A stretch of DNA of 64,000 nt from Aliiroseovarius sp. S1339. Its GTDB lineage: Bacteria > Pseudomonadota > Alphaproteobacteria > Rhodobacterales > Rhodobacteraceae. The DNA lies in contig NZ_JALPQG010000001.1 of assembly GCF_023195695.1 (NCBI RefSeq), forward strand, positions 496,001 to 560,000, written 5' to 3'. The position numbers and the translations under genes are program-made. Position 1 is the stretch's first letter. Each line of letters starts with the position of its first letter. Positions 1 to 64,000 of the stretch are shown one piece after another. A model generated the notes under the pieces. That model was not told the origin of the DNA and searched no databases. It was given only the letters and a program-made list of their open reading frames with translations.

Positions 1-1
1 C

Positions 2-916
2 GAGGTGGCCGAATGGTTAGGCGTGCCGACCCATGTGCTGCGGTTCTGGGAAAGCCGTTTCAGTCAAGTTAAGCCGGTGAAACGCGCCGGTGGCCGTCGG
101 TATTATCGCCCCAATGACATGGAGCTTCTGGGCGGCATCAGAAAGCTGTTGCACCAAGATGGGATGACCATTCGCGGGGTGCAGAAACTGCTGCGCGAAG
201 AAGGCGTGAAGCATGTAGCGGCGATGTCCCCACCACTTGACAGCGATGAAATGCGCGACGTCACACCGTCAAACGTTGTTCCGTTGGCAGGCAAATCTGG
301 CAAGGAAGACACGTCAACGAAAGACGCTAAGCCCCAGATCGAAGACGCACAGACCATCGACGACAATGCGGCAGCTGAACCCGAGCCGAACACGCCGCCT
401 GCCAAGGAAGAACGGCCAGTCGCCGCAAAATCCGAAGCGCAGCCAATGTCGCCGTCAGAAAAAGATGCGGCTAAAGCCCCGATCGAAAGCGAGGCACCCT
501 TTACGCGCGGCGATGTGGCTGACTCTTCTGATGCACCATTGCCCAAAGAAACAGCTGCCCCGGGCCAACCCCCTGCCCCGCCGACGCAACCTGTGTTCGG
601 CTCGGACCGCGTGGCGTCAGCCGATCAGGCCGCGTCGCAAGAAGACACCACAGACACCCCGCCGCCGGTCGCCCCCGAACTGCCCGGATTGCAAAACGAT
701 GCCGAATCGTCCACCGCGGCACCCTCAGTTGATATTTCTCATGTTCCCAGCGACCCCGGCGATGACGACGCAGCCGCCCACGCACCACTGTCCAGCGCCC
801 TGCGACGCGCACGCAAATCCGGTACCGGGGCGAATATTGCTGCCCTGCAGGCGCTTGCCGATCGACTGGAGTCGCTTGGCGCACAGATGGGCCGCCAGCC
901 CGGACAAACGCCTTAA
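2..916 (+). CDS. MerR-family transcriptional regulator (5' end outside window)
   Basis: The first in-frame codons already read into a MerR winged helix-turn-helix ([20 protein letters not shown], then the GGRRYYRP turn), so the true start lies upstream and the GTG at 5 is an internal Val. The DNA-binding part takes only about the first 70 residues. The remaining ~230 are rich in Pro, Ala, Asp, Glu and Ser, look disordered, and have no recognisable effector domain. This layout is known in alphaproteobacteria, where the gene usually follows ihfA; that neighbour is outside the window. The targets are unknown. A tRNA gene follows. Confidence 0.85.
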
Positions 917-1019
917 GCGCGCCGATGCCCGGCCCATGTGCACAGGAAAGCGGAATGATGAATTTCCTGCTGTTTCCCGCTTGCCCTGCCTGCGAAAATC
1001 ACTATGTAAGGTCTCCAGT

Positions 1020-1096
1020 CGGGCTATGGCGCAGCCTGGTAGCGCGTCCGTCTGGGGGACGGAAGGTCGCAGGTTCGAGTCCTGCTAGCCCGACCA
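1020..1096 (+). tRNA. tRNA-Pro (anticodon GGG)
   Basis: A cloverleaf can be drawn by hand. The acceptor stem CGGGCTA (1020-1026) pairs with TAGCCCG (1086-1092), followed by discriminator A and an encoded CCA (1094-1096). The anticodon stem TCCGT/ACGGA (1047-1051 / 1059-1063) encloses loop CTGGGGG, giving anticodon GGG at 1054-1056. The T arm carries GGTTCGAGTCC. The C at position 1 and the GG anticodon bases are typical of tRNA-Pro. A strong terminator follows directly. Confidence 0.95.
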
Positions 1097-1108
1097 AATT
1101 CAAAACCG

Positions 1109-1136
1109 CCCGCCCGTCTATCGGGCGGGTGTTTTT
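1109..1136 (+). terminator. Rho-independent terminator after tRNA-Pro
   Basis: A perfect 8-bp stem CCCGCCCG / CGGGCGGG (1109-1116 with 1122-1129) with a 5-nt loop is followed by TGTTTTT. It lies 12 nt past the tRNA CCA end and separates the tRNA from the dCTP deaminase gene. Confidence 0.85.
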
Positions 1137-1169
1137 GTATCCGCAGCACGGGTCCGAGGAGGGACGCAG

Positions 1170-2243
1170 ATGAAAACCGGCGTTTTGGCAGACCGACAGA
1201 TCCGGCAGATGGTTGCCGAAGGCGGCATCGCGGCCTCGTCTCCGATCCTCAATGAACAAATTCAACCGGCATCGCTGGATTTGCGTCTGGGGGATACAGC
1301 CTATCGCGTCCGCGCGTCGTTCCTGCCCGGCAAAACCTCGACCGTGGCCGAGCGGCTGGACGAGTTGACCATGCACGAAGTTTCGCTGACCGGCGGTGCT
1401 GTGTTGGAAAAAGGCTGCGTATATGTCGTTCCGTTGATGGAGCGCCTGCGCCTGCCCAAGGGCATGACCGCCGCCGCCAGCGCCAAAAGCTCGATCGGGC
1501 GCGTTGACCTGATGACCCGCGTCATCACCGATCACGGGATCGAATTCGACCGCGTGCCCGAAGGCTATGACGGACCGCTCTATGCCGAGCTCTGCCCGCA
1601 AAGCTTTTCGGTCGTCGCCCAGCCCGGCCAATTGCTGAACCAGATCATTTTCCGGCAAGGCAAAACGATTCTGTCCGATGACGAGTTGCGGGACGTGCAC
1701 GCCCGCACGCCGATTGTTTCAGGCGATCCGGTAATTTCGGACGGGCTTGGGTTTTCGGTCGATTTAAAACCGGCCTCGGGCGATCTGGTTGGCTATCGCG
1801 CCAAGCGGCACACGGGCGTTGTCGATCTGTCAAAACTCGCACATTACGACCCGGCGGAATACTGGGAAGAGGTGCATACCACCGACGGGCGCATCATCCT
1901 TGACCCCGGCGCGTTCTATATCCTCGTCAGTCGCGAGGCGATTGCCATTCCACCCGATTGCGCCGCCGAAATGGCCCCTTACCTGGCAATGGTCGGCGAG
2001 TTTCGCGTGCACTACGCAGGCTTTTTTGATCCTGGTTTTGGCTATGACGCCGCAGGCGGCTCGGGCTCGCGCGGCGTGCTTGAAGTGCGCTGCCACGAAG
2101 CACCGTTTGTGTTGGAACATGGACAGGTCGTGGGGCGATTGGTTTATGAGCGAATGAGCGAAGTGCCTGAAGCGCTGTATGGGTCCGACATCAAGTCGAA
2201 TTATCAGGGTCAGGGGCTAAAGCTGTCGAAGCATTTTCGGTGA
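1170..2243 (+). CDS. dcd: 2'-deoxycytidine 5'-triphosphate deaminase, long two-domain form
   Basis: Converts dCTP to dUTP, feeding dTMP synthesis. At 357 aa it is nearly twice the ~190 aa of classical Dcd and matches the alphaproteobacterial family with two dUTPase/DCD-like beta domains. The N-terminal unit has ASAKSSIGRVDL (about residues 98-109) and a following YDGPLYAELCPQ strand. The C-terminal unit has AGFFDPGFGYD, like the AG-[WI]-DPGF motif of Dcd. ATG 1170 is preceded by a strong GAGGAGGGAC. The pathway partner thyX (56635-57543) is also in this window. Which domain is catalytic cannot be decided here. Confidence 0.87.
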   Translation: MKTGVLADRQIRQMVAEGGIAASSPILNEQIQPASLDLRLGDTAYRVRASFLPGKTSTVAERLDELTMHEVSLTGGAVLEKGCVYVVPLMERLRLPKGMTAAASAKSSIGRVDLMTRVITDHGIEFDRVPEGYDGPLYAELCPQSFSVVAQPGQLLNQIIFRQGKTILSDDELRDVHARTPIVSGDPVISDGLGFSVDLKPASGDLVGYRAKRHTGVVDLSKLAHYDPAEYWEEVHTTDGRIILDPGAFYILVSREAIAIPPDCAAEMAPYLAMVGEFRVHYAGFFDPGFGYDAAGGSGSRGVLEVRCHEAPFVLEHGQVVGRLVYERMSEVPEALYGSDIKSNYQGQGLKLSKHFR

Positions 2244-2318
2244 GGGGATGGCCGGTATGCGAACAAAGCGCAATTTCACCACAGAAGTGCGAAAGTCTGC
2301 TTTTCCAACGTCCGGTCG

Positions 2319-3203
2319 CTAGTGATCAAGCATCTCTGACAGGTAATCCATCAGCGCACGCACACGACGCGGTTGCACCGCGCCTGCGGGATATACAATT
2401 TGCAGCGCGCTTGGACTCGGTGCGTACTCACCGAGGACCGAGACAAGGTTGCCCGCTGCCAGATCGTGTCGGACATCCCACTCGGACTTCAGGGCCACGC
2501 CACGTCCATTCAGGCACCAACGCCGAATAAGATCGCCCCTATTGGCAATTCGATCACCGTAAACGCGGAAGTTCCGCAGTTTTCCATCCACGACAAATGC
2601 CCAATCCTGATCGGTGCTGGTCCCAAACCGCATGATCAGGCAATTGTGGTGGGCAAGATCATCAGGATGCGCAGGCACACCGTTGCACTTCAGGTAGTCC
2701 GGGCTGGCACAGATGTGGCGGCGATTACTTCCAAGCTTGCGCGATTTCATCGTGCTGTCTGACAGCTCGCCATATCTCAAAGCAAGGTCAATACCTTGCC
2801 CCACAAGATCGACATATCCATCAGTGAGAGTTAGATCGACGGCAATTTCAGAGTGCTCAGACATGAAGCGGTCAAGCAAAGGCACAATCTGACTGCGCCC
2901 CAGATCGTTCGGCGCGCTGATATGGATTGTTCCTGATATCTTCTCGACGCCCAGCTTGATCCGCGCTTCTGTTTCGTCGGCCTCGGCCAAGATGCGTCTC
3001 GCACCTTTCACCAACTCACCGCCCTCATCTGTCAGGCTGATTGAGCGTGTCGTTCGCGTCAAAAGCCGCGCGCCGTAATGCGCCTCAAGGGTCGCTAGCC
3101 GATCTGTGACTGTGGCCGGCGATAAGCCGACCTCTCGGCCCGCCGCCGCAAGCCCACCTTTTTCAACGATTTTTAAGAACAGCTTGAGGTTTTCAATCAG
3201 CAT
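2319..3203 (-). CDS. LysR-family transcriptional regulator
   Basis: A 294-aa LTTR with an N-terminal winged HTH (residues ~1-60, AGREVGLSPATVTDRLATLE) and a C-terminal substrate-binding domain (~90-290). It belongs to the group that often regulates adjacent oxidoreductase/MFS cassettes. I chose ATG 3203, with GGAAAA ahead; an in-frame ATG at 3215 would add four residues but has no Shine-Dalgarno. It is divergent from the VOC/SDR-MFS-reductase genes and probably controls them. The inducer is unknown. Confidence 0.88.
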   Translation of the reverse strand: MLIENLKLFLKIVEKGGLAAAGREVGLSPATVTDRLATLEAHYGARLLTRTTRSISLTDEGGELVKGARRILAEADETEARIKLGVEKISGTIHISAPNDLGRSQIVPLLDRFMSEHSEIAVDLTLTDGYVDLVGQGIDLALRYGELSDSTMKSRKLGSNRRHICASPDYLKCNGVPAHPDDLAHHNCLIMRFGTSTDQDWAFVVDGKLRNFRVYGDRIANRGDLIRRWCLNGRGVALKSEWDVRHDLAAGNLVSVLGEYAPSPSALQIVYPAGAVQPRRVRALMDYLSEMLDH

Positions 3204-3219
3204 TTGGTTTTCCATTATA

Positions 3220-3230
3220 CGGTCAGACCG
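3220..3230. promoter_or_regulatory. Perfect palindrome in the LysR divergent region
   Basis: CGGTCAGACCG is a perfect inverted repeat in the short AT-rich space between the LysR gene and the divergent operon, flanked by ATTATA / AATTATA. Its place beside the LysR start suits an autoregulatory operator. This rests on symmetry and position only; it is not the textbook T-N11-A core. Confidence 0.4.
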
Positions 3231-3307
3231 AATTATAAATTCATATTTTGATCAATTATACTGCCTATAGGCAAGTGCTACGTGATGACCAACGAAAGGA
3301 GGACATT

Positions 3308-3913
3308 ATGCACCTTGATCACATCACACTGCACACCCGCGATCTGGCCTGCACACGAGCGTTCTTTCCCAAAGTCTTCGGCGATCTGGAGGAGCGCGAT
3401 CGACCCAAGGCGATCCATCGCGATCCCGGACACAGGCTCTATGCAGGTGACAAGCCGTTCGTTCACCTGATCGTCACACGCGGTAACGGGAGAGATACGG
3501 CCGACGAAACCTTCGATCACTTTGGTATCCGCCTTGCGGGCTACAAGTCGTTTCGCGCCAGACTCCAAGATCTCGGGATCCAGCATTCAACGATGGACTT
3601 TCCAGAGATTGAGGAGCGACTCCTATTTTCGCGCGCCCCATCCAGTCCGCTTCTTGAAGCCGTCGCAAGAATCCTCGCCAACGAACTGGCCCCGATCCGC
3701 GTCAATGTGATCAGCCCCCACCTAACCGATACCGAGGCCCATTCGGGAATGAATGAAGAGGCGCGCAACGCCATGCTGGACCGCGCGGTGTCTTTGCTGC
3801 CGCTGGTACAGCAGGCGCACCGAAAAACCTCGCACGAGTCTCTCTTCGCAATCGACAATCCCTTTGTCACCGGTGCCGTCATGGACATCGACGGTGGCGC
3901 ATTGATCAACTGA
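3308..3913 (+). CDS. Chimeric VOC (glyoxalase-like) / SDR C-terminal fusion, probable deletion product
   Basis: A 201-aa open frame starting at ATG 3308 behind AAAGGAGG. Residues 1-~119 are an almost complete VOC/glyoxalase-like domain (MHLDHITLHTRDLACTRAFF to SSPLLEAV). From about residue 116 the protein becomes the last third of a short-chain dehydrogenase: LANELAPIRVNVISP, then NPFVTGAVMDIDGGALI. The Rossmann GxxxGxG and YxxxK catalytic parts are missing. The two meet at a shared LEAV word (3653-3664), as expected for a deletion between neighbouring genes. Residues ~165-180 (QQAHRKTSHES) look frame-shifted relative to SDRs. SDR activity is impossible; VOC function may remain. Confidence 0.7.
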   Translation: MHLDHITLHTRDLACTRAFFPKVFGDLEERDRPKAIHRDPGHRLYAGDKPFVHLIVTRGNGRDTADETFDHFGIRLAGYKSFRARLQDLGIQHSTMDFPEIEERLLFSRAPSSPLLEAVARILANELAPIRVNVISPHLTDTEAHSGMNEEARNAMLDRAVSLLPLVQQAHRKTSHESLFAIDNPFVTGAVMDIDGGALIN

Positions 3914-3941
3914 ACACCACGTCCGCGAAAGGATCAGACAC

Positions 3942-5117
3942 ATGTCACTGAAATCAAAAATGCCGCTACAGGTCTGGATTTTGACCTTGGCCGCCTTCGC
4001 CATCGGCACCGCAGAGTTTGTGATCGCCGGTATCCTGACGCAGGTCGCTGAAAGCCTGACCATTTCTGAAGGACAGGCAGGTCACCTTATCACAGCCTAT
4101 GCCTTGGCCATCGTGATCGGTGGGCCAATCTTGACGCTCTGGCTTGCGCGCTATCGCAAGCGGGTGGTCCTAATCGGCCTGATGGCGTTGTTTGTCGTCT
4201 CCAACCTGATCACGGCATTCTCAACCGACTACACAACGTTGATGATCAGCCGCGTGATGGCCGGTCTGACACAAGGGCCGTTTTATGGGATCGGGGCCGT
4301 CGTCGCGACCCGTCTGGTGTCAGAGAAAATGGCAGGACAGGCCGTGGGCCAAATGTTTGCAGGTCTGACGCTGGCCAATGTGCTGGGCGTGCCCGGTGGT
4401 GCATGGATCGGCAACATCTACGGCTGGAACACTACGTTCGTTGTTGTCGCCATCCTTGGCGCACTATCTGCGGTCGCCATAGCAATTGGCGTTCCTGCGC
4501 GAGGGGCGGAAGAGCCGAAATCCGTGCGCTCGCAACTTGGCGCGTTCCGCAATCCACAATTGATCGCCAGCTTGATGATCACGACTTTGGGCTGGGTCGG
4601 GTTTATGACGTTCTATGGATACATAGCACCGATTGCCGAGAACATCGCAGGCTTCGAGCGTTCATCCCTGACTTGGATTTTGGCAATCGTTGGCTTGGGC
4701 TTGGTCTTGGGCAACACGCTTGGCGGCAAAACCGCTGACAGGAACCTCAGCGTATCCCTAATCGGCTGGCCCGCCGCGATGATCGCCTCTTTGATCCTCG
4801 TCGGGCTGGTGGCATCCCAACCTTTCCTTTTCGTCGCAGCCGCCTTTGTCTTCGGTATTGTCTCCTTCGCCAATGTGCCACCGATGCAGATGCGCGTGAT
4901 GAAGCACGCTGGCGACGCGCCCGAGTTTGCAGCAACGGCCAACATCTCTGCCTTCAATATCGCCAACGCCTTGGGCGGGATTATTGGCGGGATCGTTGTC
5001 GATAGCACCTATGGTGCGGGCTACATCCCATTCGCAGCGATTATCGTTCCAGCCATAGGGCTGGCCTTCATCATCTGGCAAGAACACAAATCTCGCTTTG
5101 CCAACGTCATAGCTTAA
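3942..5117 (+). CDS. MFS transporter, DHA1 (AraJ/PbuE-like) efflux family
   Basis: A 391-aa polytopic inner-membrane protein with about 12 hydrophobic segments. It has the family N-terminus (GTAEFVIAGIL) and a basic loop RYRKR after TM2. These proteins export drugs, sugars or nucleosides by proton antiport; the substrate here cannot be told. AAAGGA precedes ATG 3942. It lies 28 nt after the chimeric gene and 22 nt before the reductase, so the three probably form one transcript under the divergent LysR. Confidence 0.88.
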   Translation: MSLKSKMPLQVWILTLAAFAIGTAEFVIAGILTQVAESLTISEGQAGHLITAYALAIVIGGPILTLWLARYRKRVVLIGLMALFVVSNLITAFSTDYTTLMISRVMAGLTQGPFYGIGAVVATRLVSEKMAGQAVGQMFAGLTLANVLGVPGGAWIGNIYGWNTTFVVVAILGALSAVAIAIGVPARGAEEPKSVRSQLGAFRNPQLIASLMITTLGWVGFMTFYGYIAPIAENIAGFERSSLTWILAIVGLGLVLGNTLGGKTADRNLSVSLIGWPAAMIASLILVGLVASQPFLFVAAAFVFGIVSFANVPPMQMRVMKHAGDAPEFAATANISAFNIANALGGIIGGIVVDSTYGAGYIPFAAIIVPAIGLAFIIWQEHKSRFANVIA

Positions 5118-5139
5118 ATTTATCAAAAGGAACAAACCC

Positions 5140-6150
5140 ATGAAGGCCGTAGGATTTACACACTACTTGCCCGTCGAGGACAGCAATGCATTTCTCGATC
5201 TGGACATCAAAACACCGACGGCGACAGGCCGGGACGTCTTGGTCGCCGTCAAGGCGGTTGCAGTGAACCCCGTCGATACCAAAGTCCGCGCGCCCAAGGA
5301 CAAGGTTGAGGAAGCGCCACGCATCATTGGCTACGACGCATCCGGCGTTGTCGAATCTGTCGGCCCTGACGTAACGCTCTTCAAGCCCGGCGATGAGGTC
5401 TACTACGCCGGCGATATCTCCCGCTCCGGCACTAATGCTGAGTTTCATTTGGTGGATGAACGGATTGTCGGCCACAAACCAAAATCCTTGGGCCATGCCG
5501 AAGCCGCCGCCCTGCCGCTGACGACCATCACCGCGTATGAGGCGTTCTTTGATCGCTTGGGCATCGACCGTGATGGCACCGATAAGGGACAGTCAGTCCT
5601 GATCATCGGCGCGGGTGGCGGCGTTGGTTCCATCGGTATTCAGCTTGCAAAACAGGCGGGATTGACTGTTATCGCCACAGCGTCGCGCCCAGAGACGACT
5701 GTTTGGGTCAAAGAACTGGGCGCAGATCATGTCGTCAATCACCGCAAAGACATGGTTCTACAGATCCGAGCATTGGGGATGCATTACGTCGATCACATCG
5801 CCATCTTCAATGACATGCGCCATTGGGATACCGCCGTAGAGCTTATTCGCCCCCAAGGCGGCATTGTGTCAATCGACGACACCGACATACCAATGCCGAT
5901 GGGAGGCATGAAAATGAAGGCGGCCAGTCTCCATTGGGAGTTCATGTTCGCACGATCTATGCACCAAACACCGGACATGATCGAACAGCATAACCTGTTG
6001 TCCTATATTGCCGCGCAAATCGACGCTGGAAACATCAAGACGACAGTCTCCAAAATCTTATCACCAATCGACGCCGCCAACATGCGCGAAGCACATAGGT
6101 TGGTTGAAACGGGACAAGCGAAAGGCAAAATCGTCGTCGAAGGCTTTTGA
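5140..6150 (+). CDS. Zinc-free medium-chain alcohol dehydrogenase / quinone oxidoreductase
   Basis: A 336-aa MDR-superfamily NADPH reductase. The N-terminal GroES-like domain holds NPVDTKVR (about 43-50) and GYDASGVVESVG. The nucleotide-binding fold has GAGGGVGSIGIQLAKQAG (157-174). The Cys/His ligands of zinc alcohol dehydrogenases are absent, which places it with the zinc-binding-ADH-family / quinone-reductase branch (ZADH, YhdH-like). It probably reduces enones or quinones in detoxification. AAAGGAAC precedes ATG 5140. It is last in the LysR-linked operon and converges on a pseudogene. Confidence 0.88.
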   Translation: MKAVGFTHYLPVEDSNAFLDLDIKTPTATGRDVLVAVKAVAVNPVDTKVRAPKDKVEEAPRIIGYDASGVVESVGPDVTLFKPGDEVYYAGDISRSGTNAEFHLVDERIVGHKPKSLGHAEAAALPLTTITAYEAFFDRLGIDRDGTDKGQSVLIIGAGGGVGSIGIQLAKQAGLTVIATASRPETTVWVKELGADHVVNHRKDMVLQIRALGMHYVDHIAIFNDMRHWDTAVELIRPQGGIVSIDDTDIPMPMGGMKMKAASLHWEFMFARSMHQTPDMIEQHNLLSYIAAQIDAGNIKTTVSKILSPIDAANMREAHRLVETGQAKGKIVVEGF

Positions 6151-6159
6151 TCTGGAACC

Positions 6160-8432
6160 GCGCAGAATGGCAGTTGGGTCTGCCTTCTCGCATCCTTTGT
6201 GGTTGCGTAGTGCATTGGCTCAATCGGTGCGCCGGTCACATCCATGAAAGCGACGGTAAACCCGGCCGACAGCGAGTTAGGCGCGACCGGCACCTTGTGG
6301 TGCAGCAGTCGCTCTGCGTCAATGAGTTTGATGAAACACAGGAACGCCTTTGCACTCGGCCTTGCACTGAAAGTAGGCCCCGCGACCAATGAAGGGGATC
6401 GCTTTGTTCGGTTTGCAGGTGAACGCCTAGACCAACCGGATACGGCACTTCTGTATAGGCCAAGTTATGCCCCCAATGCAGGAAGCCCATTTCGATACGC
6501 AGCGCATTGAGCGCCGCGCCGCCTACAAGTTTGTGGCCAAGCGGCGCACCTGCGTCCATGAGCGCTTCGAACACATGTTCGGCGAAGTCGGGAGAGATAA
6601 ATATCTCCCAGCCGTGCTCGCCTGTGTAAGAGAGATGCTGAGCAAAAACCGGCGCATGGCCGATGTGAAAATCCTGCAGGCAGTTGAGGGGCAAGGTCTC
6701 GCTTGAGAGGTCGATATTTGTCACCGCAGCGAGCAGATCACGCGCTTTGGGCCCGGCAACCGAGAGCACACCGTAAGAGGATGTGACGTCGCGCAGGTGC
6801 ACGTCTTCGCCCGGTTGGAATGGCGCTTCAGGTGGTCGCGGTCGCGGCGGGTGTCAGAAATAGAAGACATTACCATGTAGGCGTCGTTGCCGTGGCGGGC
6901 GACTGTCACATCGCTTTCGACGCCGCCGCGTTCGTTGAGCAACAGCGAATAGGCAAGGCGGCCGACCGGCATGGCCATATCGTTGGTGCAAACCCTTTGC
7001 GCGAAGCTTTCGGCATCGCGTCCTTCGATCATCAACTTACCAAGCATCGAATAGTCGATCATCGCGAAGCATTCGCGGGCCGCCTTTTGCTCTGCCTGCG
7101 CCTGATCGAACCAACTGGGGCAGTGGAAGGAATAATCGTATTTCGGCACGACACCTTTAGGGGCGAACCAACCCGGGCGTTCCCAGACTTGGGCTTCGGC
7201 ATAGACAGCGCCGCGCGCTTTCATGGCGTGAAAAAACGGGGTGCGGCGCAGGCCACGTGCGCTTTCGCGCTGGCGATCCGGCCAGTGCATCGCATAGGTC
7301 AGCACCAGTGTCTTCGGGGCAGCGTTCGCGCAAGTAAGGGTCGCGCGCCTGCAATTCTTCGATGCGGGCAGGGTCCATCTCGGCCAGGTCCACAGGCGGA
7401 TGGCCCGCCATGATCCAGTCGGCCCGTGCTTTGCCTGCGCCCGGGCCAGACTGGATACCTGTCGAGTTTACACCTGCCAGCACGTAGCAGCCCCTAAGGT
7501 CAGGTGCTTCTCCGAGAGTAAAGCGGCAATCATGCGAATAGCTTTCCGCCCCGTTGAAGAAGGTGCGAATGCCGGTTTCGAGCAAGATCGGAACGCGGCT
7601 CATGCTGCGTTCGAGCACCTCCATCACGTCGTCCTCCATGAACGGCAGACTGTCGAACTCGAAGCTTTCCGGGATGCCATCCTTTGCCCGGGCCTTCGCG
7701 TGGAAGTGGGCAAAACCAAAGAGCAGTTTGCCAGCGCCCTCCTTCCAATTGGTGCCATCGCAGCCACAGCGAAGCACCGGCAAATCGGAGGGCAGATCAG
7801 TGATCGGCTCGGTCCGAGGTAGTAGTGTTCACAAGCATGGAGCGGCACGCCGACGCCGTTCTGGCGACCCAGCTCGCGCGCCCACCTGCCGCCGCAATTG
7901 GCGACAATATCGGCGGTGATTGTCCCATGATCAATGCGCAGGCCTGTGGCAAGCGCCTGCGCCAGATCAATCGGGTTGGCGGAGCCGTCAGAGGGCATAT
8001 GGATACCCCCCAGAACGCCATCGGCGTTCATCAAAGGCCAGCGCTCAGCGGCCTCGGCGGTTTCCATATTGTGCGCCTCGATACCGAAGAGCGAGGCAAA
8101 ATCAGCTTTGCGACTCAGCTCGGACAGCCGCTCTTTATTGACGGCGATAGGGATGGAACCTGATTGGCGAAAGCCGGAGTTTTGGCCGGTTTCAGTTTTA
8201 CTTCTTGAAGCATTTCAAAGCCCTAACTGGCGAAGGCGGTTGTCGAATAGCTCCCTTCTAACTGTCCAGTAAGTCCTGCAGCATGCCATGTAGTGCGGCT
8301 GGTCAGCGCCTTGCGTTCGAGCAGGATCACCTCTTTCCAAACCGTGTTCGCGATGTGATAGGCCACCGAACAGCCATGAACGCCGCCACCGATAACCACC
8401 ACTTGCGCGTGGGAAGGAAGAGGTTTTGACAT
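6160..8432 (-). pseudogene. Decayed FAD-dependent oxidoreductase / GcvT-type (dimethylglycine/sarcosine dehydrogenase-like)
   Basis: Reading from 8432, the pieces of one ~800-aa protein appear in changing frames. A DAO-type FAD N-terminus ([30 protein letters not shown]) is followed by TGQNSGFRQSGSI after a frame change and an in-frame TGA. Then come VPLHACEHYY, the middle part ending near GVNSTGIQSGPGAGKA, the linker with GWFAPKG, and the GcvT/aminomethyltransferase barrel (SVAGPKARDLL, YTGEHGWEIFI). At least five frame changes are needed, and ~35-40 residues before DIVANCGGRWARE are missing. Intact relatives oxidatively demethylate N-methylated amino acids and pass the carbon to tetrahydrofolate. 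The downstream limit is approximate. Confidence 0.85.
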
Positions 8433-8446
8433 TGGGGTATCCTGTT

Positions 8447-9222
8447 CTACTTAATGTCGGTCTCGAAAAGGTGTCCGGCGTTCGCTGGCCCGTCTGCGAG
8501 ACCCGCAAGGCGCATCATGTGCCAGGCGAGTGCTTGATTGGATGAATTGACGGGTTTACCAATTTCGGCTTCAGCCCCAACGATCACTTGCAGTGTTCGC
8601 AGGCTGGTGCAGGAAACAAAGGCACCATCACAGTCTTTTCGCGCGCCGACCCGCTGCACAGCTTTAAGGATACTGTCGGCACTGATCCTTGCCACTGTGA
8701 AATCATCGGATTGATCAAATGTCGCTGCGGCAGTTGTGTCAAATCTGTCAGCGCGCAATTTGGCTTGCATTTCCAGCGTGACATCAACCGCATAGGGCGT
8801 CATCAAGGCGATACGTCAAGCCCGAGCGCGGCCATGGCCATCTAACAGACACTGAGCGGATTGGTGGTTTTCACCTCTGGATATACGTTCCGGATCAGCG
8901 CGCCCACGCGGTCTTCGCCGATCATCGTGGCACTCGACGTGCAGGCATAACCAATCACATCAAACCCGAAACTTGCAGGCAGAAGCGCTGCGGCAATTGG
9001 CAGTCGATCTGTCACTTACCGCAGCGCTTCAGGCGTGACATCCATCGCGTTGGGAATGCGTGCTGCGTAAAGCACAATATCGGATTGTGCGCCGAAAATA
9101 CCTGCGCGCTCTTGCTCGATTGTTTGGTCGGTGTGCAACACGATCAGACCAAGGCGCACGCCCGTGCTAAGGCCCTCGTCGGCACCGAAGTCGAGCGTTT
9201 CGACCTGATCGTTTGTTGTCAT
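8447..9222 (-). pseudogene. Decayed arylmalonate decarboxylase / Asp-Glu racemase family gene (EutA-like)
   Basis: Translation from ATG 9222 gives the family N-terminus (RLGLIVLHTDQTIEQE, ARIPNAMDVTPEALR), then an in-frame TAA at 9016-9018. The same frame continues with GFDVIGYACTSSATMIG, the first active-site Cys loop, and meets a second stop (TAG 8842-8844). A frameshift follows, before MTPYAVDVTLEMQ and the second Cys loop (FVSCTSLRT) with PVNSSNQALAWHMMRLAG. Both catalytic Cys motifs are still visible, so the decay is recent. Relatives include maleate isomerase, arylmalonate decarboxylase and the ectoine-utilisation protein EutA. Confidence 0.82.
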
Positions 9223-9247
9223 GGTTGCAGGCTCCAACGAACTGGCA

Positions 9248-10110
9248 TCAGCCGATATCGCCCCCTTCTTGTTGCGCAAAGAACGACGTTGCCTTTGGCA
9301 CGGCAGGTAGCTCCATCTTGTAAGGGGTGCAGCGCACGCGTCCGCTGGCTTCACCGCGCACCAGTACGTGTGTCAATGTGCAGGGCAAGTGGTTCGGGCT
9401 CAGTTCAATCGCATCTTCCGCGTAGCACGCGGTGATGTAGAGCCTACGCGATTGATCCGACAGATTGCGTGCAGAGGCATGAAGCAGGTTGGCGTGGATC
9501 AGGCAGGCTGCCCCCCCCCCGCCTGTGCATTTCACGATCTTGTCGCGCTGTGCGTCGGTAATCGCGTCATCCACCGCACCGGTGAAGACACCGTCATGCC
9601 AGTGAGAATGGGTCGAGCCCTTGTGTTTTCCGGGAAGAACTTCATGCGGGCCGTTTTCCAGCGTTACGTCGTCGATAAACAAAAGGCAGGTGATCATGTC
9701 GTCGTTCGTCATTGGTTCAAACGGGAAGTCCTGATGCCATTTCATTTGTGTCGCGGTGCCGGGCAGCTTGGAGTTCACCTTGCCGTGGTGAAGGCGGATG
9801 CCGGGGCCGATGAGCTCGGCGCAATATTCTACCGTCTTGGCGTTGCGCCTGGTCTGAGCAAATACTTGTGAAACTTCTTCCGGAGATTGCACTCGGCGCA
9901 AGCCGGGTGTTTCTGCGCTGTGGCCAGGCTGCAAGTCAAACCTTGGGCAGACCATCAAGGGTTTCGCCATGGCCGCCGTCATGGGCACGTCTTTCTTCAA
10001 CCCAGCTGGCAAGTTCCGCCCTCAAGGCAGCCAGCTCGTCAGCGGTGATCGCGTTTTCTACAACTATCACGCCAGAAAGTGTCGGTCTGTTCTTGTGTCA
10101 GCAATCCCAT
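9248..10110 (-). pseudogene. Decayed phytanoyl-CoA dioxygenase (PhyH) family gene
   Basis: The original start is probably ATG 10110 (GGAGAG ahead; MGLLTQEQTDTFWRD), but the frame breaks near 10060. The next stretch (VVENAITADELAALRAEL) is in another frame and breaks again near 9944, before RFDLQPGHSAETPGLRRV. From there to the stop the frame is open and retains the Fe(II)/2-oxoglutarate features HQDFPF and LLHAS. A run of ten C (9511-9520) lies inside. A shorter protein from an internal start is possible but would lack the N-terminal helices. It would have been the first gene of the minus-strand operon under the GntR operators. Confidence 0.78.
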
Positions 10111-10133
10111 TCCGCACCTCTCCTTTGCAACTG

Positions 10134-10141
10134 GTATATAC
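10134..10141. promoter_or_regulatory. HutC-type GntR operator, site 1
   Basis: GTATATAC fits the HutC-subfamily consensus GT-N-TA-N-AC, within CTGGTATATACT. It lies 24 nt upstream of the PhyH pseudogene start. The same 11-mer CTGGTATATAC recurs 80 bp away, beside the GntR gene. Confidence 0.6.
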
Positions 10142-10213
10142 TAGGTAGACAGGCTGAGTTGGCGAGACAATATCACCACCTGTCAACGCAAAAGAATTTC
10201 CTTGATTAACCTG

Positions 10214-10221
10214 GTATATAC
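10214..10221. promoter_or_regulatory. HutC-type GntR operator, site 2
   Basis: The second copy lies inside the perfect 10-bp palindrome GGTATATACC (10213-10222), 42 nt upstream of the GntR start. With site 1 it would let the regulator repress both divergent transcripts. Confidence 0.62.
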
Positions 10222-10262
10222 CACCTAGGCTACCAGCCACGGTAAGATACGAGGGTGCAGAT

Positions 10263-11018
10263 TTGCGAGACAAACGAAGCAAACAGGACGGCGACGACGA
10301 ACCTTCGACCCGCCCCCGTTTTCTTCAAATTGCCGATAAAATTCGCGAGAAAATCGAAAGAGGCGACCTGACGGTGCACGACATTTTGCCCTCGGAACGG
10401 AGTCTTTCAGAACAGTATAACGTAAGCCGCATGACGGGTCGGCGCGCTCTTGAAGCATTGGAAACCGAGGGGCTTGTCTACAACGCAGACAGGCGCGGGC
10501 GCTTTGTTTCGCCCAAGCGGCTTAACTACAACGTCAGCAACATGGTCAGCTTTGTTGTGAACGCCCAGACCAACGAATTTGATCTGGAGATCAATGTTAT
10601 CGAGGCCGCTGAGAGCATCGCCGACTCGCGTCTGGCGGCATTGCTCGAACAGCCCGAAGAATGCGATGTTGTCCAATACACCCGCCTTTTTCATTCTGGC
10701 AATCATCCGATTTTCATTGAGACCGAGTATTTGATCGCCGAACGCTTCCCTGATTTTCTTGATCATGATTTGCGGCAATCCACCGCGCAGATCCTTGAGA
10801 AGAGCTACAACACATCGGCAAACACCGGTGATATCGTGATCCGAATGCGGGGCGTGCAAGCACACGAGGCGCAGCTATTGAACATCGCTGCCAGTCATAC
10901 GGTGATCGAACTGGAACAGGTTATCCGCGATGACAAAGGGACTCCGTTCTGTTTTGGACGTCAGGTCTGGCGCGGAGAGATGGCCGAGTTTTCGGCTCAT
11001 GCCATTGTCACCCGGTAA
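10263..11018 (+). CDS. GntR-family regulator, HutC subfamily (UTRA domain)
   Basis: A 251-aa repressor. The N-terminal winged HTH (about 20-90) contains ILPSERSLSEQYNVSRMTGRRALEALE; the C-terminal UTRA ligand domain (about 100-245) ends with the characteristic FCFGRQVWRGEMAEF. I used TTG 10263, with GAGGG seven bases ahead; no in-frame ATG covers the N-terminus. The two GT-N-TA-N-AC sites upstream match its subfamily. It probably senses a methylated amine, or a metabolite of the neighbouring catabolic genes. Confidence 0.88.
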   Translation: MRDKRSKQDGDDEPSTRPRFLQIADKIREKIERGDLTVHDILPSERSLSEQYNVSRMTGRRALEALETEGLVYNADRRGRFVSPKRLNYNVSNMVSFVVNAQTNEFDLEINVIEAAESIADSRLAALLEQPEECDVVQYTRLFHSGNHPIFIETEYLIAERFPDFLDHDLRQSTAQILEKSYNTSANTGDIVIRMRGVQAHEAQLLNIAASHTVIELEQVIRDDKGTPFCFGRQVWRGEMAEFSAHAIVTR

Positions 11019-11055
11019 AATCAAATCAAAGCAAGGCTTGAGAAGTACGATCAAC

Positions 11056-12234
11056 ATGACACGCGCCTCCGCAACCCCCAAACGTGGCTTTACCGATTTG
11101 GAGTTCAGCCAGCGCACTGCACGCGCACAGGCGTTGATGGCACAAGCCGGGTTGGCCGGCCTTTTGCTGATGAGTGAACACGAAGTGCGTTATTTCACGG
11201 GCTTTCACACATTGTTCTGGCAAAGCCCAACCCGACCTTGGTTCGTGTTTGTGCCAGCCACCGGCAAGCCCATCGCCGTGATCCCCGAGATCGGCGCCGA
11301 ACTGATGCGCCGCTGTTGGCTTGAGGACATCCGAACATGGAGCGCTCCAACGCCGGATGATGACGGCATCAGCCTGTTGACGGATTTGCTGGCTCCATTT
11401 GCCAAAGCAGGTGACAAGATCGGTGTGATGAAAGGCCATGAGACGTTGTTGCGGATGCCCTTGGGCGACTGGGAGCGCTTGATGGCTGCGTTGCCCGGGC
11501 TTGAAGTGACCGATGCGACAGGCCTTGTTCAAGGGTTGCGCATGGTCAAGTCAGAAGCAGAGATCGAAAAGCTTAGCTATATTTGCAGTGTTGGCTCGGC
11601 CGCCTTTGGCAAGGTGCCTGAACTGATCCAAGAAGGCTTGCCGCTGGAAGAGGTTTTCCGCAAGTTCCGACTCGCTGCAATTGGCCTTGGTGCCGATGAC
11701 GCGCCTTATGTTGTAGGGGCGGCAGATCAGGGTGGCTATGCCGATGTTATCTCGCCGCCCTCGCGCCGCCCCTTGCAGTCCGGAGATATTCTGATGCTGG
11801 ATACGGGGTGCACGTGGGATGGATATTTCTGCGATTTTGATCGAAACTGGGCAGTCGGTCACACAGACGACGGCGCAAAACGTGCCTATGATGTATTGTG
11901 GCGTGCCACACAAGCGGGCATTGAAGCGGCCAAGCCAGGCAATACCTGCCGCGATCTGTTTGCTGCCATGTCCGCTGTGATCGCGGAACTAGACGACAGC
12001 CGCGGCGACATTGGGCGTCTTGGCCACGGGCTGGGTATGCAGCTCACTGAGCAACCTTCGCACGCCGCATTCGACGAAACAGCGCTGGTGGAAAACATGG
12101 TGCTGACGATCGAACCATCACTGTCCTACGGAAAAGGACATATGATGGTACACGAAGAAAACATTGTTGTCGGCGCGCAGGGATCGACCTTGCTTACGGA
12201 AAGGGCAGCTCGCGAGCTCCCAGTCATTCGTTGA
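11056..12234 (+). CDS. M24-family metallopeptidase-like hydrolase (creatinase/prolidase/ectoine-hydrolase type)
   Basis: A 392-aa two-domain protein. The creatinase N-domain (about 15-150; YFTGFHTLFWQSPTRPWF) is followed by the pita-bread domain, whose metal-ligand regions are visible: LMLDTGCTWDGYFCDFDR, RLGHGLGMQLTEQP and ENMVLTIEPSL. ATG 11056 fits the family length. It lies 37 nt after the GntR gene, so they are probably co-transcribed. Family members cleave X-Pro peptides, creatine or ectoine. The betaine-type importer beside it, and the decayed demethylase, racemase-like and dioxygenase genes, point to a small osmolyte or methylated amine rather than a peptide; this is inference. Confidence 0.85.
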   Translation: MTRASATPKRGFTDLEFSQRTARAQALMAQAGLAGLLLMSEHEVRYFTGFHTLFWQSPTRPWFVFVPATGKPIAVIPEIGAELMRRCWLEDIRTWSAPTPDDDGISLLTDLLAPFAKAGDKIGVMKGHETLLRMPLGDWERLMAALPGLEVTDATGLVQGLRMVKSEAEIEKLSYICSVGSAAFGKVPELIQEGLPLEEVFRKFRLAAIGLGADDAPYVVGAADQGGYADVISPPSRRPLQSGDILMLDTGCTWDGYFCDFDRNWAVGHTDDGAKRAYDVLWRATQAGIEAAKPGNTCRDLFAAMSAVIAELDDSRGDIGRLGHGLGMQLTEQPSHAAFDETALVENMVLTIEPSLSYGKGHMMVHEENIVVGAQGSTLLTERAARELPVIR

Positions 12235-12439
12235 CGTATGAACAAGAAACCGAAGGAGGAATATCACGCAACAAGTTGATGAATTCACATATCGCGATTT
12301 CAATTCTACTGAAACTGAATGCAGTTAATTCTAATTGCTGTGAACCTATTAGGTATCTAGCTTTGTAACGCGGCAATGCGCCCAATAGACCCAAAAACTA
12401 GGGGAATTGGCGTAAAAAGACCACCAACGGGAGAAAAAA

Positions 12440-13414
12440 ATGAAAAACTCACTGAAACTGATGAAAGGCATTGTGGCGGTTGCCGTTATGTCAACTGCGT
12501 CAGCAGCCTATGCTGATTGCGGCGAAGTTTCGATCACCGAGATGAACTGGCCATCATCCCAGATCATTACCCATGTGTCCAAATTCCTGATGGAACAGGG
12601 CTATGGGTGCACGGTTGAGCTGGTGCCATCTGCAACGGTAACCGCCGTTGCATCGCTGTCTGAAAACCAAGAACCTGACATCGTGACCGAGCTTTGGCTG
12701 AACTCAACCGGTGAAGCTTATGCAAAACTTCGGGACGAAGGCAAAGTGAAACAACTCGCCGACGTGTTCAATCCCGGTGGTGTTGAAGGTTGGTGGATCC
12801 CATCATACTTGGCCGAAGCTCATCCTGAACTAAAGACCATTCAGGACATTTTGGCCAATCCTGATCTTGTCGGTGGTCGCTTCAACAACTGCCCGGTTGG
12901 CTGGGGTTGCCGGATTGTTAACGACAACATCATAACCGCCCTTGGCATGCGAGACAAAATTGAAGTCTTCGATCACGGATCGGGCGAAACGCTGGCAACA
13001 TCAATCGCCGCCGCCTACGACGACAAGCAGCCCTGGTTTGGGTACTATTGGGCGCCGACTGCTGTTCTTGGCAAATACCCAATGACCAAGATTGAGATCG
13101 GACCGATTGATGTCGACATCCACAAAGCGAACGGACAGGCGGACAATGACGCGCCAGGCGTCTCCGATTTCCCGCCGGCGCCGGTTTTGACGGTTGCGAC
13201 TTCGGATTTGTCCGACCGCGAACCCGACATCGCAGCCCTGATGTCCAACGTTAGCTTCGACATTGAAGTGCTGAACAGTGTTCTGGCCTGGGCCGACGAA
13301 AACGGCGCTTCGACAGAAGAAGCCGCAGTTTACTTCATCACCAACAACTCGGAAATCTGGTCGGGTTGGATCAATGACAGCGCGCGCGAAAAACTGGCCG
13401 CTTTGATCAAGTAA
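12440..13414 (+). CDS. Glycine betaine/proline-type ABC transporter substrate-binding protein
   Basis: A 324-aa periplasmic OpuAC/ProX-type protein. Residues 1-~25 form a Sec signal peptide ending AAYA before DCGEVSI. The mature protein starts with the family phrase TEMNWPSSQ and has several Trp residues (for example VEGWWIPSY and WGCRIVN) suited to caging a quaternary ammonium group. GGGAG precedes ATG 12440. The preceding 205 nt are AT-rich and probably hold its own promoter. A strong hairpin follows, typical of transporters that make excess binding protein. The exact ligand is not determined. Confidence 0.88.
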   Translation: MKNSLKLMKGIVAVAVMSTASAAYADCGEVSITEMNWPSSQIITHVSKFLMEQGYGCTVELVPSATVTAVASLSENQEPDIVTELWLNSTGEAYAKLRDEGKVKQLADVFNPGGVEGWWIPSYLAEAHPELKTIQDILANPDLVGGRFNNCPVGWGCRIVNDNIITALGMRDKIEVFDHGSGETLATSIAAAYDDKQPWFGYYWAPTAVLGKYPMTKIEIGPIDVDIHKANGQADNDAPGVSDFPPAPVLTVATSDLSDREPDIAALMSNVSFDIEVLNSVLAWADENGASTEEAAVYFITNNSEIWSGWINDSAREKLAALIK

Positions 13415-13433
13415 AACTGCGATCACATGGTAT

Positions 13434-13459
13434 CGCCGGACCGCTTCTTTGGTCCGGCG
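13434..13459. promoter_or_regulatory. Intercistronic hairpin after the substrate-binding protein gene
   Basis: A perfect 9-bp stem CGCCGGACC / GGTCCGGCG (13434-13442 with 13451-13459) with an 8-nt loop, 20 nt after the stop. There is no T-run, so it more likely protects the upstream mRNA or attenuates partially than terminates. Confidence 0.7.
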
Positions 13460-13536
13460 GCATCCAAAGGTGATCTCTTCTATTTCCACGAGACGGGCCA
13501 CGCTCGTGTCAAACACGGCGGAAGGGGCAGCGTATC

Positions 13537-14568
13537 ATGGCGACTTATGATTTCCTGTTTGACGGACTTGGCCTACGAGACTGGTGCAATAGGGGAGGCT
13601 CCGACGACGCCCCCGCTTCAATGGCAGATTTGCTGGCGCAGGCCGGTGTCGAGGACAAGGGATCCGTCCTGGATGTTCCGTTCCCCTCGCTTGATGAACT
13701 AAACCAAGCCTGTGGGTCCTTTGCACAGTCTCGTGACGTCACAAAAGGCGTTGAGAATGGATTTCTGGCGGCCAAGGATGCGCTGCGCTTCATCCTTGAC
13801 CCGCTCACTCAACCGCTGAGCTGGATGTTGGATTTCGCCCTTGCGACATTCGAAGCCACGCCCTGGTGGATCATGATGCCAATCCTTGGGCTGATTGTTT
13901 ATTACGCGTCCAAGTCAGTTAAACTGGTGGGCTTTGTCTTGGCCTGCCTGATGTTTCTCGCCTTCGTCGATCACTACGATCATGCCATGCAGACGCTGGC
14001 GATTATCTTTGTCTGTGCGTTCTTATGCGTCTTGTTGGGGGTACCCATCGGAATTGCGATGTCACGCAACGACCGGCTTCAAAGGATGACGATCCCGGTG
14101 TTGGATATGCTGCAGACGCTTCCCTCATTCGTCTACCTGATCCCGCTTATCTTTCTGTTTTCGGTGACCGAACCAAAGCTCTACGGTATCGCCATTATTC
14201 TTTACGCCATCGTTCCTGTTATCCGACTGACGGATTTGGGCATCCGGCTTGTCGACAAAGAAGTGATTGAAGCGGCAGACAGCTTTGGCATGACCGACCG
14301 GCAAAAGCTTTTCAACGTGCAAATTCCATTGGCCCTCCCCAACATCATGGCGGGCGTGAACCAGACCATCATGATGAGCCTCGCCATGGTCGTTATTGCT
14401 TCGCTGGTGTCTGCACCAGGGCTGGGTGTGCTTGTGCTTCGCGGCATCCGAAACCTTGAGCTGGGTGTGGGACTCGTGTCGGGTCTTGGAATTGTGCTGT
14501 TGGCGATCATCCTGGACCGCGTCACCAAAGCTGCACTTGACCGTGTCAACGCTTCGCAGAAACACTGA
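13537..14568 (+). CDS. Glycine betaine/proline-type ABC transporter permease (ProW-like)
   Basis: A 343-aa inner-membrane protein. The first ~90 residues form a cytoplasmic/amphipathic extension; about six membrane segments follow from about residue 110. The binding-protein-dependent permease (EAA) loop is readable as IEAADSFGMTDRQKLFNVQIPLALPNIMAG. It sits between the binding-protein and ATPase genes, and the ATPase starts 14 nt after its stop, so the two are translated from one transcript. Confidence 0.9.
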   Translation: MATYDFLFDGLGLRDWCNRGGSDDAPASMADLLAQAGVEDKGSVLDVPFPSLDELNQACGSFAQSRDVTKGVENGFLAAKDALRFILDPLTQPLSWMLDFALATFEATPWWIMMPILGLIVYYASKSVKLVGFVLACLMFLAFVDHYDHAMQTLAIIFVCAFLCVLLGVPIGIAMSRNDRLQRMTIPVLDMLQTLPSFVYLIPLIFLFSVTEPKLYGIAIILYAIVPVIRLTDLGIRLVDKEVIEAADSFGMTDRQKLFNVQIPLALPNIMAGVNQTIMMSLAMVVIASLVSAPGLGVLVLRGIRNLELGVGLVSGLGIVLLAIILDRVTKAALDRVNASQKH

Positions 14569-14582
14569 TCGGGAATGAACAA

Positions 14583-15644
14583 ATGACCAACAATATCAAA
14601 GTCTCGATCCGCAACCTCTATAAGATCTTTGGTGCCAACCCCGAGAGCGCATTGAAGCACGTATATGACGGAACCTCTAAGGCTGATCTGCTGAAAAAGC
14701 ACCGCCATGTGCTGGGTCTGAAGGACATCAATGTCGATATGCGCGAAGGCGAGATCACCGTGATCATGGGGCTGTCGGGGTCTGGCAAGTCAACCCTGAT
14801 CCGCCACCTGAACCGCCTGATCGAACCCACCGCTGGGCAGGTTGAGGTCGATGGTGAAGATGTTCTGTCATACGACGAAGAGCAGTTGCGCAACATGCGT
14901 CGTGAAGTCATGTCGATGGTGTTCCAGAAGTTCGCCCTTTTGCCTCACCGAACCGTGGCCGAAAACGCTGGAACCACATTGGCTGTGCGCGGGGTGCCCA
15001 AAAGTGAATACCTGCCCGAAGCCGACAAGTGGCTCGATCGGGTGGGCCTGCACGGATATGGGGGACATTATCCGCACCAGCTTTCGGGTGGTATGCAGCA
15101 ACGTGTGGGCATTGCCCGGGCACTGACCTCGAACTCGCCCATCATGCTGATGGATGAAGCGTTCTCGGCGCTTGACCCGTTGATCCGCACCGACATGCAG
15201 GATTTGCTGCTGGAACTTCAAAAAGAACTGCATAAGACAATCATCTTCATCACTCACGATCTGGACGAAGCGCTGAAACTGGCGGATCATCTGGTGATCT
15301 TGAAGGACGGTTATGTGGTTCAGCAAGGGGAGCCGCAACACATCCTGCTGAACCCAAACGATCCGTATATCGAAGACTTTGTGAGCGACATCAATCGCGC
15401 GCGCGTTCTGCGTGTGCGATCGATTATGACACCTCTTATAGGCAACGTGGTGCCACCAGAGGCCCATGGCGATGTTGACTATGACGATACCCTGGAAAGC
15501 ATGATCGCACGGTCGGGCGGAGACACTTCGCATGCCTACGTCGTTATGCAAGATGGCAATCCCGTCGGCACGCTGGATATGACCAGCCTCGTCCGGGCGC
15601 TGGTACCCCGCGTGGCGTCAGAAGCGGGCGCGCGGCAGTACTAA
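14583..15644 (+). CDS. Glycine betaine/proline-type ABC transporter ATP-binding protein (ProV-like)
   Basis: A 353-aa ATPase with Walker A GLSGSGKST (about residue 63), signature LSGGMQQRVG and Walker B IMLMDEAFSALD. The H-loop reads FITHDLDEAL. The long N-terminus before the core (residues 1-40) and a short C-terminal CBS-like tail (from about 280) are typical of ProV/OpuAA, where the tail senses ionic strength. It completes the SBP-permease-ATPase importer. Confidence 0.92.
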   Translation: MTNNIKVSIRNLYKIFGANPESALKHVYDGTSKADLLKKHRHVLGLKDINVDMREGEITVIMGLSGSGKSTLIRHLNRLIEPTAGQVEVDGEDVLSYDEEQLRNMRREVMSMVFQKFALLPHRTVAENAGTTLAVRGVPKSEYLPEADKWLDRVGLHGYGGHYPHQLSGGMQQRVGIARALTSNSPIMLMDEAFSALDPLIRTDMQDLLLELQKELHKTIIFITHDLDEALKLADHLVILKDGYVVQQGEPQHILLNPNDPYIEDFVSDINRARVLRVRSIMTPLIGNVVPPEAHGDVDYDDTLESMIARSGGDTSHAYVVMQDGNPVGTLDMTSLVRALVPRVASEAGARQY

Positions 15645-16010
15645 CTTGTTCTGAGGGGGCACTATGACCCTCCTCGGGTATTTCGATCGCTCGGCAAATA
15701 GGGGGCTGCAGCCATTCAATTGCAGGTCCTGGATGCGGCCTTTGAATCAGCGAATGTTGGTTCATCATCGGCACATAATTCCGCGATGTACACACATCGC
15801 GGATCGCTGCTATCCCGATGTCTTGGCCGAAAACCCACTTTATCCCGCGACCAGTGAGTTCGAGGACCAATCCTTGTTGTAGCCCGCATGAAAAACCGAT
15901 CTTGCCGCTGCATGGCAGAAAGAAAATCAAATTCACAGTATGGGATCATTCCGGACATTCAGATCATAGGCAGAACGAGCTTGCGTTGAACAGAAGCCGC
16001 CAGATACTCT
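15645..16010. other. Intergenic region without a recognised gene
   Basis: About 370 nt between the ProV-like gene and a small conserved gene. No reading frame on either strand resembles a protein I know, and none has both a good start and normal codon use. The only clear structure is the hairpin at 15780-15803. Confidence 0.5.
15780..15803. repeat. Perfect 10-bp inverted repeat with tetraloop
   Basis: TCCGCGATGT (15780-15789), loop ACAC, ACATCGCGGA (15794-15803). No T-run follows in either direction. It stands alone in the gene-free gap; the function is unknown. Confidence 0.6.
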
Positions 16011-16232
16011 TCAAAAAAACTTGCGCGTAAGCCGTCGCGCTTGTTTTGCACGCTTCGTCATGTCTTTGCCCTGACGGGCCTGTGACCGGGCTTGCGCGCG
16101 CTCCTCGTCAGTCATCTCGTCTTTGGATTTGCCGCGCCGCGACGCAAGATCGATCCCGGCATCCACGCCCTTATTGACCAGCCGACGGGTTAGCTGCCGG
16201 ATGATCATGTTGATGATCTGGTTGACATTCAT
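16011..16232 (-). CDS. Small conserved basic protein, function unknown
   Basis: A 73-aa protein starting MNVNQIINMIIRQLTRRLVN and ending in a Lys/Arg/Gln-rich tail (QGKDMTKRAKQARRLTRKFF). The N-terminal ~35 residues are an amphipathic helix that could lie on a membrane or nucleic acid; the middle is charged (DEMTDEERAQARSQ). I preferred ATG 16232, nine bases after AGGA, over ATG 16238, which is too close. I recognise it only as a type of short protein found in Rhodobacteraceae. Confidence 0.6.
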   Translation of the reverse strand: MNVNQIINMIIRQLTRRLVNKGVDAGIDLASRRGKSKDEMTDEERAQARSQARQGKDMTKRAKQARRLTRKFF

Positions 16233-16317
16233 CGTCATGCGTCCTTTTTTCTGCCCGCAGGCAGCATACACGAAAATTGGGTGATTTCACGGCGTGGCGG
16301 AGCCCGCTCCAATATGA

Positions 16318-17004
16318 TCAATCCTCGAAAAGTTCCGACTGCCCTTCAGGGCTTTCATCCTCGTCATCCGTTTCCGGCCCCGGCATAGATCCGGGGGGCG
16401 GGCGACTTTCCAGAAGGCCGGCCGAGCGTAGTTCTTTCAGACCCGGCAAGTCGCGCGCGCTTTCCAGACCGAAATGGTCCATGAAAATCTGGGTGACCAC
16501 GAACGTCACCGGACGGCCCGGTGTCATACGGCGGCGGCCAAAGCGGATCCACTCCATTTCGATCAACTGATCCACGGTGCCACGACTGACCGAGACACCA
16601 CGGATTTCTTCAATCTCGGCGCGGGTAACCGGCTGGTGATAAGCGATGATCGCCAGCGTTTCGATGGCTGCGCGCGACAGCTTGCGCGTCTCGACCGTTT
16701 CTTTTTGCATCAGGTAGCCCAGGTCCGGTGCGGTGCGAATGGCCCACGCGTCGCCGACCTTCACCACCGACACCCCCCGCCCTTCATAGCGTTTGCGCAG
16801 ATAGACCAGTGCTTCAGCGGCGTCTGACCCATGCGGCATGCGCGCCTCTAGCTCTTTCACCGTCACAGGCTCGGCAGAGGCAAACAGGATGGCTTCCACC
16901 ATGCGTTCCTGTTCGCCCATTGGCGGGGCCTCGAACAGGCTGTCATTGGGCGCAACTGCACCTTTTTCGGCGGTTACATCGTCACGCGTTACATCATCCG
17001 TCAT
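16318..17004 (-). CDS. scpB: Segregation and condensation protein B
   Basis: A 228-aa kleisin partner of the SMC-ScpA-ScpB condensin, acting in chromosome compaction and segregation. Tandem winged-helix domains occupy about residues 25-190, with the family phrases MVEAILFASAEPVTVKELEARM and LSRAAIETLAIIAYHQPVTRAEIEEIRGV. The C-terminal tail is acidic. Its start overlaps the end of scpA by 11 nt, so the two are translationally coupled. Confidence 0.95.
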   Translation of the reverse strand: MTDDVTRDDVTAEKGAVAPNDSLFEAPPMGEQERMVEAILFASAEPVTVKELEARMPHGSDAAEALVYLRKRYEGRGVSVVKVGDAWAIRTAPDLGYLMQKETVETRKLSRAAIETLAIIAYHQPVTRAEIEEIRGVSVSRGTVDQLIEMEWIRFGRRRMTPGRPVTFVVTQIFMDHFGLESARDLPGLKELRSAGLLESRPPPGSMPGPETDDEDESPEGQSELFED

Positions 17005-17788
17005 GTGTCTTCCTGCGGATTTGAATGGGGGCGAATACGTCCCCCTGTCGAAGTTCTACGGCGCCACGTTTGGCAAGCTCCAGCGTGGCTGCAAAGTTTG
17101 CGGCGGTGGCCGAGCGGCGGCGCGCGGGGTCGGTTTGCCAGCCTTCCGGCAGATACGAGGTCAAGTCGGTCCAGTCGCCCGCATAACCGATCAGCCCCCG
17201 CATCCGGTCCAGCGCCTGTTCCATCGTCATCACCGCGTCACGGTCCATGACGAAGGGGCGGAATTCATCCTTGGTGCGGATGCGTGCGTAACCCTGCATC
17301 AGGTCCAGAAGGGTCGCGGTATAGGTCACGCGGCGCACGCGCGTCACGTCTTCGGGAATACCGCGGGCAAAGAAATCGCGCCCCAACTGGTCGCGCGCCA
17401 TCAGCTTGGCCGCCGCATCACGCATCCCCTGAAGGCGTTCAAGCTGGAACGCGAGGTGGGCTGCCAGTTCTTCGCCTGACGGGCCGTCTTCAGACGGATC
17501 AGGTGGCAACAACAGGCGTGATTTCAGAAACGCCAGCCACGCCGCCATCACCAGATAGTCCGCCGCCAGTTCGATGCGCAGGTGTCGCGCCTTTTCGACA
17601 AAGCCCAAATACTGCTCGGCCAATTCCAGAACCGACACCTTGCGCAGGTCAACTTTCTGGGTGCGGCTGAGGGTCAACAGCAGGTCAAGCGGACCTTCAT
17701 ACCCCTCGACATCCACGATCAGCGCCTCGGTCGCCAAGCGTTCCGAGACCGACATCGCGTCGCTTTCAAATTCGTCAGTCTCGCTCAT
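16994..17788 (-). CDS. scpA: Segregation and condensation protein A
   Basis: A 264-aa kleisin that bridges the SMC heads. The N-terminal VEGYEGPLDLLLTLSRTQKVDLRKVSVLELAEQYL is the diagnostic ScpA opening, and YLVMAAWLAFLKSRLLLP follows. The C-terminal winged helix lies around 200-260. It overlaps nagZ upstream by 14 nt and scpB downstream by 11 nt, so nagZ-scpA-scpB form one tight operon. Confidence 0.95.
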   Translation of the reverse strand: MSETDEFESDAMSVSERLATEALIVDVEGYEGPLDLLLTLSRTQKVDLRKVSVLELAEQYLGFVEKARHLRIELAADYLVMAAWLAFLKSRLLLPPDPSEDGPSGEELAAHLAFQLERLQGMRDAAAKLMARDQLGRDFFARGIPEDVTRVRRVTYTATLLDLMQGYARIRTKDEFRPFVMDRDAVMTMEQALDRMRGLIGYAGDWTDLTSYLPEGWQTDPARRRSATAANFAATLELAKRGAVELRQGDVFAPIQIRRKTHDG

Positions 17789-18806
17789 CCGTCGCCTGTT
17801 CCGACCCCTGACCTGTCATCAGGTTCTGAAACTCGGCGTCAAGCGCGGGAATGTCAATGGGATCGGGGCGGCGGCGCCAAGTCAAAGCGGCCTCGGCCCG
17901 TTCCAGCGCCTTGCCATCCAGACGTCCGGCGGCGTCGGCAACCTCTTCCATCTGCTCCAGCACACCATTGCAATGCAGGATCATATCGCAACCGGCATGC
18001 AACGACCTGCGCGCACGCAGCGACAACGGCCCCGACAGCGCTTCCATCGACAGATCGTCTGTCATCAAGAGGCCACCGAACCCGATACGGTCGCGGATCA
18101 ATTGGATCATCGCCGGGCTTTGCGTGGCGGGGTTTTCAGCGTCGATATCTTCGTAAACGACATGCGCGGTCATCGCGATGGGCAAGGCGGCCAGAGGCTC
18201 AAACGCCATGAAATCGGTGCGCGCCAGTTCTTTGGCCTTGGTTTTTACGCGCGGCAGATCTTTGTGGCTGTCCAAACTGGCGCGCCCGTGGCCGGGGATG
18301 TGCTTGACCACTGGCAAGACACCGCCTTCCAGCAGCGCTTGCGCCACGGTGCCCGCCCGTTCCGCCACGCGCACAACATCTTCGCCGTAACAGCGGTTGC
18401 GCAGGATCGGATGGGTGTCGGCATTGGCAATGTCAGCGATTGGCGCGCAGTTGCCGTCGATACCGACGGCCATCAATTCATCGGCAATCAGGCGATATCG
18501 AATATAAAGTGTGCGCAGGGCGTCGCGTTTGTTCAGCGTCACTTGATCCAGCGCAGGCAACCATTCGCGCCAATGCGGCCCGGTCATCCGCGCCACGCGC
18601 CCACCTTCTTGATCTATAAAAACCGGAACGTCACGCCCAACCGCACCGCGCAACTCGGCGGTCAGCGCCCGGATCTGATCAGGGTCTTCGACGTTACGAG
18701 CAAACAGGATGAAGCCCCAAGGCTGGGCGCGCTCATAGAAATCCCGTTCGGACTGTTTGAGCCGCGGCCCCTCGCATCCGAGGATAAAAGCGCCCGGCCC
18801 CGACAT
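17775..18806 (-). CDS. nagZ: Beta-N-acetylhexosaminidase
   Basis: A 343-aa GH3 enzyme of peptidoglycan recycling that removes GlcNAc from GlcNAc-anhydroMurNAc peptides in the cytoplasm. The catalytic loop KHIPGHGRASLDSH spans about 168-181, with the Asp-His acid/base pair at 179/181, and the nucleophile region MTDDLSME is near 248-254. There is no signal peptide, as expected for NagZ. The stop of the SPOR gene lies one base upstream of this start. Confidence 0.95.
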   Translation of the reverse strand: MSGPGAFILGCEGPRLKQSERDFYERAQPWGFILFARNVEDPDQIRALTAELRGAVGRDVPVFIDQEGGRVARMTGPHWREWLPALDQVTLNKRDALRTLYIRYRLIADELMAVGIDGNCAPIADIANADTHPILRNRCYGEDVVRVAERAGTVAQALLEGGVLPVVKHIPGHGRASLDSHKDLPRVKTKAKELARTDFMAFEPLAALPIAMTAHVVYEDIDAENPATQSPAMIQLIRDRIGFGGLLMTDDLSMEALSGPLSLRARRSLHAGCDMILHCNGVLEQMEEVADAAGRLDGKALERAEAALTWRRRPDPIDIPALDAEFQNLMTGQGSEQATDERD

Positions 18807-18807
18807 G

Positions 18808-19962
18808 TTAACGGGTCACAACAGGAATACAGGCGGCTTTCGCAGCCATCAGGACAGAACAGAACCGACGTGCATCAGCAAGGTCGTCAAAGCCCATAAC
18901 GCGCAGGCGATAGAAGGTTTTTCCACCCGACTTGGCCTGCTGGATGACGCGTGACTTGCCTGAAAGGTAGTCCTCGAAGCGGACGGACAGTTTGTCCCAT
19001 TCGGCGCGGGCCACATCGGCGCTGTCAAATGCCCCAAGCTGAACCAGACGCGTGCCAACGGCGATCTTGTCAGGTGCGACATCGGTAACCGTCGCGGTCG
19101 CGTTGGTGGCAGCGGGCGCTGCGGCAACACGTGTATCAAGATCGGCCGGGCGACCCGAGGGGCGGGGCGACTTGCGCACACCGGGAACCGAGGCAGGAAT
19201 TATTTTTGGGACGCTAGCTTCTGAAGCCGCATCAGGCACGGTCGGTTGTGCAACCGAGGCCACGACAGCTTCGTCCAGCGCCTCGCCAGATAACGGCTCT
19301 GCGTCCGCAGCAATCTGTTTGGCGATGGCCAATGCTGCGGCCACGGGGTCGACAGCCGTGGGCTTGGGCGCAGGCACGATGGCGGAGGCCTCGTGCAACG
19401 GCAGTGCGGCCCCGGGCGCGGTATCGGCGCGGGCGGAGACTTCAGCCGTCATATCTTCTTCGGCCAACTCGTCGGGGGCTGGAGCCAAAACCAATCGGTC
19501 TGCGGGCGCAGCGGCCTGCCCTTCGGACTGTACATCGTTCACGGCAAAGCCTTGATGGGCTGCGGATTGGCCGCCGGGGTTTTCCGGCTGCACGCGCATC
19601 GGCCCTTCAAGGGCACGCACGACGGGAATGCCAGTCACGTCGCGCACCGCCAGCTTATAGCCCCAGACGCCCAGACCTACGATCAGCGCAAGCGACAAAG
19701 CCGCGCCAGCATAGTTTAGGGCCGAGCCTAAACCACCAGGCGCAGTTGGGGCTCCGGTCGACATGGTATCTTCTTCGGTCAGGTCAGCCATCGGCGCAGC
19801 ATATCCCGCCTGCACCCCGTGCGGATGCGGCGCGTAGTGCGACTGCGGCGACACAGGTGCAACCAACGGAGGTTCAACCCGATGCGCCAGATCATAGCCC
19901 TGATCATATTGATTTTGATACGTCGCCTGCCGGGTCTCGGGACCCCAGTTTGCTTCTGCCAT
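18808..19962 (-). CDS. SPOR-domain envelope protein
   Basis: A 384-aa single-pass inner-membrane protein. The cytoplasmic N-terminus (1-~85) is Gln/Tyr/His-rich; a TM helix is at about 90-112 (ALSLALIVGLGVWGYKLAV). A long Ala/Pro-rich periplasmic linker leads to a C-terminal SPOR domain (about 305-384; GTRLVQLGAFDSADVARAEW). SPOR domains bind denuded peptidoglycan at division septa. It lies between argS and nagZ in the same orientation, the usual order in Rhodobacteraceae. Confidence 0.9.
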   Translation of the reverse strand: MAEANWGPETRQATYQNQYDQGYDLAHRVEPPLVAPVSPQSHYAPHPHGVQAGYAAPMADLTEEDTMSTGAPTAPGGLGSALNYAGAALSLALIVGLGVWGYKLAVRDVTGIPVVRALEGPMRVQPENPGGQSAAHQGFAVNDVQSEGQAAAPADRLVLAPAPDELAEEDMTAEVSARADTAPGAALPLHEASAIVPAPKPTAVDPVAAALAIAKQIAADAEPLSGEALDEAVVASVAQPTVPDAASEASVPKIIPASVPGVRKSPRPSGRPADLDTRVAAAPAATNATATVTDVAPDKIAVGTRLVQLGAFDSADVARAEWDKLSVRFEDYLSGKSRVIQQAKSGGKTFYRLRVMGFDDLADARRFCSVLMAAKAACIPVVTR

Positions 19963-20067
19963 TATGCCTCACCTCCGGATACGAACGCGCCCGGCCATTG
20001 ATGGCTCTGCGTGCGTCCCGTTCCGACTACTGCGTCAACCTCTCTCCGGGCCAAGCAGCACTTGTGA

Positions 20068-21789
20068 TCAGCGCATTTCCTCGGCAGGAGTGATGCCCAA
20101 AATACCCAAGCCTGAAGAAATGACAACGGCTACCGCACGCGGTAGGGCGATTTTCGCCGCCGATGAGTCATTATTACCATCCTGAAGGAAGCGCAGTTCG
20201 GGCTTGTCATTGCCCCGGTTCCACAACCCATGAAAGTCCGAGGCAAGCTCGTACAAGTAAAACGCAATCCGGTGCGGCTCGTGCGTGCGCGCGGCGATTT
20301 CGACCAAGCGTGGCCATTCGGCCAGTTTTTTGGCGACCGCCGCCTCGGCCTCATCTTCAATCTTCGGTGTGTCGGTCAGCACGATCCCCTGCTCCGCCGC
20401 CTTACGCAGCACAGACCGCACCCGCGCATGGGCGTATTGCACATAAAACACAGGGTTTTCGCGGCTCTGCTCCAGCACCTTGTCGAAATCGAAATCAAGC
20501 GGCGCGTCGTTTTTGCGGGTCAGCATAACAAACCGGGTCACATCTGCGCCCACCTGCTCGACCAAATCACGCAGGGTCACAAACGTGCCCGCGCGTTTGG
20601 ACATCTTGAACGGCTCGCCATTCTTGTATAGCTTCACAAGTTGGGTCAGCTTCACGTCAAGCGGCACGCGCCCATCTGACAGAGCCGAAACCGCCGCCTT
20701 CATACGCTTCACATAGCCACCATGGTCAGCGCCAAAGACGTCAATCAACGCATCGAAACCACGTTCGACCTTGTCAAAATGATAGGCGATATCAGGCGCA
20801 AAATACGTCCAGTTGCCATCCGATTTCTTGACCGGACGGTCCACGTCGTCACCATGTTCCGTTGATTTGAAAAGGGTTTGCTCGCGCGGCTCCCAATCTT
20901 CGGGCTTCTTACCTTTGGGCGGCTCCAGAACGCCTTCATAGATCAAGCCCTTGCTCTCAAGCGCCGCCAACGCATCTTCGATCCGGCCCGTGCCATACAG
21001 CGATTTTTCCGAGAAGAAGACATCCATCTTCACACCCAGCATCGCCAAATCTTCGCGGATCAGGTCCAGCATCGCCTCGGTTGCAAATTCACGGATCTCA
21101 GCCAGCCAGTATTGCTCACCCTTGTCGACATAGGCGTCGCCAACTTTGTCTTTCAGCGCTTGGCCAACCGGGACAAGATAATCCCCCGGATAGGTGCCGT
21201 CTTCAAACGCAACCTCCTGCCCGTGCGCCTCCAGATAGCGCAGGTAAACCGACCGGGCGAGCACGTCGACCTGTGCGCCACCATCATTGATGTAATACTC
21301 GCGCGTTACGTCATGGCCGGCATATTCCAGCAGGCTCGCCAGCGCGTCACCAAATACCGCGCCCCGCGTGTGACCCACATGAAGCGGGCCGGTCGGGTTG
21401 GCCGACACATATTCGACATTCACTTTCTGACCCGCCCCCATGGACGACTGTCCATAAGTTGCCTCGCCCAGAATACCACTGACCAGTCCGGTCCAGACCC
21501 TCGCATCCAGACGCAGGTTCAAAAACCCCGGCCCGGCCACTTCGGCAAGTTCGATCCGATCATCGGCCGCAAGCTTACCCGCCAGCACATCCGCAATGTC
21601 GCGCGGCTTCATCTTCGCAGGCTTTGCCAATACCATCGCGGCATTGGTCGCCATGTCGCCATGAGCCGCATCGCGCGGCGGCTCAACCGCCACGTTATCA
21701 AAGCTCAACCCCTCAGGCAGCACGCCGTCAGAGGTCATGGCATTAAGCGCGTCGATCACAAGGCCGCGAATATCAGCAAAGAGGTTCAT
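20068..21789 (-). CDS. argS: Arginyl-tRNA synthetase
   Basis: A 573-aa class I synthetase charging tRNA-Arg. ATG 21789 gives [15 protein letters not shown]; upstream in-frame codons do not look coding. The HIGH motif reads HVGH at 137-140 within [14 protein letters not shown], and [12 protein letters not shown] holds the KMSKS-like loop. The anticodon-binding domain covers the last ~120 residues. Divergent from nothing; it is transcribed with dgt upstream and the SPOR gene downstream. Confidence 0.97.
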
Positions 21790-21934
21790 GGGCTGGGTCC
21801 TTTTTCTCAGCCGCACTCCTACCAGCCCCGCCCCAAAGGTCAAGCGACGCGGGCGAATGAACGCCCCCCACCTGCTTCTTCTGGCAAGAAATATCCCGGG
21901 GGTAAGGGCCACCCTCCCGAGGGGGCAGCGCCCC

Positions 21935-23077
21935 CTAGCCGCCCAGCCCCAGCCGCTGGTGTTCCTGCAACGCGAAACGATCTGTCATCCCGGCAATGTA
22001 ATCTGCGACCAGTCGGGCCAGACTCGTCGGGTTATCTGCCGCCGCGATCTCGGTGCGCCATTCGCCGGGAAGGTCCGAAGGCACGGTTTGGAAATGCGCA
22101 AACAATTCCTCGACCACATGGGTCACACGCTCGCGCATCGCGACCACGGAAGGGGCGCGGTACATTCGGGTGAACAGGAACTGTCGGATCTGCTTCAGAT
22201 CAGCCCACAGCGCGGGCGAGAACCGGATGACCGCGTGATCCAATCCGCGGATATCTTCGACCGATTGCGGGTCTGCGTCGGCTAGAAGCGCTTGAGACGT
22301 TGTCAGAACATCTTCCACCATTACCCCAAACACCCGGCGCAGGGCTTCGTGCTGTCGACGTCCCGGATCAAGATCGGGATAGGTGGCATCCACGTCGGCG
22401 ATGGCAGGGCCGATGATGGGCAGCGCGGCAATCTCGTCCATCGTGAACAGCCCAGCGCGCAGCCCGTCATGCAGGTCGTGATTGTTATAGGCGATGTCGT
22501 CGGCCAAGGCCGCTGCCTGCGCTTCGCCGCCTGCAAAAGTGTGCAATTCAAGATCGTGGCGCGCGTTGTATTCCGCAAGCGCATAAGGCAGGTCACCCAT
22601 CACCGGACCGTTATGTTTCGCAATGCCTTCAAGGGTTTCCCAAGTAAGGTTCAACCCATCCCATTCGGCATAGTGGCGTTCCAGAGAGGTCACGATCTTC
22701 AGCGCCTGCGCGTTGTGATCGAACCCGCCAAAGGGGGTCATCATGGCATCCAGCGCGTCTTCGCCCGTGTGGCCGAACGGCGTATGCCCCAGATCATGGG
22801 CCAACGCGACGGCCTCGGTCAGATGGCTGTTCAGCCCCAGCGCGCCCGCGATGGTGCGCGCCACCTGCGCCACTTCGATTGAGTGGGTCAGCCGCGTGCG
22901 GAAATAGTCGCCCTCGTGTTCGACAAAGACCTGCGTCTTGTGCTTTAGCCTGCGAAAGGCCGAACTGTGGATGATCCGATCACGATCCCGCTGATAGGGT
23001 TCACGAAACGCGCTTTCGCCTTCGTAATATAACCGCCCCCGGCTGCCACCGGGCTGGGTCGCATAAATAGCGAGCAT
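21935..23077 (-). CDS. dgt: Deoxyguanosinetriphosphate triphosphohydrolase-like protein
   Basis: A 380-aa HD-superfamily dNTPase (dNTP to deoxynucleoside plus triphosphate). ATG 23077 ([11 protein letters not shown]) has GGGGG upstream. Metal ligands are visible as H65 ([12 protein letters not shown]) and H94-D95 ([19 protein letters not shown]), with [22 protein letters not shown] ahead, which marks the dGTPase-type-2 subfamily. Divergent from erpA, with a 131-bp gap that should hold both promoters. Confidence 0.92.
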
Positions 23078-23208
23078 ATCTGCCCCCTTTTTGCCTGTCA
23101 CCGCTGGCACGCCCGGCGTTTCGACCGACACGCACCCTTCGGGGCGTCTTGTCGCGCCCGCTTGGCCCACCTATATTCTGTTTAGCGTGAACATGAAACG
23201 GATTTCCA

Positions 23209-23538
23209 ATGGACCTGACCCTGCCCCCGACTGTCACCGAACGCGCCTTTGCGCGGCTGGCCGAAATCGGCGCGGGCGCACAAGGCAAGGCATTGCGCGT
23301 TGCCGTCGATGGTGGCGGCTGTTCGGGGTTCCAATATGATATCTCGCTGGACGACCCGGCCAAGGGTGATCTGATCCTGCAAGGTGCAGGCGAACAGGTG
23401 GTGGTGGACGAGGTGTCCCTGCCCTTTTTGGCCAACGCGACGATCGACTTCACGGAAGAGCTGATCGGCGCGCGGTTTATTGTGGAAAACCCCAACGCCA
23501 CATCGTCCTGCGGCTGCGGCACGTCCTTCTCGATGTAA
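23209..23538 (+). CDS. erpA: A-type iron-sulfur cluster carrier/insertion protein (ErpA/IscA-like)
   Basis: A 109-aa HesB-family scaffold that delivers Fe-S clusters to apo-enzymes. The three conserved cysteines are C38 (GGGCSGFQYD) and C101/C103 (SSCGCGTSF). Length and fold are typical. ErpA and IscA are hard to separate by eye; a single-copy position next to dgt and xthA in Rhodobacteraceae is usually annotated ErpA. Confidence 0.88.
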   Translation: MDLTLPPTVTERAFARLAEIGAGAQGKALRVAVDGGGCSGFQYDISLDDPAKGDLILQGAGEQVVVDEVSLPFLANATIDFTEELIGARFIVENPNATSSCGCGTSFSM

Positions 23539-23546
23539 CGCATCAC

Positions 23547-23954
23547 TTAGGCGGCCATCAGACCGGCGCCGTCCTCCATGATATCCAGCGCCTCGGCCTT
23601 CGCATTGCGCCACGCATGGGAATAGTCGCTTTGCCATGACCCGCATAGATGACGTTGGAGCGTGCCGATCAACGTGTTTGCCAAAACTTCGCAATGGCGG
23701 CGATCCATCCCGCGCATTGCCATGCGAAACCCGATCAGCCGCAACTTGTTTACCAGCATCGCGTCATTGCCAGCGAACGCGATGACCATTCGGTAAAACC
23801 ATTGAAGCTGCACAGCGGGATTTTCGATATCGCCCGGGAAGATCACTCGCATCTCCGGCACGCGTGCGAACAGAAGGGAAAAGAATGCGCTGGCAACCTC
23901 TTGTTCGCGCCCAACCAACAAATGAAGGCTGCGTTTGCATCGAGAGCGTGTCAT
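23547..23954 (-). CDS. Globin-like protein lacking the proximal histidine
   Basis: A 135-aa all-helical protein with a recognisable globin pattern: FFSLLFARVPEMRVIFPGDIENPAVQLQWFY (helices A-C), then LIGFRMAMRGMDRRHCEVLANTLIGTL (F-G), and WRNAKAEALDIM (H). In haem globins the segment equivalent to LIGFRM reads L.[RK]H, the proximal His; here it is Met (about residue 78 of this start). Haem binding is therefore uncertain. I used ATG 23954; TTG 23963 is possible. It converges on erpA, and no partner gene is evident. Confidence 0.6.
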   Translation of the reverse strand: MTRSRCKRSLHLLVGREQEVASAFFSLLFARVPEMRVIFPGDIENPAVQLQWFYRMVIAFAGNDAMLVNKLRLIGFRMAMRGMDRRHCEVLANTLIGTLQRHLCGSWQSDYSHAWRNAKAEALDIMEDGAGLMAA

Positions 23955-24102
23955 GTGGTCCAAATTGCTGATCCTTCGTCCATCAACCGTGATTTAAGCT
24001 GAATTTGAACGATCTGGGTTAACAAACCCTGACCGCGATCGGAAAACGCGCAACAGGCGCAAAATTCTTCCCCTAAGACGTCGAACGCGCTAGGTGCAGC
24101 CC

Positions 24103-25296
24103 ATGAAAACCGACTGGGACACAATCATAATTGGCGCGGGCGCTGCTGGACTGTTCTGCGCGCCATTTGCGGCGGGCACAGGCAAGTCCACGTTGGTGAT
24201 CGACCACGCCGCCAAACCGGGCGAGAAAATCCGCATTTCAGGCGGCGGGCGGTGCAACTTCACCAACATGCATTCTGAGCCTGCCAATTTCACAGGCCAA
24301 AACCCACATTTCCACAAATCCGCTCTGGCGCGCTTTACCCAATGGGATTTCATAGAACTGATCGACCACGCCGAGATAGCATGGCACGAAAAGACGCTGG
24401 GGCAGTTGTTTTGCGACGGCAAGTCGACGCAAATCATCGACTTGCTGGTTCGGAACTTGAAAGAAGCAGGGGCCGAATTGCGCCTGTCCACATCCATTGA
24501 AAGTCTTGACCAGAAAGGCGACCATTTTGCCGTAAAGACCACGGCGGGTCCGTTGACCTGCCGCAACCTTGTCCTTGCCACCGGTGGCAAGTCTATCCCC
24601 AAGATGGGCGCGACCGGTTTTGCCTATGACATCGCCCGCCAGTTCGGGCACGAGGTCATCGAACCCCGCCCCGCACTCGTCCCCCTGACCTTCCCCGAAG
24701 GACGCTTTGCCGCCCTGTCTGGCGTGTCCCTGCCCGTCCGCGTCTGGACCGACCGAGCGCGCTTTGACGAGGCGACGCTGTTCACCCATCGCGGGCTGTC
24801 CGGGCCTGCGATCCTGCAGATCTCGTCCTTCTGGCGCGAGGGTGAACCAATCCATATTGACCTGACAGGCGGGCGCGACCTGTTCACCACGCTCCGCGAT
24901 CAACGGCAGGCCGAGGGGCGACGGCAGATCTCGACCGAACTAGCGCGTCATCTGCCCGCACGGCTGGTGGAGTTTCTGACGACGGACTGGGCCGAGCGGT
25001 TCGACCTGACCGCGCGTCTGGCAGACCAGTCGGACACCGCGCTGCGCACCCTAACCGATCAATTGTCCAACTGGACGCTGACCCCATCCGGGTCCGAGGG
25101 CTATCGCACCGCCGAAGTCACCCTTGGCGGCATCGCCACCAACGGGATCGACAGCAAGTCGATGATGTCGATAACCGTTCCCGGCCTCTACTTCATCGGC
25201 GAATGTGTGGACGTGACCGGATGGCTTGGCGGGTTCAACTTTCAATGGGCTTGGTCCAGCGCGCATGCCGCCGGGCGGCATATCGCCGAAACCTAA
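24103..25296 (+). CDS. HI0933-family NAD(P)/FAD-dependent oxidoreductase (YhiN-like)
   Basis: A 397-aa flavoprotein. The dinucleotide fold IIIGAGAAGLFCA lies at about 8-20; then KPGEKIRISGGGRCNFTN, the family hallmark, and near the C-terminus GGFNFQWAWSSAHAAGR. The reaction is unknown for the family; some members act on tRNA or bacillithiol-like thiols, none convincingly. ATG 24103 has AGGTG ahead. It lies 64 nt before xthA. Confidence 0.88.
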   Translation: MKTDWDTIIIGAGAAGLFCAPFAAGTGKSTLVIDHAAKPGEKIRISGGGRCNFTNMHSEPANFTGQNPHFHKSALARFTQWDFIELIDHAEIAWHEKTLGQLFCDGKSTQIIDLLVRNLKEAGAELRLSTSIESLDQKGDHFAVKTTAGPLTCRNLVLATGGKSIPKMGATGFAYDIARQFGHEVIEPRPALVPLTFPEGRFAALSGVSLPVRVWTDRARFDEATLFTHRGLSGPAILQISSFWREGEPIHIDLTGGRDLFTTLRDQRQAEGRRQISTELARHLPARLVEFLTTDWAERFDLTARLADQSDTALRTLTDQLSNWTLTPSGSEGYRTAEVTLGGIATNGIDSKSMMSITVPGLYFIGECVDVTGWLGGFNFQWAWSSAHAAGRHIAET

Positions 25297-25360
25297 GACG
25301 CATCGCTTGCACCCCCGCCCGTTTGCGCCCACATTGGCCGCCACGAACAGGAGGGGCCTC

Positions 25361-26140
25361 ATGAAAATCGCCAGTTTCAACATCAATGGTATCAAAGCAC
25401 GTTTGCCCGCATTGATGGACTGGCTGGACGACGCCCAACCCGACGTCGCGATCTTGCAGGAGATCAAGTCGATTGATGAGAGTTTCCCGCGAGAAGCCTT
25501 TGAGGACAAAGGATATAACGTCGAAACCCACGGGCAGAAAAGTTTCAACGGTGTGGCGCTTCTGTCCAAGCTGCCGCTGGAAGATGTGACGCGCGGCCTG
25601 CCCGGTGACGCAGATGACGAACAGGCGCGTTATATTGAGGCAACCGTGGTAGGTGAACACGCCGTGCGCATCTGTGGCCTGTACCTGCCCAATGGCAACC
25701 CTGTGCCGGGGCCGAAATACGACTACAAGCTTGCGTGGATGAAACGCCTGCAAGCCCGCGCAGAAGAACTTCTAGCCGCCGAGGAGCCCTTTTTGATGGC
25801 GGGGGATTACAACATCATCCCCCAGCCCGAGGACGCCGCCCGCCCGGAGGCTTGGATCGACGACGCTCTGTTTCGCCCCGAAAGCCGCGAGGCATGGCGC
25901 AAGATCGTGAACCTTGGCCTGACCGAGGCGTTCCGCGCCCGCAATCAAGCGTCTGAGCAGTATTCGTTCTGGGACTTCCAGCGAGGTGCGTGGCAACGCA
26001 ATGACGGCATCCGCATCGACCATTTTCTTTTGTCACCAGAATGCGCCGACCTGCTGACCGACTGCCAAATCGATAAAGAGGTGCGCGGGCGCGAAAAACC
26101 ATCCGACCACGTGCCAGTCTGGATTGAGTTGGCGGCATAA
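25361..26140 (+). CDS. xthA: Exodeoxyribonuclease III
   Basis: A 259-aa AP endonuclease / 3'-5' exonuclease for base-excision repair. It begins MKIASFNINGIKARLPALMDW, with the Mg ligand Glu in LQEIKSID (E34). Later come LMAGDYNIIP, RIDHFLLSP and the catalytic Asp-His in SDHVPVW. GGAGGGG precedes ATG 25361. It is followed after 9 nt by a nucleoside hydrolase. Confidence 0.95.
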   Translation: MKIASFNINGIKARLPALMDWLDDAQPDVAILQEIKSIDESFPREAFEDKGYNVETHGQKSFNGVALLSKLPLEDVTRGLPGDADDEQARYIEATVVGEHAVRICGLYLPNGNPVPGPKYDYKLAWMKRLQARAEELLAAEEPFLMAGDYNIIPQPEDAARPEAWIDDALFRPESREAWRKIVNLGLTEAFRARNQASEQYSFWDFQRGAWQRNDGIRIDHFLLSPECADLLTDCQIDKEVRGREKPSDHVPVWIELAA

Positions 26141-26149
26141 GAGACTGAT

Positions 26150-27088
26150 ATGAAAAGTAAGATCATCATTGACACCGACCCCGGCCAGGACGACGCGGTT
26201 GCCATTCTTCTGGCGCTGGCCAGCCCCGAGGACATCGACGTTTTGGGCATTACAGCGGTCGCTGGAAACGTGCCGCTGGAGCTAACTGCAAAGAATGCTC
26301 GGATCATTTGCGAGCTGGCCGGAAGGCCGGACACCAAAGTCTTCGCAGGCTGTGACCGCCCGCTACGCCGCGATCTGGTGACAGCTGAATATGTGCATGG
26401 CAAGACGGGGTTGAACGGCCCGGTGCTGCCCGACCCCGCGATGCAGCTTCAGGATCAGCACGCCGTCGATTTCATCATCGACACCCTGCGCGCGCATGAT
26501 CCCGGCACCGTGACCCTGTGCCCGCTTGGACCGTTGACCAACATCGCCACCGCCTTTGAACGCGCGCCTGACATCATTGAGAAGGTGCAGGAAATCATCC
26601 TGATGGGCGGGGCGTATTTCGAGGTTGGCAACGTCACCCCGGCGGCTGAGTTTAACATCTATGTTGACCCGCAAGCTGCTGATATCGTGTTCCGATCAGG
26701 CATTCCGCTGGTTGTGATGCCGCTGGATGTGACCCACAAGGCACTGGTGACGAAAGCCCGCAACGACGCCTTTCGTGCCCTGCCCGGCGACATCGGCCAC
26801 GCGGTCGCCGAAATGACCGACTTCTTCGAACGTTTCGACAAGGAAAAATACGGCTCGGACGGTGCGCCTTTGCACGATCCGACCGTCATTGCCTACCTGA
26901 TCCAGCCCGACATGTTTCGTGGCCGCCACGTGAATGTGCAAATCGAAACCCAGTCCGAACTGACCATGGGCATGACCGTTGCCGATTGGTGGGGCGTCAC
27001 CGATCAGGCGGCCAACGCTCTCTTCGTCGGAGATCTGGACAGCGACGCCTTCTTTGACCTTTTGACCACAAGGATTGCCCGCCTATGA
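26150..27088 (+). CDS. Inosine-uridine-preferring nucleoside hydrolase
   Basis: A 312-aa enzyme that hydrolyses the N-glycosidic bond of nucleosides for base salvage. The Ca-binding signature DTDPGQDDA is at residues 8-16, and ALGPLTNIA and HDPTVIAYL-like motifs occur in order. Substrate preference (RihA/B/C type) cannot be fixed. Starts 9 nt after xthA and overlaps the acetyltransferase gene by 4 nt (ATGA), indicating one transcript. Confidence 0.92.
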   Translation: MKSKIIIDTDPGQDDAVAILLALASPEDIDVLGITAVAGNVPLELTAKNARIICELAGRPDTKVFAGCDRPLRRDLVTAEYVHGKTGLNGPVLPDPAMQLQDQHAVDFIIDTLRAHDPGTVTLCPLGPLTNIATAFERAPDIIEKVQEIILMGGAYFEVGNVTPAAEFNIYVDPQAADIVFRSGIPLVVMPLDVTHKALVTKARNDAFRALPGDIGHAVAEMTDFFERFDKEKYGSDGAPLHDPTVIAYLIQPDMFRGRHVNVQIETQSELTMGMTVADWWGVTDQAANALFVGDLDSDAFFDLLTTRIARL

Positions 27089-27531
27089 GCAGCCTTCGCC
27101 TTGCCGCCTCAGACGACCTTGATCGGCTACTGCCGCTTGTGGCCGGGTTTCACGCCCAAAACGGCATCGAACAGGACAACGAAACACGGCGCGGCGCGCT
27201 TCAACCGCTTCTGGACGGCTCGCCGCACGGGGCGATCTGGATGATCGGCCCACGCGTGGCCCCGGTCGGCTATATCGCCGTCAGTTTCGGCTGGTCGATC
27301 GAATTCGGCGGGCTGGATGCCTTTTTGGATGAAATCTATGTGCGCGAACGCGTCCGTGGCCGCGGCATGGGTAGCGAAGCTTTGTCCTCGTTGGTGCGCG
27401 CACTGGCCGAACAGGGCATCAATGCCATGCATCTTGAGGTCGACGCGGATAACGACCGCGCTAGGCTGCTATACGAACGGGTCGGTTTTCAGTCCCGCAA
27501 TCGATACCACCTGATGACACGGGTGATGTAG
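27085..27531 (+). CDS. GNAT-family N-acetyltransferase
   Basis: A 148-aa GNAT fold. The acetyl-CoA pyrophosphate loop is VRERVRGRGMGSEALSSL (about 91-108), followed by MHLEVDADNDRARLLYERVGFQ, the usual C-terminal half. The substrate is unknown. Its ATG overlaps the nucleoside hydrolase stop. Confidence 0.87.
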   Translation: MSSLRLAASDDLDRLLPLVAGFHAQNGIEQDNETRRGALQPLLDGSPHGAIWMIGPRVAPVGYIAVSFGWSIEFGGLDAFLDEIYVRERVRGRGMGSEALSSLVRALAEQGINAMHLEVDADNDRARLLYERVGFQSRNRYHLMTRVM

Positions 27532-27561
27532 AGGTTGGAAAAAGCTGATATAGTTCAGGCA

Positions 27562-28971
27562 ATGCGCGAAGATTTCGACAACTCCTATGCTCGCCTGCCC
27601 GACAGGTTTTATTCAAGGCTGGTACCGACAGCGGTCGCCAGCCCGCAGGTCCTGCGGGTGAACGAACCGCTTGCGCGTGAGCTTGGGCTGGACCCCTCTG
27701 CGCTTACCGCCGAGGTGCTGTCTGGCAACGCGCTGTTACCCGGCACCGACCCCTTGGCACAGGTCTATGCTGGCCACCAGTTTGGCGGCTGGGTGCCGCG
27801 TCTGGGCGACGGGCGGGCGATCTTGCTGGGTGAAATCACTGGCGATTTCGGGCGACGCGATATTCAGCTTAAGGGCTCCGGCATCACGCCCTATAGTCGC
27901 AATGGCGATGGGCGGGCCTGGGTTGGCCCGGTGATGCGCGAGTACATTGTGTCCGAGGCAATGCACGCCCTTGGTATCCCCACCACCCGCGCGCTTGGCG
28001 CTGCATTGACGGGCGAAGGTGTTCAGCGCGAGCGCCGCTATCCCGGTGCCGTCCTGACACGGGTCGCCGCAAGCCATATCCGCGTCGGTACCTTCCAGTA
28101 TTTTGCGGCGCGCGGCGACAGTGCAGGCCTTCGCCTGCTGCTGGATCACTGTATCGCGCGCCATTACCCCCAAGCAGATGGCCCCTTGTCCTTTCTTTCC
28201 GAAGTCGCCGCCGCACAGGCGCGATTGATCGCCCGCTGGATGAGCGTGGGCTTCATCCATGGCGTGATGAACACCGACAACATGGCTGTGTCGGGCGAAA
28301 CCATTGATTATGGCCCGTGCGCTTTCATGGATGCCTATCATCCGCGCACGGTCTTTTCCTCGATTGACCAGCAAGGGCGGTATGCGTTTCAGGAACAGCC
28401 CAACATGGCGGTGTGGAACCTTGCGCAACTGGCGACCTCGCTGTTGCCGCTGATGGATGGCGACCCTGAACACGCAGCAGAGGAAGCAACCCGCGTCCTT
28501 GAAAACTTCGCCACGCAGTTCAGCCCGGAATGGATGCAGCTTTTCCGCGCCAAGATCGGCCTGACCACGCAGGAAGACGGGGATGAAGCGCTGATCACCG
28601 GGTTGTTGGCCCGCATGGCCAGTTCGCAGGCCGACTTTACCGCCACATTCAGCGCGCTAACCAACGGCAAAGCGCGCGACCACATCACCGATAACGGTGC
28701 GTGGGCCAGTTGGGCACCGAACTGGAGGGCTCGAATTTCCCGCGAGCCGGGCGATCCGAAGGCCACAATGCGGGCGGCCAACCCCGTTCTGATCCCCCGC
28801 AATCACCGCGTGGAAGAGGCTATTCAGGCCGGGATAGGTGGCGACTACGCCCCTTTCCACCGCCTTGTTGATGCGCTGGCTCGTCCCTTTGATCCGCTGG
28901 CGGACGACTTGGACCTGGCCGCCCCCCCGCGCCCGGACGAACGCGTTTTGCGCACGTTCTGTGGCACCTAA
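27562..28971 (+). CDS. selO: Protein adenylyltransferase SelO (YdiU family)
   Basis: A 469-aa pseudokinase-fold enzyme that transfers AMP to Ser/Thr/Tyr of target proteins, linked to redox stress. It has GHQFGGWVPRLGDGRAILLGE, GIPTTRALGAALTGE and the inverted active-site loop HGVMNTDNM followed by IDYGPCAFMD (the DYG-type Mg motif). The C-terminal Cys (TFCGT) is in the usual place for the redox-regulatory disulfide. I used ATG 27562; an in-frame TTG at 27535 would add nine residues. Confidence 0.93.
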   Translation: MREDFDNSYARLPDRFYSRLVPTAVASPQVLRVNEPLARELGLDPSALTAEVLSGNALLPGTDPLAQVYAGHQFGGWVPRLGDGRAILLGEITGDFGRRDIQLKGSGITPYSRNGDGRAWVGPVMREYIVSEAMHALGIPTTRALGAALTGEGVQRERRYPGAVLTRVAASHIRVGTFQYFAARGDSAGLRLLLDHCIARHYPQADGPLSFLSEVAAAQARLIARWMSVGFIHGVMNTDNMAVSGETIDYGPCAFMDAYHPRTVFSSIDQQGRYAFQEQPNMAVWNLAQLATSLLPLMDGDPEHAAEEATRVLENFATQFSPEWMQLFRAKIGLTTQEDGDEALITGLLARMASSQADFTATFSALTNGKARDHITDNGAWASWAPNWRARISREPGDPKATMRAANPVLIPRNHRVEEAIQAGIGGDYAPFHRLVDALARPFDPLADDLDLAAPPRPDERVLRTFCGT

Positions 28972-29019
28972 GCGGCTCGACGTCTGGAAATGCCCTGCCG
29001 CGTTGATTAAGTTGCTGGT

Positions 29020-29718
29020 ATGAGTTCCGATGACCTGAACCTGAAACTGGCGACATACAATATGCGTAAGGCCGTGGGCCTTGATCGGCGTCGCGACCCG
29101 CACCGCATTTTGGACGTGATCAACCATCTGGATGCCGATGTAATCGTGCTGCAGGAAGCCGACCGCCGCCTTGGTGCGCGCCCGTCCGCGCTTCCGCGCC
29201 GCATGCTGGAAGACGAAACTGATTTTGTCCCCGTGCCATTTGCCAGCAATGGCGTGTCACTTGGCAGCCATGGCAATGCGATCCTTGTGCGCAAGGGGCT
29301 GACCTTCCACGCCATGGAGCAGTTGGAATTGCCGGGGCTTGAGCCGCGCGGTGCCGTTTCGGTTGAAATCGCTGGGCGGCTGAAGCTTGTCGGCACTCAT
29401 CTGGGCCTGTTGCGCCCCTATCGCCATCAGCAAATGCGCCAACTGGCAAGAAAACTCGCGATCACACCACTTCCCACGCTGATCATGGGGGATTTCAACG
29501 AATGGTCTCCGAAACGCGGGTTCGAGCCTTTGGAACATAACTTCGATATCATCTCGCCCGGTCGATCCTTTCATGCGTCCCGCCCAGTCGCCGGGTTGGA
29601 CCGCTTGGCGCTCAGCGCGGGCGTCGAACTGCGCGACGCGGGTGTGGACCAATCCCCCTTGGCAAAGGTGGCGTCAGATCACTTGCCGGTCTGGGCGCGG
29701 ATCCGCGTCAAAGACTGA
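29020..29718 (+). CDS. Endonuclease/exonuclease/phosphatase-family protein
   Basis: A 232-aa EEP-fold metal phosphodiesterase. It has KLATYNMRKAVGLDRR near the start, DVIVLQEADRR (metal Glu), GTHLGLL, IMGDFNEW, and a terminal SDHLPVWARI. It is related to small proteins found next to phospholipase D or CdsA genes, but neither is here. No signal peptide. The substrate is unknown. Confidence 0.88.
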   Translation: MSSDDLNLKLATYNMRKAVGLDRRRDPHRILDVINHLDADVIVLQEADRRLGARPSALPRRMLEDETDFVPVPFASNGVSLGSHGNAILVRKGLTFHAMEQLELPGLEPRGAVSVEIAGRLKLVGTHLGLLRPYRHQQMRQLARKLAITPLPTLIMGDFNEWSPKRGFEPLEHNFDIISPGRSFHASRPVAGLDRLALSAGVELRDAGVDQSPLAKVASDHLPVWARIRVKD

Positions 29719-29813
29719 CCGACTATCCTTCGCCCACAGCAAGTTTATCTTGAACGTTTGTCATGTGACCCCTGCGTGTTAAGAGGGCGGCAAATGATGC
29801 TTCGGGGCTCCGC

Positions 29814-31070
29814 ATGAACATTCTGCAAATCACATCGCTTCTGATTGTTCTGGCCGGAGTGTTCGGGTCGATTAACTACCTGTTCCTGAAGCTTCCTTCG
29901 CCCATCGGGATTTTGCTGGTATCGCTGATGGCGTCTCTGGCGCTGATGGGGCTGGATTTTCTCATCCCGGCGATGGGGGTTGCCGATCAGGTTCGCACCA
30001 CGGTCGAGAACCTTGATTTTTCCGATACGTTGCTTGAGGGCATGTTGGGTCTGCTGCTGTTTGCCGGCGCGTTGCATGTGAAAATCCGCCATTTGCGGGC
30101 GCAGTGGGGCGTCGTGTTCCTCATGGCGACGATGGGCGTCGCGCTGTCCACCGTGGTGGTCGGCGTCGGGTTCAGTTGGCTGACTGGCGCACCGTTGCTG
30201 ATCGCGCTGGTTTTCGGCTCATTGATTTCCCCCACCGACCCGGTTGCTGTTCTGGGTGTGTTGCGCGAAGCCAATCTGCAAAAATCGCTTGAGACGAAGA
30301 TTGCGGGCGAAAGCCTGTTCAATGACGGCGTCGGCTATGTGGTTTTTCTGGTGCTGGTGGGGCTGGCCTTTCCCACAGGACACGGTGACCATGCCAGCGA
30401 CCCGAGTATTGAAGCCGCCTTCACCCTGTTCTTTCAAGAAGCCGTCGGCGGCGCGGTGCTGGGCGTTGTGCTGGGGTGGCTGACCTTCCGCGTGATGCGC
30501 CACATTGACGACTATTCGCTGGAGGTGCTGCTGACGCTTGGGCTGGCGTTTGGCGGGTACGAGTTGGCCGTGGCGCTGCATGTGTCCGGCCCGATCATGG
30601 CGGTCTGTGCGGGGCTATTGATTGGCGATGTTGGCACCAAACACGGCATGACCGAAGAAACCCGCCGCTATGTCGAAGCCTTCTGGAAGCTGATCGACGA
30701 GATCCTGAACGCGGTCCTGTTCCTGATGATCGGGTTCGAGGTCTTCGCCGTCGCCTTCACCACCGACGCCGTAACCGCCGGTGTTCTGTCGATCATTCTG
30801 GCCCTGTTTGCCCGCCTGACCGCTGTCGCTGTGCCCGTGTTCTTGCTCAAACCCTTCCGCAGTTTTTCAAAGGGCGTGGTGCCGATCATGACATGGGGCG
30901 GCTTAAAGGGCGGGATTTCGGTCGCCCTGGCGCTGAGCTTGCCCGACAATGAATGGAAACCGCTGATCCTGACGGCGACCTATATTATCGTTGTGTTCTC
31001 AATCATCGTGCAAGGGCTGACCGTGGCCCCGTTGGCGTCCCGTTTGGGCCGCGAGCCAGAGTTGATGTAA
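29814..31070 (+). CDS. CPA1-family cation:proton antiporter (NhaP-like)
   Basis: A 418-aa inner-membrane protein with about 12 membrane helices. The ion-site motif FGSLISPTDPVAVLG and the conserved AGESLFNDGVGYV helix place it in CPA1 (Na+ or K+/H+ exchange), useful for salt and pH homeostasis in a marine bacterium. ATG 29814 follows a 95-nt gap with TTTATC-rich sequence. It converges on a TetR gene. Confidence 0.92.
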   Translation: MNILQITSLLIVLAGVFGSINYLFLKLPSPIGILLVSLMASLALMGLDFLIPAMGVADQVRTTVENLDFSDTLLEGMLGLLLFAGALHVKIRHLRAQWGVVFLMATMGVALSTVVVGVGFSWLTGAPLLIALVFGSLISPTDPVAVLGVLREANLQKSLETKIAGESLFNDGVGYVVFLVLVGLAFPTGHGDHASDPSIEAAFTLFFQEAVGGAVLGVVLGWLTFRVMRHIDDYSLEVLLTLGLAFGGYELAVALHVSGPIMAVCAGLLIGDVGTKHGMTEETRRYVEAFWKLIDEILNAVLFLMIGFEVFAVAFTTDAVTAGVLSIILALFARLTAVAVPVFLLKPFRSFSKGVVPIMTWGGLKGGISVALALSLPDNEWKPLILTATYIIVVFSIIVQGLTVAPLASRLGREPELM

Positions 31071-31105
31071 CAAAACCGGGGTGCCATTCATCCAAGCAGC
31101 TTGGA

Positions 31106-31759
31106 TCAGTCGTCTTTTGCCAAAATGGCCCTCAGGATCAACTCGGCGGCAGGGCGGAAATTGCGAGCGAATGCATTGACGGCAAATGCATCGCGCAGGT
31201 CTTCGGGCAAGCCTTCTGGATCGCGCCCCGAGGTCAGATCAAACTGGGCCGTTCCCTGCAACACATTCATCAACACGCGGGTCACCAGTTCAGCGCGCGC
31301 GGCGTCAAGCTGTAGGAGCTTGGCCAGATGCACTGTGATGCGCTTACTTTTCGCTGCCATGCTGCGCTTGGCCGAAAACAACGCCTCATCCGCCACGTTT
31401 GCTTCGATCACCGCGACCAGCCGGGCATACAGAGGCAGAAAAAGCGGGGTATCTTGCGACAGGTCCGTCAAATAAGCCGCCAGTTGGTCGGGATCGGCGG
31501 TAAGCCCCGATTCAGTTTCGAGCCGGGTGACTAGATCTTCCAATGCATCGACGAATAACAGAAGGAACAGTTCCTCCTTGGTGCGCACGTAAAGATACAA
31601 CGTCCCTTTCGCCAGACCCGCACGTTTTGCCAAAGCGCTCATCGTGACGCCATCACAGCCGAGCTCTTCTATCAGATCACGCGCTGCTGAGAGGATCGCA
31701 ACGTGTCGTTCAACCTTCTGATCTTCGGATCGGGCTCTTTTGCTTTGAATACTCGTCAA
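31106..31759 (-). CDS. TetR/AcrR-family transcriptional regulator
   Basis: A 217-aa repressor with the N-terminal TetR HTH (about 20-65; DLIEELGCDGVTMSALAKRAGLAKGTLYLYVRTKEELF) and a divergent helical ligand domain. The target is unknown; neither the convergent antiporter nor the downstream genes share an obvious operator. Confidence 0.88.
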   Translation of the reverse strand: MTSIQSKRARSEDQKVERHVAILSAARDLIEELGCDGVTMSALAKRAGLAKGTLYLYVRTKEELFLLLFVDALEDLVTRLETESGLTADPDQLAAYLTDLSQDTPLFLPLYARLVAVIEANVADEALFSAKRSMAAKSKRITVHLAKLLQLDAARAELVTRVLMNVLQGTAQFDLTSGRDPEGLPEDLRDAFAVNAFARNFRPAAELILRAILAKDD

Positions 31760-31812
31760 TTATATCCGCCATTCCTGACTGCCGCAGATCAGCCCTGCGG
31801 TCTCAACCCCGA

Positions 31813-32004
31813 CTATCGGACGTTCTTTGCCTGCTTGGCAAGGGCAGGACAACCGGCCGTGCGGCGCACAATCGTGCCGACGCACCAATCACCAGCCAGT
31901 TGTCGTGCGAAAAGTTGTGCCTCGGCCGCCGAGCCACACCCCGCATGGTCAGAGATTTCCGCCCCGAATATTTCATCCAATGCGCAGCGAAACCAACTGA
32001 CCAT
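31813..32004 (-). CDS. Possible small Cys-containing protein upstream of mur
   Basis: A 63-aa frame (MVSWFRCALDEIFGAEISDH to QAKNVR) with GGGGGA directly upstream and plausible codon use. It fills most of the 304-nt gap between the TetR and Fur-family genes and points away from mur. It carries four Cys and an Arg-Arg-Thr-Ala-Gly-Cys-Pro stretch. I recognise no family. It may be a real small gene or chance. Confidence 0.4.
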   Translation of the reverse strand: MVSWFRCALDEIFGAEISDHAGCGSAAEAQLFARQLAGDWCVGTIVRRTAGCPALAKQAKNVR

Positions 32005-32063
32005 TTCCCCCGCTCAGATTTCGCGCCATAAGGGGGGCAGGCAGATCGAGAAACGGGGGCACA

Positions 32064-32486
32064 ATGTCCGAAGCATCCATTCTGAAACGTTGCGAGGATT
32101 TGGGTCTGCGCATGACTGGCCAGCGCCGGGTGATCGCACGTATCCTGGAAGAAGCGCATCGCGACCACCCCGATGTCGAAGAACTGCACGCCCGCGCCGC
32201 CCGACTGGACAATCGCATTTCGCTGGCCACGGTTTATCGCACCGTGAAGCTGTTTGAAGAAGCCGGCATCCTTGTCAAAAACGAATTCGGTGATGGGCGC
32301 GCGCGCTATGAAAGTGCGGACCGCGATCATCACGACCATCTGATCGACCTAACCTCTGGGCAGGTGATCGAGTTTCTGGACCCCGAAATCGAAGCCCTGC
32401 AGGAAAAGATCGCCGCCAAGCTGGGCTATGAGTTGAAGGGCCACCGGTTGGAGCTTTACGGCGTGCGCAAGAAAGACAAGGAATAG
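32064..32486 (+). CDS. Fur-family metalloregulator, probably Mur (manganese)
   Basis: A 140-aa Fur fold: winged HTH at about 10-85 (LRMTGQRRVIARIL, ISLATVYRTVKLFEEAGIL) and a dimerisation domain with the HHDH metal motif (ADRDHHDHLIDLTSGQVIEF). The CxxC zinc cysteines of many Fur proteins are absent, as in alphaproteobacterial Mur, where the protein represses Mn2+ uptake genes. Mur versus Fur is an inference from that and from the lineage. Confidence 0.88.
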   Translation: MSEASILKRCEDLGLRMTGQRRVIARILEEAHRDHPDVEELHARAARLDNRISLATVYRTVKLFEEAGILVKNEFGDGRARYESADRDHHDHLIDLTSGQVIEFLDPEIEALQEKIAAKLGYELKGHRLELYGVRKKDKE

Positions 32487-32607
32487 GCGCTCCCCATCGC
32501 GCCCGGTGATCGGTTTCATCACCGATCACATCTTGCTTTGGGTGCGAAAACCGGGTTCTGTCGCCGGATTGTTCTTTCTGCCTCACCCACAGTCGTCTGA
32601 GCCCTCC

Positions 32608-33501
32608 ATGCAAAATGTCCGCGGCATCATCCTTGTTATCGTGTCCATGGCCGCTTTCGCGGTCGAGGATACGTTTATCAAATCCATGTCGCGCGGCCTG
32701 CCCGTGTCGCAGGTCTTGGTCATGCTGGGGCTTGGCGGGTCGGTGGCGTTTGCCATCCTGACCTATGTCCAACGCGGCACATTGGCCCCGCTGGTGCATC
32801 GCGACATGCGCGCACCCATCATGCTGTGGCGCAACGCGTCCGAGGCGATATCGGCGATGTTCTTCATCACCGCGCTATCACTTGTCCCGATCTCGACCGT
32901 GGCGGCCGTCTTTCAAGCCACGCCGCTGGCCATCACCGCAGGGGCTGCGCTGTTTTTGGGTGAACAGGTCGGTTGGCGCCGCTGGACCGCCATCGCGGTC
33001 GGGTTTATCGGCGTGTTGATCATCATTCGACCGGGCGCTGAGGGCTTTCAAATCGCCGCTCTACTTCCACTGGCGGCCGTTTTCGGCATCGCACTGCGCG
33101 ATCTGCTGACGCGCCAGCTCGACCCTACCATCCCCTCCGTCAGCGTGGCTTTCTATGGGTTCGCCGCAGTGATCCCGGCAGGGCTTGCCATGTCGATTTT
33201 CACCGCCCCGTTCGTCATGCCAGTCGGGGTCGAATGGGCGTTTATCCTGGGCGCAATCTGCTTTGGCGTGTCCGGGTATTACGCGATCGTTCTGGCGATG
33301 CGGATCGCCGAAACCTCGATCATCATGCCGTTTCGCTATGCCCGGCTGATCTTTTCGATGATCCTTGGCATGATCGTGTTTGACGAAAACCCGGACAGAT
33401 GGACCTATCTAGGCGCCAGCATCGTGATCGGCATGGGCATCTATACCTTCCTGCGCGAACGCCGCGCCACCCGCGACGAGGCGCCCGAACAAGCTGCATG
33501 A
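32608..33501 (+). CDS. EamA/DMT-family transporter
   Basis: A 297-aa inner-membrane protein with ten predicted helices in two EamA repeats. ATG 32608 gives MQNVRGIILVIVSMAAFAVED, the usual opening; no clear Shine-Dalgarno is visible, and upstream codons do not look coding. The second repeat has EYAIVLAMRIAETSII-like sequence and ends with a basic tail. Such carriers export metabolites or amino acids; the substrate is unknown. Confidence 0.87.
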   Translation: MQNVRGIILVIVSMAAFAVEDTFIKSMSRGLPVSQVLVMLGLGGSVAFAILTYVQRGTLAPLVHRDMRAPIMLWRNASEAISAMFFITALSLVPISTVAAVFQATPLAITAGAALFLGEQVGWRRWTAIAVGFIGVLIIIRPGAEGFQIAALLPLAAVFGIALRDLLTRQLDPTIPSVSVAFYGFAAVIPAGLAMSIFTAPFVMPVGVEWAFILGAICFGVSGYYAIVLAMRIAETSIIMPFRYARLIFSMILGMIVFDENPDRWTYLGASIVIGMGIYTFLRERRATRDEAPEQAA

Positions 33502-33544
33502 CAGTTGTCGAAAGGCGCAGGACGCGCTAAAGAGCCTCAACTGA

Positions 33545-34846
<1,302 letters not shown>

Positions 34847-34869
34847 GCGATCCGCCGATTATTACTCGC

Positions 34870-34899
34870 AAAGGCCTGGGCAATGCTCCGGCCTTTTTC
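34870..34899 (+). terminator. Rho-independent terminator after eno
   Basis: AAAGGCC (34870-34876) pairs with GGCCTTT (34890-34896), followed by TTC and more T. It lies 24 nt past the enolase stop and also faces the convergent GYD gene. Confidence 0.7.
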
Positions 34900-34920
34900 T
34901 TTGCTTGGCGGTCAAGACGC

Positions 34921-35253
34921 CTAGCTTGCCACGGCCTGATATGACTTCTGGCCTTCCTGCGCTTTTTTCATCGCAGACATGGCCTCTTTACTGGTCATGA
35001 GCTTGGTCGTTGATCCACCCGCCATAGTCCCCGAGGCGCCAACCACCAAGGCACATGCCGCCATGACTTCGTCGCTTGGCGCTTCGATCAGCGCCATCAC
35101 GTCATCTTCTCCGAAGCAAAAGAACATGTGGTGTAACTTCCCACCCATCGCCGCGATCATCTTCCCCGCGGCAGCTTCGCGATCTTGCGGTTTCTCCACG
35201 AGGGAGCGCAATGAATCCGTGCTGTATTGACCTTTGAACATATAAAACGACAT
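34921..35253 (-). CDS. GYD-domain protein
   Basis: A 110-aa single-domain protein (MSFYMFKGQYSTDSLRSLVEKPQDRE, later FCFGEDDVMALIEAPSDEVM). It matches the GYD (DUF1487-type ferredoxin-like) family, whose function is unknown and which often sits in stress or small-molecule operons. The 252 nt upstream to the next gene show no other convincing frame. Confidence 0.82.
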   Translation of the reverse strand: MSFYMFKGQYSTDSLRSLVEKPQDREAAAGKMIAAMGGKLHHMFFCFGEDDVMALIEAPSDEVMAACALVVGASGTMAGGSTTKLMTSKEAMSAMKKAQEGQKSYQAVAS

Positions 35254-35505
35254 CTGATCTTCCTTTTTTGTTTGGAAGGTTTCATGCCGATGACGCCTGC
35301 CCCATTGTGCAGTCTGGTGGCGGCGTCATACCATGTTTCCGCGTCTACGTCATTCTTGGTCGTCTCGCACATAGGGCGGCCCAAGATGGTCGCCTCGTCG
35401 ATTGCTCATTATCGGGCTGATCAAAACATCGCCGGTTCATCAGAGTTTTCAAAAATTTCGCACCTACTATGTTGCAAGCGCGCCAACTGGCCCTAGACTT
35501 TGCGC

Positions 35506-36291
35506 ATGATGTTTATCGCCAGCAACCAATTGGAGCTTCTGCTGTCCCTTTTTGTCGTCGGCGCGATAGGGACTGCATTTCTGTTTCGCAAACCCGCTGG
35601 CCACAGCGCTTGGAAATTCGCAGATCTGGTCTGGGTGGTGTTGGGGGGTATTGGCGCGTTAGTGGCCATTGTGGCAGGGTTATATACCGCCGATAGTTCA
35701 CGGCTGGACCGGCAAATCGACCTGGCTTACAGCGCAACCGCCGCATTTGATCGCGATGCCGCACGATTCAGGCTGAGGTTTTGCGAAACGGCCAGCACCA
35801 CCAACATGATGACTTTGTGCGAAAAAGTTGAGTTTCTTTCTGCATCTACTGCCGCAAATTCTGATCTGCCGCTGTTTATCGCCGTTACTGACGAGGTGGC
35901 ACCGCTTGCCGGTCTGAGTTTTCTGTTTGGCAATCGCGGTGCCGAAAAATCTGCGGGCGAAGACGATATGCGCCAGATGGTTGGTCGTCTGGAAGCCTTT
36001 GATGTTGAAAGATTCTTGGTTTTCGCGGCGCTTGACGACAAAACCAAAGAGGCCGTCGAAAAGACCCGACTTGCAGCGCCATCCATCGCCGCTGACTATC
36101 TTATCATCGCGCAAAGCTATGATGATTTGATCGAGCAGGTTGGCAAGCTGAAGGACGAATGGGAATACTTACAGTCGCATTCCAGTATTTTGGTCCTTCA
36201 AATCCTTGCGCTTTGTCTGGTCAGCTTTGCCGCGCCCTTCCGATTGGGCAAGTCGATTGTAGAGGTCAGGGCAAGTATGATGAGAAGATAA
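35506..36291 (+). CDS. Membrane protein of unknown function
   Basis: A 261-aa protein with two N-terminal membrane helices (about 6-24 and 36-62), a soluble middle of about 165 residues containing four Cys, and a C-terminal helix (about 230-250, ILVLQILALCLVSFAAPF). No family recognised. Base composition is lower in GC than its neighbours, which with the empty upstream stretch suggests a gene acquired or evolving fast. It may start at ATG 35506 or 35509. Confidence 0.7.
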   Translation: MMFIASNQLELLLSLFVVGAIGTAFLFRKPAGHSAWKFADLVWVVLGGIGALVAIVAGLYTADSSRLDRQIDLAYSATAAFDRDAARFRLRFCETASTTNMMTLCEKVEFLSASTAANSDLPLFIAVTDEVAPLAGLSFLFGNRGAEKSAGEDDMRQMVGRLEAFDVERFLVFAALDDKTKEAVEKTRLAAPSIAADYLIIAQSYDDLIEQVGKLKDEWEYLQSHSSILVLQILALCLVSFAAPFRLGKSIVEVRASMMRR

Positions 36292-36332
36292 GACCCTTCA
36301 AATACGGTTCGAGCCGCGCCAATCCATCCTAT

Positions 36333-37634
36333 CTATCCGCCCAGAAGCAGCGCCGAGATCGGGGCCATGGCGACAGATTTCACCCGATTGCCAAGGCTCC
36401 ATTCGATCAGGGCTTGCAGGGTTTCAACCCGCGCCTGACCCATCATGATCACACCGTTTTCCTGACCGGCCTTGAAGGCTGCGTTGTCCAGAAAGCGGCG
36501 CATAACTTTGCCATCCTGCCCTTCGCCATCCAACTCGCGGAACACGATACCGGATGCGACGCCGGTTTTCAGGGCGGTTTTATGTCCGGTGTTCAGGCCT
36601 TGTGGCTCGGACACCAGACCGTGACCGCTGGCGACCAAAATCTGCGAAATCTGAGCGGCAAGCTGGCTGTCACTTTGAAACCCACTGTCTTCAGCCATGA
36701 ACACGGCCACGGCCTGGTCCAGCAGCGGAGCTTGTGCCTGAAAGATAACCTCGGCGTCGGTTGGGGTCGCGCCAGCGGGCAGTGTCGGCACAATGATCAC
36801 CTCGGCCCCGGCGTCGCGATAAAAGGCGATAGCTTCGGCGGCATCATCCGCGCCTGCCTCTACGATAAAGCTGATCGGGAAGGGCACGTTTTTCAAATCG
36901 CCAAGCGACTGGCGGTCAGCGCCTTGATCCATCAGCACCACCGACATCAATGGGCGCCCGTCGGGATTTGTGAACTCAGCCGCATTCATATCAATTGCCA
37001 GCGTCGTCACATCAGCCAGAACAGGACCAGGATCTGCAGCGTCCGCGTCACCATCGGCATCTGGCGCATCAATGGTTGGCAGGCGGTTGGTTGTCACGCC
37101 TTCAGCCAGATCGCCAATGGGGGCCACCGGGTCGCTTTTGATCTGAGGTGTGTTGGCCAGATCAGGAATGGTTTGGGGAATGTCGGGCGCTGGACTTTCT
37201 TCGCCAGCGCCGGCGGCCTCGTCCGTATCCGCTGCGTCCGGTTGGTCCGCTTCCGGCGCGGCTACAGCAGGTGCAGCGGCAGGCGCATCGGTTTGAACCG
37301 GCGCGCTGTTGTCTGGCGCAGTCGGCTCTGGCGGTGCGGCAGGTGCGTCCGGCACCGGCACTGCGTCATCGGCTGTGGCATCAGGCGACACTTCGGCGCT
37401 GTCCACGTTCGATGGCGCATCCGGCGCGCTGATTGCATCGGGCGGCGTGTCATCGACCTCGGGCGCGTCCGGGCTAACTGCCGCAGCCTCATCACTTGGG
37501 GCTCCGTCTTGATCGACAGGCGCAGGGGCAAACCGACCCGGCTGCACTGGGGCAAGTTGCAGCGATACAACGCCCAAACCAACGACCGACACAACCGATC
37601 CCAACAACACACCTGACAGGAAGCCTTTTGCCAT
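36333..37634 (-). CDS. Divergent polysaccharide deacetylase-family protein with long acidic linker
   Basis: A 433-aa exported protein. An N-terminal hydrophobic segment (GVLLGSVVSVVGLGVVSLQL) is followed by about 170 residues of Asp/Ala/Pro repeats, probably disordered. The C-terminal ~230 residues (from GRPLMSVVLMDQGADRQSL) form a divergent polysaccharide deacetylase fold (PF04748). Relatives lie next to CtpA/EnvC-type genes in Rhodobacteraceae and may act on cell-wall polymers, but many lack classical metal residues. Confidence 0.82.
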   Translation of the reverse strand: MAKGFLSGVLLGSVVSVVGLGVVSLQLAPVQPGRFAPAPVDQDGAPSDEAAAVSPDAPEVDDTPPDAISAPDAPSNVDSAEVSPDATADDAVPVPDAPAAPPEPTAPDNSAPVQTDAPAAAPAVAAPEADQPDAADTDEAAGAGEESPAPDIPQTIPDLANTPQIKSDPVAPIGDLAEGVTTNRLPTIDAPDADGDADAADPGPVLADVTTLAIDMNAAEFTNPDGRPLMSVVLMDQGADRQSLGDLKNVPFPISFIVEAGADDAAEAIAFYRDAGAEVIIVPTLPAGATPTDAEVIFQAQAPLLDQAVAVFMAEDSGFQSDSQLAAQISQILVASGHGLVSEPQGLNTGHKTALKTGVASGIVFRELDGEGQDGKVMRRFLDNAAFKAGQENGVIMMGQARVETLQALIEWSLGNRVKSVAMAPISALLLGG

Positions 37635-37765
37635 GGCTTACTCTCCTCGAAACCTCATCCTTTGCACGCGCCGCTCTTGACCGTCGGTGCCTGCGTGGAT
37701 CATGTATAGCCCGACAAACGCGGGACGTAACCCCTGCTTAGACATTCTTGGTGAAAGGCCGCACA

Positions 37766-38347
37766 ATGATCTTGCTGATCGATAATTATGACAGTTTCAC
37801 CTACAATCTCGTCCATTATTTCGGAGAGTTGGGGGCAGATGTTGTGGTCAAACGCAACGACGCGTTGGATGTGCAAGAGGCGATGGGCATGGGCGCGGAT
37901 GGAATCGTTCTGTCCCCCGGCCCCTGTGATCCGGCGCAGGCGGGCATCTGTCTGCCCCTGACCGCCGCCGCCGCCGAAGCAAAAGTGCCGCTGTTTGGGG
38001 TCTGTCTTGGTCATCAGGCGATTGGCGAGGCGTTCGGCGGCAAAGTCGTGCGTGCGCCCGAGATCGTGCATGGTAAGATTGGCGAGATTCTACATCAGGG
38101 CAAAGGGGTGTTTCATGGCCTGCCATCGCCGTTGCAGGGCACCCGTTATCATTCGCTGGTCGTAGATCGCGACACCCTGCCCGACTGCCTTGAGATCACC
38201 GCCGAGCTGGACAATGGTCTGATCATGGGCCTGCGCCACAAGACGCTTGAGGTCGAAGGCGTGCAGTTTCACCCGGAAAGCATCCGGTCCGAGCACGGGC
38301 ACAAGATGCTGGAAAACTTCCTGAACAGAACGAAGGTGTCGGCATGA
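37766..38347 (+). CDS. trpG: Anthranilate/aminodeoxychorismate synthase glutamine amidotransferase
   Basis: A 193-aa class I glutaminase subunit supplying ammonia to TrpE (or PabB). It starts [23 protein letters not shown]; nucleophile Cys80 lies in [17 protein letters not shown], and the His/Glu pair is in [11 protein letters not shown] 37766 has AAAGG upstream. It overlaps trpD by 4 nt (ATGA). trpE is not in the window. Confidence 0.95.
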
Positions 38348-39360
38348 GTGACGCGATGAAAACCCTGATCTATGCCGCGACCGAAGGCCCCCTGTCCCGC
38401 GCGCAGGCCGAGCTTGCCTTTGAAGAACTGTTCGATGGTCGAGCAACCCCTGCCCAAATCGGCGCGCTCCTGGCCGCGATGCGGGCGCGTGGGGAAAGCG
38501 TCGCGGAATACGCCGCCGCTGCCGCTGTCATGCGCGCCAAGTGCGCCAAGGTCAGCGCCCCGGACGGTGCGATGGACATTGTCGGCACGGGCGGCGACGG
38601 GATGGGCACGCTGAACATCTCGACCGCGACGGCCTTTGTCGTGGCGGGCGCGGGTGTGACGGTCGCCAAGCACGGCAACCGCAACCTGTCGTCCAAATCC
38701 GGCGCGGCGGATGCGCTGACCGAGATGGGCGTGAACGTCATGGTCGGTGCTGATGTGGCCGAACGCGCGATCAACGAGGTCGGCATCGGCTTCATGATGG
38801 CGCCCATGCACCACCCGGCGATGAAACATGTGATGCCCGTGCGGCAGGAAATGGGGTGCAAGACGATCTTCAACATCCTTGGCCCCCTGACCAACCCGGC
38901 CGGTGTCAAACGCCAACTGACCGGCGCCTTTGCCGCCGACCTGATCTTTCCGATGGCGGAAACGCTGCAATCACTGGGATCAGAGAAAGCATGGCTGGTG
39001 CATGGGGCGGACGGGATGGACGAAATCTCGATCACCGGGGTGACGTCTGTGGCAGCCCTTGAGGATGGCAAGATCCATGCGCGCGAAATTCACCCCGAAG
39101 ATGCGGGGCTTCCGGTGCACCGGCTTGCGTCTATCCTTGGTGGAGAACCAGCCGAGAATGCCGTCGCCTTCCGCGCATTGCTGGCGGGCGAGGCATCCGC
39201 CTTTCGCGATGCAGTGCTGCTGAATTCCGCCGCTGCTTTGGTGGTGGCTGACAAGGCGGGCGACCTGAAATCCGGTGTTGAAATGGCCGCTGACAGTATC
39301 GACAGCGGGGCCGCGAAAGCAAAGATCGAAGCACTGGCAAAGCTGACCTCGGCGGCGTGA
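38344..39360 (+). CDS. trpD: Anthranilate phosphoribosyltransferase
   Basis: A 338-aa enzyme joining anthranilate to PRPP, step two of tryptophan synthesis. The PRPP/substrate motif [24 protein letters not shown] is near residue 80, with [17 protein letters not shown] after it. Starts inside the trpG stop codon and is followed 46 nt later by trpC. Confidence 0.97.
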
Positions 39361-39406
39361 CATTCCACGCCTTGCCCCCCAGCGCACGAAGGCATAAACC
39401 AAGACC

Positions 39407-40207
39407 ATGAGCACTGTTTTAGACAAGATCAAAGCCTACAAGCTGGACCATGTGGCCGCGTGCAAAGCAGCCCGCCCCCTGTCCGAGGTTGAGGCCGCCG
39501 CCCGTGACGCTTCCCCCACGCGGGGCTTTGCCGCCTTCCTGATGAAGGCTGCTGAAACAGGCTATGGCCTGATTGCCGAAGTCAAGAAGGCCAGCCCGTC
39601 CAAAGGCTTGATCCGCGCCGATTTCAACCCGCCCGCATTGGCCCGCGCCTATGAGGCTGGCGGCGCGACTTGCCTGTCGGTTCTGACGGACACACCGTCC
39701 TTTCAAGGCGCGGACGAGTTCCTTATCGCAGCCCGTGCGGCGGTCAGCCTTCCTGCCCTGCGCAAAGACTTCATGTATGACACCTATCAGGTCGCTGAAG
39801 CGCGCGCTTTGGGCGCAGACTGCATCCTGATCATCATGGCATCCGTGGAAGACGCGCAAGCGCAAGAACTTGAGGACGCGGCCTTTTCATGGGGCATGGA
39901 CGTTCTGATCGAGGTGCATGACGAGGACGAACTTGACCGCGCCCTTGCATTGAAATCCCCGCTTCTGGGCGTCAACAACCGAAACCTGAAGACGTTCGAG
40001 ACGTCGCTCGACACCACCCGCCGCCTGTCGAAATTAGCCCCCGCCGACCGTCACCTTGTGTGCGAAAGCGGGCTGTCGACACCGCAGGATCTGGCGGATA
40101 TCGCCGAATATGGCGCGCGGTCCTTCCTCATCGGCGAAAGCCTGATGCGGCAAGACGATGTTGAGGCTGCGACCCGAAACCTCCTCGCCAACCCGGTGCC
40201 CGCATGA
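39407..40207 (+). CDS. trpC: Indole-3-glycerol phosphate synthase
   Basis: A 266-aa TIM-barrel enzyme, single-function (no TrpF fusion). It has [18 protein letters not shown] (catalytic Lys), [27 protein letters not shown] and [11 protein letters not shown]. The stop overlaps the moaC start by 4 nt, so tryptophan and molybdopterin genes share a transcript. Confidence 0.97.
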
Positions 40208-40701
40208 GCGACAAATCCCCCCTCACCCATTTCGACGACGACGGGCAGGCCCATATGGTCGACGTGTCCGACAAGGCTGTGACCGACCGGGTTGCGCTGG
40301 CGGAAGGCTTTGTGAAAATGACGCCCGAGACGCTGGCGTTGGTTACGTCGGGGAGCGCCAAGAAAGGCGACGTGCTGGGCGTGGCGCGGCTGGCCGGGAT
40401 CATGGGGGCGAAACGCACCTCGGACCTGATCCCGCTGTGCCACCCACTGCCCATCACCAAGGTCGCGCTAGACCTGACCCCTGCCCCCGACCTGCCTGGC
40501 GTGCGGATCACCGCGACCGTCAAGACTGGCGGGCAAACGGGCGTCGAGATGGAAGCGCTGACCGCCGTATCCGTCGCCTGCCTGACCGTCTATGACATGC
40601 TGAAGGCCGCGGAAAAGGGGATGGAAATCACCGGCATCCGCCTGCTGCGCAAGGAAGGCGGAAAATCCGGGATTTACACGCGGGATTCTGGGGCAAGCTG
40701 A
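40204..40701 (+). CDS. moaC: Cyclic pyranopterin monophosphate synthase
   Basis: A 165-aa enzyme for the first committed stage of molybdenum cofactor synthesis. It has [25 protein letters not shown], the catalytic [15 protein letters not shown] and [20 protein letters not shown]. It overlaps trpC (ATGA) and touches moeA at its stop. Confidence 0.96.
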
Positions 40702-41873
40702 TGATCACTGTGACCCAGGCGCTGGACGCCATCTTCGATCTTGTCACGCCACTGGACAGCGAAGAGGTGACGCTGGCCGACGCCGCTGGTCGCGTGCTTG
40801 CGGCCCCTGTTACCGCGACCCGGCTGCAACCTCCTTTTGCCGCGTCCGCCATGGATGGCTATGCGCTGAACGGGGTCGAAGCTGACCCCGAGGCGATGTT
40901 CCGTGTCATCGGCGAAAGTGCGGCGGGGCATGGGTTTGGCGGAAAAGTCGGCCCCGGCGAATGCGTGCGCATTTTCACTGGCGCACCAATGCCTACCGGC
41001 GCGGATCGCGTGATTATTCAAGAGGATGTCGAGCGAAAGGGCGACCTGATCACACTGGCGCGCAAGCTGGACCAAGGCCCGCATGTGCGCCCCGCCGGTG
41101 CTGACTTTGCGCCCGGCGACACGATCCCCGCCCCCCGCGTTCTGTCGCCTGCTGACCTTGCATTGGCTGCGGCGATGAACGTGCCCGAACTGACCGTGAC
41201 CCGCAAACCTCAAGTGGCGCTTCTGGCCACGGGGGATGAGCTTGTGATGCCCGGTGAAGCCCCCGGCCCGGACCAAATCATCGCGTCCAACAGCTTCGGT
41301 CTGAAGGCCTTGATCGAGGCCAATGGCGGCCACGCCCGCATGTTGCCCATCGCGCGCGACAACGCAGACAGCCTGCGCACAGCCTTTGAACTGGCCTCGG
41401 ACGCTGATCTGATTGTGACCATTGGTGGCGCGTCCGTGGGCGATCACGATCTGGTCGGCGACGTGGCGGCCGGACTGGGCATGGATCAGAGCTTTTACAA
41501 AGTGTTGATGCGCCCCGGCAAACCCCTGATGGCAGGGCGGATCGGGAACGCTGCAATGATCGGACTGCCGGGCAATCCGGTCTCATCAATGGTGTGCGGT
41601 CATGTTTTTCTGGTGCCAGCGTTGCGTGCCATGTTGGGCTTGGGCGCGGCCCCTGCGCCTCGTCGAACCGCCACGCTGACAGCCGCCGTAAAGGCCAACG
41701 GGTCACGCGAACATTACATGCGCGCGCGCGTTGATGGGGGCGAAATCACCATATTCGAAAGCCAAGACAGCGCCTTGCTGAGCGTGCTGGCGCAGGCCAA
41801 CGCCTTGGCGATCCGCCCCCCGTCCGACTCGGAGCGGGTTGCGAGCGACCAGCTCGAATATTTGCCTATTTGA
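40701..41873 (+). CDS. moeA: Molybdopterin molybdenumtransferase
   Basis: A 390-aa protein inserting molybdenum into adenylylated molybdopterin. It contains FAASAMDGYAL, RIFTGAPMPTGADRVI, LATGDEL, and IGGASVGDHD (normally SGGVSVGDHD). The C-terminal domain ends YLPI. Starts at the last base of the moaC stop. lexA follows with its own SOS promoter. Confidence 0.94.
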   Translation: MITVTQALDAIFDLVTPLDSEEVTLADAAGRVLAAPVTATRLQPPFAASAMDGYALNGVEADPEAMFRVIGESAAGHGFGGKVGPGECVRIFTGAPMPTGADRVIIQEDVERKGDLITLARKLDQGPHVRPAGADFAPGDTIPAPRVLSPADLALAAAMNVPELTVTRKPQVALLATGDELVMPGEAPGPDQIIASNSFGLKALIEANGGHARMLPIARDNADSLRTAFELASDADLIVTIGGASVGDHDLVGDVAAGLGMDQSFYKVLMRPGKPLMAGRIGNAAMIGLPGNPVSSMVCGHVFLVPALRAMLGLGAAPAPRRTATLTAAVKANGSREHYMRARVDGGEITIFESQDSALLSVLAQANALAIRPPSDSERVASDQLEYLPI

Positions 41874-41913
41874 CACGATCAAAACCCAGACCTCTCACCC
41901 CTGACGTGTATGC

Positions 41914-41942
41914 TTGACACAAAAAGGGAACAGGGATAGAAC
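41914..41942 (+). promoter_or_regulatory. lexA promoter
   Basis: TTGACA (41914-41919) matches a -35 box; 17 nt later TAGAAC (41937-41942) can serve as -10. The LexA half-sites at 41928-41953 cover the spacer and -10. Confidence 0.6.
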
Positions 41943-41953
41943 ATTGCTTGAAC
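41928..41953. promoter_or_regulatory. Tandem LexA (SOS) operator
   Basis: Three GAAC half-sites at 41928, 41939 and 41950 with exact 7-nt spacers give two overlapping GAAC-N7-GAAC boxes, the alphaproteobacterial LexA site. It lies 78 nt before the lexA start and overlaps its promoter, so lexA should be autorepressed. Confidence 0.85.
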
Positions 41954-42030
41954 GCCCCGCAACGAGGGCGGTCCAAAACCATCGCCCCAAAGGGCGTCTT
42001 TGGATCAAAGTATGATGGAGGTGCGAGAGC

Positions 42031-42729
42031 ATGTTGACGCGCAAGCAGTTGGAACTGTTGGATTTCATTAATAAACGGATTCAACGCGAAGGTGTTCCCC
42101 CATCATTTGATGAAATGAAAGAGGCGCTCGACCTGCGATCCAAATCCGGGATCCACCGTTTGATCACCGCGTTGGAAGAACGTGGCTTCATTCGTCGCCT
42201 TGCCCATCGTGCCCGCGCGATTGAGATCGTGAAACTGCCCGAGCCGTTGGAGAATTCCGGTCGCGCAGGGTTTGAACCACGTGTGATAGACGGTCACCGG
42301 CCTGATCGCACCCCGCCAGCCGCAATTCCCTTGGAAGGTCTGGGCGTCAGCGACCTTCCCTTGATGGGCCGCATTGCCGCCGGTGAACCGATCGAGGCGA
42401 TCACCGACGGTGCACAGCACGTGTCAGTGCCCGAAACAATGCTCGCAACTGGTGGACGCCACTATGCGCTTGAGGTCAAAGGTGACTCGATGATTGATGC
42501 CGGGATCAATAACGGCGACGTTGTGATCATCCGTGAAACCAGTCAGGCCCAGAACGGCGATATCGTCGTGGCGCAGGTAGACGGGTATGAGGCGACTCTG
42601 AAACGGTTTCGCAAAAATGACGGGATGATCGCGCTGGAAGCGGCCAACCCGGCCTATGAAACACGCCTGCTGCCTGAAGGTCAGGTGAAGGTTCAGGGCA
42701 AACTGGTTGGCCTGATCCGCACCTACTGA
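42031..42729 (+). CDS. lexA: SOS repressor LexA
   Basis: A 232-aa repressor. The winged HTH lies at 1-~65 ([29 protein letters not shown]). The Ala117-Gly118 self-cleavage bond is in MGRIAAGEP; the catalytic pair is Ser153 (GDSMIDAGI) and Lys191 (EATLKRF). GGAGG precedes ATG 42031. RecA-bound LexA would cut itself and free its own and other SOS promoters. Confidence 0.97.
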
Positions 42730-42760
42730 TCGGCGGATTAATCTGGATGGAAATGACTAA

Positions 42761-42788
42761 GGGACGCGGCTAAGACGCGTCCCTTTTT
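42761..42788 (+). terminator. Rho-independent terminator after lexA
   Basis: A perfect 8-bp stem GGGACGCG / CGCGTCCC (42761-42768 with 42776-42783), a 7-nt loop and TTTTT. It lies 31 nt past the lexA stop. Confidence 0.88.
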
Positions 42789-42810
42789 GCTTGCCGACCA
42801 CGTTTTCGCG

Positions 42811-43380
42811 TCAGCCAAGGCCCGACAGCTTCTTTTGCAATTCAGCCAGTTGTTTTTTGATGGCATCCAGCTCGTCGCTTGACCCATCATTTTTTTTCTC
42901 AGATGCATCATCTTCTTCATCCGAAGATGAGGACGCGCCGGAATATCCGCCCATCATCGCCTTCATAAAGGCCTCTTGCTGCGCTTGCATCACCTCGAAC
43001 CCCGGCATCTTAGATAAGGGGTTTCCCATCGGCCCAAGGCTGCCCAGCATTTTGGATTGCCCGTCGCGCAGCATTTCAAAGCTGGCGGCCAGAAACTGCG
43101 GCACAATGCTTTGCGCCTGCGTGGTGTAGGACCGCACCAGATCGGTCAACACATCCACGGGCAAAACACTTTCCCCGCGGCTTTCATGTTCGGCAACGAT
43201 CTGCAGCAGGTATTGCCGCGTCAAATCATCACCCGACTTTAGGTCGATGATTTGCACTTCGCGACCATCGCGGATGAATCTGGCGATATCCTCCAACGTC
43301 ACGTAATCGGACGTCTCGGTGTTATATAGGCGCCGACTTGCATAGCGTTTGATCAGCAGCGGTTCTTGTTTCTGTGGCAT
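42811..43380 (-). CDS. phaR: PHB synthesis repressor / granule regulator PhaR
   Basis: A 189-aa regulator that binds nascent PHB and releases the phasin and its own promoters. The N-terminal PHB/PHA-accumulation regulator domain reads LLIKRYASRRLYNTETSDYVTLEDI with the following LAEHE-type helix; an acidic, Ser-rich region and a C-terminal coiled coil (ELDAIKKQLAELQKKLSGLG) follow. ATG 43380 follows AGGAGGTATC-like sequence. Its upstream region carries a PhaR-like site. Confidence 0.93.
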   Translation of the reverse strand: MPQKQEPLLIKRYASRRLYNTETSDYVTLEDIARFIRDGREVQIIDLKSGDDLTRQYLLQIVAEHESRGESVLPVDVLTDLVRSYTTQAQSIVPQFLAASFEMLRDGQSKMLGSLGPMGNPLSKMPGFEVMQAQQEAFMKAMMGGYSGASSSSDEEDDASEKKNDGSSDELDAIKKQLAELQKKLSGLG

Positions 43381-43408
43381 GATACCTCCCTGCAGCAATT
43401 TCTTGTTG

Positions 43409-43419
43409 CTGCACTGCAA
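43409..43419. promoter_or_regulatory. Degenerate PhaR site upstream of phaR
   Basis: CTGCACTGCAA is one base short of CTGC-N3-GCAG. It sits 28 nt upstream of the phaR start and may mediate autoregulation. Confidence 0.5.
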
Positions 43420-43494
43420 AATCCTAACAGCGCAAGCATCAAAGGCAAGCCTTTTTGATCAAAGTTTACGTGAGGGGGTGTTGCGCGCTGCATA

Positions 43495-43525
43495 AGAAAA
43501 AAGGGCGAGCACAAGGCTCGCCCTT
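43495..43525 (-). terminator. Rho-independent terminator after the phasin gene
   Basis: On the minus strand, AAGGGCGAGC / GCTCGCCCTT (10 bp, 5-nt loop) is followed by a T-run. It lies 44 nt past the phasin stop and would separate the phasin from phaR transcription. Confidence 0.82.
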
Positions 43526-43568
43526 CTCGAATAGGCCGGACGCAGAGTTTGTATCCGGTGAAATTCGC

Positions 43569-44012
43569 TTACTTAGCAGTCGCTTTTTTAGCGGCAGCTT
43601 GTACTTCGTTGGTTGCTTTTTTGACAACAGCCTGAGCTTCGTCGCCCATTTCTTTGCCAGCAGCCATCATCAGTTCAACAGTTTCAGCTTGAACTTTTTT
43701 AGCAACTTCAGCGAAAGCAGCCATGTTTTCAGCTGCCAGCTCGGCCTGAGCCGAAGCGAAGTCGGTTACGGCTTTGCCATAATCAGCAGCTTCTTCTTTA
43801 GCAGTCGTTACGTCGCCCATTTTGGCCAGAGTTTCTTTGGTCCATTTGGTCGAGATTTCAGCCGATTTGTCTGCAGCTTGCAGAGCAACTTTCGACATTT
43901 TTTCGGCCAGAGCAGCTTGGTTTTTGAAAGCGTCTTGTGCGACCGACATGTCAACGGGGAAGTTGCCCAGCATGTCTTGGAACATTTTGGTGAAGTCTTG
44001 TGTCTTAGTCAT
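43569..44012 (-). CDS. phaP: Phasin (PHB granule surface protein)
   Basis: A 147-aa amphipathic helical phasin-2-family protein (NFPVDMSVAQDAFKNQAALAEKMSK, then WTKETLAKMGDVTTAKEEAAD) with a Lys/Ala tail (AAAKKATAK). It coats PHB granules and limits their size. Codon use is skewed to T-ending, unlike neighbours, as expected of a very highly expressed protein. Two exact PhaR sites lie upstream and a terminator follows. Confidence 0.92.
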   Translation of the reverse strand: MTKTQDFTKMFQDMLGNFPVDMSVAQDAFKNQAALAEKMSKVALQAADKSAEISTKWTKETLAKMGDVTTAKEEAADYGKAVTDFASAQAELAAENMAAFAEVAKKVQAETVELMMAAGKEMGDEAQAVVKKATNEVQAAAKKATAK

Positions 44013-44084
44013 TGTCGTATCTCCGAGGTTTCGCGCCGGGGAGGAGGTCGGCGCCTGAATTTCTTACTAACGACAATATGCATG

Positions 44085-44095
44085 CTGCAGCGCAG
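44085..44095. promoter_or_regulatory. PhaR operator upstream of phaP, proximal
   Basis: CTGC-AGC-GCAG fits the PhaR consensus CTGC-N3-GCAG, 73 nt upstream of the phasin start. Confidence 0.75.
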
Positions 44096-44110
44096 CAAAT
44101 CAAGCTTTTT

Positions 44111-44121
44111 CTGCACTGCAG
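44111..44121. promoter_or_regulatory. PhaR operator upstream of phaP, distal
   Basis: CTGC-ACT-GCAG, a second exact match, 26 nt from the first site. Paired sites at the phasin promoter are as described for Rhodobacter and Paracoccus PhaR. Confidence 0.75.
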
Positions 44122-44148
44122 CATAAAGCAATTATAAGTTGTTGAAAA

Positions 44149-45942
44149 TCAGGTGTTTGGTTTCGCAACAACATAGGTTCCGGGGGCAGGTGCCAAGGGT
44201 TTGTGCGACGAATCGCCGACTTCTCTGGCCTCAATCTCCTTGCCCGAACGCTTGCTAAGCCACGCATCCCAACGCCCCCACCACGAGCCTTCGTTGAAGG
44301 TCGCCCCCTCCATCCAGTCCCCGGAGGCTGCCGGCCATTCCTCGTTGGTGTAGTGGCCATACTTCTTTTTCGACGGCGGATTGACGATCCCTGCGATATG
44401 GCCGCTTTGCGACACAATGAAGGTTTTGTCCTTCGAACCCATCTGGCGCATACCGTCATAGGACGATTTCCAAGCGGCGATATGGTCCGTCTCGCAGGCG
44501 ATGGCGCACAGAGGAACATCCACATCCTCGATCGACAGGTGCTCATCCAGCAGAAAGAAATCGCCCTTTGCAAACTGGTTGCCCTGACACAGGCCACGAA
44601 GATATTCGACCGTCATCTTTGCGGGCAGATTTGTGCTGTCTCCGTTCCAATACAGAAGGTCAAACGCGGGTGGTGTCTTACCCAACATATAGCTGTTGAT
44701 GGCAGGGCCATAGATCAGGTCGTTTGGCCGCAGATACGAGAAGGTGCGCGACATGAAGAAACTGTCCAGATAGCCCCGTTCGGCCACTTCTTCCTCGATC
44801 CCGCTGACGAAGTCTTCATCAAGGAAAACACCCACTTCGCCCTGATCCGAGAAATCGGTCAGAGTCGTGAAGAAGGTCGCGGAGTTCACCGATTTGTCGC
44901 CGCGCTTCTTCATCAGCGACAAGGTCAGCGATAAGGTCGTTCCGGCGATACAATAGCCAACCACATTGACCTTTTTCTGGCCGGTGATCGCCTTCACTTC
45001 GCGCATGGCCGCCAAATACCCGTCTTCGATGTAGTCGCCCAGACCAACGTCCGCATAGGACGCATCCGGGTTCACCCAACTGACCACAAACAGGGTATAG
45101 CCCTGATCAACGATCCATTTGATCAGGCTGTTTTGTTCTTTCAGGTCCATAATGTAAAACTTGTTGATCCAGGGCGGGAAGATGATCAACGGCGTCGTGT
45201 GCACCTTTTCAGTGGTGGGTGCATATTGAATCAGTTCCATCATCCGGTTTCGAAAAACCACCTGCCCCGGCGTGGTTGCGATATTTTTGCCAACTTCAAA
45301 GGCGCTTTCATCAACCAGCTTCACCAGCAGTTCGCCGTCATTGGCCTCTAGATCTGCGACGAGGTTTTCCAGCCCCTTAACCAGCGACTGACCTTTCGTC
45401 TCCACCGCGCGTTCCATCGCATCGGGGTTGGTCGCCAGAAAGTTCGTTGGGCTCATCATGTCCATGATCTGATGGCTAAAGAACTCGAACCGTTTGGTGT
45501 CTTCGTCATCCAGCCCCTCGACGTTCTTCAGAGCGTCCTTCATCGTCTGCGTTGTGATCTGATACTGTTGCTTGATGTAGTTGTAATAGGGATGCGAGTC
45601 CCACAGCGGGTTCGAGAAACGGCGATCTTTGGGAGTCTTATCCTCGGGCGGTTTGAATTCACCGCTGGCCAACGCGGCCTGCGCTTCGATCGCGTGCTCA
45701 AGTGCTTTGCCCCAATAGGACACTTGGTGCTCGAACATTTTCGATGGATTGGCCATCATATCTGCCCAGATCGTTCCGGCAGTTTTCATATAGAAATCCT
45801 GCCCCGGCGCCTGCAGGCTGGACCGCACGGTTTTTCGATTGGCTATGATGTTCGCCAGACGTTTTGACAGCTCTTCGATACGGGCGAGGTTGTGGTTTAG
45901 TTCACTCAGTTCCTGGCCTTTGTTATCGTGGTCAGTTGTCAT
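44149..45942 (-). CDS. phaC: Class I polyhydroxyalkanoate synthase
   Basis: A 597-aa enzyme polymerising 3-hydroxybutyryl-CoA. The catalytic Cys331 lies in VVGYCIAGTTLSL, a lipase-box-like motif; the Asp is in IACETDHIAAWKSS and the His in SQSGHIAGIVNPP. The N-terminal domain (1-~210) is typical of class I. It is transcribed toward phaP-phaR; a CTGC-N4-GCAG site 25 nt upstream suggests PhaR control. Confidence 0.96.
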   Translation of the reverse strand: MTTDHDNKGQELSELNHNLARIEELSKRLANIIANRKTVRSSLQAPGQDFYMKTAGTIWADMMANPSKMFEHQVSYWGKALEHAIEAQAALASGEFKPPEDKTPKDRRFSNPLWDSHPYYNYIKQQYQITTQTMKDALKNVEGLDDEDTKRFEFFSHQIMDMMSPTNFLATNPDAMERAVETKGQSLVKGLENLVADLEANDGELLVKLVDESAFEVGKNIATTPGQVVFRNRMMELIQYAPTTEKVHTTPLIIFPPWINKFYIMDLKEQNSLIKWIVDQGYTLFVVSWVNPDASYADVGLGDYIEDGYLAAMREVKAITGQKKVNVVGYCIAGTTLSLTLSLMKKRGDKSVNSATFFTTLTDFSDQGEVGVFLDEDFVSGIEEEVAERGYLDSFFMSRTFSYLRPNDLIYGPAINSYMLGKTPPAFDLLYWNGDSTNLPAKMTVEYLRGLCQGNQFAKGDFFLLDEHLSIEDVDVPLCAIACETDHIAAWKSSYDGMRQMGSKDKTFIVSQSGHIAGIVNPPSKKKYGHYTNEEWPAASGDWMEGATFNEGSWWGRWDAWLSKRSGKEIEAREVGDSSHKPLAPAPGTYVVAKPNT

Positions 45943-45966
45943 GAAACGAATTCCCCCCTATGGTTT

Positions 45967-45978
45967 CTGCAGGTGCAG
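45967..45978. promoter_or_regulatory. PhaR operator in the phaC-phaZ divergent region
   Basis: CTGC-AGGT-GCAG matches the N4 variant of the PhaR site. It lies 25 nt upstream of phaC and 69 nt upstream of phaZ, so one site could coordinate synthesis and degradation. Confidence 0.65.
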
Positions 45979-46046
45979 CATCGAATTATCTGCATATGAC
46001 ACCGACTATGCGAATGCAGCGCGCAAAAATCAAAGGCTAATATCAT

Positions 46047-47366
46047 ATGCGTTATATGGCGACCTATGACCTGATGGAGACGATCCGCAACACGAATCAG
46101 TGGCTGGGGGCAACCGCCGCAGCCATGGGTTCGTATCCGGCGACGGCCTTGGTGCCGAACCCGTTCTTCCAAATTCTGGCGGCGTGGGGCGAGGTCACAG
46201 AGCGCAGTTTTGACCGCATGGTCACAAAACCCGACTGGAACATCGAAAACGTCGTCGGCGAGGATGGGCGCGATCATGTCGTCCAGATCGAAAAGCTGGT
46301 TGAAAAACCCTTCGGCGACCTGATCCATTTCAAGGTTATGGGGCGTCCTGAAAAGGAACGTCGCATCCTATTGGTGGCGCCAATGTCCGGCCACTATGCC
46401 ACGCTTCTGCTCAAGACCGTTGTCAGCCTGCTGCCCGATGCCGAGGTGTATATCACCGATTGGCACAACGCGCGCGACATCCCGGTCAGCCAGGGCAAGT
46501 TTGATATTGAGGACTACACCCTTTATCTGGTTGATTTCATGCGCCATCTTGGCCCCGACATCAACGTTGTCGCGGTGTGCCAACCGGCCCCGCTGACGCT
46601 GGCCGCGACGGCCTATCTGGCCGAACTTGACCCAGAGGCGCAGCCGCAAACGCTCACCCTGATTGGTGGCCCGATCGACCCAGACGCCGCCACCACTGAC
46701 GTGACCGACTTCGGACGTCGTGTAACGATGGGTCAGCTGGAAGAACTGGCAATCCAGCGGGTTGGGTTCAAATACAAGGGCGTGGGTCGGATGGTGTATC
46801 CGGGCCTTTTGCAACTGGCGGGCTTTATGTCGATGAACGCCGAAAGCCATTCCAAGGCTTTCTCGGGACAGATCATGCGCGTGGCGAAGGGCGAAGCGTC
46901 TGATCACGACAAACACAACCGCTTTTATGACGAATATCTTGCAGTCATGGACATGACGGCCGAGTTTTATCTGACCACGGTCGAACGGGTGTTCAAAAAC
47001 AGCGAAATAGCCAAGAACGCGTTTATTGTTGACGGCCACAAGATCGACATTGGCGCGATCACCGACGTTGCGGTGAAAACTGTCGAGGGCACGAGTGACG
47101 ACATCACCGCCCCCGGCCAATGTATCGCCGCTCTGGACCTTCTGACCGGCTTGCCTGAAGACAAGAAAGCCAGCCATGTCGAGGACGGCGCAGGGCATTA
47201 CGGCATCTTCGCCGGCAAAAGCTGGCGCAATAATATCCGCCCGCTGGTTCTGGACTTTATCGACCAGAACGCCGGACGTCACGCCGCGCTGGCCGCAAAA
47301 AAACGGGCAAAGAAAGCCCCTGCCAAAAGCACCAAACTTAAGGTTGTTAGGGCCGTTGGCGAATAA
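46047..47366 (+). CDS. phaZ: Intracellular polyhydroxyalkanoate depolymerase
   Basis: A 439-aa depolymerase mobilising stored PHB. It has no signal peptide. Nucleophile Cys178 lies in VVAVCQPAPLTL, as in PhaZ1 of Cupriavidus; GHYGIFAGKSWRNNIRPLVLDFI near the C-terminus holds the catalytic His. ATG 46047 has AAAGG ahead; ATG 46056 is an alternative. The Lys/Ala-rich tail may bind granules or DNA. Confidence 0.94.
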   Translation: MRYMATYDLMETIRNTNQWLGATAAAMGSYPATALVPNPFFQILAAWGEVTERSFDRMVTKPDWNIENVVGEDGRDHVVQIEKLVEKPFGDLIHFKVMGRPEKERRILLVAPMSGHYATLLLKTVVSLLPDAEVYITDWHNARDIPVSQGKFDIEDYTLYLVDFMRHLGPDINVVAVCQPAPLTLAATAYLAELDPEAQPQTLTLIGGPIDPDAATTDVTDFGRRVTMGQLEELAIQRVGFKYKGVGRMVYPGLLQLAGFMSMNAESHSKAFSGQIMRVAKGEASDHDKHNRFYDEYLAVMDMTAEFYLTTVERVFKNSEIAKNAFIVDGHKIDIGAITDVAVKTVEGTSDDITAPGQCIAALDLLTGLPEDKKASHVEDGAGHYGIFAGKSWRNNIRPLVLDFIDQNAGRHAALAAKKRAKKAPAKSTKLKVVRAVGE

Positions 47367-47390
47367 GACTAGCTGGCTGACAATGGAAAG

Positions 47391-47417
47391 GGCGCGCGGC
47401 CTTGCGCGCCTTTTTTT
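47391..47417 (+). terminator. Rho-independent terminator after phaZ
   Basis: GGCGCGC (47391-47397) pairs with GCGCGCC (47404-47410), then seven T. It lies 24 nt past the phaZ stop. Confidence 0.85.
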
Positions 47418-47437
47418 GTTTTATTGCCTACTTTTAT

Positions 47438-48151
47438 TCAATGAAGCTCAGGCGGCAAATCAAGCCAAGCACGCAGGCCGATATTGACCTGCTGTGGCAC
47501 TTCGACTGTTGGCAGATGTCCGGCTTCTGGCAAGATCACAAGCTCGGCCCCGGGGATAAGCGCGGCCATGATCTCGTGCCGTTTCGGTGGGGTCAGGCCG
47601 TCATGTGCGCCGCACATCACCATGGTCGGAATGCGCAATTTCTGTAAGCTGCGTTGGGCATCCGGGCGGCGTTGAAGCGCGCGTGATTGACGCACGAACA
47701 TCTCGCCCCCCAGCCCATGCGCCATGCTGCGCACCAGCGCGACCACGGTGTCACGACCGTCGCCGGGGGCCAGATTGTCGGGTGACAATGTTTCGTTCAT
47801 CGCTTCGTCCAACCGCCCGGCACTGGCGCGCACGATCTGGGGTTCGCGCCAAGTTGCCTGCGCGGGCGTGTCGGGCAACGGGGTGGTCGAAATAAGCGCC
47901 AAACGGGTCACCCGTTCCGGCGCGCTGCGGGCGATTTCCATAGCAACGATCCCGCCCATACTGATGCCCGCCAACGCAAAACGCGGTGGCAGTTGATCTA
48001 ATATGTTTGCTGCCATTTCGCGGACCGTCTCGCCAACCACCGGCGGCGCGATGACGACGGTGTGATCACGCGACAAATCGTCGATTTGCGGGCCAAACAC
48101 CCGCGCATCACACATCATTCCGGGGATCAAAACCACAGGATCTGGCATCAT
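47438..48151 (-). CDS. Alpha/beta-hydrolase
   Basis: A 237-aa hydrolase. It opens VVLIPGMMCDARVFGPQID; the nucleophile elbow is AGISMGGIVAM, the Asp region MVMCGAHDGLTPP, and the His in PEAGHLPTVE. It resembles the small esterase/3-oxoadipate enol-lactonase group, but the substrate is unknown. ATG 48151 or 48148 are both possible. It is downstream of the next hydrolase on the same strand, 95 nt apart. Confidence 0.83.
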   Translation of the reverse strand: MMPDPVVLIPGMMCDARVFGPQIDDLSRDHTVVIAPPVVGETVREMAANILDQLPPRFALAGISMGGIVAMEIARSAPERVTRLALISTTPLPDTPAQATWREPQIVRASAGRLDEAMNETLSPDNLAPGDGRDTVVALVRSMAHGLGGEMFVRQSRALQRRPDAQRSLQKLRIPTMVMCGAHDGLTPPKRHEIMAALIPGAELVILPEAGHLPTVEVPQQVNIGLRAWLDLPPELH

Positions 48152-48246
48152 TCGCTCGCTTGTCTGTCTTGCCTCGGTCGCGACATTGCCGCGCAGGGGG
48201 AAATTGCGCAAGCGCTATTGGGGCGACCTTCGGAAAGGTGCGGCAA

Positions 48247-48996
48247 TCAGCTGCGCGCCAATACGACTTTCACCATCTTTTGAATGGTGCGCAGGCATTC
48301 TTCATCTGAAAAGCGATGATCCGCACCTTTCACCAACGTCAGGCGGATGTCGTCGCCCTGAACGTGTTCAAGAAGCTTCACCGCTTGGGCTGTCGGCACT
48401 GCCGTATCCTCGGTCCCTTGCACAAACCGCACCGGCATGTCGAATTTCAGCGGGCTGCGCAGGACCAGATGGTTGCGCCCATCCTCGATCAGCCGTTTGG
48501 TGATGACGTAATCCTCGTCATAATCCGAGGGCAGCGTAAGAAAACCTTCTCGCTCCAACTCCGCCTTCTGATCATCGGAAAATCCGGCCCAATAGCCGTC
48601 TTCGGTGAAGTCAGGCGCAGCCGCGATTGTGACAAGGCCAACCACCCGTCCCGGTCGCGCACGCGCCAGCAAAAGCGACTGCCAGCCGCCCATTGAACTG
48701 CCGACCGCCAGTACGGGGCCGTCAATCAACTGGTCAACAACCGCCAGCGTGTCCTCATGCCAATCTCCGATGCAGCCTTCGGTAAACTCGCCCGAGCTTT
48801 TGCCGTGCCCGGAATAGTCAAAACGCAGGAACGCCCGCCCCTCGGCCTTGGCCCAAGCCTCAAGCGCGACCGCCTTGGTGCCCTCCATGTCCGACTTCAG
48901 GCCGGACAGAAACAGGATCGTCGGCCCCTGCCCGTCTGTTTTCACGTAAGCGATGCAGCGGCCATTGGCGGTGTCGAGATACTGAATGTCGGTCAT
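48247..48996 (-). CDS. Alpha/beta-hydrolase (ABHD10-like)
   Basis: A 249-aa hydrolase. It has PTILFLSGLKSDMEGTKAVALEAWA, the DYSGHGKSSGEF loop, nucleophile GSSMGGWQSLL, Asp in QGTEDTAVPT and His in GADHRFSDEE. These match bacterial relatives of the ABHD10/palmitoyl-protein thioesterase group, which cleave small esters or thioesters. ATG 48996 is preferred because upstream codons do not fit the family. It is divergent from thrS. Confidence 0.87.
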   Translation of the reverse strand: MTDIQYLDTANGRCIAYVKTDGQGPTILFLSGLKSDMEGTKAVALEAWAKAEGRAFLRFDYSGHGKSSGEFTEGCIGDWHEDTLAVVDQLIDGPVLAVGSSMGGWQSLLLARARPGRVVGLVTIAAAPDFTEDGYWAGFSDDQKAELEREGFLTLPSDYDEDYVITKRLIEDGRNHLVLRSPLKFDMPVRFVQGTEDTAVPTAQAVKLLEHVQGDDIRLTLVKGADHRFSDEECLRTIQKMVKVVLARS

Positions 48997-49166
48997 GGTC
49001 TTTCCCGTCTGATGTGTCGCGCAAACCATACCGGGCGCGAAATGCTCTGCAATCCCCAACTTGACCTTCAAGCCGTTGACAGCCGCGCACGCAAGGTTCA
49101 AAAGTCGCCCACACATAACCCGCAACCGGGCGTTCCGTGGGCGCCAAAACGACGAGGAGAAGGCCA

Positions 49167-51113
49167 ATGAGCCAGATTTCCATTACATTTCCTGACGGCA
49201 ATTCGCGCGACTATGACGCGGGCGTGACCCCTGCCGAAGTCGCCGCGAGCATATCCAACTCGCTTGCCAAAAAGGCCATTTCCGCCACTGTGGACGGTGC
49301 CCATTGGGACATGCAATGGCCGATCAACGACGATGCGTCGATCTCGCTTCACACGATGAGGGACGACACGCAGGCGCTGGAGCTGATCCGCCACGACTTC
49401 GCCCATGTGATGGCGCGCGCGGTGCAGGAAATCTGGCCGGACGTGAAAGTCACCATTGGCCCGGTCATCAAAGATGGCTGGTATTACGATTTTGACCGCG
49501 AAGAGCCGTTTACGCCCGAAGACCTCGGTACGATCGAAGCCAAGATGAAAGAGATCATCAACAAGCGCGAACCCGTCACGACCGAAATTTGGGACCGTGA
49601 CCGCGCGGTGAAATTCTACGAGGCCAATAACGAGCCCTACAAGGTCGAGCTGATCGAAGCCATTCCGGGCGACGAACCGCTGCGCATGTATTGGCACGGG
49701 CATTGGCAGGATTTGTGTCGCGGTCCGCACCTGCAACACACGGGCCAACTGCCCGCCGACGCGTTCAAACTGATGAGCGTGGCGGGTGCCTATTGGCGTG
49801 GTGATTCAGATCGCGCGATGTTGCAACGGATCTATGGCGTCGGCTTCCAGAACAAAGAGCAGTTGAAGAAACACCTTCATATGCTGGAAGAAGCCGCCAA
49901 GCGTGACCATCGCAAACTGGGCCGCGAAATGGACCTGTTCCACATGCAGGAAGAAGCACCCGGCCAGATTTTCTGGCACCCCAACGGCTGGACAATCTAC
50001 ACCGAGCTTCAGGATTACATGCGCCGCCAGCAAAAGCGCGGCGGCTATGTCGAAGTGAACACACCGCAGGTCGTGGATCGGAAACTGTGGGAGGCCTCGG
50101 GCCACTGGGAAAAATATCAGGAGCATATGTTCATCGTTGAAGTGGACGAGGAGCACGCGCGCGAGAAATCCGTAAATGCGCTGAAGCCGATGAACTGTCC
50201 CTGTCACGTTCAGATTTATAATCAGGGCCTTAAGTCCTATCGCGACCTGCCCCTGCGGATGGCCGAATTTGGGTCATGCAACCGCTATGAACCCTCAGGC
50301 GCGCTGCACGGGATCATGCGGGTGCGGGGCTTCACGCAGGATGATGGTCACATCTTCTGTCGCGAAGACCAGATCGAAAGCGAAACGGCTGAATTCATTT
50401 CCTTCCTGTCAAATGTCTATAAAGACTTGGGATTTGACAGTTTCTCGGTCAAGTTCTCGGACCGCCCGGAAATGCGTGCTGGTTCGGACGAGGTCTGGGA
50501 CAAAGCCGAAACTGCCCTTCTCGCCGCGACCCGCGCCGCAGGTATTGAACCGGAATTGAACCCCGGCGAAGGAGCGTTTTACGGACCAAAACTGGAGTTC
50601 GTTTTGACCGATGCCATTGGCCGTGACTGGCAATGCGGCACGCACCAGGTGGACTTCGTTCTGCCCGAACGGCTGGACGCAAACTATGTCGGCGAAGACG
50701 GAGCCAAGCATCGTCCCGTGATGTTGCACCGCGCCACGCTCGGGTCGTTCGAACGCTTCATCGGTATCCTGATTGAAAGCCACGCGGGCAAGCTGCCGTT
50801 TTGGGTCGCACCACGTCAGGTGGTCGTCGCCTCGATCGTGTCAGATGCTGACGAATACGTGCAAAAAGTCGCCGCCGCACTAAACGCCAAAGGCATCCGT
50901 GCCGAGGCTGATATTCGCAACGAAAAGATCAACTATAAGGTCCGCGAACACTCAGTCGGCAAGGTGCCGGTGATCCTGGCATGTGGCAAAAATGAAGTGG
51001 AAGACGGAACGGTGTCGATGCGCCGTTTGGGCGACAAGCACTCGAAAGTGCTGCCCTTGGACGAGGTTGCCATCGCGCTGGCACAGGAAGCCACGCCGCC
51101 CGATCTGGTTTAA
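49167..51113 (+). CDS. thrS: Threonyl-tRNA synthetase
   Basis: A 648-aa class II synthetase. TGS domain (1-62; [18 protein letters not shown]), editing domain (to about 230, with [11 protein letters not shown]), catalytic core containing [21 protein letters not shown] and zinc ligands, and the anticodon-binding C-terminus. ATG 49167 follows GAGGAGAAGG. A strong terminator follows. Confidence 0.97.
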
Positions 51114-51132
51114 ACCCATCACCAAAGAGGTG

Positions 51133-51160
51133 AAAAGCCCCGCCACGTGCGGGGCTTTTT
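51133..51160 (+). terminator. Rho-independent terminator after thrS
   Basis: AAAAGCCCCGC (51133-51143) pairs with GCGGGGCTTTT (51149-51159) with loop CACGT, ending in TTTTT. It isolates the bufferin operon from thrS. Confidence 0.9.
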
Positions 51161-51520
51161 GAGTCTGCTCCGCGTCGTAAACCTTCACGTTGGTCGTGAC
51201 TCGCGACCTGAGCCACGAAAATGGCTGTAACAAACGCCAAGCATTCCGCGTTTTTTTTGAAACTTTCGAAACCGCAGTCAGTCGAGTTTTAGCAAAGATT
51301 GCTGGAAAGATTTCCAAAACTCCTCAATAATCCCTTTAAAATGAAGACGTAACGCGGCAGACCCGCGCCAAATCCAAGAAGATGACGCGCCTTTGCAGCG
51401 ATCACTCCCGCTAACGGAGCCGTGAATTACGCGTTCGTGAATGGAGCCGCCTGCCCCCCACGCTTTACCTTTCCCTTACCGCCCTTGAGCGGTGAGAATA
51501 AAACCCGAAAGGAAAACTTG
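51161..51520. promoter_or_regulatory. Leader and promoter region of the bufferin operon
   Basis: 360 nt without a convincing gene. It should contain the promoter for bufA1. I see an AT-rich stretch at 51240-51345, a near-palindrome GGAAAGATTTCC (51304-51315) and a small ACCGC/GCGGT hairpin (51478-51493) just ahead of the Shine-Dalgarno. No clear sigma-70 box is visible, so an ECF-type sigma factor is possible. Confidence 0.4.
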
Positions 51521-51826
51521 ATGTCCAACAACATGAAAACCGTCGCCGTTCTTGGTGCAGTCTCTGCCGCAGTTGCCGCCAGCGCTGTGCCCGCCTTCGC
51601 TGATGGCGAGCAGGAAAAATGCTTTGGTGTGTCGCTTGCAGGTCAAAACGATTGCGCCGCTGGCCCCGGCACCACCTGCGCAGGGACTTCCACCGTCGAC
51701 TACCAAGGCAACGCTTGGAAACTAGTTCCGGCCGGCACGTGCGAAACCATGGAGGTCACCGACGCTGAAGGCATGATGATGAAGGGCTCGTTGGAGGCTC
51801 TGGATACCAACCTGCCTGCCAGCTAA
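51521..51826 (+). CDS. bufA1: Bufferin-type RiPP precursor (BufA1, DUF2282)
   Basis: A 101-aa secreted precursor. Residues 1-27 form a Sec signal peptide (ending VPAFA before DGE), the rest a small core with four Cys at 34, 45, 53 and 74 in [21 protein letters not shown] and GTCETM, the pattern of DUF2282/BufA1 proteins. In known bufferins, central Cys residues are turned into copper-binding thiooxazoles by the MNIO enzyme before export. ATG 51521 follows AAAGGAAAA. The three partner genes lie directly downstream. The copper role here is inferred from relatives. Confidence 0.88.
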
Positions 51827-51844
51827 ATCTGGTTGCAAATCGCT

Positions 51845-51864
51845 CTGGCCGGTTGTCCGGCCGG
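51845..51864 (+). promoter_or_regulatory. Hairpin between bufA1 and bufB
   Basis: CTGGCCGG (51845-51852), loop TTGT, CCGGCCGG (51857-51864): 8 bp including one G-T pair. No T-run. It lies 18 nt past the bufA1 stop and may keep the precursor mRNA stable or lower enzyme expression relative to the precursor. Confidence 0.6.
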
Positions 51865-51940
51865 AGCCACCATCGCGCCTGACCAGCCTGCGCCCTTTGC
51901 CAAGTCAACCGCCTGACCCGAGCTTTCGATGGAGCTTTCC

Positions 51941-52810
51941 ATGCTTGATATTGCCCATGACAACACGTTGCCCAACGGGGCGGGCGTCGGATACAAACCG
52001 CAGCATTTTGCGGCCCTCATCGACAACCCCGGCACGGTCAGTTGGCTTGAGATTCACGCGGAAAACTACATGGGCGACGGCGGACGTCCGATGGCGCAAC
52101 TGCGCCACTTGGCCGAGCATTTCCCGATTTCGGTGCACGGTGTCGGCCTATCCATCGGTGGTGAAACCCGTTTGGACCCCGAACATCTTGCCCGCCTGAA
52201 GCGGTTGGTCGATTGGCTGAACCCCGCGATGTTTTCCGAACATCTGGCGTGGTCGACCCATGACGGCGCGTTCCTGAACGATCTTTTACCGCTGCCCTAC
52301 ACAACCAACACGCTCACCCGCATCACCACGCATATCAACGAGGTGCAGGATCACCTTGGGCGCAAGATGCTGCTGGAAAACCCGTCGTCTTACCTAGCTT
52401 TCGCTGAAAGCACGTGGTCCGAACCGGATTTCCTGCGCGAAGTCGCGCGGCGCACCGAGTGCGGGCTGCTGCTGGATGTGAACAACGTCTTTGTCTCCGC
52501 GACCAATCTGGACTTTGATCCACGCGCCTATATCGACGCCTATCCGCTTGACTTGGTTGAAGAATTTCACCTTGCCGGCCATGACGAAGATGCCGACGAG
52601 ATGGGTCGCAAGCTGTTGATTGACAGCCACGGCACGCCGGTGGACGAACCCGTCTGGACCCTGTTTGACCACGTGATCGCCCGTGCAGGCGCGCGCCCTG
52701 CCCTTGTGGAATGGGACAATGACGTGCCGGATTGGGACATTCTGGAAGCCGAAGCCGCCCGCGCGACGCGCCACATGGAACCAGCATTGGCCGCGCAGGT
52801 CTCGGCATGA
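51941..52810 (+). CDS. bufB: MNIO-family bufferin-modifying enzyme (BufB, DUF692)
   Basis: A 289-aa TIM-barrel multinuclear non-haem iron oxygenase. The metal-ligand segments appear in order: EIHAENYMGDGG, VHGVGLSIGG, SEHLAW, LLENPSSYL, LLLDVNNVFVS, EFHLAGHDED and DSHGTPVDEPVW. It should oxidise Cys in the BufA1 core in the cytoplasm. I used ATG 51941, placed 7 nt after GGAG; ATG 51929 overlaps that SD. The stop overlaps the bufC start (ATGA). Confidence 0.92.
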   Translation: MLDIAHDNTLPNGAGVGYKPQHFAALIDNPGTVSWLEIHAENYMGDGGRPMAQLRHLAEHFPISVHGVGLSIGGETRLDPEHLARLKRLVDWLNPAMFSEHLAWSTHDGAFLNDLLPLPYTTNTLTRITTHINEVQDHLGRKMLLENPSSYLAFAESTWSEPDFLREVARRTECGLLLDVNNVFVSATNLDFDPRAYIDAYPLDLVEEFHLAGHDEDADEMGRKLLIDSHGTPVDEPVWTLFDHVIARAGARPALVEWDNDVPDWDILEAEAARATRHMEPALAAQVSA

Positions 52811-53595
52811 CGCGCGCTGAAACCCTTCCCCGCACAGGTGATGTGACCGTGACGCAAACGGCGTTTCGCAAAGCCCTGCTTGACCCACAACAGGCGGTGC
52901 CGGACGGGCTGACCAACCCCGACGGTCAACAAGTCTCCAAGCGGTTCTCGGTCTATCGCAACAACGTGGTGCATGGCTTATCCGAGGCGATGCTGACGGG
53001 ATTCCCCGTGCTTGCCAAATTGGTCGGCGACGAATTTTTTCGCGAAATGGCAAAGGTTTACCTACGCATTCACCCGCCAACCTCGCCCCTTATGATGCAT
53101 TACGGGGCCGCCCTTCCGGGGTTTCTGGAAAGCTTCCCCGGCACGCTTCATCTGAAATACCTGCCCGATGTGGCGCGGTTGGAACTGACCCTGCGGCGTG
53201 CCTATCACGCGGGCGACGCGGCACCTGTTAACCCTGATGACCTGACCAAGCTGGACCATCACGCATTAATGGCGACGCGGCTTCAGATGTCGCCTGCCAG
53301 CGAGGTTCTGATCACCAAATGGCCGGCAAAGGCGATCTGGGATTTCAATATGAAGGGTGGGCCACAGCCCAAAGGCGGAGGTGAGACCATCCTGATCAGC
53401 CGCATCGGCTTTGATCCCGTGGCCGAGCTGCTGCCCGATGGTGGCGCGCGTTTCGTCAATTCCCTGATCAAAGGTTGCAGCTTTGGCACTGCGCTGGGGC
53501 TTGCCACGGCAGACACACCAGATTTCGATCTGACAGCCACTCTGGGCGTTCTGATCGCAACCCACTCTATCATCGGCATCGACAAACCAGACTGA
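52807..53595 (+). CDS. bufC: Bufferin partner protein BufC (DUF2063)
   Basis: A 262-aa protein. The N-terminal DUF2063 domain (about 17-110; QTAFRKALLDPQQAVPDGL, RFSVYRNNVVHGLSEAMLTGFPVLAKLVG) is thought to bind the precursor leader and bring it to BufB; the C-terminal half (with LPDVARLELTLRRAYHA) is less conserved. It starts inside the bufB stop codon and ends 20 nt before the DoxX gene. Confidence 0.9.
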   Translation: MTRAETLPRTGDVTVTQTAFRKALLDPQQAVPDGLTNPDGQQVSKRFSVYRNNVVHGLSEAMLTGFPVLAKLVGDEFFREMAKVYLRIHPPTSPLMMHYGAALPGFLESFPGTLHLKYLPDVARLELTLRRAYHAGDAAPVNPDDLTKLDHHALMATRLQMSPASEVLITKWPAKAIWDFNMKGGPQPKGGGETILISRIGFDPVAELLPDGGARFVNSLIKGCSFGTALGLATADTPDFDLTATLGVLIATHSIIGIDKPD

Positions 53596-53615
53596 ACACT
53601 CGGAAGGATACCGCC

Positions 53616-54164
53616 ATGCGCGCCTTGGCAAATCTCCATAACCCGCTTGCCGATTTGGCCGAGCGGTTGGCCCCGGCCACCCTGCCCACGCTGGCCCGCT
53701 TTACCTTTGCCGCGACTTTGCTTGGGTATTTCTGGGCCTCGGCGCTGACCAAAACGGGCGACGGCCTGCTTGGCGTTTTCCAACCCAGCCTTGGCGCCTA
53801 TGCGCAGATTTTCCCCAAAGCGATGGAGGCCGCATCGTATGACATCGGGCAGCTTGGCATGTTCCACTGGGCCGTGGTCGTCGCGGGCACCTTGGCCGAA
53901 TTCGCCTTGCCGCTATTGATCACCATCGGATTGCTGACCCGCCTAACCGCCCTTGGGATGATCGGCTTTGTCGTCGTGCAAAGCCTGACCGACCTTTTTG
54001 GCCACGGCGGGATTGAGCAGCCCGAAACGCTGGGCGCATGGTTTGACCGCATTCCAGACAGCGTGATTTTGGATCAACGCCTGTTCTGGATGGTTTTGCT
54101 GGTGACCTTGGTGCTGAAAGGCGCAGGCCCGCTGTCTGTCGACCGACTGCTGAACATCCGCTGA
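53616..54164 (+). CDS. DoxX-family membrane protein of the bufferin operon (BufD-like)
   Basis: A 182-aa inner-membrane protein with four hydrophobic helices. It carries the DoxX pattern (LPTLARFTFAATLLGYFWASALTK, and LTRLTALGMIGFVVVQSLTDLFGHGG). DoxX proteins recur as the last gene of bufferin operons (BufD); the role may be redox or quinone-linked. GGAAGG precedes ATG 53616. The operon ends here, meeting a convergent gene 9 nt on. Confidence 0.87.
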   Translation: MRALANLHNPLADLAERLAPATLPTLARFTFAATLLGYFWASALTKTGDGLLGVFQPSLGAYAQIFPKAMEAASYDIGQLGMFHWAVVVAGTLAEFALPLLITIGLLTRLTALGMIGFVVVQSLTDLFGHGGIEQPETLGAWFDRIPDSVILDQRLFWMVLLVTLVLKGAGPLSVDRLLNIR

Positions 54165-54172
54165 CGCGGACC

Positions 54173-54529
54173 CTAGTGCGGGTCGGGCTTCACAGCGACC
54201 AGAGCGAGCAGCCCGCCCAGACCTGCCAGCGCGATTGGGAACATGGTGAACACGCCATAGCCAAAAGCGAAATACATGCCCGCGGCGGACAGAAGCAGTA
54301 AAATGCCCCCTACCTGCGCGGCAGAGCGCGCCATCGCACCACCCGCCAGCGCCAGAACCGGCGCGATCAGGGCAAAGGCGCGGATGCGGCCCGGATTTTC
54401 CACCTGTTCGGCAAGATCAGGCAATTCACCCATCCGCGCGATCACTTCGGTATAGCCATAGCCGAAAAACCCAACGATCATGCCCCAAATCCCGGCGATG
54501 ATCCCCAAAACCAATGCAGCGTTGCGCAT
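54173..54529 (-). CDS. Small hydrophobic protein, function unknown
   Basis: A 118-aa protein with four membrane helices (for example NAALVLGIIAGIWGMIVGFFGYGY, ALIAPVLALAGGAMA, LLLLSAAGMYFAFGYGV). It resembles the DUF4064-type small membrane proteins. GAGG precedes ATG 54529. It follows the ArsC/Spx-like gene by 34 nt on the same strand. Confidence 0.72.
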   Translation of the reverse strand: MRNAALVLGIIAGIWGMIVGFFGYGYTEVIARMGELPDLAEQVENPGRIRAFALIAPVLALAGGAMARSAAQVGGILLLLSAAGMYFAFGYGVFTMFPIALAGLGGLLALVAVKPDPH

Positions 54530-54563
54530 GCAGATACCTCCTACTTTCCGAACAGATAGGCGC

Positions 54564-54899
54564 TTAAGGCGCGCGCTCCAACCACATGTCACGCGTTTTT
54601 GCGTCCCAACCCAACGTCAACTTGGCCCCGTCCTCAATCACCGGGCGTTTCATCAGGGTCGGGTGTTGGGCCAATAATGCGACCGGATCGCCCGCCCGGT
54701 CGCCGTCCGACAACCCGCGCCATGTGGTGGAGCGTTTGTTGACCAACGCCTCGTCAAACGCCACGTGGAAGCGCGCCAGATCGGCCGGGTCCACCCCGTC
54801 AGCGCGCACATCGACGTAATCGACGTCAAAGCCCGCCGCCTCTAACGCCTTCACTGCCTTGCGGCATGTGTCACAGTTTTTCAGCCCCCAAACGCGCAT
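54564..54899 (-). CDS. ArsC/Spx-family thioredoxin-fold protein
   Basis: A 111-aa protein of the ArsC/YffB group: MRVWGLKNCDTCRKAVKALEAAGF carries a CxxC, then the RPVIEDGAKLTLGW region. Real arsenate reductases use the first Cys with three Arg; the family also includes glutathione-dependent YffB proteins of unknown role. No ars genes are near, so arsenate reduction is not assured. Confidence 0.85.
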   Translation of the reverse strand: MRVWGLKNCDTCRKAVKALEAAGFDVDYVDVRADGVDPADLARFHVAFDEALVNKRSTTWRGLSDGDRAGDPVALLAQHPTLMKRPVIEDGAKLTLGWDAKTRDMWLERAP

Positions 54900-55158
54900 G
54901 TCATCCCCCAGAAATAAGCGGCCCATCAGATGCGACCCGAAGCCCGTTATGGCCCGAACAGACGGGATAGGGAAGCACGCAAAATGATGCCAATATCCAC
55001 GCGCCGCAAAGGAAAACCTTGCATTTCCTCATATAACGCCCAAATCTTATACTGTTAGACAGACCTATCTACCGCCTCCTTTTATGCAGTCGGACGATAC
55101 CTGACTGCACGACGAAGGCCCCGCACACTGCGGGCGCTCATATTAAGGAGAGACGGAA

Positions 55159-55377
55159 ATGGCCGACAAACAAACCGGCACCGTAAAATGGTTCAACACC
55201 ACAAAAGGCTTTGGCTTCATCGCCCCTGAAGGCGGCGGCAATGATGTGTTTGTGCACATCTCAGCGGTTGAGCGGTCGGGGCTGACAGGCCTTGCCGACA
55301 ACCAAAAGGTCCGCTTTGGCTTGGAAGAGGGTCGCGACGGCCGCTCCTCCGCCGTGGACCTTGAACTGGCCGATTGA
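55159..55377 (+). CDS. Cold-shock protein, CspA family
   Basis: A 72-aa OB-fold RNA chaperone. RNP1 is KGFGFIAPE and RNP2 DVFVHIS. GGAGAGACGG lies before ATG 55159. About 100-150 nt of AT-then-GC-rich leader upstream (from about 55020) is free of genes and could be the usual long, structured cold-shock 5' UTR. A terminator follows. Confidence 0.94.
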
Positions 55378-55403
55378 TCGGTTGGACCTGAGGAAATGAG
55401 AGG

Positions 55404-55434
55404 CCCCGCGGAGTGAAAACTCGGCGGGGTTTTT
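55404..55434 (+). terminator. Rho-independent terminator after the cold-shock gene
   Basis: CCCCGCGGAGT (55404-55414) pairs with ACTCGGCGGGG (55419-55429), one mismatch, loop GAAA, followed by TTTTTC. Confidence 0.82.
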
Positions 55435-55500
55435 CTTTGGGGGAGTGGTTGGGACGCGCTTCGTTTGCGAAGGGCTGCGCCTGACCCTGGGATGGTGCGA

Positions 55501-55549
55501 AGCGCCCTCCCGTGGGGAGGGTCGGGCGCTGCCCGTGCGCGGCACGGGC
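55501..55549. repeat. GC-rich nested inverted repeats
   Basis: AGCGCCC/GGGCGCT (55501-55507 with 55524-55530) encloses CCCTCCC/GGGAGGG, and directly after it GCCCGTGC/GCACGGGC (55531-55538 with 55542-55549) forms a second perfect stem. A similar GC-rich piece lies near 21900-21940. It may be an intergenic repeat family of this genome; the sequence changes to AT-rich DNA right after. Confidence 0.5.
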
Positions 55550-55621
55550 TAATTCATCCAATAGTTGCATTTCTTTTGGAACAGCGCCAATCTAACAAAG
55601 CAACCAATACATGAGATTACA

Positions 55622-55789
55622 ATGACCATTTTGGCACAATACCACTGCAACAACTGTGGGAAAGAGTTTGAAGTAGAGATTCTAGAGCGCTCCGAAAAAC
55701 AAAAATACGAGCAACAAAACCGTCCAAGCTACCCAGTCCGCTGTCCGAATTGTGGTAGGACCGATCTAAGAACTGGCTGGGGTGTCTAG
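55622..55789 (+). CDS. Small zinc-ribbon protein
   Basis: A 55-aa protein with two CxxC knuckles (CNNCGKEFEVEI and CPNCGRTDLRTGWG) separated by about 30 residues of mostly charged sequence. Metal-binding is clear; function is not. It is AT-richer than the genome around it and ends one base before the convergent stop of the TIR gene, so the two are probably part of one acquired patch. Confidence 0.7.
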   Translation: MTILAQYHCNNCGKEFEVEILERSEKQKYEQQNRPSYPVRCPNCGRTDLRTGWGV

Positions 55790-56638
55790 TCACAGTTTGT
55801 TTAGGTCAATATCAAATCCTGCGGCTTTCAACTCCTTTCCAAGTATAGTCTGCCAAGCTCCTGCCGAGTCAATTTCAGTGTAAACGACCCCAAAAATGTC
55901 AGAAGGTGTTTCGACACCCTGAGACTTTAAGACACAGGTACCCTGCCTTTTGAGACGGGCAAAGAAATACCCAAGCTCAAGAACAACATTCTGGCGAGCT
56001 CTGGGGCAGTAATCTCCTTCTGAAGCAGAATCGAGAGAAGCACCCATATCATCTGCCGTCATTAGAACTACGGCGAAGTCGACATCTGCATTCGATTCAA
56101 ACTTTTCGATGATAGTCCTACCTTTGTTAGGTTGTTCCCTAAGAACAATTGGTTTGAGTTGGAGCCTTTCCAACAATCGCGTCACTTGATGAAGGATTGC
56201 ATCATCATGACCATGCACCACAAAAACCCTATTCGAGGCTGGCTTTCGGTTTGGATCTTCGAGAAAATGAGATGAAGTGGAGTTTCTAGCGTCTGTGCCG
56301 TCCGCCACTGTCAAAGCATCATTAGGACTGTTTTTGTTTAGATGCTTAGATCCGAAAGTCTTAAGCACTCTTTGCACTCTAAGAATCTTGGTCTGGAGCT
56401 GTGCGCGGTCGCCATTGTTAAACCCGTGATATCTGTCTGAATCGTCATTCAGTTCACGTATCTTTATTGCTAGTTGGTTAGCTGGAATTGTCTCACTATA
56501 GTCTGCCAAATCAACGAGAAGCTCGGTTAATCGCTGACTTTCCTCTACGAATTCGCGTGAACCGTACCCATCTTGTCGTTTAACTTGAACAACTTGAAGC
56601 AATTCATCTAAATCATCCCAAAAAACCTCCAGACTCAT
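55790..56638 (-). CDS. TIR-domain nucleotide-binding protein (Cap12/Pycsar-effector-like)
   Basis: A 282-aa protein. Residues 1-~110 are helical and charged; about 135-282 are a TIR-like fold of PF10137 type: [47 protein letters not shown], and NVVLELGYF, whose Glu221 is the candidate NADase catalytic residue. Related domains act as NAD-depleting effectors of CBASS and Pycsar. No cyclase or sensor gene is in the window. It is visibly AT-richer than neighbours. Its ATG overlaps the thyX stop by ATGA. Confidence 0.85.
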
Positions 56639-57543
56639 CCCTTCAACTCCGCCTCAAACTCGCGCCACTCCCCCTTCGACATGCCGGAGTTCTCCTGTGT
56701 AACCTCTTCGCCTTTCAGCATGCGGCGCACGCAGTCCATGGCGCGGCCTGACAGGTTGGCGCCGCCCAGACGGTAATCCTCGAACGCGCCGTATGCGGCG
56801 GGGACCCAGTCGGCGACGATGTTGCAGATCGCATCGGCATAGACGCGGATTTCGTATTGGGCGTGGTGGTCGGCGCGCAGGCGCAGGAAGTGGAACAGGT
56901 TGTGCAGGTCCACCTTCCAATACCATTGGGTATAGATGTTGGCGGGCAGATTCATCCGCGCGAGTTCCCGCGCCAGCCCCTGTTGGCCATCATCCGAGAT
57001 CATCTGTTCATAGTGATCATAGGCGCGGTTGCTGTCGGTTTTCAGAATTTCCAGCACGCGCGCGGCTTCCTCGCCTTCCAGCGCGGCGCCGCGGCCCTGA
57101 TTGTTCACCACCGACTGTGCGGCGACGTGTTCGGGCGCGGGGATATAGAACTCGCGGTCCAAGATCGAATAGCGCGCCGAATATTCGTTCACATTCGCGG
57201 TCCGGTGGCGGATCCACTGGCGGGCCACGAAGACGGGCAGTTTGACGTGCAGCTTGATCTCGCACATCTCAAACGGGGTCGAATGCCAGTGGCGCATCAG
57301 GTAGCGGATCAGGCCCGCGTCATTCTGCACGCTTTTGGTGCCCTTGCCGTAGCTGACCCGCGCGGCCTGACAAATCGCGGCGTCGTCGCCCATATAGTCG
57401 ATGACGCGGACAAAGCCGTGGTCCAGCACTTCATGCGCGGTATAGAGGTGCTTTTCCATGCCGGGGCTGACCGCCCGCAGGGTGGGTTGCGGCGTGCTGC
57501 GTTGCTCTTCGATTTCGCGGATCTGCTCGGGGCTCAGGGGCAT
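56635..57543 (-). CDS. thyX: FAD-dependent thymidylate synthase
   Basis: A 302-aa flavoenzyme making dTMP from dUMP with methylene-THF and NADPH. The ThyX signature [15 protein letters not shown] lies at 112-126. It is normal-GC chromosomal DNA. The stop overlaps the TIR gene start (56635-56638), which would couple their translation. No thyA is seen. Confidence 0.95.
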
Positions 57544-57697
57544 GTCGAATCTCTCGTCTCATGATTGCCCGGCCACTATATATAGTCGGAGCCGTTGGCA
57601 AAACACCTAGATGGCGTAGATGCGGCGTTTGTTCTTTTCTTGGACGCTTGACCTGATAGGCTGTCGGCAAATCCGCCATAAAAACGGGAGAGTGCCG

Positions 57698-58126
57698 ATG
57701 AAAGTTCGTTACCTGCACACGATGGTTCGCGTGAAGAACCTTGAGGATAGCATTCGGTTTTTTGAACTGCTGGGGCTTGAGAAAACCCGCCAGATGGACA
57801 GTGAACAAGGGCGGTTTTCACTGATTTTCATGGCCCCGCCCGGTCAGCCGGAATGCCCGGTGGAGCTGACGTATAACTGGGACGGGGATGACGGCCTGCC
57901 GTCAGACAGCCGCCATTTCGGGCATCTGGCCTATGAGGTCGAGAATATTTACGACATGTGCCAGCACCTGATGGACAATGGCGTCACGATCAACCGTCCG
58001 CCGCGTGATGGGCATATGGCATTTGTGCGTTCGCCCGACAATATCTCGGTCGAGTTGCTGCAAGCGGGTGAACGTCTGGCCCCGGCCGAGCCTTGGGTGG
58101 CGATGGAAAACACCGGTCACTGGTGA
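57698..58126 (+). CDS. gloA: Lactoylglutathione lyase (glyoxalase I)
   Basis: A 142-aa VOC-fold metalloenzyme turning methylglyoxal-glutathione hemithioacetal into lactoylglutathione. It starts MKVRYLHTMVRVKNLEDSIRFFELLGL; ligands are expected at His7, Glu (VELTYNWDG), His (HFGHLAYEV) and Glu (ISVELLQ). GGGAGAG precedes ATG 57698. The stop overlaps the next start (TGATG). Confidence 0.93.
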   Translation: MKVRYLHTMVRVKNLEDSIRFFELLGLEKTRQMDSEQGRFSLIFMAPPGQPECPVELTYNWDGDDGLPSDSRHFGHLAYEVENIYDMCQHLMDNGVTINRPPRDGHMAFVRSPDNISVELLQAGERLAPAEPWVAMENTGHW

Positions 58127-58839
58127 TGCAACTGCGCCGCGCGGGTTGTTTGGCATTGGGATTGGTCGCCGGGCTTTGGGCGGGCAACGCTTTTGCACAG
58201 ACAGACCGCGCGTGCCGCCAAGCGCTTGCGTTGGGGCTGGATGTCTCGGGGTCGGTGGACGAAGGCGAATATCGGCTGCAACTGGATGGTCTGGCGGCGG
58301 CATTGGAGCAGACGGAGGTGTTGCGCGCCCTGCTCGCCCTGCCCGACCGCCCGATCGAGATTGCCATTTACGAATGGAGCGGCCCCAGCCACCAGCGTCT
58401 GTTGCAAGACTGGGTCAAGGTCACGGACCGCGCTGTGGTCGCCGCGATCACCGACCGGCTGCGCACAACGGGGCGGATCAAGGCTGACCCGTCCACGGGG
58501 CTGGGCGCTGCGATGCTTTTTGGCCAACGCCTGCTTTCACAACGCGATTGCTGGACGCGGACACTGGATATATCGGGTGACGGACCCGCAAATTCCGGCC
58601 CTCGCCCGCAGGATGTGCGCTATCTTTCCGGCTTCAACGGCATCACGATCAACGGGTTGGTGATCGGCGCGGGCGACGCAGACACCGACCTTGTCGCGTA
58701 TTACGAAGAACTTGTGATTCACGGCATCGGAAGCTTTGTCGAACGCGCAGATGATTTCACAAATTATGAAGACGCCATGGCCCGCAAGCTATTGCGCGAG
58801 CTTATGGGCGTGGTCGTATCCGATGCGGGTCAGGACTGA
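58126..58839 (+). CDS. DUF1194 (von Willebrand factor A-like) exported protein
   Basis: A 237-aa secreted protein. Signal peptide 1-~25 (LALGLVAGLWAGNAFA). The DUF1194 domain is a VWA-like fold with the MIDAS start ALGLDVSGSVDEGEY, and later DISGDGPANSG. Function unknown. Its ATG lies within the gloA stop. Confidence 0.87.
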   Translation: MQLRRAGCLALGLVAGLWAGNAFAQTDRACRQALALGLDVSGSVDEGEYRLQLDGLAAALEQTEVLRALLALPDRPIEIAIYEWSGPSHQRLLQDWVKVTDRAVVAAITDRLRTTGRIKADPSTGLGAAMLFGQRLLSQRDCWTRTLDISGDGPANSGPRPQDVRYLSGFNGITINGLVIGAGDADTDLVAYYEELVIHGIGSFVERADDFTNYEDAMARKLLRELMGVVVSDAGQD

Positions 58840-58860
58840 CGCCCGCCAGCCGCCACGACG

Positions 58861-59358
58861 CTAATAGATATAGCGGATCTGATCGGTCCAATAGCGTTCC
58901 ACACGTTTCAGCGCCCCATTGATATCTTCAATCCCGGAAGAGCTAAGCACATCGCGCGATTGCAGCCCGTCCGCGTGACGTTCAAACAGCCCCGCGACAG
59001 TATCGCGGATGCCGCGCCCCTTTTCGGTCAGACGCACGCGGACGCTGCGGCGGTCAATTTCGCACCGCTGGTGGTGCATGTATCCCATTTCCACCAGTTT
59101 TTTGAGGTTATAGGACACATTCGAGCCCTGATAATATCCGCGCGTCTTCAATTCACCCGCCGTCACTTCGTTGTCGCCAATATTGAACAGCAAAAGCGCC
59201 TGAACAGCGTTTACTTCCAACACGCCGACCCGTTCAAATTCATCCTTGATCACATCAAGCAGCAGACGATGCAGCCGTTCGACCAACGCCAGCGCTTCAA
59301 GATACTGATACACAAATGTCTGGTTGCTTGTCTGCCCAATGGGGGAATGCATGCTCAT
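58861..59358 (-). CDS. ldtR: MarR-family regulator, LdtR-like
   Basis: A 165-aa winged-helix regulator. The recognition region TAGELKTRGYYQGSNVSYNLKKLVEMGYMHHQRCEIDRRSVRVRLTEKG (split by the wing) closely resembles LdtR, which in Liberibacter and related alphaproteobacteria activates an L,D-transpeptidase gene. That target is not in the window. Symbol is a family transfer. Confidence 0.75.
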   Translation of the reverse strand: MSMHSPIGQTSNQTFVYQYLEALALVERLHRLLLDVIKDEFERVGVLEVNAVQALLLFNIGDNEVTAGELKTRGYYQGSNVSYNLKKLVEMGYMHHQRCEIDRRSVRVRLTEKGRGIRDTVAGLFERHADGLQSRDVLSSSGIEDINGALKRVERYWTDQIRYIY

Positions 59359-59463
59359 CCGTCTCTCCGACCTAGTTACTGGGGTGACTATTCGGGGGGA
59401 AAAGAGAACATTCAGTTAAATGCGGTGAGCACTTACGGAAAATTTTCATCAAAACGGGGCAAG

Positions 59464-59768
59464 TCAGCGGGTGGCGGAATGTCCGGCAATATGCGCAATC
59501 AGATCAGAGAATTGCGGCGGCGACGATTGTTGACCGGACACCCATTGATAAAGGTCTTGGTCATTTTCGCTCAGCAGCGCTTCGTACAGATCGAGTTCGG
59601 CGTCACTCATCTGGCCCAACCGCTCGGTCGCATAGCGGTGCAGGATAATGTCCATCTCTTTGATGCCGCGCCGCATTGAACGCATGGCCAGTCGTTTCAC
59701 GCGCGTATCGCGACTTTCGCCCGGACGCGCGCCGGGTGTTTCCTTTAGCTGATCCAATGGGATACCGG

Positions 59769-59772
<4 letters not shown>
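59464..59772 (-). CDS. sdhE: FAD assembly factor SdhE
   Basis: A 102-aa flavinylation factor for succinate dehydrogenase (SdhA). The conserved MRRGIKEMDIILHRYA (RGxxE) stretch is present. It follows the XRE regulator, its start overlapping that gene's stop by 4 nt. Confidence 0.9.
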
Positions 59773-61484
<1,712 letters not shown>

Positions 61485-61512
61485 GCTTTGGCAGGACGAA
61501 TACAAAGGACCT

Positions 61513-61917
61513 ATGATGAGTGTTGATCTGCCCGCCTATTACTTCCGTGTCCGCGAAAACGGCGCATTTGTCTTTCGTGTAAACACCGAAAACCGCCAGC
61601 GCCCGCTGGAGCTGGACCAGATCGCCGCGATCAACATCAGGAATGGCGAGGTCAAGCCGCAGGGCGACCACGATCTGACAGATGCGGATCAGGCCGCGAT
61701 TGCAGATTGGATGGCCGCACGCAAAGATACTCTTGAAGCGCGCGACATTGACGACATTCTGCGCAGTGTGGACCACCTGAACCTGACCGCGCACTGGGCC
61801 CAGACCCGCGCCACGCCAGAGGCGTTGGAAGAAGTGACCGATACTCTGCTGCTGGCGATGCATGACCTAAGATCGGTGCTGGTGCGCAAGAAAGCGGAAC
61901 GTCTGCGAAAAGCTTGA
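61513..61917 (+). CDS. Conserved hypothetical protein
   Basis: A 134-aa soluble protein (YYFRVRENGAFVFRVNTENRQRPLELDQIAAINIRNGEVK, then an acidic helical half ending RKKAERLRKA). No family recognised. AAAGGAC precedes ATG 61513. It is 28 nt after aatA and probably co-transcribed. Confidence 0.75.
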   Translation: MMSVDLPAYYFRVRENGAFVFRVNTENRQRPLELDQIAAINIRNGEVKPQGDHDLTDADQAAIADWMAARKDTLEARDIDDILRSVDHLNLTAHWAQTRATPEALEEVTDTLLLAMHDLRSVLVRKKAERLRKA

Positions 61918-61930
61918 CGGGGTGTCAGCG

Positions 61931-63298
61931 TCAGGCGACCGGCGCGGCACCGATCCGGGATGAACGTTTCCAGAACCGCCACGACATGAAGACACCTGCG
62001 GACAGCAGCCCGACCACCAGCCCCATCCAGACACCTTCGGCCCCCCAGCCCCAGGTGATGCCCATCACATAAGACAGCGGCACCCCGACGATCCAATAGC
62101 TAAACGTGGCAATGATCATCGGCACTTTGGTGTCTTGCACGCCGCGCAGAAGGCCCAAGGTGACGGCTTGAACACCATCGGCAAATTGGAACAGGGCTGC
62201 GACGATCAAAAGCGCGCGGCCAATTCTGAGGATTTCATCTCGCAGCGGTTCGGTCGGGTCAAGGAACGCCTTGATCATCGGATCAGGCAGCCCGATGAAC
62301 ACAGCCACCGACGCAGCGCCCACCAGCCCGGACATGAACAGGACGGCCAGCGACCCGCGCCGCAGGCCATCTTCGTCGCGACGCCCCAACGCGCGCCCTG
62401 CCCGGACGGTGGCCGCATTGGACAGGCCCAAATGGACCATGAAAAACGCCGACACGATTTGCAAAGCGATGCCGTGGGCGGCCAGTTCCAACGTGCCGAT
62501 CCAGCCGACAATCAGGGTTGAGGCGGCAAATAATCCGACCTCGGCCAGACCCGTCAAACCGATGGGCACGCCAAGGCGCAGAAGCTCGCCCAAAGCCTCC
62601 CAATCCGGTCGCCAGATGCGGTTGAACAGGCCCTGCTCGGGGTTTAGACGCGCGGCATAAATTGCCATCACCAGACCGGCCGCGATTTGAATTATCACCG
62701 ACGCAATGGCCGCGCCGCGCACTCCAAGTTCCGGCGCGCCCCAGTTGCCAAAGATAAGCGCGTAGTTGATGACCCCGTTCATCGCCGCCGCCAGCAAAGT
62801 GGCCCACAGCACCACCCGCGTGCGTTCCAACGCGGCCAGATAGCTTTTCAGCGTCATCACGATCAGCGCGGGGATCAGCCCCCAACCCGCGATCCGCAAA
62901 TAGTCTTGTGCAATCTCGCTTAGCCCGGCTTCCTGCCCAATGGCGCGCAGGATCGGGGCCGAAAACCACAAAAAAGGCATCACCAAAAGCGCCACGCCGA
63001 CGGATATCCAAAGCGCCATGCGCGTCAGGCGGCGAACGCGCGTGTCGTTGCCTTCTTCAGACGCGGCGGCGACCATTGGCATCAAGGCCCAAGCGGGGCC
63101 GGAGCCCATGATAAGGAAGATGAAAAAGAACGTTCCTGCCAGCACGACGGCGGCCAGCTCCTCGACCCCGTACCAACCCAGCATGATCGTATCAATTATC
63201 TGCACCGCAAACTGCGCGAGATGCGAGGCCACCAGCGGCAGGCCCAGAATAAGGACCGCGCGCATATGCTGAGGAAGGGTGAGGATTGGTAACATCAC
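61931..63298 (-). CDS. MATE-family efflux transporter
   Basis: A 455-aa NorM-type inner-membrane protein with 12 helices. The opening LPLVASHLAQFAVQIIDTIMLGWYGVEELAAVVLAGTFFF (two helices) and the repeat-like second half (GLPDPMIKAFLDPTEPLR, then NSYWIVGVPLSYVMG-type sequence) are characteristic. Likely drug or cationic toxin export, Na+ or H+ coupled. Confidence 0.92.
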   Translation of the reverse strand: MMLPILTLPQHMRAVLILGLPLVASHLAQFAVQIIDTIMLGWYGVEELAAVVLAGTFFFIFLIMGSGPAWALMPMVAAASEEGNDTRVRRLTRMALWISVGVALLVMPFLWFSAPILRAIGQEAGLSEIAQDYLRIAGWGLIPALIVMTLKSYLAALERTRVVLWATLLAAAMNGVINYALIFGNWGAPELGVRGAAIASVIIQIAAGLVMAIYAARLNPEQGLFNRIWRPDWEALGELLRLGVPIGLTGLAEVGLFAASTLIVGWIGTLELAAHGIALQIVSAFFMVHLGLSNAATVRAGRALGRRDEDGLRRGSLAVLFMSGLVGAASVAVFIGLPDPMIKAFLDPTEPLRDEILRIGRALLIVAALFQFADGVQAVTLGLLRGVQDTKVPMIIATFSYWIVGVPLSYVMGITWGWGAEGVWMGLVVGLLSAGVFMSWRFWKRSSRIGAAPVA

Positions 63299-63368
63299 CC
63301 AGACCTATGCCGGATGATTGGGCGGGGCAAGCCACGGAAATAGACCTGCCCCAATCGCCGGGGCGTCT

Positions 63369-64000
63369 CTATTGAAGCTGAGTAAGCAGCGCTTGCGAGG
63401 GCTTGCCGGTAACAGGCAGGCCACGTGCGCGCTGAAACGCTTCAATCGCCTGCAAGGTCTTTTTGCCTATGACGCCATCGGCTTCACCAACGTCATAGCC
63501 CGCACGCGTCAGGCCACGTTGCAGCGCTTTTCGATCTGCAAGCGTCATCCCGTTTTCATCCGGGCCGAACGAGGCGCGAAGTGCCGGACGTCCGACCAGC
63601 CGATCCGACAGATGGCCCACGCCGATGATGTATTTCTGCGCGTTGTTGTAACGCCCAAGAACCCCGTAATTGTGATAGACCTCGAAGACCGGCCCGCTGT
63701 CTCCCGCCGGCTTCACCACCCGACCGCGCCCAGACGGCGCGCGCCCGGTGATTTCATCCCCCCAACGCTGCCCGCGCTTCCAGCCAGACCGGCTGAGGTA
63801 GGCTGCGGTTGACGCCAGCGCATCGGTCGGATCATCCGACCAGATATCGCGTCGCCCATCGCCGCCGAAATCCACCGCATAGGCCAGATAAGAGGTCGGA
63901 ATGAACTGCGTATGCCCCATCGCCCCTGCCCAACTTCCGGTCATGCGATCCGCTGACACATCGCCGCGTTCCAGAATTTTCAGCGCAGCCATCAACTGCC
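63369..64000 (-). CDS. Lytic murein transglycosylase, C-terminal part (MltB-like, runs off the window)
   Basis: The frame is open to the window edge, so the N-terminus is outside. The visible part has the MltB core (GSWAGAMGHTQFIPTSYLAYAVDFGGDGRRDIW, TAAYLSRSGWKRGQRWGDEI) and a C-terminal peptidoglycan-binding domain (LQRGLTRAGYDVGEADGVIGKKTLQAIEAFQRARGL). It cleaves peptidoglycan glycan strands in the periplasm. It is co-directional with the MATE gene, 70 nt apart. Confidence 0.9.
   Translation of the reverse strand, partial: QLMAALKILERGDVSADRMTGSWAGAMGHTQFIPTSYLAYAVDFGGDGRRDIWSDDPTDALASTAAYLSRSGWKRGQRWGDEITGRAPSGRGRVVKPAGDSGPVFEVYHNYGVLGRYNNAQKYIIGVGHLSDRLVGRPALRASFGPDENGMTLADRKALQRGLTRAGYDVGEADGVIGKKTLQAIEAFQRARGLPVTGKPSQALLTQLQ

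Follow-up and report, generated by a model that had tools for sequence, protein, structure and literature searches.

The bufferin operon bufA-bufB-bufC-doxX of the marine bacterium Aliiroseovarius sp. S1339, which lies with all four genes open on the + strand in the 64,000-nucleotide stretch of DNA analysed here (the window), is probably controlled by an unlinked regulator acting on a doubled palindrome, and was probably rewired from sigma-F control. Our analysis establishes the identities of the genes, the presence of a conserved element before bufA, the near-exclusive link of strong matches to this element with buf operons, and the mutual exclusion of its tandem form and sigF-nrsF. According to excerpts of PMC12452194, bufferins represent the largest families of MNIO-made peptides, and the bufferin control named in the passages covered is sigma-F with NrsF. 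At least 71 of the 85 bufA genomes in our family sample lack sigma-F/NrsF at the locus, and control of buf genes by a tandem palindrome is named nowhere in the titles and abstract openings covered by a literature search. A short, nearly buf-exclusive element provides a direct handle for fishing out the missing regulator and, with the regulator in hand, the signal calling for bufferins, i.e. copper or another stress, could be learned. The locus is moreover a small case of promoter rewiring that lends itself to testing.

The operon and its products

An earlier note on this DNA had claimed a complete bufA1-bufB-bufC-doxX operon, and the four reading frames are indeed present on the + strand, with bufB and bufC overlapping by ATGA. 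By sequence, the operon belongs to the ordinary Buf1 (DUF2282) type of bufferin cluster. The grouping of these genes is not due to chance, since the set recurs in the best 80 related loci (bufA in 79, bufB in 80, bufC in 80 and doxX in 79, with thrS in 76).

The proteins proposed in that note were largely borne out by profile searches. The precursor encoded by bufA1 (51521..51826, 101 aa) matches PF10048 with 89.5 bits (cut-off 22.4), is the sole DUF2282 match in the host genome and contains the four conserved cysteines, i.e. C34, C45, C53 and C74; its N-terminus, judged from the letters alone, resembles a signal peptide (Lys, a hydrophobic stretch, AFA/D). The MNIO bufferin maturase BufB (51929..52810) scores 348.5 bits with PF05114 (cut-off 25) and 377.3 bits with the NCBIfam model NF050167, ‘MNIO family bufferin maturase’ (cut-off 310), and can be aligned to the solved MNIO-family chains 3bww and 7dz9. 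Its gene may start not at 51929 but at 51941, which is closely preceded by a GGAG.

The DUF2063 partner was likewise recovered: BufC (52807..53595) matches PF09836 with 85.9 bits (cut-off 27.2) and, at 262 aa, is a DUF2063 plus RRE-type partner of PME-type 1, which are mostly 250–260 aa long. While a BufC sequence search against PDB chains gave no match, a resemblance emerged from fold comparison only, as the structure predicted by AlphaFold2 (mean pLDDT 92.4) matches the known MNIO partners TglI (8hi7) and NGO1945 (3dee) in a Foldseek search of the PDB (best 8hi7_A, from the TglHI entry, E 5.3e-6; 3dee, E 3.3e-5). For the DoxX-like membrane protein (53616..54164, + strand, 182 aa), the assignment itself stood, with a DoxX match at E<=0.001 in 32 of the 33 members of the orthologue alignment, own protein included, while its own score of 21.8 bits fell 1.8 bits below the Pfam cut-off of 23.6.

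From characterised relatives we infer both the modification of BufA and its copper binding. BufA would be made with a Sec signal, and the MNIO iron enzyme BufB, together with its RRE partner BufC, would convert the central BufA cysteines (most likely C45 and C53) to thiooxazoles by oxidation; after export, the mature peptide would bind excess periplasmic copper, with DoxX assisting. Between bufA and bufB, a hairpin with an 11-bp stem and a 4-nt loop (51842..51867, + strand) is a candidate attenuator or mRNA-end stabiliser, which would probably keep the precursor mRNA above the enzyme mRNA. The fold in this interval is below the mean of its shuffles in 70 of the 72 loci measured; the comparison is biased towards the real sequence, because the shuffles were of single bases and were scanned more coarsely.

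A tandem palindrome abutting the predicted bufA promoter

Upstream of bufA are two palindromes of the form TnACGN4CGTGA, 15 bp apart (51412-51440), which were recognised by sequence comparison: a distal one, TAACGGAGCCGTGA (51412..51425), and a proximal one, TTACGCGTTCGTGA (51427..51440), proposed as the equivalent of the lone palindrome lying 5–6 bp before the sigma-F -35 in sigF-type loci. With at least 14 of 19 specified bases, the motif GACGN4CGTGAN2CACGN3TCGTGA occurs in 69 of 80 upstream regions (those of the best 80 related loci, window included) vs 3 of 400 shuffled ones; a locus without bufA (L079) was dropped. The alignment of 58 loci shows an extra half-site, TCAC in the window (51402..51405, + strand; conserved TnAC, logo position -10), and its position-specific conservation predicts a weak sigma-70-like promoter on the + strand, TGGAGC-18 bp-TACCTT (51442..51471; boxes at 51442-51447 and 51466-51471), the -35 of which is abutted by the tandem palindromes. 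Transcription is predicted to start near 51478. Each of the two boxes agrees with the sigma-70 consensus at 3/6 positions, and a generic promoter scan did not report the predicted promoter at 51442..51471. The commonest upstream hexamer, GTAACA, was also considered as an ECF -35, a reading that was dropped because in the loci inspected the hexamer frequently overlaps the stop codon of thrS (CTG TAA C...).

Based on these comparisons, an unlinked DNA-binding protein, probably an activator, would bind both palindromes and bufA would be switched on without sigma-F/NrsF, from the weak sigma-70-type promoter next to them. Such tandem palindromes beside a -35 would be typical of a repressor site as well, and the element adjoins the predicted -35 directly. 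An alternative is a TetR, XRE or similar repressor that would bind the palindromes, block a sigma-70 promoter and leave it in response to copper; we regard this as quite unlikely, given that the element lies entirely upstream of the predicted -35, that the core promoter is apparently too weak to require repression and that most sigma-F-type promoters of the family likewise carry a copy upstream of their -35.

The palindromes could also fold into short hairpins and work in RNA as paired, riboswitch-like structures of a 5' leader. This reading was tested and rejected as highly improbable: covariation is no better than in shuffles, one pair per helix is unpaired in 30/37 and 31/37 sequences, Rfam matches nothing in the window but a distant tRNA, and a -10-like block follows the element at a near-constant distance.

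Distribution of the element

For a model of the DNA element (R1), we used 37 of the 58 aligned sites, leaving out near-copies and some diverged rows, e.g. L026, L028 and L034. R1 has one match in the host genome (E 1.5e-10) and, with 150 of 815 first-look candidates scored, no second one at E values of 10 or below. Across 120 genomes of Rhodobacteraceae, one per genus and with at most 40 first-look candidates scored in each, 53 matches at E<=1e-3 were found, all at buf operons; 51 of these lie within 700 bp upstream of bufA, and the other two are also at buf loci. One genome (G063) carries an additional strong element directly before bufB.

In pattern searches, the exact form ACGN4CGTGAN2CACGN4CGTGA, from which the window site is one base off, was found in 14 family genomes out of 149, always before bufA, vs 0 for the control. 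Allowing two mismatches, the tandem pattern has 10 matches in the host genome vs 4 in the control, two of the 10 being the operator itself (one per strand). In a class-wide search (1 mismatch, 385 genomes), matches were obtained in 16 genomes and control matches in 6; the only matches at bufA were the two within Rhodobacteraceae.

Instead of a buf-dedicated regulator, the element could serve a global response regulator that senses stress of the envelope or by metals (e.g. one of the OmpR family) and has other, degenerate sites in the genome. Several observations would fit, i.e. the extra TnAC half-site 10 bp upstream, which adds a direct-repeat flavour, the comparison by eye of protein clusters occurring in at least three of 39 loci (large clusters merging overlapping reading frames), which revealed no recurrent linked regulator other than sigF-nrsF, and 23 weaker R1 matches (E 0.0014-0.092) outside buf loci across the 120 genomes. 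As the latter are about twice the nominal 12, weak further targets are possible. Nevertheless, a global regulator seems somewhat unlikely in view of the single R1 site among the 150 candidates scored in the host genome, where single palindromes are also not enriched (54 vs 56 control sites), and of the confinement of all matches at E<=1e-3 in the 120 genomes to buf loci.

Mutual exclusion with sigF-nrsF and a probable switch of control

Applying a single threshold to the 85 genomes with bufA among the 120, the element was found in 54, NrsF within 4 kb in 12 and both in none (Fisher p 1.1e-6, uncorrected for kinship). After reading of the loci, 59 are element-bearing, 13 are of the sigF type, 12 have neither and one (G098), the contig of which begins at bufA, stays unclassed. 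This reading moved G118 to the sigF type and G063, G036, G058, G064 and G080 to the element-bearing class, and kept G017, which with 5.6 bits is just over the shuffle maximum of 4.9, among those with neither; the low score of L225 (G007, two bufA copies) arises because the stretch read precedes the second copy. Since G118 has a palindrome of 11.1 bits beside its sigF-nrsF, in single copy, the exclusion concerns the tandem form only.

The earlier note had seen no adjacent sigma/anti-sigma pair and suspected control unlike that of the sigma-F/NrsF cases. In fact, no sigma-factor match was obtained near the window locus (L219), and a search of the whole host genome gave no match to NrsF (PF06532). 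The region tested before its bufA contains no strict or relaxed GTAAC-N16-CGAA; a looser sigma-F pattern has one match at -294 (GTAAC...CGTT). Sigma-F-like GTAAC-N15-18-CG was found in 12 of 13 sigF-type loci vs 1 of 24 other loci inspected, i.e. 17 without and 7 with a called element. Control without sigma-F/NrsF at the window locus, and with it the suspicion, is therefore supported at the sequence level by this comparison across Rhodobacteraceae.

In 10 of 12 usable sigma-F-type loci of the family, a palindrome is located 3–7 bp (5–6 bp) before the sigma-F -35, a pattern defined after an initial look at the loci; outside the family, this holds for 3 of 14 loci, the other 11 sigma-F buf promoters having no palindrome. 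At other positions, the palindrome rate is 0.3% in the family and 0.5% outside. Because a single palindrome at the -35 is present in most of the family's sigma-F buf promoters, the window type probably arose from the sigma-F type; its lineage would have lost sigF-nrsF, doubled the palindrome and changed the type of its core promoter.

The exclusion could also reflect two separate buf lineages with control regions inherited by descent, without any rewiring. A midpoint-rooted BufB tree of 74 rows, a selection of the loci retrieved, places 11 of 13 sigF-type rows in one part, apart from the thrS-linked lineage, as expected from such descent. Yet G010, despite its sigF-nrsF and sigma-F promoter, clusters among thrS-linked loci and still lies beside thrS, and G039 joins the same part near its base (the key forks being weakly supported); both carry the long DoxX type, and the palindrome is common to both promoter types at a similar distance from the -10. 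This explanation therefore appears unlikely, and a rewired promoter is the more probable reading. A wider proposal is plausible, although we hold it only tentatively: bufferin operons of several alphaproteobacterial families could be under the joint control of an undescribed, unlinked regulator that binds the palindrome and is perhaps a dedicated sensor of copper. It would act alongside sigma-F at loci with sigF-nrsF, and by itself in roseobacters like the present one, where the site is doubled and the promoter is of the sigma-70 type. If true, this would be a natural case of a promoter exchanging its sigma-factor class while retaining its operator.

Among the closest known systems is Buf1 of Caulobacter (CC3254-CC3257, with sigma-F and NrsF), which has the same four-gene core of precursor, MNIO, DUF2063 and DoxX and, compared by description only, likewise a precursor with a signal-peptide-like start and four cysteines. 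The family sigF-type Buf1 loci mostly share the promoter-adjacent palindrome as well. In contrast to the Caulobacter type, the window has neither an adjacent sigF-nrsF nor a genomic NrsF match, and its bufA is preceded not by GTAAC-N16-CGAA but by a sigma-70-like core with two tandem palindromes; its DoxX is also longer (182 aa vs 142–161 aa in 10 family sigF-type loci). The EGKCG-type captophorins (oxazolin HvfABC, fontiphorin), characterised members of which have thiooxazoles and bind copper according to excerpts of PMC13097082, also combine an MNIO with a DUF2063/RRE partner; the window precursor, however, is a four-cysteine DUF2282 protein without EGKCG repeats, and BufB reaches only 236.4 bits with the HvfB model, the cut-off of which is 360. 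Finally, TglHI (3-thiaglutamate) and MbnBC (methanobactin) share the MNIO family with BufB, and the TglHI partner chain resembles BufC in its fold, while precursors and products differ, leaving a likeness at the family and fold level only.

The bufferin operon and its surroundings

The four-gene operon that the earlier note had claimed, bufA-bufB-bufC-doxX, is present in full in the window (51521-54164, + strand), and the family assignments hold as well, the DUF2282, MNIO and DUF2063 matches being far over the Pfam cut-offs and DoxX slightly under. BufB is a bufferin maturase by the name of its NCBIfam match and can be aligned to the solved MNIO-family chains 3bww and 7dz9 via conserved His, Glu, Asp and Asn stretches, which we take to hold the metal ligands. 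The predicted structure of BufC (mean pLDDT 92.4, built on 24 aligned sequences) has as its closest solved folds the TglHI chain 8hi7_A (E 5.3e-6) and NGO1945 (3dee, E 3.3e-5), both MNIO partners according to the available text of PMC12452194. The same text gives precursor, MNIO, DUF2063 and DoxX as the Buf1 core, places the modification of bufferins on the central Cys with a disulphide between the outer two, and describes copper sequestration in the periplasm (PMC12452194); bufferins are classed as thiooxazole captophorins, and relatives are reported to bind copper, in the part available of PMC13097082. The operon in the window is complete, ordinary in gene content and a plain member of this known family.

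Many bufferins of the family carry C-terminal tails like GSLExLxRDLPA, in the window at the end of bufA (51785-51823), and six precursors from sigF-type loci, i.e. buf loci with linked sigF-nrsF, have a short end instead (GSLEPIKM and similar). The tail may serve in recognition or as a follower element. Two loci, L221 (genome G100) and L225 (G007), hold a tandem pair of bufA genes behind a single operator, the second precursor of G100 having diverged.

The closest relative among the matches listed is the Aliiroseovarius record L015 (BufB 99% identical). In the best 80 named of at least 594 matched stretches, some ending at contig ends, the recurrent order is thrS (76 loci) - bufA (79) - bufB (80) - bufC (80) - doxX (79) - small membrane protein (67) - arsC (76). 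The last two, in the window at 54173-54926 on the - strand and convergent to doxX, recur beside buf though outside the operon; the membrane protein has a weak DUF4064 match under the cut-off. DoxX comes in two subtypes (L188-L218 compared). The thrS-linked and related loci have a long form (182 aa in the window, 53616-54164), which the sigF-type loci of G010 and G039 also carry; 10 sigF-type family loci have a short form of 142-161 aa. Further on (55790-57543, - strand), a CAP12/Pycsar-type TIR gene (PF10137, 123.5 bits; PADLOC PDC-S35) shares 4 bases with the end of thyX (Thy1), an arrangement like that of co-translated genes; among ten ORFs scanned nearby, none was a nucleotide cyclase.

The gap separating bufA from bufB recurrently holds a strong hairpin of variable sequence; of 79 loci, seven have <20 nt there. 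For the 72 measurable loci the best local fold averages -24.3 vs -13.7 kcal/mol for shuffles, a contrast somewhat flattered because the simple shuffles were scanned more coarsely, and it lies below the locus's own shuffle mean in 70 (exceptions L062 and L089). In the window, the hairpin has an 11-bp stem (51842-51867), and the gap as a whole shows no significantly stronger fold than its dinucleotide shuffles (z -1.37). Such a hairpin may keep the precursor message above the enzyme message.

A tandem palindrome upstream of bufA

Motif finding in 65 non-redundant upstream regions yielded GACGnnnnCGTGAnnCACGnnCTCGTGA, whose placement had a posterior of 1.0 in 58. At least 14 of its 19 specified bases were matched in 69 of the 80 upstream regions compared (the window plus 79 loci) vs 3 of 400 shuffled ones, the matches beginning 75-136 bp, mostly 98-120 bp, 5' of the start codon. 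The logo of 58 loci consists of two TnACG-N4-CGTnA palindromes offset by 15 bp, with a further TnAC 10 bp upstream, a near-invariant T two bases downstream, and weak blocks that may fit a sigma-70 promoter: T[TG][GC]A where a -35 would stand and, 17-18 bp further on, TAnnnT. In the window, the palindromes lie at 51412-51425 and 51427-51440, followed on the + strand by a predicted -35-like TGGAGC (51442-51447) and -10-like TACCTT (51466-51471). Since each hexamer agrees with the sigma-70 consensus at only 3/6 positions, this promoter likely needs an activator. Reading the palindromes as RNA hairpins was rejected, their covariation being the same as in shuffles.

The element is nearly confined to buf. 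A search of 149 family genomes for its exact tandem pattern hit 14 (reversed control, 0), each time before bufA. R1, a sequence-only model built on 37 hand-chosen sites, matched a single place (E 1.5e-10) in the window's own genome (3.54 Mb, 99.99% complete, one DUF2282 gene by whole-genome search), with no second site to E 10 among the 150 of 815 candidates scored; the single palindrome is not enriched there (54 sites vs 56 controls). Across 120 family genomes (one per genus, at most 40 candidates scored each), R1 matched in 68 at E<=0.1. At E<=1e-3 there were 53 matches, all but two of them (51) within 700 bp upstream of bufA; the others were a reverse reading of a bufA-upstream site (G081) and a site between bufA and bufB in G063, whose locus (L200) shows a terminator-like hairpin after bufA, then a strong element directly before bufB, and a weaker copy also before bufA. 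Of the weaker matches, 25 fell outside the region upstream of bufA: two read buf sites in reverse (G071, G100), and the other 23 were away from buf (E 0.0014-0.092), roughly double the 12 nominally expected. With one mismatch, a class-wide search matched in 16 of 385 genomes (control, 6), and only the two matches from the window's own family were at buf.

Relation to sigma-F control

Sigma factor and NrsF genes are found in Buf1 clusters (PMC12452194, available text). The earlier note, seeing no adjacent sigma/anti-sigma pair, suspected different control, and the DNA pattern indeed differs from the described sigma-F case: a search of the whole genome gave zero NrsF matches, and none of its 13 sigma-70 region-4.2 matches is near buf. 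In the sampled family, GTDB Rhodobacteraceae as inferred from named relatives, DUF2282 occurs in 85 of 120 genomes and NrsF in 17. Among these 85, the element precedes bufA in 54 and NrsF lies within 4 kb in 12; no genome combines the two, and 19 show neither (Fisher p 1.1e-6, genomes counted as independent with no correction for kinship). When the loci were read, G118 moved from neither to sigF-type, and G063, G036, G058, G064 and G080 became element-bearing (14.7-24.4 bits; shuffle maximum, 4.9), leaving 12 with neither, including the borderline G017 (5.6 bits), and one unclassable. The sigma-F promoter is given as GTAACC-N16-CGAA in the part available of PMC3511200; a relaxed form was present in 12/13 sigF-type loci vs 1/24 others read, and a strict GTAAC-N15-17-CGAA in 9/13 vs 0/24.

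Both promoter types share a palindrome. A single palindrome-like CAC-N5-CG(T/C)G(A/T) site, a pattern chosen after inspecting sigF-type promoters, stands 5-6 bp before the sigma-F -35 in 10 of 12 usable sigF-type family promoters, the rate at other positions being 0.3%. Outside the family, it was seen in 3 of 14 sigma-F buf promoters (drawn from 30 fetched NrsF loci, 15 with bufA) vs 0.5% elsewhere. Palindrome and -10 are about equally far apart in the two types, at 24-25 bp in the tandem one and about 26-27 bp in the sigma-F one. In G118, such a palindrome adjoins sigF-nrsF, with no recognised sigma-F -35. Among recurring protein clusters beside buf in 39 loci, no transcription factor was recognised except sigF-nrsF, and the putative regulator of the element is therefore probably encoded away from buf.

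A BufB tree of 74 rows, rooted at its midpoint, places 11 of the 13 sigF-type rows in a separate group. G010 is placed with the thrS-linked loci and still lies beside thrS, yet has sigF-nrsF; G039 branches near the base of that part (bootstrap at these forks 81-86%, none starred). Starred branches force at least two changes of the sigF label. Under the midpoint root only, the simplest history would be sigma-F with one palindrome first, followed by loss of sigF-nrsF and doubling of the palindrome.

A limited literature search of titles and abstract openings found no mention of the tandem element. Any mechanism beyond the DNA pattern is what we infer from it; judged by that pattern, the novelty lies in the promoter, where a conserved, nearly buf-exclusive tandem palindrome replaces the described sigma-F control.
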